Shown: in pieces, positions 1-23,023 of the stretch
Layout: the number at the start of each line of letters is the position of its first letter
How positions within the stretch are numbered: position 1 is the stretch's first letter
Origin: Myxococcales bacterium
GTDB lineage: Bacteria; UBA10199; 2-02-FULL-44-16; JAAZCA01
Reading direction: 5' to 3'
Assembly (NCBI GenBank): GCA_012513515.1
Contig: JAAZCA010000040.1
Location: 1-23,023, forward strand
DNA length: 23,023 bases
Position numbers and translations under genes: made by a program
The notes under the pieces: generated by a model
Database searches by the model: none
The model's input: the letters and a program-made list of their open reading frames with translations, nothing else
What the model was told of the DNA's origin: nothing

Positions 1-30
1 GGACGATTGACCATCGACCAAAACATCAAG

Positions 31-107
31 AAGCTAGAATCTAGAAGTGAGAAGCGAGATTTCTACAGGCGAGGTTTTTCTAGCTTCTAGCCTCTCGCTT
101 CTAGCTT
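31..107. repeat. Inverted pair of heptamer arrays
   Basis: Four 7-bp units of the form AAGCTAG/AATCTAG/AAGTGAG/AAGCGAG occupy 31-58. Four units of the opposite orientation (CTAGCTT, CTAGCCT, CTCGCTT, CTAGCTT) occupy 80-107. The two arrays are near-complementary, so the block can fold into a long imperfect hairpin with a loop of about 21 nt. A shorter run with another unit (ATTGACC/ATCGACC) lies just before, at about 7-20. The layout resembles the heptanucleotide short tandem repeats (STRR) known from cyanobacteria, but the units differ. No coding potential was seen. Confidence 0.8.
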
Positions 108-133
108 CTGTTTTTCCCAGTCACGGTTGTTGT

Positions 134-185
134 GGGGTGACAAGCGCATAGCTTTTAGATGCGCCCTGATTTTTCAGAAGTTACT
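134..185 (+). repeat. Dispersed direct repeat, copy 1
   Basis: This block matches 3271-3332 in the same orientation over almost its whole length. Shared pieces include GCATAGCTTTTAGA, GCCCTGA and TTTTTCAGA-GTTACT. Copy 2 carries about 9 extra bases in the middle and one extra base near the left end. Copy 1 lies about 110 bp beyond the 3' end of radA, between the heptamer arrays and the gene. No ORF is present, and I see no convincing rho-independent terminator for radA here. The rest of 1-294 holds nothing else I can name. Confidence 0.8.
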
Positions 186-294
186 GAATTAAATGGGTAG
201 CGGCTTTTTCAGATCTGCTCCATCTGATGGTTTTACCTTCTGTCGCCAGCCAGCAGGATAATCCGTAGTGCATTGATCGGGGGAGATCCCTTCA

Positions 295-1644
295 TCAAAG
301 CATTTTCAGGCATTGCTCTACGTTTGAGGTGGCAAAGATTTCCATTTTCGTCGCTATCTTGGATTTCAAGTTCGACCTCGGTACGATCGCGCGCCGAAAA
401 CCCATCTTCTCCGCCTCGCGGATTCTCGAATCTATTCCCATCACAGCCCTTACCTCACCGGCAAGCCCCACCTCTCCGATTACCACTGTCTCGTGGTCGA
501 TCGGGCGATTTAGAAAACTGGAATTTATAGCAGCGAGTACGCCGAGGTCTGCTGCAGGTTCGGTTATCCGGACCCCGCCTGCGATGTTTACGAAGATATC
601 GTGTCCTTTTAACTCCAGCCCTTCGGATTTTTCGAGAACCGCGGTGAGAAGCGCCACGCGGTTTCCGTCCACCCCTATCGAGGTGCGGCGCGGTGTTCCA
701 AAGCCGGATGTGGATACGAGAGCCTGCAGTTCGAGTAGCATCGGGCGCGAGCCTTCGAGCGAGGCTACTACCACCGATCCGGAAACTTCTTTCGGTTTTT
801 CGGCGAGAAATATTCCGGAAGGGTTCGGGACCTCTTTGAGTCCTTTGCCAGTCATCTCGAAGACGCCGATCTCATTTGTGGCGCCGAACCTGTTTTTCAT
901 CGTGCGAAGAATTCGAAATGCGTGCCCTCGTTCCCCTTCGAAATAAAGGACCGTGTCGACCATATGTTCCAGAACCTTTGGACCTGCGATGGAACCCTCC
1001 TTGGTCACGTGCCCTACAAGGAATGCCGCGGTCTCGGCCGCCTTGGCGAAGGAAAGTATCTTCGCTGCGCTCTCCCTCACTTGGCTGATTGTTCCCGGCG
1101 CAGATGGCAGGTCGCCTGTGTACATCGTCTGTATTGAATCGATTGCGATTAAGGCGGGTTTTATTTTTCTGAGTTGTTCGACGATCTTCTCGACGCAGTT
1201 TTCTGTTAGCACCGAGAAATTTTTTGGGTCGAGCTCCATGCGTTCGGCGCGCAGCTTTATCTGTGAGGCGCTCTCTTCGCCGGATATGTAGAGAATTTTT
1301 TTCCCCGCGGAAGCGACCTTTGAAAGCGCCTGCATGACGATTGTAGATTTCCCGATTCCTGGATCTCCACCGAGCAGGGTGATCCCTCCGGGGATGAACC
1401 CCGAGCCGAGTGTGCGATCGAGTTCATCTATTCCTGTCGGGATATGCCTCCCCTCCGCTGCCGATATCTGTTCGAGCGTGACGGGGCCGTTGCCCGCTTC
1501 AGCGATGCTAGGACGCCTGGCCTCGACTTCTACCGCTTCTTCGGCGTAGGTGTTCCAGTTGCTGCATTCCGGGCAGCGGCCGATCCATCTCGGCGACTGG
1601 GCCCCGCAGTTTTGGCATGAGAATATCGTCCTTTGTTTTGCCAT
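295..1644 (-). CDS. radA: DNA repair protein RadA
   Basis: RadA is a RecA-like branch-migration ATPase that processes recombination intermediates in the cytoplasm. The protein is 449 aa from the chosen ATG. It has an N-terminal C4 zinc finger (C10, C13, C24, C27), Walker A at 92-101 (GGDPGIGKST), Walker B around LIAIDSIQ, the RadA-specific KNRFG motif near residue 250, and a C-terminal Lon-protease-like domain. Length and domain order are normal. The frame extends 17 codons upstream, but AAAGG sits 8 nt before ATG 1644 and the zinc finger follows at once, so this start is preferred. It lies 32 nt after the rarA stop, so the two are probably cotranscribed. Confidence 0.97.
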   Translation of the reverse strand: MAKQRTIFSCQNCGAQSPRWIGRCPECSNWNTYAEEAVEVEARRPSIAEAGNGPVTLEQISAAEGRHIPTGIDELDRTLGSGFIPGGITLLGGDPGIGKSTIVMQALSKVASAGKKILYISGEESASQIKLRAERMELDPKNFSVLTENCVEKIVEQLRKIKPALIAIDSIQTMYTGDLPSAPGTISQVRESAAKILSFAKAAETAAFLVGHVTKEGSIAGPKVLEHMVDTVLYFEGERGHAFRILRTMKNRFGATNEIGVFEMTGKGLKEVPNPSGIFLAEKPKEVSGSVVVASLEGSRPMLLELQALVSTSGFGTPRRTSIGVDGNRVALLTAVLEKSEGLELKGHDIFVNIAGGVRITEPAADLGVLAAINSSFLNRPIDHETVVIGEVGLAGEVRAVMGIDSRIREAEKMGFRRAIVPRSNLKSKIATKMEIFATSNVEQCLKML

Positions 1645-1676
1645 TTTTTCAACCTTTCGATCAAATAAATTGCGGA

Positions 1677-2984
1677 CTATTTGGATTTTCTCCACGCCTT
1701 GAGTCTTTCGGAGATGACCTTTTCATATCCGTTCAGCGTGGGTTCGTAGTACCTCTTGCCTGATATTTTTTCAGGGAGATATGTTTCATCCTGAACGAAG
1801 TTTCCTTCGTAGTCGTGCGCGTATTTGTAGTTGTCACCGTAGCCGAGTTCTTTCATGAGCTTTGTGGGGGCGTTTCTCAGATGTTTGGGCGTCGGAAGTG
1901 CGCCGCATTCATGCACATCGGCGAGGGCGCGCTTGTAGGAGATGTAGCTTGCGTTGCTCTTCGGTGCACTAGCCAGATATGTGGCACATTGTGCGAGGGG
2001 GATCCACCCCTCCGGCATCCCGACGAAACTGTAGGACTGCATGCAGGAAATTGCGATCTGTACCGCGTGAGGATCGGCGTTACTGACATCCTCGCTGGCG
2101 AAGATGACCATCCTGCGGGCTACGAATAGAGGGTCTTCTCCGGCATCAAGCATCCTCGCCAGATAGTAGACTGCCGCGTCCGGATCGCTGCCGCGCATGC
2201 TCTTTATGAATGCGCTGATGACGTTGTAATGTTCCTCACCCTTTTTGTCGTAGAGAAGGCTCTTCTTCTGAACGGCGTCTTCGACTATTTTGAGCGTGAT
2301 CTTTCTTCGCGGCCTTGCGGTTCTGGCGAGATCGGAGGAGATTTCAAGGGTATTTAACGCGCGCCTAGCATCTCCATCGGCACCTGCGGCGACGAAGGAG
2401 ATGGCATCGTCATCTATCGATAATTTTTCCTCCCCGAGTCCGCGTTCCACATCGGAGATTGTAAGCCTTATCAGTGATTCGATCTCTTCGTTTGATATCT
2501 TCTCCAGCACATAAACCTTCGTCCTGGAGAGGAGGGGGGCTATCACTTCGAACGAGGGGTTTTCGGTGGTTGATCCGATCAGCGTTATCGTGCCGTCTTC
2601 CACGTGAGGGAGAAGGGCATCTTGCTGAGCCTTGTTCCACCTGTGGATCTCATCGACGAAGAGTATGCTCGATTCCCCCTGCAAAGATCTTGCCGACTGC
2701 GCCTCGCGGATCACCTCGCGAAGCTCTCCGACCCCCGATAGAACCGCCGATAGATGAAAAAATTTTGCCTTCGTCTTTCTTGCGATGATACGCGCGAGAG
2801 TTGTTTTTCCGGTGCCAGGGGGGCCCCAGAATATGACCGACGGAATCGAATCGGACTCAATGAGGCTGGTTAATGGCTTTCCCTTGCCTATGAGATGTTT
2901 CTGCCCTACAACTTCATCGATGGATCTTGGGCGCATCCGCTCAGCTAGGGGTTTTTTCTTCGATTTTTTAAAAAGGCCATCCAT
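1677..2984 (-). CDS. rarA: Replication-associated recombination protein RarA (MgsA)
   Basis: RarA is a AAA+ ATPase of the clamp-loader clade that acts at stalled replication forks. From ATG 2984 the protein is 435 aa. Walker A is GPPGTGKT at 54-61, Walker B ends in D111-E112, sensor 1 is GSTTENPSFE, and the arginine finger lies in SRT (R154). The MgsA-type C-terminal oligomerisation region follows (EDPLFVARRMVIFASED, then the GALPTPKHLRNAPT stretch). A GTG at 3014 would add 10 residues. Neither start has a good Shine-Dalgarno sequence, so ATG 2984 is chosen on family homology. It is the first gene of a two-gene minus-strand unit with radA. Confidence 0.96.
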   Translation of the reverse strand: MDGLFKKSKKKPLAERMRPRSIDEVVGQKHLIGKGKPLTSLIESDSIPSVIFWGPPGTGKTTLARIIARKTKAKFFHLSAVLSGVGELREVIREAQSARSLQGESSILFVDEIHRWNKAQQDALLPHVEDGTITLIGSTTENPSFEVIAPLLSRTKVYVLEKISNEEIESLIRLTISDVERGLGEEKLSIDDDAISFVAAGADGDARRALNTLEISSDLARTARPRRKITLKIVEDAVQKKSLLYDKKGEEHYNVISAFIKSMRGSDPDAAVYYLARMLDAGEDPLFVARRMVIFASEDVSNADPHAVQIAISCMQSYSFVGMPEGWIPLAQCATYLASAPKSNASYISYKRALADVHECGALPTPKHLRNAPTKLMKELGYGDNYKYAHDYEGNFVQDETYLPEKISGKRYYEPTLNGYEKVISERLKAWRKSK

Positions 2985-3013
2985 GCTTGCAGAATAAGCA
3001 CGCCTCAAGTTCA

Positions 3014-3075
3014 CTTTTCAAGAGGTTAATTTATGGAGGAGCCGGAGGAAGCTTTATAAGGAATCTCTGAAAAGC
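3014..3075. repeat. Inverted pair related to the dispersed repeat end
   Basis: CTTTTCAAGAGGTTAA at 3014-3029 resembles the right end of the dispersed repeat (TTTTTCAGAGGTTACT). A second copy in reverse orientation is at about 3057-3074, which reads on the minus strand as CTTTTCAGAGATTCCTT. The pair frames 30-odd bases just upstream of rarA. This looks like a decayed palindromic element. It may overlap the rarA promoter, but I cannot identify that promoter with confidence. Confidence 0.45.
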
Positions 3076-3097
3076 TAGCTGTAACAATAACTTCGCC

Positions 3098-3164
3098 CAT
3101 GGACAATTGACCAAAGTACTAGTGCGCAGTTGGTCAATGGTCCATTGTCAATCGTCATCGGTCA
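3098..3164. repeat. Heptamer array with inverted partner
   Basis: Five 7-bp units run from 3130 to 3164: TTGGTCA, ATGGTCC, ATTGTCA, ATCGTCA, TCGGTCA. A partly complementary stretch at 3098-3114 matches the reverse complement of the first units at about 15 of 17 positions. The block can therefore form a stem with a loop of roughly 15 nt. The architecture is the same as at 31-107, with a different unit. The unit resembles the short run at 7-20. Confidence 0.75.
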
Positions 3165-3270
3165 GACGGTTGCGGAGGGGGTCGAATCCTGATCGCTGAT
3201 CCTTGATCAGCATTTTATAAGCTTATATTCGAAAATATCGTTATTAAGATTAAGATGAAGATTAGGATTC
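3165..3270. other. Gene-free spacer with small palindrome and hexamer run
   Basis: This is the rest of the gap between rarA and the HTH gene. CTGATC-CTT-GATCAG (3196-3210) is a perfect 6-bp stem with a 3-nt loop. A loose run of GATTAA/GATGAA hexamers follows at about 3244-3268. It then joins the dispersed repeat at 3271. No reading frame with coding character or RNA gene was recognised. Confidence 0.5.
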
Positions 3271-3332
3271 GGGGATGACAAACGCATAGCTTTTAGAGGT
3301 GCCCTGAATTTGCTGATTTTTCAGAGGTTACT
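3271..3332 (+). repeat. Dispersed direct repeat, copy 2 (at truncated gene end)
   Basis: This copy matches 134-185 (shared GCATAGCTTTTAGA, GCCCTGA and TTTTTCAGA-GTTACT) with about 9 extra bases in its centre. Its right end coincides to within 2 bp with the stop codon of the HTH gene at 3331-3333. Both copies lie just beyond the 3' end of a minus-strand gene. Together they bracket the block of rarA and radA. Confidence 0.8.
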
Positions 3333-3576
3333 AACAGATAATAGCCTCTTCGTCGTTGTCGATTATCAGTAGGCTCTTTTCGGTGAGTTTACCTTCCGGT
3401 ATCGGAATCCTGTAGGATTCGACGAATCTAACCATCTCCTCCGGTAGAATTCTGCGGTGTCCTCCGGCGGTGACATAGGCCCTTAGCTTCCCCTCCTTGA
3501 CCCAGTTGATTATGGTAGTCCGGTGTACTCCGCATAGCTGCGCGACCTGATTGGTAGATAGCGCTTTCTTAGCCAT
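3331..3576 (-). pseudogene. Excisionase-type HTH protein, truncated before its receiver domain
   Basis: This is an 81-aa protein from ATG 3576, which has GGGAGG 4 nt upstream; the TTG start at 3588 would lie inside that ribosome site. Residues 8-43 form a MerR/excisionase-like HTH (TNQVAQLCGVHRTTIINWV, then the AGGHRRI wing). After a short linker, residues 68-79 read SLLIIDNDEEAI, which looks like the first beta strand and acidic pocket of a response-regulator receiver domain. Known HTH_17-receiver proteins continue for about 110 more residues. Here the frame stops three residues later, exactly where the dispersed repeat begins. It may still make a DNA-binding stub. It is divergent from recN. 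The HTH call is firm; the truncation is inferred. Confidence 0.7.
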
Positions 3577-3663
3577 CGTTCCTCCCAAATTTGCCAGAAG
3601 TCATGTTCGCTAAAAAGCTTATCGCGCCTTTCCCGTTTAGCAAGCAAATGTTGTAATTGTAGT

Positions 3664-3672
3664 ATTATATCA
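3664..3672 (-). promoter_or_regulatory. Extended -10 promoter for the HTH gene
   Basis: On the minus strand this reads TGATATAAT, a perfect -10 hexamer with the TGn extension. No good -35 is present at 17 nt, which fits an extended -10 promoter. Transcription would start near 3657 and leave a leader of about 80 nt before ATG 3576. Confidence 0.5.
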
Positions 3673-3810
3673 AATATGCCAAATGCGTTTTTACGACTCA
3701 TATTAGCATGGAAGATGATGTCATTTTGAGGTGCGAGTTTTTGGGCTATTTTGATCCTAGGCAGTCAAATAACCATCCTGTCTTTTATCGTCTGATCGCA
3801 GCAGTGGACA

Positions 3811-3816
3811 TATAAT
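3811..3816 (+). promoter_or_regulatory. -10 element of the recN promoter
   Basis: A perfect TATAAT lies 27 nt before ATG 3843. The 17-nt-spaced -35 region (about 3788-3793) is poor. The expected start of transcription is near 3823-3825, so the leader would be about 18-20 nt, or none if the GTG at 3825 is used. No LexA-like palindrome was recognised next to it. Confidence 0.5.
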
Positions 3817-3842
3817 TACAACCCGTGTTAGATCGCACACCC

Positions 3843-5537
3843 ATGCTTTGTTCGATTCACATAAAGGACTTTGCCATCATCGATGAGCTGGAGGTCTCTT
3901 TTGCCCCCGGGCTCAATATGATGACCGGCGAGACCGGCGCGGGAAAGACGATCATAGTTGAGGCGATAAACCTCGTGCTAGGAGGTCGGGCTCAGAGCGA
4001 TCTCGTGCGCCATGGAAGTGAGAAGGCCTCGGTCACCGCGGTATTCGACATCTCGGCCTGCGACTCTTTTCTCCTTTCCGAACTCTCCGCCATGGGTGTG
4101 TCTCCTTCCGATGAGCTGATCGTTCACAGGATCGTTGGGGGGGCGGGAAAGGGGAAAATTTCCATCAATGGAATTCCTGTTACCGGGGGGATGCTTAAAA
4201 ATATAGCGGAAAGGCTGGTCGATGTTTCGAGTCAGCATGAGCATCAGCTTTTGCTCGATAGCGAGAGGCATGCGGAGATCGTTGACTCCTACGGAAATCA
4301 TCATGAAGAGCTATCCGCATACCGTGGGATTCATCGCATGCACGCAGAGGCGACATCGCGGCTGCGAACATTGGAGAAGAGCGGTTGTGAGGCCAAGGAT
4401 AAGCTGGATTTTTTTAAGTTCCAACTGGGCGAGCTGGAGTCGGCCGATATCAGGCCCGGTGAGGATGCCGAGCTGGAATCGCTGAGGTCGAGGCTGAAGC
4501 ACTCCGTGGTTCTCGAGGAAAAAATGCGCGGCGCTCAAAACCTTTTATATGAAGGGGCTCAATCCGCCATCGAAGCGGTTGGGACCTCGATGCGAATGCT
4601 GGATGAGTGCACGAGATACGACGAGTCGATATCTGCGCTGCGCGAGGGGCTGGTGCGCGCGCATGCCGAGGTAGAGGATGTTGCGCGCGAAATTTCGAAG
4701 TATATCTCTTCGCTCGATTCCGATCCTCAGCGCCTTGAGGAGGTGGAGGAGAGGATTCATCTTATCCGTAGTCTTGTCAAAAAACACGGGGGTTCGCTGG
4801 AGGAATGTCTGGCGAAAGTGGATTTTCTCAGGGAAGAGATATATTCGATAGATAATTTTGACGAGAGGATCGCTGAGCTGCGTTCGGAGGTTGAGGAGCT
4901 TTCCAGGAAACGGCGCGTAGCGGCGAAAGTTCTCAGTGTCGTCCGTGTTGCATCCTCCGCAAGAATGAGCAAAGCGATCGCCTCCGAACTTTCCGAGCTC
5001 GGGATGTCGAAGACGAGTTTTATGGTGGAGGTCAGAAACCGCGATGAGGAGCTTTGGGATGAAAATGGCGGAGATGCTGTGGAATTTCTTCTTGCGCCGA
5101 ACGTCGGTGAACCGATGATGCCACTCGCCAAAATAGCATCGGGAGGGGAGCTTTCAAGGGTCATGCTGGCCGTAAAATCGGCGCTTTCCGAACGCGGAAA
5201 TCCGACGGCAACATCCATATTCGATGAGGTGGACAGCGGCATCGGAGGCAGGGTGGCCGATGTGGTGGGGAAAAAACTCAAGAAGGTTTCCAGAAACAAA
5301 CAGGTCATATGTATTACGCACCTGCCGCAGGTAGCCGTCTATGGCGATGCCCACATCAGGATTGCCAAGGGAGTAAAAAAGGGGAGAACGGTCACCTCGC
5401 TATCTACCCTTAAAGATGCTGAAAGGGTGGATGAAATTGCACGGATGCTGGGCGGCGAAAAGATAACCGAGGCGACGATCGCTCATGCAAGCGAGATGTT
5501 TCGGTCGGCTTCGCGAAGTCAGTCTGGAGGAAAATAG
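3843..5537 (+). CDS. recN: DNA repair protein RecN
   Basis: RecN is an SMC-like ATPase that acts early in double-strand-break repair. The protein is 564 aa from ATG 3843. The N-terminal ABC half begins in the usual way (MLCSIHIKDFAIIDELEV) with Walker A GETGAGKT at 29-36. A long charged middle with coiled-coil character follows. The C-terminal half has the signature ASGGELSR (432-439) and Walker B/D-loop IFDEVDSGIGGR with D461-E462. A GTG at 3825 would add six residues (MLDRTP); homology favours the ATG, though neither has a Shine-Dalgarno sequence. The stop shares one base with the start of tldE. Confidence 0.97.
   Translation: MLCSIHIKDFAIIDELEVSFAPGLNMMTGETGAGKTIIVEAINLVLGGRAQSDLVRHGSEKASVTAVFDISACDSFLLSELSAMGVSPSDELIVHRIVGGAGKGKISINGIPVTGGMLKNIAERLVDVSSQHEHQLLLDSERHAEIVDSYGNHHEELSAYRGIHRMHAEATSRLRTLEKSGCEAKDKLDFFKFQLGELESADIRPGEDAELESLRSRLKHSVVLEEKMRGAQNLLYEGAQSAIEAVGTSMRMLDECTRYDESISALREGLVRAHAEVEDVAREISKYISSLDSDPQRLEEVEERIHLIRSLVKKHGGSLEECLAKVDFLREEIYSIDNFDERIAELRSEVEELSRKRRVAAKVLSVVRVASSARMSKAIASELSELGMSKTSFMVEVRNRDEELWDENGGDAVEFLLAPNVGEPMMPLAKIASGGELSRVMLAVKSALSERGNPTATSIFDEVDSGIGGRVADVVGKKLKKVSRNKQVICITHLPQVAVYGDAHIRIAKGVKKGRTVTSLSTLKDAERVDEIARMLGGEKITEATIAHASEMFRSASRSQSGGK
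5526..5530 (+). promoter_or_regulatory. Strong ribosome site fixing the tldE GTG start
   Basis: GGAGG ends 6 nt before GTG 5537, inside the last codons of recN. The recN stop and the tldE start overlap as TAGTG. This supports translational coupling and the unusual GTG start. Confidence 0.8.
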
Positions 5538-6874
5538 TGGATTTGGAACCAGTAGTTGAAGAGGCCTTCGCGAGGCTCGAGGAGGAAGGGGTTGACGCCT
5601 TCGAGGTCGCCGGAATTTCTGAGCAGACGCTCTCGGTTGAGGCTAAGAGACAGATGGTCGAATCTTTCGAGAGGTCTTTATCCGCAGGGATTGCTCTGAG
5701 GGTCGTTTATAGAAAAAGGCTCGGATGGTCATCCACGATGGACCTTTCCTCGCCGGAGATCAAAAAGGCGGTGAAAAGCGCGGTGGATTCCGCCAAATTT
5801 TCCGCCGAAACGAAAGAGGCGGTGATCGCTTCTCCGCAGGTTCCTTCCGGCGATTTTGCGGAGAGGGTAGGGCGCTCCTTTTCGGAAATTTCCGATGATG
5901 ACAAGATTGACCTTGCCCTCTCGCTCGAGAGTGCCGCGATAGCTTCGGACAGCAGGATATCAAGAGTTCGTTCGCCGAGGTACGAAGAGGTTACATCCGC
6001 TGTCTTCATCAGAAATTCAAATGGCATCTCTGCCAGCGGAAGGCGTTCGATGGCGTATCTGACCCTTCAGGCCATAGCGACCGATAAAGGGGGGTCTGAA
6101 TCTTCGTACGAAATTGGTTTCTCACCGCGTTTCGAGGACCTCGAACCCAAGGCGGTTGCCGCAAGCGCTGCCGCCCGTGCGATAAGGAAGCTTGGTTCTC
6201 GGGGAATGAACAGCGCGTTTCTTCCGGCGGTTTTTGAAAATCGTGCGGCGGCTTCGCTGCTAGGTGTTCTTGCGCCGGCATTTTTTGCCGACAACGTGCA
6301 ACGCAACAAGTCGCCTGTGGCAAAGCGAAAAGGTGAAATGGTATACAGCGAGCTCATAGATATAATCGACGATGGTCTCCTGCCCGGTGGGTTCGCTTCC
6401 TTCCCCTTTGATGGAGAGGGAATCCCTTCTCAGAAAACTACAATTGTGCACGGGGGGAGAATCGTCAGCTGGCTCTACGATGGACCAAGGGCCGCGATAG
6501 ATGGCGCGAAATCTACGGGTAACTGCCGCAGGACAGGGATAGTCAAGACGCCATCGATAGGTGTGACCAACTGCTTTATAAAGGCGGGGAGCTCTTCGCT
6601 CAAGTCGATGGTATCATCCGCGAAGAAGGGACTATTCGTTACGGATCTTCTCGGAGTGCATACGGCGAATCCCATTACGGGGGATTTTTCCCTCGGCGCG
6701 GAGGGAATAGCCATCGAGGACGGGGTTCTCGATAGCCCGGTCAGAGGCATAACCATCGCCGGAAATGTTCATGACATCTTCAGGGATGTCGTCGCAGTTG
6801 GGAACGACTTCGTTCAGAAGGGGGCTTATGCTTCTCCCTCCATCATGGTCAAATCCATCTCCATAGGAGGATAA
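5537..6874 (+). CDS. pmbA: TldD/PmbA family protein, TldE (PmbA) type
   Basis: TldE is the partner subunit of the TldD/TldE metalloprotease, known for cleaving unfolded or modified peptides in the cytoplasm. The protein is 445 aa, the usual length. The N-terminal half has the family's stretch starting from EVAGISEQTLSVEAKRQMVESF. The C-terminal half has the conserved DGLLPGGFASFPFDGEG region, the CRRTG segment and the closing GNVHDIFRDVVAVGND. The catalytic HExxxH of TldD is absent, which identifies the non-catalytic TldE arm. No tldD is in the window, so the partner must be elsewhere if the complex is made. Coupled to recN, with no known functional link. Confidence 0.92.
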   Translation: MDLEPVVEEAFARLEEEGVDAFEVAGISEQTLSVEAKRQMVESFERSLSAGIALRVVYRKRLGWSSTMDLSSPEIKKAVKSAVDSAKFSAETKEAVIASPQVPSGDFAERVGRSFSEISDDDKIDLALSLESAAIASDSRISRVRSPRYEEVTSAVFIRNSNGISASGRRSMAYLTLQAIATDKGGSESSYEIGFSPRFEDLEPKAVAASAAARAIRKLGSRGMNSAFLPAVFENRAAASLLGVLAPAFFADNVQRNKSPVAKRKGEMVYSELIDIIDDGLLPGGFASFPFDGEGIPSQKTTIVHGGRIVSWLYDGPRAAIDGAKSTGNCRRTGIVKTPSIGVTNCFIKAGSSSLKSMVSSAKKGLFVTDLLGVHTANPITGDFSLGAEGIAIEDGVLDSPVRGITIAGNVHDIFRDVVAVGNDFVQKGAYASPSIMVKSISIGG

Positions 6875-6982
6875 AAATTTTTTCTTTTCAAGTAGTTCAA
6901 AGCAAATTAGTATCGCCCAGCGAGTTATGGGGCTGCGCAGCTTGACTTGATGCGTCAGCCGATCTTTTTTGGAGCTTTTTGA

Positions 6983-7801
6983 ATGCGTATTTCATCTTTC
7001 GGAATGTCCGACGTCGGCATGCGCCGCGAAAAAAACGAGGACAGCTTTCTCGTCAATGACGATGCGATGCTCTATGCCGTCGCCGACGGAATGGGCGGCC
7101 ACCTGGGCGGCGATATAGCCAGCAAAATAGCGGCGCAGACGATCAACGAGGTCATTGTGGCGCTTAACTCTGATCCTGAAGCGCTTCTTCAGCGCGAGGG
7201 GCTTTCATTCAAACCGGGTGAATACCAAGGCTACCTTCGCTATGCGATCCGTCTTGCGAGTCAGAAAATCTTCGAAAAATCAAAATCCGATCCCAACCTG
7301 AAGGGGATGGGCACAACCGCCGTAGCTCTCCTTTTAAGGAATAAGAAGGCTTACATAGCAAACGTTGGCGATTCAAGGGTGTACCGAATTCGCGGCGGTG
7401 AGATAGTGCAGATCACCAAGGACCATTCTCTGGTGGCCGAGCAGATCCGCGCCGGAATCATAACAGACGACGATGCCCGGATTCACAGATTTAAGAATAT
7501 AATCACGAGGTCGGTGGGTTTTCAGGAGGATGTCGAGGCAGATATCGATATAAGGGTGATACGCGCCGGTGATATGTTTGCGCTCTGTTCCGATGGCTTG
7601 AGCAATATGCTGAGGGATCATGAAATTCGCGATGTTGTGGTCAATAACACCCTTCAGGCTTCCTGCAGCAGGCTTATAGATATAGCGAATGCACGGGGTG
7701 GGGATGACAATATCACGGTGGTCTTGGCTAGGATCGAAAGCGTTGAAGATCTGCCCGATCTTGAGACCGAACCCCTGCTCGACGAGCCAGCGGCCGAATA
7801 A
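6983..7801 (+). CDS. PP2C-family Ser/Thr protein phosphatase
   Basis: This is a soluble, metal-dependent phosphatase of the PPM/Stp/PppA type that removes phosphate from Ser/Thr. The protein is 272 aa, a single catalytic domain with a short acidic tail. Motifs in order: NEDSF (18-22), the metal-binding DGMGGH (D35-H40), KGMGTTAVALL, ANVGDSRVYRIRGG, FALCSDGLSNML (D204) and GGDDNITVV (D241, D242). All metal-binding acids look present. ATG 6983 has GGAG 8 nt upstream. No kinase gene is in the window. Three FHA domains, the classical phospho-threonine readers, are encoded 6-11 kb downstream, which suggests but does not prove a common pathway. Confidence 0.95.
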   Translation: MRISSFGMSDVGMRREKNEDSFLVNDDAMLYAVADGMGGHLGGDIASKIAAQTINEVIVALNSDPEALLQREGLSFKPGEYQGYLRYAIRLASQKIFEKSKSDPNLKGMGTTAVALLLRNKKAYIANVGDSRVYRIRGGEIVQITKDHSLVAEQIRAGIITDDDARIHRFKNIITRSVGFQEDVEADIDIRVIRAGDMFALCSDGLSNMLRDHEIRDVVVNNTLQASCSRLIDIANARGGDDNITVVLARIESVEDLPDLETEPLLDEPAAE

Positions 7802-7850
7802 ATGTTGATTTATCCACCTAATTATCTGTTTTTTAAGGAGTTTCAAAGGG

Positions 7851-7880
7851 TTGACAGGCATGACTCGTTGTGTTAGCTAT
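7851..7880 (+). promoter_or_regulatory. Possible promoter upstream of the M23 gene
   Basis: TTGACA at 7851-7856 is a perfect -35 hexamer in the 147-nt gap between the phosphatase and the peptidase gene. The -10 is unclear: TATACG at 7878-7883 is 21 nt away and the sequences at 16-18 nt are poor. The gap also contains T-rich stretches but no clear terminator. Confidence 0.35.
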
Positions 7881-7948
7881 ACGATGTTTTTTTGTAACTA
7901 ATTGATTCTATTCGCGTTTTCCAACTAATAATAGCTGAGAGAGGTTTT

Positions 7949-8938
7949 TTGAAGAGTCCCGACACCAAGAGGAAGGCGGCGCAGCATTATAGCATCATGA
8001 TCATCCCGCAGGGTTCCGCGGCTATAAGGCGCTATGAGCTTTCCCGCAGAGTTTTAAAGCTTCTGATGGCCGCCTCAGCCCTCTTTGGTGTTGTCGTGTG
8101 TGCGTGTGCCATCTCGCTTTTTGTATACAGGACTCTGTATGTGAGGACGGAGGATGCCAGGGTTCAGGCGGCGCAGTTCATCAAAGAGCGTGCCGTGTTG
8201 GTCAGCCAGGTAGCGGCGCTAGAGGGCTCCCTTTCAAGGATAGAGCGTTTTGCCTCGAAAATTCAGAGCGCGATGAAGGCCAATTCCAAAGATGGCATAC
8301 AGAGGGATTCCGTAGTCGGTCAGGGGCCTGTCGATGTCGATTCATGGGCCGTTGCCCCTGTGGGCTCTGGTTTGGCGGGCTCGATGGCGCAGCTCCCGGC
8401 CAGCCATTGGAAGTCCCCCTTTTCGAAGTCCCTCTCATCGGGAATAAAACTCTCCCTAGATCAGCTCTCCGAAAGACTCGACGTGGCCGAGGAGAAGGTT
8501 CACTCCGTCTTTGCGCTTCAACAGGACAAACTCTATTTCTGGGCGTCGCTGCCGACTGTATGGCCGACCAAGGGATGGATCACCTCCGAGTTCGGCGTGG
8601 CTAGAAGCTGGGGAGGTCACAGGCGCCGTCATGAGGGGATAGATATAGCGGCTCCTCGCGGCACCCCGATAATGGCCCCGGGCGCCGGGATAGTGACCTA
8701 TACCGGATATCGCAAGGGATACGGAAACGTGGTCATGATCGACCATGGCTATGGGATAGTAACCGTGTACGCTCATTGTCAGTCGGTTTTTGTGAACGAG
8801 GGCAGCTCTGTCAGGCGCGGGATGGTTATCGCGTCTGTAGGCAATACCGGAAGGAGCACTGGCCCGCATCTTCATTATGAAGTGCAGGTGAACGGTGTTC
8901 CGGTCAATCCGATGCTCTACATAATGAACGACCTGTAA
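7949..8938 (+). CDS. M23-family (LytM-type) peptidase, membrane anchored
   Basis: Such enzymes cut peptidoglycan peptide cross-links or activate amidases in the periplasm. The protein is 329 aa. A basic cytoplasmic tail of about 35 residues precedes one membrane segment (about 37-60). A periplasmic region with heptad character follows (about 68-100), then a low-complexity linker. The C-terminal M23 domain (about 200-325) keeps the zinc ligands H228, D232 and H309, the first His of HLH (H307), and H276. The catalytic set is therefore complete and the enzyme is probably active. The start is TTG, with GAGAGAGG only 4 nt upstream; no nearby ATG leaves the basic tail intact. It is followed 30 nt later by secA. 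Confidence 0.92.
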   Translation: MKSPDTKRKAAQHYSIMIIPQGSAAIRRYELSRRVLKLLMAASALFGVVVCACAISLFVYRTLYVRTEDARVQAAQFIKERAVLVSQVAALEGSLSRIERFASKIQSAMKANSKDGIQRDSVVGQGPVDVDSWAVAPVGSGLAGSMAQLPASHWKSPFSKSLSSGIKLSLDQLSERLDVAEEKVHSVFALQQDKLYFWASLPTVWPTKGWITSEFGVARSWGGHRRRHEGIDIAAPRGTPIMAPGAGIVTYTGYRKGYGNVVMIDHGYGIVTVYAHCQSVFVNEGSSVRRGMVIASVGNTGRSTGPHLHYEVQVNGVPVNPMLYIMNDL

Positions 8939-8968
8939 TCCCCAGTTGTTCATGGTACGGTTTTCTAA

Positions 8969-11650
8969 ATGATTTCCTACATAGTAAAAAAGATATTCGG
9001 CACAAAGAACGATCGTGAGCTGAAAAGGATAGCTCCGATCGTTGCGCATATAAATTCGCTCGAAGCGGGGGTCAAAGCGCTTTCGGACGACGAGCTCAAG
9101 GCCAAAACTGCCGAGTTTAAAGCGCGGGTAGCAAATGGCGAGGAGCTCGACTCTATCCTTCCCGAGGCCTTCGCCGTAGTCAGGGAGGCCGGTTCTCGCG
9201 TTCTTGAGATGAGGCATTTCGATGTTCAGCTCATAGGCGGAATAGTTTTGAATAGAGGCTGCATCGCCGAGATGAAAACTGGCGAAGGAAAGACGCTCGT
9301 TGCCACACTTCCGGTTTATCTCAATGCCCTTTCAGGAAAAGGCGCGCACGTCGTTACTGTAAACGATTATCTCGCCAGGCGCGATTCGGAATGGATGGGG
9401 AGGCTCTACAAATTTCTCGGCCTTTCAGTCGGAGTGATACTTCACGGCCTTGACGATTCGGAGCGTCAATCTGCTTACGGATGCGACATAACGTACGGAA
9501 CCAACAACGAGTTCGGTTTCGACTATCTCCGCGATAACATGAAGTTCGACAGCGCCAGCTTCGTGCAGCGTCCTTTGAATTTTTGCATCGTGGACGAAGT
9601 TGATTCGGTACTGATAGACGAGGCCAGAACGCCGCTCATCATATCAGGACAGGCGGAGCAGTCCACACAGCTCTATTACGTGATCAACGGTATCACTCCG
9701 TATTTGAAAAGGGATACACACTTTACCGTGGATGAGAAATCGAGATCCGCTGTTCTCACTGAAGATGGTGTGGCCGAGGTTGAATCGCGTTTGAACGTTT
9801 CCAACCTATATGATCCGCAGAATATAAACATCCTCCATCATGTTAATCAGGCGCTCAGGGCTCACTCGCTTTATCAGCGGGATGTGGATTACATAGTCAA
9901 CGACGGGCAGGTGGTCATAGTTGACGAGTTTACGGGTCGCCTTATGCCCGGAAGGCGCTGGAGCGATGGGCTTCATCAGGCCGTCGAGGCAAAAGAGGGC
10001 GTAAGGATAGAGAATGAAAATCAGACCCTCGCTACTATCACTTTCCAGAATTTTTTCAGGATGTACAAAAAGCTCTCCGGCATGACCGGCACGGCTGACA
10101 CCGAGGCCGAGGAGTTTGCAAAAATCTATAACCTGGATGTCATGGTGATACCGACGCACATGCCCATGGTTCGCAAGGATCATCCTGATGCCATCTATAA
10201 AACTGAGGAAGCGAAGTTCAAGGCGACGATAGAAAAGATACGCGAGCTCAATGAAAAAGGGCAGCCCGTCCTTGTCGGCACCATCTCGATAGAAAAGTCG
10301 GAACGCCTTGCGAAGATGCTTGGAAGGTGCGGGATAGCGCACCATGTTCTAAATGCAAAAAAGCACGATAGGGAGGCGGAGATCATCGCCCAGGCCGGGA
10401 GGAAGGGCGCCGTCACGATATCCACTAACATGGCGGGAAGGGGCACCGATATCCTTCTGGGAGGAAACCCAGAGTTCATGGCAAAGGGGCGCGTTGGAAG
10501 CGATGCCTCTCAGGATGACTACTCAAAAGTTTTAACGGAATGCAAAGCGATCTGCGCTGCAGAGAAAAAGGAGGTTCTCTCCTCCGGCGGACTTTTTATC
10601 CTGGGTACCGAACGTCACGAGAGCAGACGCATCGACAACCAGCTGAGAGGGCGCTCCGGACGTCAGGGAGATCCAGGAGAATCCTGTTTCTTCCTTTCTT
10701 TGGAGGACGACCTGCTGCGCATTTTCGGCGGTGACAGAATATCCTCAATGATGGATCGGATAGGGATGGAAGAAGACGAAGAAATTCAGCATCCATGGCT
10801 TTCGCGCGCCATAGCCAATGCGCAGCGCAAAGTTGAGGGCCACAACTTTCAGATAAGAAAAAATCTGCTCGAGTTCGATGATGTGATGAATCAGCAAAGA
10901 TCCACCGTCTATGGAAGGCGCAGGGAAATTCTCACCGGTGCAAGCAATAAAGACATGGTCATGGACATGATCGACCAGATGGTGACCGAAATCGTCGAGG
11001 AGTGCGTCCCTGAAGGGGTGGATGAAAATTTCGATCCATCTTTTTTGGAGGAGCGCATTCGCGAATCTTTCAATATGCAGTTTAATTTTGCCGATGTCCC
11101 GCAGGATAAAAGGAATCAAGAAGGGCTTGGAAGATATATTTTTGATGTGGTGTCAGCTTATTATGAGGAGAGGGAGTCCAAAAATGGACCTGAGCTGATG
11201 CGCCGCATAGAGTCGATAATACTGCTTCAAACCCTCGACGGGCTTTGGAAGGACAACCTCCTTTCCATGGACCATCTGAAGGAAGGAATCGGACTTCGCG
11301 GATACGGCCAAAAGGATCCTCTTCTCGAATATAAAAAAGAGGGTTTTCTGCTTTTTCGAAACATGATGAACCGTTTTGTCTCCGACAGTATCCAGAAACT
11401 CTTTCGCGTTCAGGTCACCACCGAAGAGAGTGTAGACAAGGCCGCAGAACAGAACCGTCTCAGAAGGCAGGTTCATGCGCATCGCGTCGAGAGGAGCGCC
11501 TTCGATGCCAACGCTGCAGCTCCGGATGAGTCCAAGGGAGGCTTCGGCAGGGTGCAAAAAACCGTGAAAAGGGATTTCCCCAAGGTCGGGCGCAACGATC
11601 CGTGCCCGTGCGGAAGCGGTAAGAAATACAAAAAATGCTGTGGAGCATGA
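8969..11650 (+). CDS. secA: Preprotein translocase ATPase SecA
   Basis: SecA is the motor that drives unfolded proteins through SecYEG. The protein is 893 aa, normal length. It has Walker A MKTGEGKT (102-109), Walker B with DEVD (209-212), the preprotein cross-linking region after it, the second nucleotide domain with [15 protein letters not shown] and [11 protein letters not shown], the helical scaffold and wing domains, and a C-terminal zinc-binding tail C879-x-C881-x8-C890-C891. The tail is the SecB/phospholipid contact in proteobacteria. ATG 8969 is the standard family start, although the ribosome site is weak. Its closeness to the M23 gene and to sctV suggests one envelope or export transcription unit. 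Confidence 0.98.
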
Positions 11651-11678
11651 TATCTATTCATGCTAGTATCCAAAAACA

Positions 11679-13880
11679 ATGTCTATGAGGCCCCCATCAC
11701 AACCTCCCCAGATGCAGCCGTCAGGCGGCGGTGGTATTTCTTCATTGTTTCAGTTCGGGGATCTCAATCAACTGATTGCAAAATACAGCGATGTCGTATT
11801 GGCCATCCTCGTGGTGTTGGTCATCGGGATGATCATCATTCCGCTGCCGACATGGCTGATAGATATTCTGCTCACCATGCAGATAACGCTAGCTGTTGTG
11901 ATACTGCTGGTTTCCCTATATATCACCGATGCCCTGCGCATAGCATCTTTCCCCACCATACTGCTGATAGCTACCCTTTTCAGGTTGTCGCTGAATATAT
12001 CGACAACGAGGTTGATTCTCGCCACTGCCGATGCAGGTGAGGTTGTTCGCGCATTTGGAACCTTCGTCGTGCAGGGGAACTATATCGTCGGTGGAATCCT
12101 CTTTATCATCGTTACCTTGGTCAACTTCATCGTCATTGCTAAGGGTGCCGAAAGAGTTTCCGAGGTCGGAGCTAGATTCACCCTCGATGCTATGCCTGGA
12201 AAGCAGATGTCGATCGATGCTGATTTGAGGGCTGGCATAATCAACATGGAGCAGGCCATCGAGCGCAGAAAGGTTCTGCACAGGGAAAGCCAGATGTACG
12301 GAGCTATGGATGGAGCCATGAAGTTCGTCAAGGGCGACGCCATCGCGGGCATAATCATAACGCTCATCAACATAATAGGAGGTCTCATACTAGGTTCGAC
12401 CGTTCGCGGAATGCCGATCTTTGAGTCCGCTAAAGTATATTCCCTCCTTACGATAGGTGACGGGCTCGTTCAGCAGATACCTGGTCTCATAATATCCGTT
12501 TCAGCGGGTATCGTCGTCACTCGAGTTGCATCGGAAAGCGAAGGTTCAAACCTCGGACGCGACATAGTTACACAGGTGACGGCCTATCCGAAGGCTCTGA
12601 TCATAGCCTCTGTGATACTCGGTATAATGGCGATAGTGCCTGGCTTGCCCAAGGTGCCGTTTATAATACTTGCGATCGTTGTCGGCGCCATAGCTCTTTT
12701 TCTGATCAAGTCGAAGGCGAAGATCGTCCAGGAAATCGCCGACACTCCAAAACAGGAAGCCGTCAAAAAAGCCGTCAGGAAGCACGGCGATGTGCTCCCG
12801 TTTATAATGCCAAGCCCGATCTCTCTCGAGGTCGGCAGCTCCATCATACCATTTGTCGACGATTCTCAGGATGGTGGCCGTTTTATAAACGAACTCATTC
12901 CACTGCTTAGACACGGGCTTTACTACGAGCTCGGAGTCAATTTTCCGGGCATACAGGTTAGGGGGCAGACGGTGGATATGGAGCCGGACGCCTATGTGAT
13001 AAACATCAACGAAGTGCCGGTAGCTCAGGGGAGCATTATGCAGGGGCATATCCTCGTCGGAGAACCTCTGGAGCAGCTGCAACTTTTCAATATAACCGGG
13101 ACTGAAACGATTCATCCCATAGACGGCTCCGTCGTCACCTGGATCAAACAGGAATACAGGGATGTGGCGACCCAGGCGGGTTTCAGAATGTGGGATACAG
13201 CGGAGTATCTCATCCTGCACCTTTCGTACATACTTAGAAAATATGCCCACGAGTTCCTTGGCGTGCAGGAAGTTCAGGTGATGCTCACGGAGCTTGAAAA
13301 GAGCCACCCGGCGCTTATCAAGGAGCTCATACCCAAGGTCGTCACGCTGCTTCAGCTTTCCGAAATTTTTCAAAGGCTGGTGCAGGAGGATGTCGCCATC
13401 AGGGACCTGAAGAGCATATTCATGACGCTCGCGCAGTGGGGTGAAATAGAGCGAGATACGCTTATACTGACCGAGCATGTGAGGGCCGGGCTCAAGCGCT
13501 ACATCACTCACAAGTTCGCCGGAAATTCAAATACCCTTCCAGTCTATCTTCTGGATCCGGATATAGAAGACTTGGTGAAAAACGCTATCAGACGGACGGA
13601 CAAGGGAAACTACCTAGCCCTGGAACCGGAGATAACGCAGGAAATAGTCGAGGCGGTAGGCAAGGAAATCGCCAGCCATCCGTTTCCGCCCGGCGCGAGA
13701 CCTCCTGTGATTCTTACAACCGCTGAGATAAGGCGCTATTTCAGGAAGATAGTCGAACTCGAATTTCCACAGCTTTCAGTTCTTTCCTATCAGGAACTTT
13801 CCGAGAATTTGAGGATTCAGCCGATTGCGCGGGTTGCTCTGCCGGAGGGAATCTTCGAACGCATCCAAGCGGCCGTGTAA
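11679..13880 (+). CDS. sctV: Type III secretion export gate protein, SctV (FlhA/FHIPEP) family
   Basis: SctV forms the nonameric inner-membrane export gate of type III secretion and couples substrates to the proton motive force. The protein is 733 aa. A Pro/Gly/Gln-rich extension of about 30 residues comes first. About eight membrane segments follow between 41 and 342. The FHIPEP signature ARFTLDAMPGKQ...DADLRAG lies at about 165-186. A large cytoplasmic ring domain covers about 360-733. Family-typical ERVSEVGARF, YGAMDGAMKFVKGDAIAG and the ISLEV stretch at the start of the cytoplasmic domain fit the non-flagellar branch better than FlhA. No other sct, flh or fli gene is in the window. It lies 28 nt after secA with no clear Shine-Dalgarno sequence. 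It is convergent with the twin-FHA gene, with a 53-nt gap lacking a clear terminator. Confidence 0.9.
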   Translation: MSMRPPSQPPQMQPSGGGGISSLFQFGDLNQLIAKYSDVVLAILVVLVIGMIIIPLPTWLIDILLTMQITLAVVILLVSLYITDALRIASFPTILLIATLFRLSLNISTTRLILATADAGEVVRAFGTFVVQGNYIVGGILFIIVTLVNFIVIAKGAERVSEVGARFTLDAMPGKQMSIDADLRAGIINMEQAIERRKVLHRESQMYGAMDGAMKFVKGDAIAGIIITLINIIGGLILGSTVRGMPIFESAKVYSLLTIGDGLVQQIPGLIISVSAGIVVTRVASESEGSNLGRDIVTQVTAYPKALIIASVILGIMAIVPGLPKVPFIILAIVVGAIALFLIKSKAKIVQEIADTPKQEAVKKAVRKHGDVLPFIMPSPISLEVGSSIIPFVDDSQDGGRFINELIPLLRHGLYYELGVNFPGIQVRGQTVDMEPDAYVININEVPVAQGSIMQGHILVGEPLEQLQLFNITGTETIHPIDGSVVTWIKQEYRDVATQAGFRMWDTAEYLILHLSYILRKYAHEFLGVQEVQVMLTELEKSHPALIKELIPKVVTLLQLSEIFQRLVQEDVAIRDLKSIFMTLAQWGEIERDTLILTEHVRAGLKRYITHKFAGNSNTLPVYLLDPDIEDLVKNAIRRTDKGNYLALEPEITQEIVEAVGKEIASHPFPPGARPPVILTTAEIRRYFRKIVELEFPQLSVLSYQELSENLRIQPIARVALPEGIFERIQAAV

Positions 13881-13933
13881 AATCTTCAGGCTAACGTTTT
13901 TGGAATTGGGGCTTGGTGTGGGCCTGTCTTTTG

Positions 13934-14983
13934 TTATGAATTTATCAGATTTACGATGGTTATTATGGCGAATATGAGCACCAGCGCGCCAAGACCGATC
14001 ATCCCAATTTCTATCGGGGTTAGAGACTTGATCCCCGTGGCGCCTTTCGGCAATTCCGGGTAAGACTGCCCAAGGGCCTCGCGTTCGAGCTCTTCCCATC
14101 TTTCTACGGCCGATCCGCCTTCATCGGTCTGAATATCGTCACCCTCATCACCTTCTTCATTCTCTTGATCGTAGGCGTTTTCTTCCTGCGGTTCTTCAGA
14201 TCCCTCTTCTGCGCCTGGTATTTCATCGAGGGCGACACGCGCCGGGACGTTCTTAGGTTTTATATCCTCGATGTTAGCCAGGTTGATCTCCTGCGGATTT
14301 CTGAACATGAGGACTATCGTTCCGAGGGCTATCCTGTCGCCATCATGAAGATACTCCTCCACGATTCGCCTGTTGTTCAGGAAGGTTCCGTTCTTGCTTT
14401 CGAGATCCCTTATCGCGATTCCCCCCCAGCGCCGCATTATCTTTACGTGTTTTCTGGAGATGACGTGTTCGTTGATGGGGAAGTCGCATTCGGGATCTCT
14501 GCCTATCACTATCTCGCTGATCTCGTCGGCCAGGACGAATTTTTTACCCTCGGAGGCCCCGTTTAAAACCTCTATGTTTGGAACCGTTTCGCGGTCGATC
14601 GCGTTTAAAACCTTCTTCAGAAGTTTCACTTCGAGGATGTCGCTTTCGGTAACTTCGTCTCGGAATTCATGTTCGAAGGGAGCGTCACCCGCATGGAATT
14701 TTATCTGGTAGTTGTCTATGGTGATGTTGTCGCCGGGTTGTAGCAGATTCCTCTCGTTGGGAGAGAGCCTAGCGCCATTTAAAAAGGTTCCGTTGCCGCT
14801 GTCGAGGTCTACTATGAAAAAATTCTCACCCTCGTAGAGAATTTTTGCGTGCTGCCTTGAAACGCCAACCGCCGGGAGTTGGATGGTGTTATTTTTCAAC
14901 CTGCCGAGGGTGATCTGTTCCTCGGTGCACCTGTGCGTGGAACTTTTGTTTGAGCCAGATTCATTGATTATCAGTGTAGGCAT
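13934..14983 (-). CDS. Twin-FHA, C-tail-anchored membrane protein
   Basis: FHA domains bind phospho-threonine peptides. The protein is 349 aa with two of them. FHA1 shows G27-R28, S42-x2-H45, D59 and N64-G65-T66; FHA2 shows G161-R162, S176-x2-H179, D193 and N198-G199-T200. Both keep the phosphopeptide-binding Arg, Ser, His and Asn. A very acidic linker (about 255-300) follows. The C-terminus is one hydrophobic segment (about 324-346) with almost nothing after it. The FHA domains should therefore face the cytoplasm. The start lies 2 nt after the TPR gene stop, which implies coupling. The organisation recalls the FHA part of the SctD ring protein but without a periplasmic ring domain. Its function is not known. 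Confidence 0.88.
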   Translation of the reverse strand: MPTLIINESGSNKSSTHRCTEEQITLGRLKNNTIQLPAVGVSRQHAKILYEGENFFIVDLDSGNGTFLNGARLSPNERNLLQPGDNITIDNYQIKFHAGDAPFEHEFRDEVTESDILEVKLLKKVLNAIDRETVPNIEVLNGASEGKKFVLADEISEIVIGRDPECDFPINEHVISRKHVKIMRRWGGIAIRDLESKNGTFLNNRRIVEEYLHDGDRIALGTIVLMFRNPQEINLANIEDIKPKNVPARVALDEIPGAEEGSEEPQEENAYDQENEEGDEGDDIQTDEGGSAVERWEELEREALGQSYPELPKGATGIKSLTPIEIGMIGLGALVLIFAIITIVNLINS

Positions 14984-14985
14984 CT

Positions 14986-16173
14986 TCAGCCACCCCGGAT
15001 TTTCTTTTTGGCAATTTCAACTTCAGCCGGGAAATTTCCCCCGGCGGCATCTATGAAACTTTTGTACATCGAGGCTGCTTTCCCCTTTTCGCCTTTCAGT
15101 TCGTAGATGTTGGCTAGGTTGTAGAGCGCCCTCGGATATTTAGGGTCGATGTTGATAGTGTATTCCCATTCGCGCTCGGCTTCGAGTGTTTTGCCCATCC
15201 TGTACAAAGTCAAGCCCAAATTGAAAGAGGCGTCGGAGTAGTTGGGATTTATCTCCTTCGCCTTTCTGAGCGCAGCCATGGCGTCAGAGCTTTTTCCTGA
15301 GGACATGTACACGGTCCCTAGTGAAAACCACGCCTTTTCATCGGTGGGGCGAAGCGTCAGCACGCTTTTGAATTCATTTGCGGCCTCAACGTGTTTTCCC
15401 TCAAACGCATAAAAATGCCCGAGCTCCATGTGCGCGTCCGGCGATGAAGGATCAAGTTCGAGCGCCTTCAGAAAACAGTTTTGGGCCTGGTACGGCTCGT
15501 TTTTCTTCAAATATAACCTGCCTAGCTGAAGCCACCCGTCAACCGATGTCGGCTGGTCTGCCAGCCCAAGGCGTCTGCGTATCTGAGCCTTTTCGTAGTC
15601 GCCGCTTTTCTCGTATATCTGCGCGAGCAGGTTATGAACGTGGGTGAGGCTGGGATTTAACTCGGTCGCCTTCTTGAGGGACTCCTCGGCCAGCTGGATG
15701 TAATCCTTGTCTTTGCTCGTCTTTGTTTTTTCAACATAAGCGAGCCCAAGCTGATAATGCCCGTCTGCAAGCGTCCCGTCCTTTTTCAATCCCTTCTTGA
15801 TGATTTCGATCGCGTCGTCCACGCGCCCCTGTGCTAGATAGACCGCTCCCAAGTGGCTGTAGGCGGCGGCGTAGTTTTTGTCGAGCTCTATGGCCTTTTT
15901 GAACTGGGCCTCGGAGCGAACGAGATCGCCCTTTATCTTGTAGATGATTCCGAGGTTGTTGTAGGCCTCGACGTACTCATGCGATAGCTCGATGGCGGTT
16001 TTGAATTCGATCTCGGCCCTGTCCGTGTTCCCGGCGTTCAAAAGCGATATCCCCTGGTTGTTGTGATAGGCCGCGCGTGCGGTGGGCATCGTTATCTTCT
16101 TTTTCGCATCGGAATCTGCCGGTGCAAAAAACAGGAACGAGGCCATCATCAATAGGAATATCTTTTTCATCAT
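14986..16173 (-). CDS. Exported TPR-repeat protein
   Basis: The protein is 395 aa with a signal peptide (MMKKIFLLMMASFLFF, cleavage probably after about residue 23). The remainder is about ten or eleven tandem tetratricopeptide repeats with the usual alternation of small and aromatic residues (for example YNNLGIIYKIKGD, GWLQLGRLYLKKNEP). No enzymatic motif is visible. TPR superhelices are protein-binding scaffolds; pilotin or assembly-factor roles are common in secretion and pilus systems, but the partner cannot be read from the sequence. GGAGA sits about 5 nt before ATG 16173. It is the middle gene of a three-gene operon, 20 nt after the TolB-like gene and 2 nt before the twin-FHA gene. Confidence 0.88.
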   Translation of the reverse strand: MMKKIFLLMMASFLFFAPADSDAKKKITMPTARAAYHNNQGISLLNAGNTDRAEIEFKTAIELSHEYVEAYNNLGIIYKIKGDLVRSEAQFKKAIELDKNYAAAYSHLGAVYLAQGRVDDAIEIIKKGLKKDGTLADGHYQLGLAYVEKTKTSKDKDYIQLAEESLKKATELNPSLTHVHNLLAQIYEKSGDYEKAQIRRRLGLADQPTSVDGWLQLGRLYLKKNEPYQAQNCFLKALELDPSSPDAHMELGHFYAFEGKHVEAANEFKSVLTLRPTDEKAWFSLGTVYMSSGKSSDAMAALRKAKEINPNYSDASFNLGLTLYRMGKTLEAEREWEYTINIDPKYPRALYNLANIYELKGEKGKAASMYKSFIDAAGGNFPAEVEIAKKKIRGG

Positions 16174-16193
16174 CTGCTCTCCAAATTACGCGC

Positions 16194-17282
16194 TCATTTT
16201 GTCAGGCATGGGTTTATGGCGGCGGCCCGCTGGTAGGCGTCCGTCGAAGCATTGTTGTCGCCTAGGTTCGACGAGCTTATCGAGATATAATACCAGGACA
16301 TCGCATCGTCGGGAACTATCGCCACCGCCCGCCGAAATGCCTCTCTGGCAGTTGCCCAGTCGCCGCTCTGCACAAAGGCCATCCCTTCCTGAAACGCTAT
16401 GTTGTTTTGCATCAGCGGATCGCCAATTTTTGGTTCGTGAGGTTTTTCCTTCGAAAGTACCTTCGCCTTTTTGGCTGTCATCAGAAGCGGCGCAGGCTTT
16501 GCGAGCCTCTGCATCGCTGTGAGTTCGATCCCAGCGTTTTGAAATAGCGTTGCGCCATTTTTGCCGCTCTGCCTTTGGTAGAAGCCTTCAAATGAATACA
16601 GCTTGATCAGCCCTTGGTATCCCAGGGGGGATCTGTAATCTATCCTCTTGGTATCTTCAAACCAGAGCTTGGCCGCTGCGAAGTTGCCGGAGGAATACGA
16701 GTGAAGCGCCCGCATTCCCTTCGCGTAGCTTTCATAGGCCCTGGTCGAGCTCGTCGCATCCCGTACGGCGGAAAACTTTGCCTGGTCGGGGGAGGCCCCT
16801 ATTTTTTTTAGGATCTCCTCGACTATGGCGGCCTGCTTGGTGAAGAACTCCTTGTTGTCGGGATAGGGGAATGTCGCTTCGAACTGCTGGATGAATATAC
16901 CCGCGCTTCCCTCGGTCACGCGAATGAATATCCTTAGTTTGCCATCGAGATTCTGAAAAAGCCCGGAGATCGTGAGAAAGTTAGTGTCGCTAAGCGGGTA
17001 CGATGCGGTTGTCCCCGAATATGGGCGAACCGATCCCGAGGCCGATATGAGATCAGAAAGGTAGAGGGGGATCCCGTGCGTCATCCATTCATCCCCATCT
17101 TTTTTTGTAAAATTCTGAAACTCCAGAATTCGCACCGCGCGCCCCTGCGGCATCTGAGATATCTCGAGATCGGACATCAGCCTTTGCCAGTTGATGCAGG
17201 ACTTCCCCTGAGCATTGGCGCCTGAGGAAATCAGGAGCGCGATGGGAAGAAGGGCCAGTACCTTTATGATGCTGCGAAACAT
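16194..17282 (-). CDS. Exported protein with TolB/FlgO-like N-terminal domain and TPR
   Basis: The protein is 362 aa. A signal peptide covers 1-24 (ending SSGANA). The segment about 45-170 looks like the TolB-N/FlgO-type alpha/beta fold: VRILEFQNFT, then an amphipathic helix around WMTHGIPLYLSDLIS, then strands LTISGLFQNL and LRIFIRVTEG. The rest is helical, with TPR-like repeats at about 180-230 and 295-350 (GMAFVQSGDWATAREAFRRA). The first domain is assigned by pattern, not by strong motif. It is the first gene of the minus-strand operon, divergent from the FHA-PEGA gene across about 96 bp, so the two units may share control. Confidence 0.75.
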   Translation of the reverse strand: MFRSIIKVLALLPIALLISSGANAQGKSCINWQRLMSDLEISQMPQGRAVRILEFQNFTKKDGDEWMTHGIPLYLSDLISASGSVRPYSGTTASYPLSDTNFLTISGLFQNLDGKLRIFIRVTEGSAGIFIQQFEATFPYPDNKEFFTKQAAIVEEILKKIGASPDQAKFSAVRDATSSTRAYESYAKGMRALHSYSSGNFAAAKLWFEDTKRIDYRSPLGYQGLIKLYSFEGFYQRQSGKNGATLFQNAGIELTAMQRLAKPAPLLMTAKKAKVLSKEKPHEPKIGDPLMQNNIAFQEGMAFVQSGDWATAREAFRRAVAIVPDDAMSWYYISISSSNLGDNNASTDAYQRAAAINPCLTK

Positions 17283-17378
17283 GGGCTCAATATCCTGATT
17301 TTCCTTGTTAAAATCAAGATATATGTACGTTTAGACGCTTTACGCCTCAGCTCCTTTGTGATAATCACGAAATATCTT

Positions 17379-19613
17379 ATGCCCTCGAAAAAGACGCAAA
17401 CCAAAGAGCGTGGGCTCCCCTCGGAAATGCTTGAAAGAGGGGATGCCTTAAGCCCCAATGACAAGACGATCATAAAATCAGCCGACGATCCGGATGAACT
17501 TACCCCGTCGCGCCCGCAGTATTCCCCGCCATATCTCGTTATAATAGATGGGCCAAGGGCTGGAGCCCATTTCCCGCTGGGACCGGGAGAAAATGTCATA
17601 GGGCGTGCCCCCGGGAATGCGGTTCGCCTGGAGGATCAAAGCGTTTCAAGGCAGCATGCCGAAATTTCAAAGGGGACTTCCGGCTGGTTGGTCAAGGATC
17701 TGGGCAGTAAGAACGGCACCAGCGTCAATGGACGATCGGCGACAGAGGCGGTCATAATAGGCCATAAGGATTTAATAAAGACAGGCATCTACCTTATGCG
17801 GCTGGTCACTCAGCCCCTTTCGCAGGAAGATGAAATGGAGCTTCCGCGGGATGCGATGGCTGAAAGGACGGTTTTTGTATCGGCCCCTCCTGATGGGCAG
17901 ACCGCGCGTATGGATGACCTTTCAGATGCTGTCCCTGGGGATTCGGTTGCCGGTGGTGAAGACCAGGGGCTCCCCGATGACTTCGATGAATATGAAGAAC
18001 AGGAGCTTATAGCCCGGAAAGCCAGCGCGATGTTGCGTAGGAAGAAGCGGGTTATGTATGGCGGGCTCATTCTGGCGCTCTTGCTAGCCGCCGGATATTT
18101 CGGATATCGCACCATTCTCAAGAGGTCTGTGAGTGCGGTCAAAACACAGCAGGTTCCTTCTCAGCCCGCCGATTTGTCACAGACTCCCCCCCCAGGGTCG
18201 GATCTTCCACCCGCGGCCGGGGAAGGCACTGGGAATCTCCCCCCTTCAGGGCCTGTTCAGCCTGGATCGGCGATTCCATCCGCAGCCCCGGAAGTTGCCA
18301 AGGTGCCGGTGTTTCTCGATATAGCATCCAGCCCGATGCCGGTGAATGTTACCTTCCAGGGGCAGCCGCTCGGAAGGACCCCTCTTCGCGTAAATATAGA
18401 GCTCGAGCCGGACAGCACTCATGAAATAGAGGCCCTCTTTGAGATGCCGGAGATAGGCGAGAACTTTACGCAGAAGATGGAATTTACGACCGAGAAGGGG
18501 CAGTCTGTCATTCCGATACTCTTCAGAGGCCCGATCGGGATGCTCAAGATCAACGACATCCCCAGAGATGTGGAATTTTACCTCGAAGGTAAATTCTCAT
18601 ACGACAAATTTCAAGATCGCTCCGCGAAGATCACCGAGGTGGTCCTTGAAAAGCCGATCTATGTTCCGTACGGAAAATATTTCATGGAGCTCCGCCGCGA
18701 GCGCCAGCTGGGGCAGAGCTCCCAGACCTTCGTCACCGATATAATATTCAGGCGTGATTTTACGATCGGCGAGGAGAGCCCGACCTTCGTCCTAGGCGTG
18801 AAAGATGCGGATCTGGCGGTATTTCCGGCAAGGGTGCGCTCCGAACCTGAAAACGCCGATGTATACATAGATGGGAAAAAAGTCGGCAAAACCCCGTTCG
18901 AAGGAGTTTTCCCGATAGGGGAGCACAGGCTTTCGGTCAGGAAAGAAGGTTTCTTTGAACATTCCGAAAGCCTCAAGGTTGATATCAATACTCCTTACGT
19001 CGCCAATATAAAGCTTCAGACCTCGCTCGCTGGAGCGCATCTCAATAATGCAAAATTGGCGATGGACCGCCAGATGTGGCAGGATGCCATTAATGAGTTG
19101 GCCGAGGCTCTTAATAAAAACGCTGCGCCCAGCGAAGTGGCTCAGGCTCATTATATGCTGGGTTTGTGCTATGCGAACCTCAACGACATCCAGCGCGCGA
19201 TGGGGTATTTCGAGCAGGCGCGCGAGCATCCCGATCAGAGACATCGTGCGATGCTCGGGCTTGTCAGCGGCTATGCGGCGATGGACAAATTAGATGCAGC
19301 GCTTCCGCTTCTTGTGGAGGTTATGCTGAAGGTTGACGATGAGGGAGTAAAGCGGGAAGCCAACGATATGTTCCAGAAGATATCTCCGTTTAGGTCGGTG
19401 ATCTACGTTTACTCCGAACCTCCGGGGGCATCTGTGACGGTAAACGGGAAGGGTGTCGCTCAACCTACTCCTGTTATACTGCACGAACTTCCACTTGGTA
19501 ACTACAAGATCAGGGTGGAAAAGCCGGGATATCTTCCGACCGACTTGAACCTTTCCCTGTCCGTTAATGAATTCAACCCCGTAATCGTCAAGCTCAAGCC
19601 GATACCTAGATGA
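17379..19613 (+). CDS. FHA-TM-PEGA-TPR-PEGA membrane protein
   Basis: The protein is 744 aa from ATG 17379; a GTG at 17358 would add seven residues, and neither has a clear ribosome site. Order: an FHA domain at about 50-145 (G75-R76, S90-x2-H93, N112-G113-T114), an acidic linker, a membrane segment at 227-246 preceded by RRKKR, a Pro-rich stretch, a PEGA-like domain near 309-390, a second near 485-548 (DVYIDGKKVGKTPFEG), TPR-like helices at about 553-655, and a last PEGA at 675-744 (EPPGASVTVNGKG, LPLGNYKIRVEKPGY). The positive-inside rule puts FHA in the cytoplasm and the PEGA/TPR part in the periplasm. This is the same cytoplasmic-FHA, single-TM, periplasmic layout as SctD. It probably passes a phospho-signal to an envelope structure. 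Confidence 0.85.
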   Translation: MPSKKTQTKERGLPSEMLERGDALSPNDKTIIKSADDPDELTPSRPQYSPPYLVIIDGPRAGAHFPLGPGENVIGRAPGNAVRLEDQSVSRQHAEISKGTSGWLVKDLGSKNGTSVNGRSATEAVIIGHKDLIKTGIYLMRLVTQPLSQEDEMELPRDAMAERTVFVSAPPDGQTARMDDLSDAVPGDSVAGGEDQGLPDDFDEYEEQELIARKASAMLRRKKRVMYGGLILALLLAAGYFGYRTILKRSVSAVKTQQVPSQPADLSQTPPPGSDLPPAAGEGTGNLPPSGPVQPGSAIPSAAPEVAKVPVFLDIASSPMPVNVTFQGQPLGRTPLRVNIELEPDSTHEIEALFEMPEIGENFTQKMEFTTEKGQSVIPILFRGPIGMLKINDIPRDVEFYLEGKFSYDKFQDRSAKITEVVLEKPIYVPYGKYFMELRRERQLGQSSQTFVTDIIFRRDFTIGEESPTFVLGVKDADLAVFPARVRSEPENADVYIDGKKVGKTPFEGVFPIGEHRLSVRKEGFFEHSESLKVDINTPYVANIKLQTSLAGAHLNNAKLAMDRQMWQDAINELAEALNKNAAPSEVAQAHYMLGLCYANLNDIQRAMGYFEQAREHPDQRHRAMLGLVSGYAAMDKLDAALPLLVEVMLKVDDEGVKREANDMFQKISPFRSVIYVYSEPPGASVTVNGKGVAQPTPVILHELPLGNYKIRVEKPGYLPTDLNLSLSVNEFNPVIVKLKPIPR

Positions 19614-19620
19614 CCTAAGA

Positions 19621-19703
19621 GCCGTGAGTGGTGATTGGCTGCGGGGACATGTTCACGCGAAGCGGGTACGTGTCCCCGGAAGAGTAACAGCCGTGACTGG
19701 TGA
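19621..19703. repeat. Palindrome flanked by direct repeats (REP-like)
   Basis: GCCGTGAGTGGTGA at 19621-19634 is repeated as GCCGTGACTGGTGA at 19690-19703 (13 of 14). Between them is a palindrome at 19642-19678, with arms CGGGGACATGT and ACGTGTCCCCG (10 of 11 complementary) and an A/G-rich loop. The form suggests a REP-type or transposon-derived element. No transposase is present. Confidence 0.65.
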
Positions 19704-19758
19704 AAACCGAGCGATAGTTCAATAGTTCAATGGTGGCTGTCATTCCACGGTTGTAGGC

Positions 19759-19794
19759 CGCCGCCTGCGGCGTGGCAAACGGGAATCCCGTGCC
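19759..19794. repeat. Two adjacent small hairpins
   Basis: CGCCGC-CT-GCGGCG at 19759-19772 is a perfect palindrome with a 2-nt loop. GGCAAACGGGA and TCCCGTGCC at 19774-19794 form a second stem with one bulged base. Neither is followed by a T-run on the plus strand, so a terminator role for the FHA-PEGA gene is doubtful. Confidence 0.6.
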
Positions 19795-19815
19795 AACATT
19801 TCCGGATTTCGATCA

Positions 19816-19840
19816 TCGAACCTCGAGCCTCGAACCTCGA
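19816..19840 (+). repeat. Heptamer run TCGARCC
   Basis: Three and a half copies of a 7-bp unit: TCGAACC, TCGAGCC, TCGAACC, TCGA. The unit is itself nearly palindromic around TCGA. It sits inside the loop of the larger inverted octamer pair. Confidence 0.75.
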
Positions 19841-19844
19841 AAAA

Positions 19845-19889
19845 GTCACGGTCGTTACGGGATCCCCGATAAAATCACTCGGGGATGAC
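19845..19889. repeat. Palindromic element beginning GTCA and ending TGAC
   Basis: The element starts GTCACGGTCGTT and ends TCGGGGATGAC. Inside, ATCCCCGA (19862-19869) pairs perfectly with TCGGGGAT (19879-19886). The start resembles 120-131 (11 of 12). The last 11 bases are identical to 3269-3279. It is thus related to material in both other repeat-rich gaps. Confidence 0.65.
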
Positions 19890-19937
19890 TGCCTTTATCG
19901 CACTATCGCACCATCGCACCATTGAACTATTGAACTA

Positions 19938-19967
19938 TTGACAATATGCGCCCTAGCGGTGTTTAAA
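19938..19967 (+). promoter_or_regulatory. Possible promoter for the small secreted protein
   Basis: TTGACA (19938-19943) is a perfect -35 made by the last unit of the octamer array plus the next base. TTTAAA at 19962-19967 follows at an 18-nt spacing as a moderate -10. Transcription would start about 20 nt before ATG 19993. Confidence 0.4.
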
Positions 19968-19992
19968 GCCGGTCGGGGACGGAAAGGGCTTT

Positions 19993-20571
19993 ATGAAATA
20001 TCTTATCGCTGCAATTGCAATAGCTCTTGTTTTATCGCCATCAGTTATTAAGGCGGGGATTTCTAAGACCGATCTCAGCAAGGGTGTTGTTTTGACAGAA
20101 GAGGCGACGCTTCTGACGCAGGTCGATGCCGTAAGCCTACATTTGAGCTCCGAGAATATAAAATTTGCGCCGAGGCTTACCGAATCGGGCCTAATCGACG
20201 TTGAAACGACCGTGCTTTCTAAAAAGCTTCTTCAGGACAAGGAAAAGCTGAATTCGTTTTTGGACAGAAACGTCAAAACCTTCATAGCTTTGTTAAAGGA
20301 AAGATTGCCTATCTACGCCCCTTCGGTAGCAAAGAATTTCAATCCGAATTCTCAGATAAGATTTAACGTGAACTCCGGGGCGAAGAGGGAAGCTGTGGCG
20401 GTATGGTCCGGAGGCGCGTGGAGCTGGGACAAGGCCTTCGTCCCAGCGCCAGCTGTCGTAGAATCCTCCACGTTTGCGGCCCAGTCCCCCGAAGCCTATG
20501 CGCCTGCTACTGAAGAGAAGCCCAGAGGAAAGGGCAAGCTCTCCTGCGACTGCCCGGCGAGAAGAAAATAG
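19993..20571 (+). CDS. Small secreted protein of unknown function
   Basis: The protein is 192 aa and I do not recognise its family. A clear signal peptide (MKYLIAAIAIALVLSPSVIKA, cleavage near 21) is followed by a mixed alpha/beta body to about residue 150. It has a helix-rich centre (DKEKLNSFLDRNVKTFIALL) and a WSGGAWSWD stretch. The tail is Ala/Pro-rich and ends basic, with two cysteines close together (SCDCPARRK). GGAAAGG lies 5 nt before ATG. Base composition is like the genes to its left. It stands alone between the repeat mosaic and the AT-rich segment. Confidence 0.75.
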   Translation: MKYLIAAIAIALVLSPSVIKAGISKTDLSKGVVLTEEATLLTQVDAVSLHLSSENIKFAPRLTESGLIDVETTVLSKKLLQDKEKLNSFLDRNVKTFIALLKERLPIYAPSVAKNFNPNSQIRFNVNSGAKREAVAVWSGGAWSWDKAFVPAPAVVESSTFAAQSPEAYAPATEEKPRGKGKLSCDCPARRK

Positions 20572-20589
20572 ATTGATGTTAGAGAAAAT

Positions 20590-21345
20590 GTGTTGAAACT
20601 GTTTTTTATGAGAAATCTTATGTCAGAGCTATCTATAAAGACCTTATCTGTAGTTATTCCAGCTTATAATGAGGCTGAACGTATTATTGTTACTTTAAAA
20701 AAACTAAATTTTAGTTTAGAGAGTCTTGGCATACCTTATGAAATTATTATCGTAGATGATGGCAGTGGGGATAGTACTTCTGAAGTTGCTTGTTCATTAC
20801 AAAATTCAAATTTCAAGCTTATCAGCTATAAACCGAATCGTGGTAAGGGTTATGCTGTGAGGATGGGGCTGGGAGCTGCTAAAGGTGAGTATGTTATTTT
20901 TATGGACGCTGATGGTTCTACGGATTTGGCTTATTTAGAAAGATTTCTTCACCTAATTTTAAATCATGATTACGACATAATTATAGGTTCTCGTACTGTA
21001 TCTGGTTCTTGTCTTCCAATTAAACAGAATTTATGGAGAAGAATTACTGGAATCGTTTTTCGTGCTCTGGTTCGTATATTGTTCTTTTTGCCTTATTCAG
21101 ATACCCAATGTGGGTTTAAGATGTTTTCATCTACGTGTTTAAAAATGCTTTTGCCGAGGTGTGATGCCGATGGTTTTATTTTTGACATAGAAATGCTTTA
21201 TCAAGCTCGTAAGTTGGGACTCAATGTAATCGAGGTGGGGGTTAAGTGGAATAACGACGATGATAGCAGGGTCAACTTGATAAACGGACCTATAAAAATG
21301 TTTGTAGACCTTCTAAAATTAAGGCTTAAAACATTTATAAAATAA
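20590..21345 (+). CDS. Family 2 glycosyltransferase, polyprenyl-phosphate type
   Basis: The protein resembles dolichyl/undecaprenyl-phosphate sugar transferases. These move a sugar from a nucleotide donor to a lipid phosphate at the inner membrane. It is 251 aa. Visible motifs are VVIPAYNEAERI, IIIVDDGSGDST, the metal-binding MDADGSTD, IIGSRTVSGS, DTQCGFKMF and GFIFDIEML. No multi-spanning C-terminus is present, so it is the short soluble/peripheral form. GTG 20590 gives the longest form; ATG 20620 (MSELSIKTLS) fits the family at least as well. Base use is clearly AT-rich compared with the genes to the left. It is convergent with the membrane glycosyltransferase that follows and could supply its lipid-linked sugar. 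Confidence 0.92.
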   Translation: MLKLFFMRNLMSELSIKTLSVVIPAYNEAERIIVTLKKLNFSLESLGIPYEIIIVDDGSGDSTSEVACSLQNSNFKLISYKPNRGKGYAVRMGLGAAKGEYVIFMDADGSTDLAYLERFLHLILNHDYDIIIGSRTVSGSCLPIKQNLWRRITGIVFRALVRILFFLPYSDTQCGFKMFSSTCLKMLLPRCDADGFIFDIEMLYQARKLGLNVIEVGVKWNNDDDSRVNLINGPIKMFVDLLKLRLKTFIK

Positions 21346-21387
21346 GTTCTGACAGCCCTGTTGTTTTTGCTGTTCAAAATACTTGAT

Positions 21388-22977
21388 CTAATTACGTTCG
21401 TATATTGCCATCCCCCTTATATCTTTGACATGGTGGTAATGTGTAGTAACCAGCGTTTGGTACTCACGAAAATTTTTCATGTCGAATGGCAGCCAATAGG
21501 TAAAGTCATGGCTATTTGTTGTGTCTATAATGAGCTTTGGAGTGTACTTAAGCAGATCGTCCATGAGTTGTTTGTAGGCCAGTTCGTGCCTATTCATCAT
21601 TTCAGATATGCTAAACTCTGTAGCTCCGGCCATTTTTTTCTCCCAGTATGGAACAATGTATTGGCACGTTACAAATCTAGTTGCCGGTAACCTGTTAGCA
21701 AAATAGTATGGATATGAAAAATATCCCCAAATAAAAATTTTATCTCTTTCTGAGGTTCTTTTTATTACCTCGTCAGTTAATTCTTTTATAACGGGCTCTC
21801 TTGGTTCAAACCACCTAGAAAAATATGACCACCAGTGTACTGAGGAAAATATCAAAGGAATGATAATAAAGGAAATAGCCAATAAATTAGTTCTCCATCT
21901 TTTAATTTCAAGCTTGGTTATTTTAAACCATCCAAGAGCAGCTAATAAAATAATAGGCGGCCAAACTTGAACGTAATAATGCGGTGAAAAATGTCCCCCT
22001 GCGGAAACGGCCAGCATTGCGCCTATTACCCAGAAAATAAAAAACCATTTTATGTTTTCTTTTAAGTTTACGCAGGCATAAGTGGCGCACACAAACAAGG
22101 GGAGGTTTGCTAGTATAAAAAGTGAAGTTCTTATGGATAGCCTTGATAGAAATCTTGCATAGTCAAAATGTGAGTTTACATAGTGGATATTATTGTAAAA
22201 ATTATATGTAAGAGCTTCGCTTAATGCGTCGTGTCTTATAAAGTAAATAAAAAAGATTGCCCATGGGATTACGAACCCACATGCAAGGATTAGAATGTCA
22301 TACAATGCTTTCCATTTTGAAGTTTGTCGCAATATTGCTTCATAGACTATATGGACTATTATGACACACAATAGTATACCGGCTTGATGCTTAAAAAGAG
22401 ATGCAATTGCTATGAAAATTCCTGCAAGTAATATCAAAATTGACTTATTATTTTTCTTGTCAGTCGTGCCTGATTTTAGATAACAGTACGCCGCTATTGC
22501 CGAAGGCAAATTAAACATGTTTTCCGAGTTGGCCGGAAGTGTTGCAGTGGCCGGGAAACAAACCGTCCAGGCTGAATATAGTAACGCTGCCCAAGGACCA
22601 GCGCGGTTATATCCGATTGTTCTGGCTAGTAGCATGATAAACCAGGAAGTTATGGCTATCCATAGGATCATTATTGAGTGTACTGCTATCATGTTATTGC
22701 CAAAAAGCAGATTGGATATTGCGTAGAAAGCATAGCATAGTGGGGGCTTGTTATCGACGAAGTCAACGTAGGGAGTTCCCCCAGTAGCCCAAATTGCGCC
22801 ATAGGTAGCGAAATCTGACTCATCGACTTGTATGACTTCCGAATAGAGGGTCAGTGAACGAACTATGATTAACAATGTCATGCAGGAGAAAAACAATTTC
22901 CATCCATTGAGGTTTTCTATTTTTTTAAAGATATTTTGCACGGCGCGGAAGCTATACGCTTTGCTATACTGAGTCAA
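21388..22977 (-). CDS. Membrane glycosyltransferase, GT39/PMT-like
   Basis: These enzymes transfer sugars from a polyprenyl-phosphate donor to protein or glycan on the periplasmic side. The protein is at least 529 aa with about ten membrane segments and a soluble C-terminal part (from about 380). The first extracytoplasmic loop has the acidic VDESDF motif and then DFVDNKPP, both typical of the family. GGHFSPHYYVQVWPP is another family landmark. The first membrane segment is at about 27-47. TTG 22977 is only a formal start: no Shine-Dalgarno sequence is visible and the frame stays open to the window edge, so the gene may begin beyond it. It is AT-rich, like the GT2 gene. Confidence 0.85.
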   Translation of the reverse strand: MTQYSKAYSFRAVQNIFKKIENLNGWKLFFSCMTLLIIVRSLTLYSEVIQVDESDFATYGAIWATGGTPYVDFVDNKPPLCYAFYAISNLLFGNNMIAVHSIMILWIAITSWFIMLLARTIGYNRAGPWAALLYSAWTVCFPATATLPANSENMFNLPSAIAAYCYLKSGTTDKKNNKSILILLAGIFIAIASLFKHQAGILLCVIIVHIVYEAILRQTSKWKALYDILILACGFVIPWAIFFIYFIRHDALSEALTYNFYNNIHYVNSHFDYARFLSRLSIRTSLFILANLPLFVCATYACVNLKENIKWFFIFWVIGAMLAVSAGGHFSPHYYVQVWPPIILLAALGWFKITKLEIKRWRTNLLAISFIIIPLIFSSVHWWSYFSRWFEPREPVIKELTDEVIKRTSERDKIFIWGYFSYPYYFANRLPATRFVTCQYIVPYWEKKMAGATEFSISEMMNRHELAYKQLMDDLLKYTPKLIIDTTNSHDFTYWLPFDMKNFREYQTLVTTHYHHVKDIRGMAIYERN

Positions 22978-22979
22978 GT

Positions 22980-23023
22980 ATGATAAAGATGCAGAATCGT
23001 TTATATTTTTTAATAATGTTTTA
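22980..23023 (+). CDS. Possible start of a rightward gene, cut by the window
   Basis: ATG 22980 opens 14 codons that run off the edge and encode MIKMQNRLYFLIMF. This could be the beginning of a membrane segment. It overlaps the possible upstream extension of the minus-strand glycosyltransferase frame, so at most one of the two is likely to be real. No ribosome site was recognised. Confidence 0.2.
   Translation, partial: MIKMQNRLYFLIMF

What the first reader, a model, noticed from the sequence alone, without database searches (positions are those of the whole stretch)
11679..19613. Solitary type III export gate next to an FHA/PEGA/TPR envelope cluster
sctV is present without sctR/S/T/U/N/J/C in about 10 kb on either side. 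It faces a set of genes for a twin-FHA tail-anchored protein, a TPR protein, a TolB-like/TPR protein and an FHA-TM-PEGA-TPR protein. Type III basal bodies contain an FHA-like cytoplasmic domain in SctD, and several deltaproteobacterial secretion loci carry FHA proteins and phosphatases. The set could be a scattered part of a divergent type III system or a different machine that recruited the export gate.
Basis: partly seen in the sequence, partly recalled or inferred. Interest (0 to 1): 0.65.

Follow-up and report, generated by a model that had tools for sequence, protein, structure and literature searches.

The report
Class-wide secretin-less type III export system
The lone export-gate gene is one piece of a scattered but largely complete protein-export machine of the kind Myxococcus uses to break open prey, conserved across nearly a whole class of mostly non-flagellated bacteria and kept with phosphate-signal-reading (FHA) proteins, which matters because it may preserve a halfway stage between flagellum and injectisome.

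Summary
The window is a whole 23,023-base contig. The rest of a non-flagellar type III system lies on two other contigs: an operon with SctJ-I-L-N-O-P-Q-R-S-T, FliO and a FliG homologue, and SctU beside a Ser/Thr kinase. SctV is the genome's only FHIPEP protein. In most relatives SctV, the twin-FHA, TPR, TolB-like and FHA-TM-PEGA genes and the SctJ operon form one block; the split is specific to the window's order. So the FHA cluster belongs to the type III system.

SctV is sister to SctV of the myxobacterial "needleless" T3SS*, whose locus has nearly the same gene order, including SctV facing twin-FHA and TPR genes. No dedicated secretin, no SctD above cut-off and no flagellum were found. The FHA-TM-PEGA protein is the best SctD-like candidate. 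A small conserved protein at the operon's head matches needle subunit SctF by profile comparison, in the class and in myxobacteria, which questions the word "needleless". I read the window set as the export gate plus a phosphothreonine-reading scaffold of a class-wide T3SS*. Predatory use is inferred, not shown.

The parts
11679..13880 (+). sctV, export gate of a non-flagellar type III system; the only FHIPEP gene of the genome
   Evidence: Pfam PF00771 775 bits; NCBIfam TIGR01399 above cut-off, FlhA below; one match in genome; tree
13934..14983 (-). Twin-FHA protein with C-terminal membrane anchor, convergent with sctV; phosphothreonine-reader residues intact in both FHA domains
   Evidence: Pfam FHA x2 and Yop-YscD_cpl; G-R and S-R-x-H in both and S-x-N in the second invariant over 26 sequences, one membrane segment at the C-end in all; linked to SctV in 19 class genomes and in myxobacterial T3SS* loci
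14986..16173 (-). TPR-repeat protein (about ten repeats), partner gene of the twin-FHA gene
   Evidence: Pfam TPR; same place in class relatives and in myxobacterial loci
16194..17282 (-). Signal-peptide protein with C-terminal TPR; TolB/FlgO-like start only by eye
   Evidence: Pfam TPR; conserved in the block in 15 class genomes; not at the myxobacterial locus
17358..19613 (+). FHA - membrane segment - periplasmic PEGA/beta domains - TPR - PEGA protein; SctD-like topology; first gene of the SctJ operon in most relatives
   Evidence: Pfam; 28 of 31 class genomes at least 90% complete; directly before the SctJ operon in 18 genomes; AF2 model; best sub-threshold SctD hit of the genome
8969..11650 (+). 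secA, conserved upstream neighbour of sctV (housekeeping; not claimed as a component)
   Evidence: Pfam SecA; SecA-SctV pair in many relatives
6983..7801 (+). PP2C phosphatase (Stp1 family), possible eraser of the threonine phosphate read by the FHA proteins (inferred)
   Evidence: NCBIfam NF033484 above cut-off; upstream of M23-SecA-SctV also in G001, G005, G017 and L091

Best explanation
The window carries the export gate and the FHA/TPR accessory module of a secretin-less, Myxococcus-type non-flagellar T3SS (T3SS*) whose other parts lie on two more contigs of the same genome. SHOWN: the parts list, the conserved block, shared gene order with myxobacterial T3SS* and the sister position of SctV. 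INFERRED: (1) SctV with SctRSTU, SctJ, SctN-L-O and a FliG/FliM/FliN-like ring forms an inner-membrane export basal body. (2) The FHA-TM-PEGA-TPR protein acts where SctD acts elsewhere, with its FHA domain on the cytoplasmic side and PEGA/TPR parts in the periplasm as envelope anchor. (3) The tail-anchored twin-FHA protein sits beside the gate and binds phosphothreonine marks written by the linked PEGA-type Ser/Thr kinases and erased by PP2C, so that assembly or opening answers to a signal at the envelope. (4) The operon's small leading protein (p179) is the needle or filament subunit, with chaperones p111 and TPRc3. (5) The outer membrane is crossed through another system's secretin (this genome has Tad, type II and type IV-pilus-like ones), or the filament stays periplasmic. 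Likely use: contact-dependent attack on other cells, as in Myxococcus. Rough odds: membership in the T3SS* family 0.93; phosphothreonine control 0.5; p179 as needle or filament 0.5; attack on other cells 0.4.
For: Single FHIPEP, SctV type. SctR and SctU in the same genome. Operon gene by gene: SctJ, SctN, FliH/SctL, FliM- and FliN-type SctQ, FliO, FliG. One continuous block SctV / twin-FHA - TPR - TolB-like / FHA-PEGA - SctJ operon in 11 genomes; FHA-PEGA directly before the operon in 18. FHA-PEGA in 28 of 31 near-complete genomes. SctV tree: class clade 100, sister to myxobacterial T3SS* at 97, inside the non-flagellar clade at 100. Same order in myxobacterial loci. A Ser/Thr kinase or FHA gene beside SctU in 21 of 29 loci; kinase with six PEGA domains and FHA-sigma54 activator beside the operon. 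Flagellin only in the three genomes that also have FlhA. Three secretins, each in its own T2SS, T4P-like or Tad operon.
Against: No function was tested. FHA-PEGA and the TolB-like gene are absent from the myxobacterial locus, so they are not needed for every T3SS*. The FHA domain of FHA-PEGA looks like a true phosphothreonine reader (GarA-like), whereas SctD FHA domains are mainly structural (general knowledge). SctD model not reached. The Tad partner that Myxococcus needs is present in only 12 of 40 class genomes, so a Kil-like coupling cannot be general. The needle match covers 47 columns only.
Confidence: 0.72

Rival explanations
1. The FHA/PEGA/TPR genes form an independent envelope-signalling module that merely neighbours sctV; type III export does not use them.
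For: FHA, PEGA and TPR proteins are common regulators in these bacteria (many FHA hits per genome). FHA-PEGA and the TolB-like gene are missing from the myxobacterial locus. In some genomes SctV lies far from them (G015, G018, G022).
Against: When SctV moves away, FHA-PEGA stays as the first gene before the SctJ operon. Twin-FHA and TPR are kept with SctV in two distant lineages. FHA-PEGA is missing together with SctR (apart from flagellar FliP) in G025 and G035.
Confidence: 0.12
2. A decaying flagellar or type III remnant: the genes are scattered because the system is being lost.
For: Three separate loci in this genome; no flagellin, secretin or SctD found; SctR not found in G006, G024 and G035.
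Against: All ORFs are open. FHIPEP is present in 38 of 40 genomes over some 20 families, with SctR and SctU in 37 each. Gene order is conserved across the class and with myxobacteria, and relationships in the SctV tree broadly follow the families.
Confidence: 0.05
3. A machine that exports only to the periplasm: with no secretin, the operon-head subunit and partners build a periplasmic filament or load a pilus or type II system instead of secreting to the outside. (A variant of the best explanation, not exclusive of it.)
For: No dedicated secretin; in Myxococcus the Tad tips were proposed to stand in for the missing needle complex (PMC12075869); the FHA-PEGA and TPR proteins are predicted to lie at least partly in the periplasm.
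Against: LcrH-type chaperones paired with secreted-looking proteins (EFt355, t316) after SctT suggest substrates meant for outside.
Confidence: 0.3

Closest known systems
Myxobacterial 'needleless' T3SS* (M. xanthus MXAN_2434-2464; 'Myxo' NF-T3SS group of Abby & Rocha 2012)
   Same: SctV sister clade; same order p111-p179-TPR-sigma-SctI-SctJ-FliG-like-SctL-N-O-P-Q-FliO-R-S-T ... SctV facing twin-FHA and TPR; no dedicated secretin; LcrH-type chaperones (PMC10433427, PMC3459982). In the class SctJ comes before the sigma factor and SctI; in myxobacteria it comes after them.
   Different: Here SctU lies elsewhere, often beside a Ser/Thr kinase; FHA-TM-PEGA-TPR and TolB-like genes are added; SctQ is split into FliM- and FliN-type proteins; genomes are 1.1-4.6 Mb; a Tad system was found in only 12 of 40 genomes; a predatory role is not shown.
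Canonical injectisome (Ysc, Cds and similar; SctC/SctD/SctJ needle complex)
   Same: SctV, R, S, T, U, J, N, L, O, P, Q and a SctI-like protein; operon head resembles the SctE-F-G order; chlamydial CdsD, an FHA protein, is phosphorylated by the kinase PknD (PMC2765968), a precedent for phospho-control.
   Different: No secretin in the loci, no SctD above cut-off, no needle-family hit; FliO, a FliG homologue and a FliA-like sigma factor are present.
Bacterial flagellum
   Same: FliG-, FliM-, FliN- and FliO-like proteins, FliK-like SctP and FliA/WhiG-type sigma factor in the operon.
   Different: No flagellin; SctV not FlhA; short lipoprotein-type SctJ instead of FliF.
SctD (YscD/PrgH/CdsD) inner-membrane ring protein
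   Same: FHA-TM-PEGA protein shares N-terminal FHA, one membrane segment and a periplasmic part; YscD FHA is among its structural matches.
   Different: PEGA and TPR domains instead of the known ring-building domains; FHA reader motif intact; under the SctD cut-off.

Membership tests
Myxobacterial-type non-flagellar T3SS (T3SS*) | SctV belongs to the Myxo T3SS* lineage within NF-T3SS | tested here: met
   Sister clade, SH-aLRT 97; NF-T3SS clade 100 (quick tree)
Myxobacterial-type non-flagellar T3SS (T3SS*) | Conserved gene order of the locus, with SctV facing twin-FHA and TPR genes | tested here: met
   Class and myxobacterial loci share order apart from the places of SctJ and SctU
Myxobacterial-type non-flagellar T3SS (T3SS*) | No dedicated secretin | tested here: met
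   Own secretins sit in T2SS, T4P-like and Tad operons
Myxobacterial-type non-flagellar T3SS (T3SS*) | No needle subunit | tested here: inconclusive
   PF09392 finds none above cut-off, but p179 matches SctF by profile comparison at 94%, in myxobacteria too
Myxobacterial-type non-flagellar T3SS (T3SS*) | Acts with a Tad (Kil) pilus in prey lysis | not testable with these tools
   A Tad operon is present in the own genome, but RcpC in only 12 of 40 relatives
Canonical injectisome | Export apparatus SctRSTUV and ATPase SctN | tested here: met
Canonical injectisome | Dedicated secretin SctC | tested here: not met
Canonical injectisome | SctD inner-membrane ring protein (TIGR02500) | tested here: not met
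   0 of 40 genomes over cut-off; best sub-threshold hits are mostly the FHA domain of the FHA-PEGA protein
Flagellum | FlhA and flagellin | tested here: not met
   FlhA model under cut-off; no flagellin in own genome
Flagellum | Hook, rod and stator genes | not tested
   No search run for FlgBCDE or MotAB
SctD family, for the FHA-TM-PEGA-TPR protein | Cytoplasmic FHA, one membrane segment, periplasmic ring-building domains | tested here: inconclusive
   FHA and membrane segment present; periplasmic part is PEGA/TPR-like; structural search dominated by FHA and TPR matches

The most novel reading that the evidence does not exclude
The so-called needleless T3SS* is a complete export machine with its own needle or filament subunit (p179, with SctE/SctG-like partners) and a flagellum-like FliG/FliM/FliN ring. 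It is gated by phosphothreonine-reading FHA proteins, with an FHA-TM-PEGA protein in place of SctD and no outer-membrane secretin. It would be a living intermediate between flagellum and injectisome, held as a core trait by a whole class of mostly non-flagellated bacteria.
Probability: 0.4. Interest if true: 0.78.

Novelty: new variant of a known kind. Interest (0 to 1): 0.6.

Why it matters
Abby & Rocha (PMC3459982) placed the secretin-less Myxo system at the root of injectisome evolution and argued that it lost its needle and may not secrete outside the cell. Finding the same locus as a near-universal trait of a second lineage makes it ancient and functional rather than a myxobacterial oddity. 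The FliG homologue and the needle-like subunit make the question whether this machine builds a filament directly testable in Myxococcus xanthus. The conserved twin-FHA protein beside SctV points to threonine phosphorylation as an original control input of this export gate.

Tried and rejected
Truly solitary sctV: rejected. Contig break as the only reason for the split: rejected, because in G001 both pieces lie inside long contigs and in G002 the same unrelated gene (w19993) follows FHA-PEGA. Pfam and NCBIfam for p179, EFt355 and t316: no informative match; PDB profile searches with p111, p179, SctI, EFt355 and t316 gave only chance-level hits. AF2 of p179 poor (pLDDT 53): helical with a long C-terminal helix, not used as evidence. 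The Foldseek top row for FHA-PEGA (6fwv_B) has TM 0.09 and was ignored; no known fold for the middle periplasmic part emerged, which is not evidence of novelty. FHA-PEGA next to myxobacterial operons: not found. An apparent 5,796-aa SctP in G029 was a run of masked N. No paper in the library joins UBA10199, my guess from memory for the class, with type III secretion; the class name stays unknown. The original M. xanthus T3SS* paper is not held.

Full report
WHAT IS IN THE WINDOW. The window is the whole contig G000:C40 (23,023 bases) of a 1.79 Mb, 99% complete genome in 42 contigs. sctV at 11679-13880(+) is SctV by NCBIfam (786 bits, cut-off 692) and falls under the FlhA cut-off (678 against 772). 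It converges on three minus-strand genes: a 349-aa protein with two FHA domains and a C-terminal membrane segment, a TPR protein, and a signal-peptide TPR protein. A plus-strand 751-aa FHA-TM-PEGA-TPR protein follows. 'TolB-like' is not supported by Pfam.

THE GENOME IS NOT WITHOUT PARTNERS. The genome has one FHIPEP gene, this one. SctR lies on C17 and SctU on C29. C17 (33-50 kb) carries one operon: p111, p179, TPRc3, SctJ, p141, a FliA/WhiG-type sigma factor, a SctI-like protein (by sequence pattern and position only), a FliG-like protein, SctL, SctN, SctO, a FliK-like SctP, a FliM-type and a FliN-type SctQ, FliO, SctR, SctS, SctT, then EFt355-TPRc2-t316-TPRc1. SctO, SctP, SctS and SctT are named by sequence pattern and position. 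An FHA-sigma54 activator and a Ser/Thr kinase with six PEGA domains follow on the other strand. SctU on C29 is divergent to a second kinase with a PEGA-like tail.

THE FHA CLUSTER IS THE TYPE III CLUSTER. Among 40 genomes of the class, 38 have FHIPEP, 37 SctR and 37 SctU. In 19 genomes of 11 families SctV is linked, within about 8 kb and convergent, to the twin-FHA gene. In 18 genomes FHA-PEGA stands directly before the p111-p179-TPR-SctJ operon, with p111 or p179 missed in a few. In 11 of them everything from SctV to the SctJ operon is one stretch. Where SctV has moved (G015, G018, G022, G030), FHA-PEGA stays with the operon. Only in the window's order (families f1, f3) is FHA-PEGA seen parted from the operon. 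FHA-PEGA is found in 28 of 31 genomes at least 90% complete. In G025 and G035 it is missing together with SctR (G025 keeps only flagellar FliP), which may reflect an unassembled contig or loss of the operon. SctU has a kinase or FHA gene next door in 21 of 29 loci.

NOT A FLAGELLUM, NOT A CLASSICAL INJECTISOME. Flagellin occurs only in the three genomes that also have FlhA. The own genome has three secretins, each inside another system: type II, a type IV-pilus-like operon, and Tad. The SctD model reaches its cut-off in none of 40 genomes; its best sub-threshold hits are mostly the FHA domain of FHA-PEGA. The needle model finds nothing above cut-off.

WHERE IT BELONGS. In a 93-row tree the class SctV clade (support 100) is sister to SctV of myxobacterial T3SS* (97), inside the non-flagellar clade (100), with FlhA outside (SH-aLRT, quick method, some long branches). 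Myxobacterial loci show the same order, p111-p179-TPR-sigma-SctI-SctJ-FliG-like-SctL-N-O-P-Q-FliO-R-S-T-U ... SctV facing twin-FHA and TPR, apart from the places of SctJ and SctU. FHA-PEGA and the TolB-like gene are not at the myxobacterial locus. The myxobacterial T3SS* is recruited with the Kil (Tad) pilus to prey and is required for prey lysis (PMC12075869, PMC10433427); Abby & Rocha put it at the root of the non-flagellar systems (PMC3459982). FliO in this system was already reported (PMC12403147).

TWO THINGS THE LITERATURE READ HERE DOES NOT MENTION. (a) A FliG homologue: 20 of 20 class members match FliG_C and 19 of 20 FliG_M in Pfam, and solved FliG structures match at 1.1e-11. It sits at the same place in myxobacteria (weak but positional), although the 2012 survey listed FliG as absent. 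(b) A needle-like subunit: the C-terminal 47 columns of p179 align to SctF through to the C-terminus with probability 94 and score 47 (class alone 86, myxobacteria alone 94). Eighteen other local families score at most 32, and 60 column shuffles at most 15. p179 lies between p111 and a TPR protein whose matches include CdsG and LcrH models, sub-threshold, recalling the sctE-F-G order (from general knowledge). This rests on a short helical stretch and remains a hypothesis.

HOW IT LIKELY WORKS. Both FHA domains of the twin-FHA protein keep G-R and S-R-x-H, and the second also S-x-N, in all 26 sequences from the class and myxobacteria, with a C-terminal membrane anchor in every one. Such domains read phosphothreonine (established knowledge of FHA domains). 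With kinases of the PEGA type at the other two loci and a PP2C phosphatase in the window, a write-read-erase circuit on the export apparatus is the simplest reading; chlamydial PknD phosphorylating CdsD is a precedent (PMC2765968). FHA-PEGA has SctD-like topology: FHA 56-153, membrane helix ending near 254, then beta domains, TPR 555-675 and a last PEGA-like domain, with folded parts mostly at pLDDT near or above 90. How substrates cross the outer membrane is open; the Tad secretin is a candidate in this genome but cannot be the general answer (12 of 40).

LIMITS. Nearly all class genomes are fragmented drafts; the class could not be named. Gene calls in relatives are mechanical ORFs matched by HMMER. 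The link to predation is by homology only.

Noticed in passing
G020:C56 (L230), G035:C58 (L216), G030:C59 (L213): Three class members carry a second, different non-flagellar SctV (Pfam about 670-700 bits) that groups with the chlamydial and classical injectisome side of the tree.
   Followed up: partly
L241:5148-13239 (G000:C36:85-93 kb): A Tad pilus operon (TadE-like pilins, CpaB, secretin, ATPase, TadB/C-like) in the own genome, the partner type that T3SS* needs in Myxococcus; RcpC in only 12 of 40 relatives.
   Followed up: partly
L092:7259-7537; also in the other myxobacterial T3SS* loci read: A separate gene of about 90 aa matching the C-terminal part of SctU lies right after SctU in myxobacterial T3SS* loci.
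   Followed up: no
window 19993-20571: A 192-aa protein with a signal-like start and no Pfam match follows FHA-PEGA in the window's family (G000, G001, G002).
   Followed up: no
window 20001-23023: GC falls from about 0.52 to 0.36-0.43 over glycosyltransferase and mannosyltransferase genes at the contig end, suggesting acquired surface-sugar genes.
   Followed up: no
G059:C6:371.7 kb (L265), G055:C1:2797.4 kb (L266): The second myxobacterial T3SS type (SctV about 44% identical) also has a p179-like gene next to SctJ.
   Followed up: partly
G024:C2:232-240 kb (L208): SctV and the FHA block are present, but neither the SctJ operon nor SctR is found in this 95% complete genome: operon loss or missing contig.
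   Followed up: no
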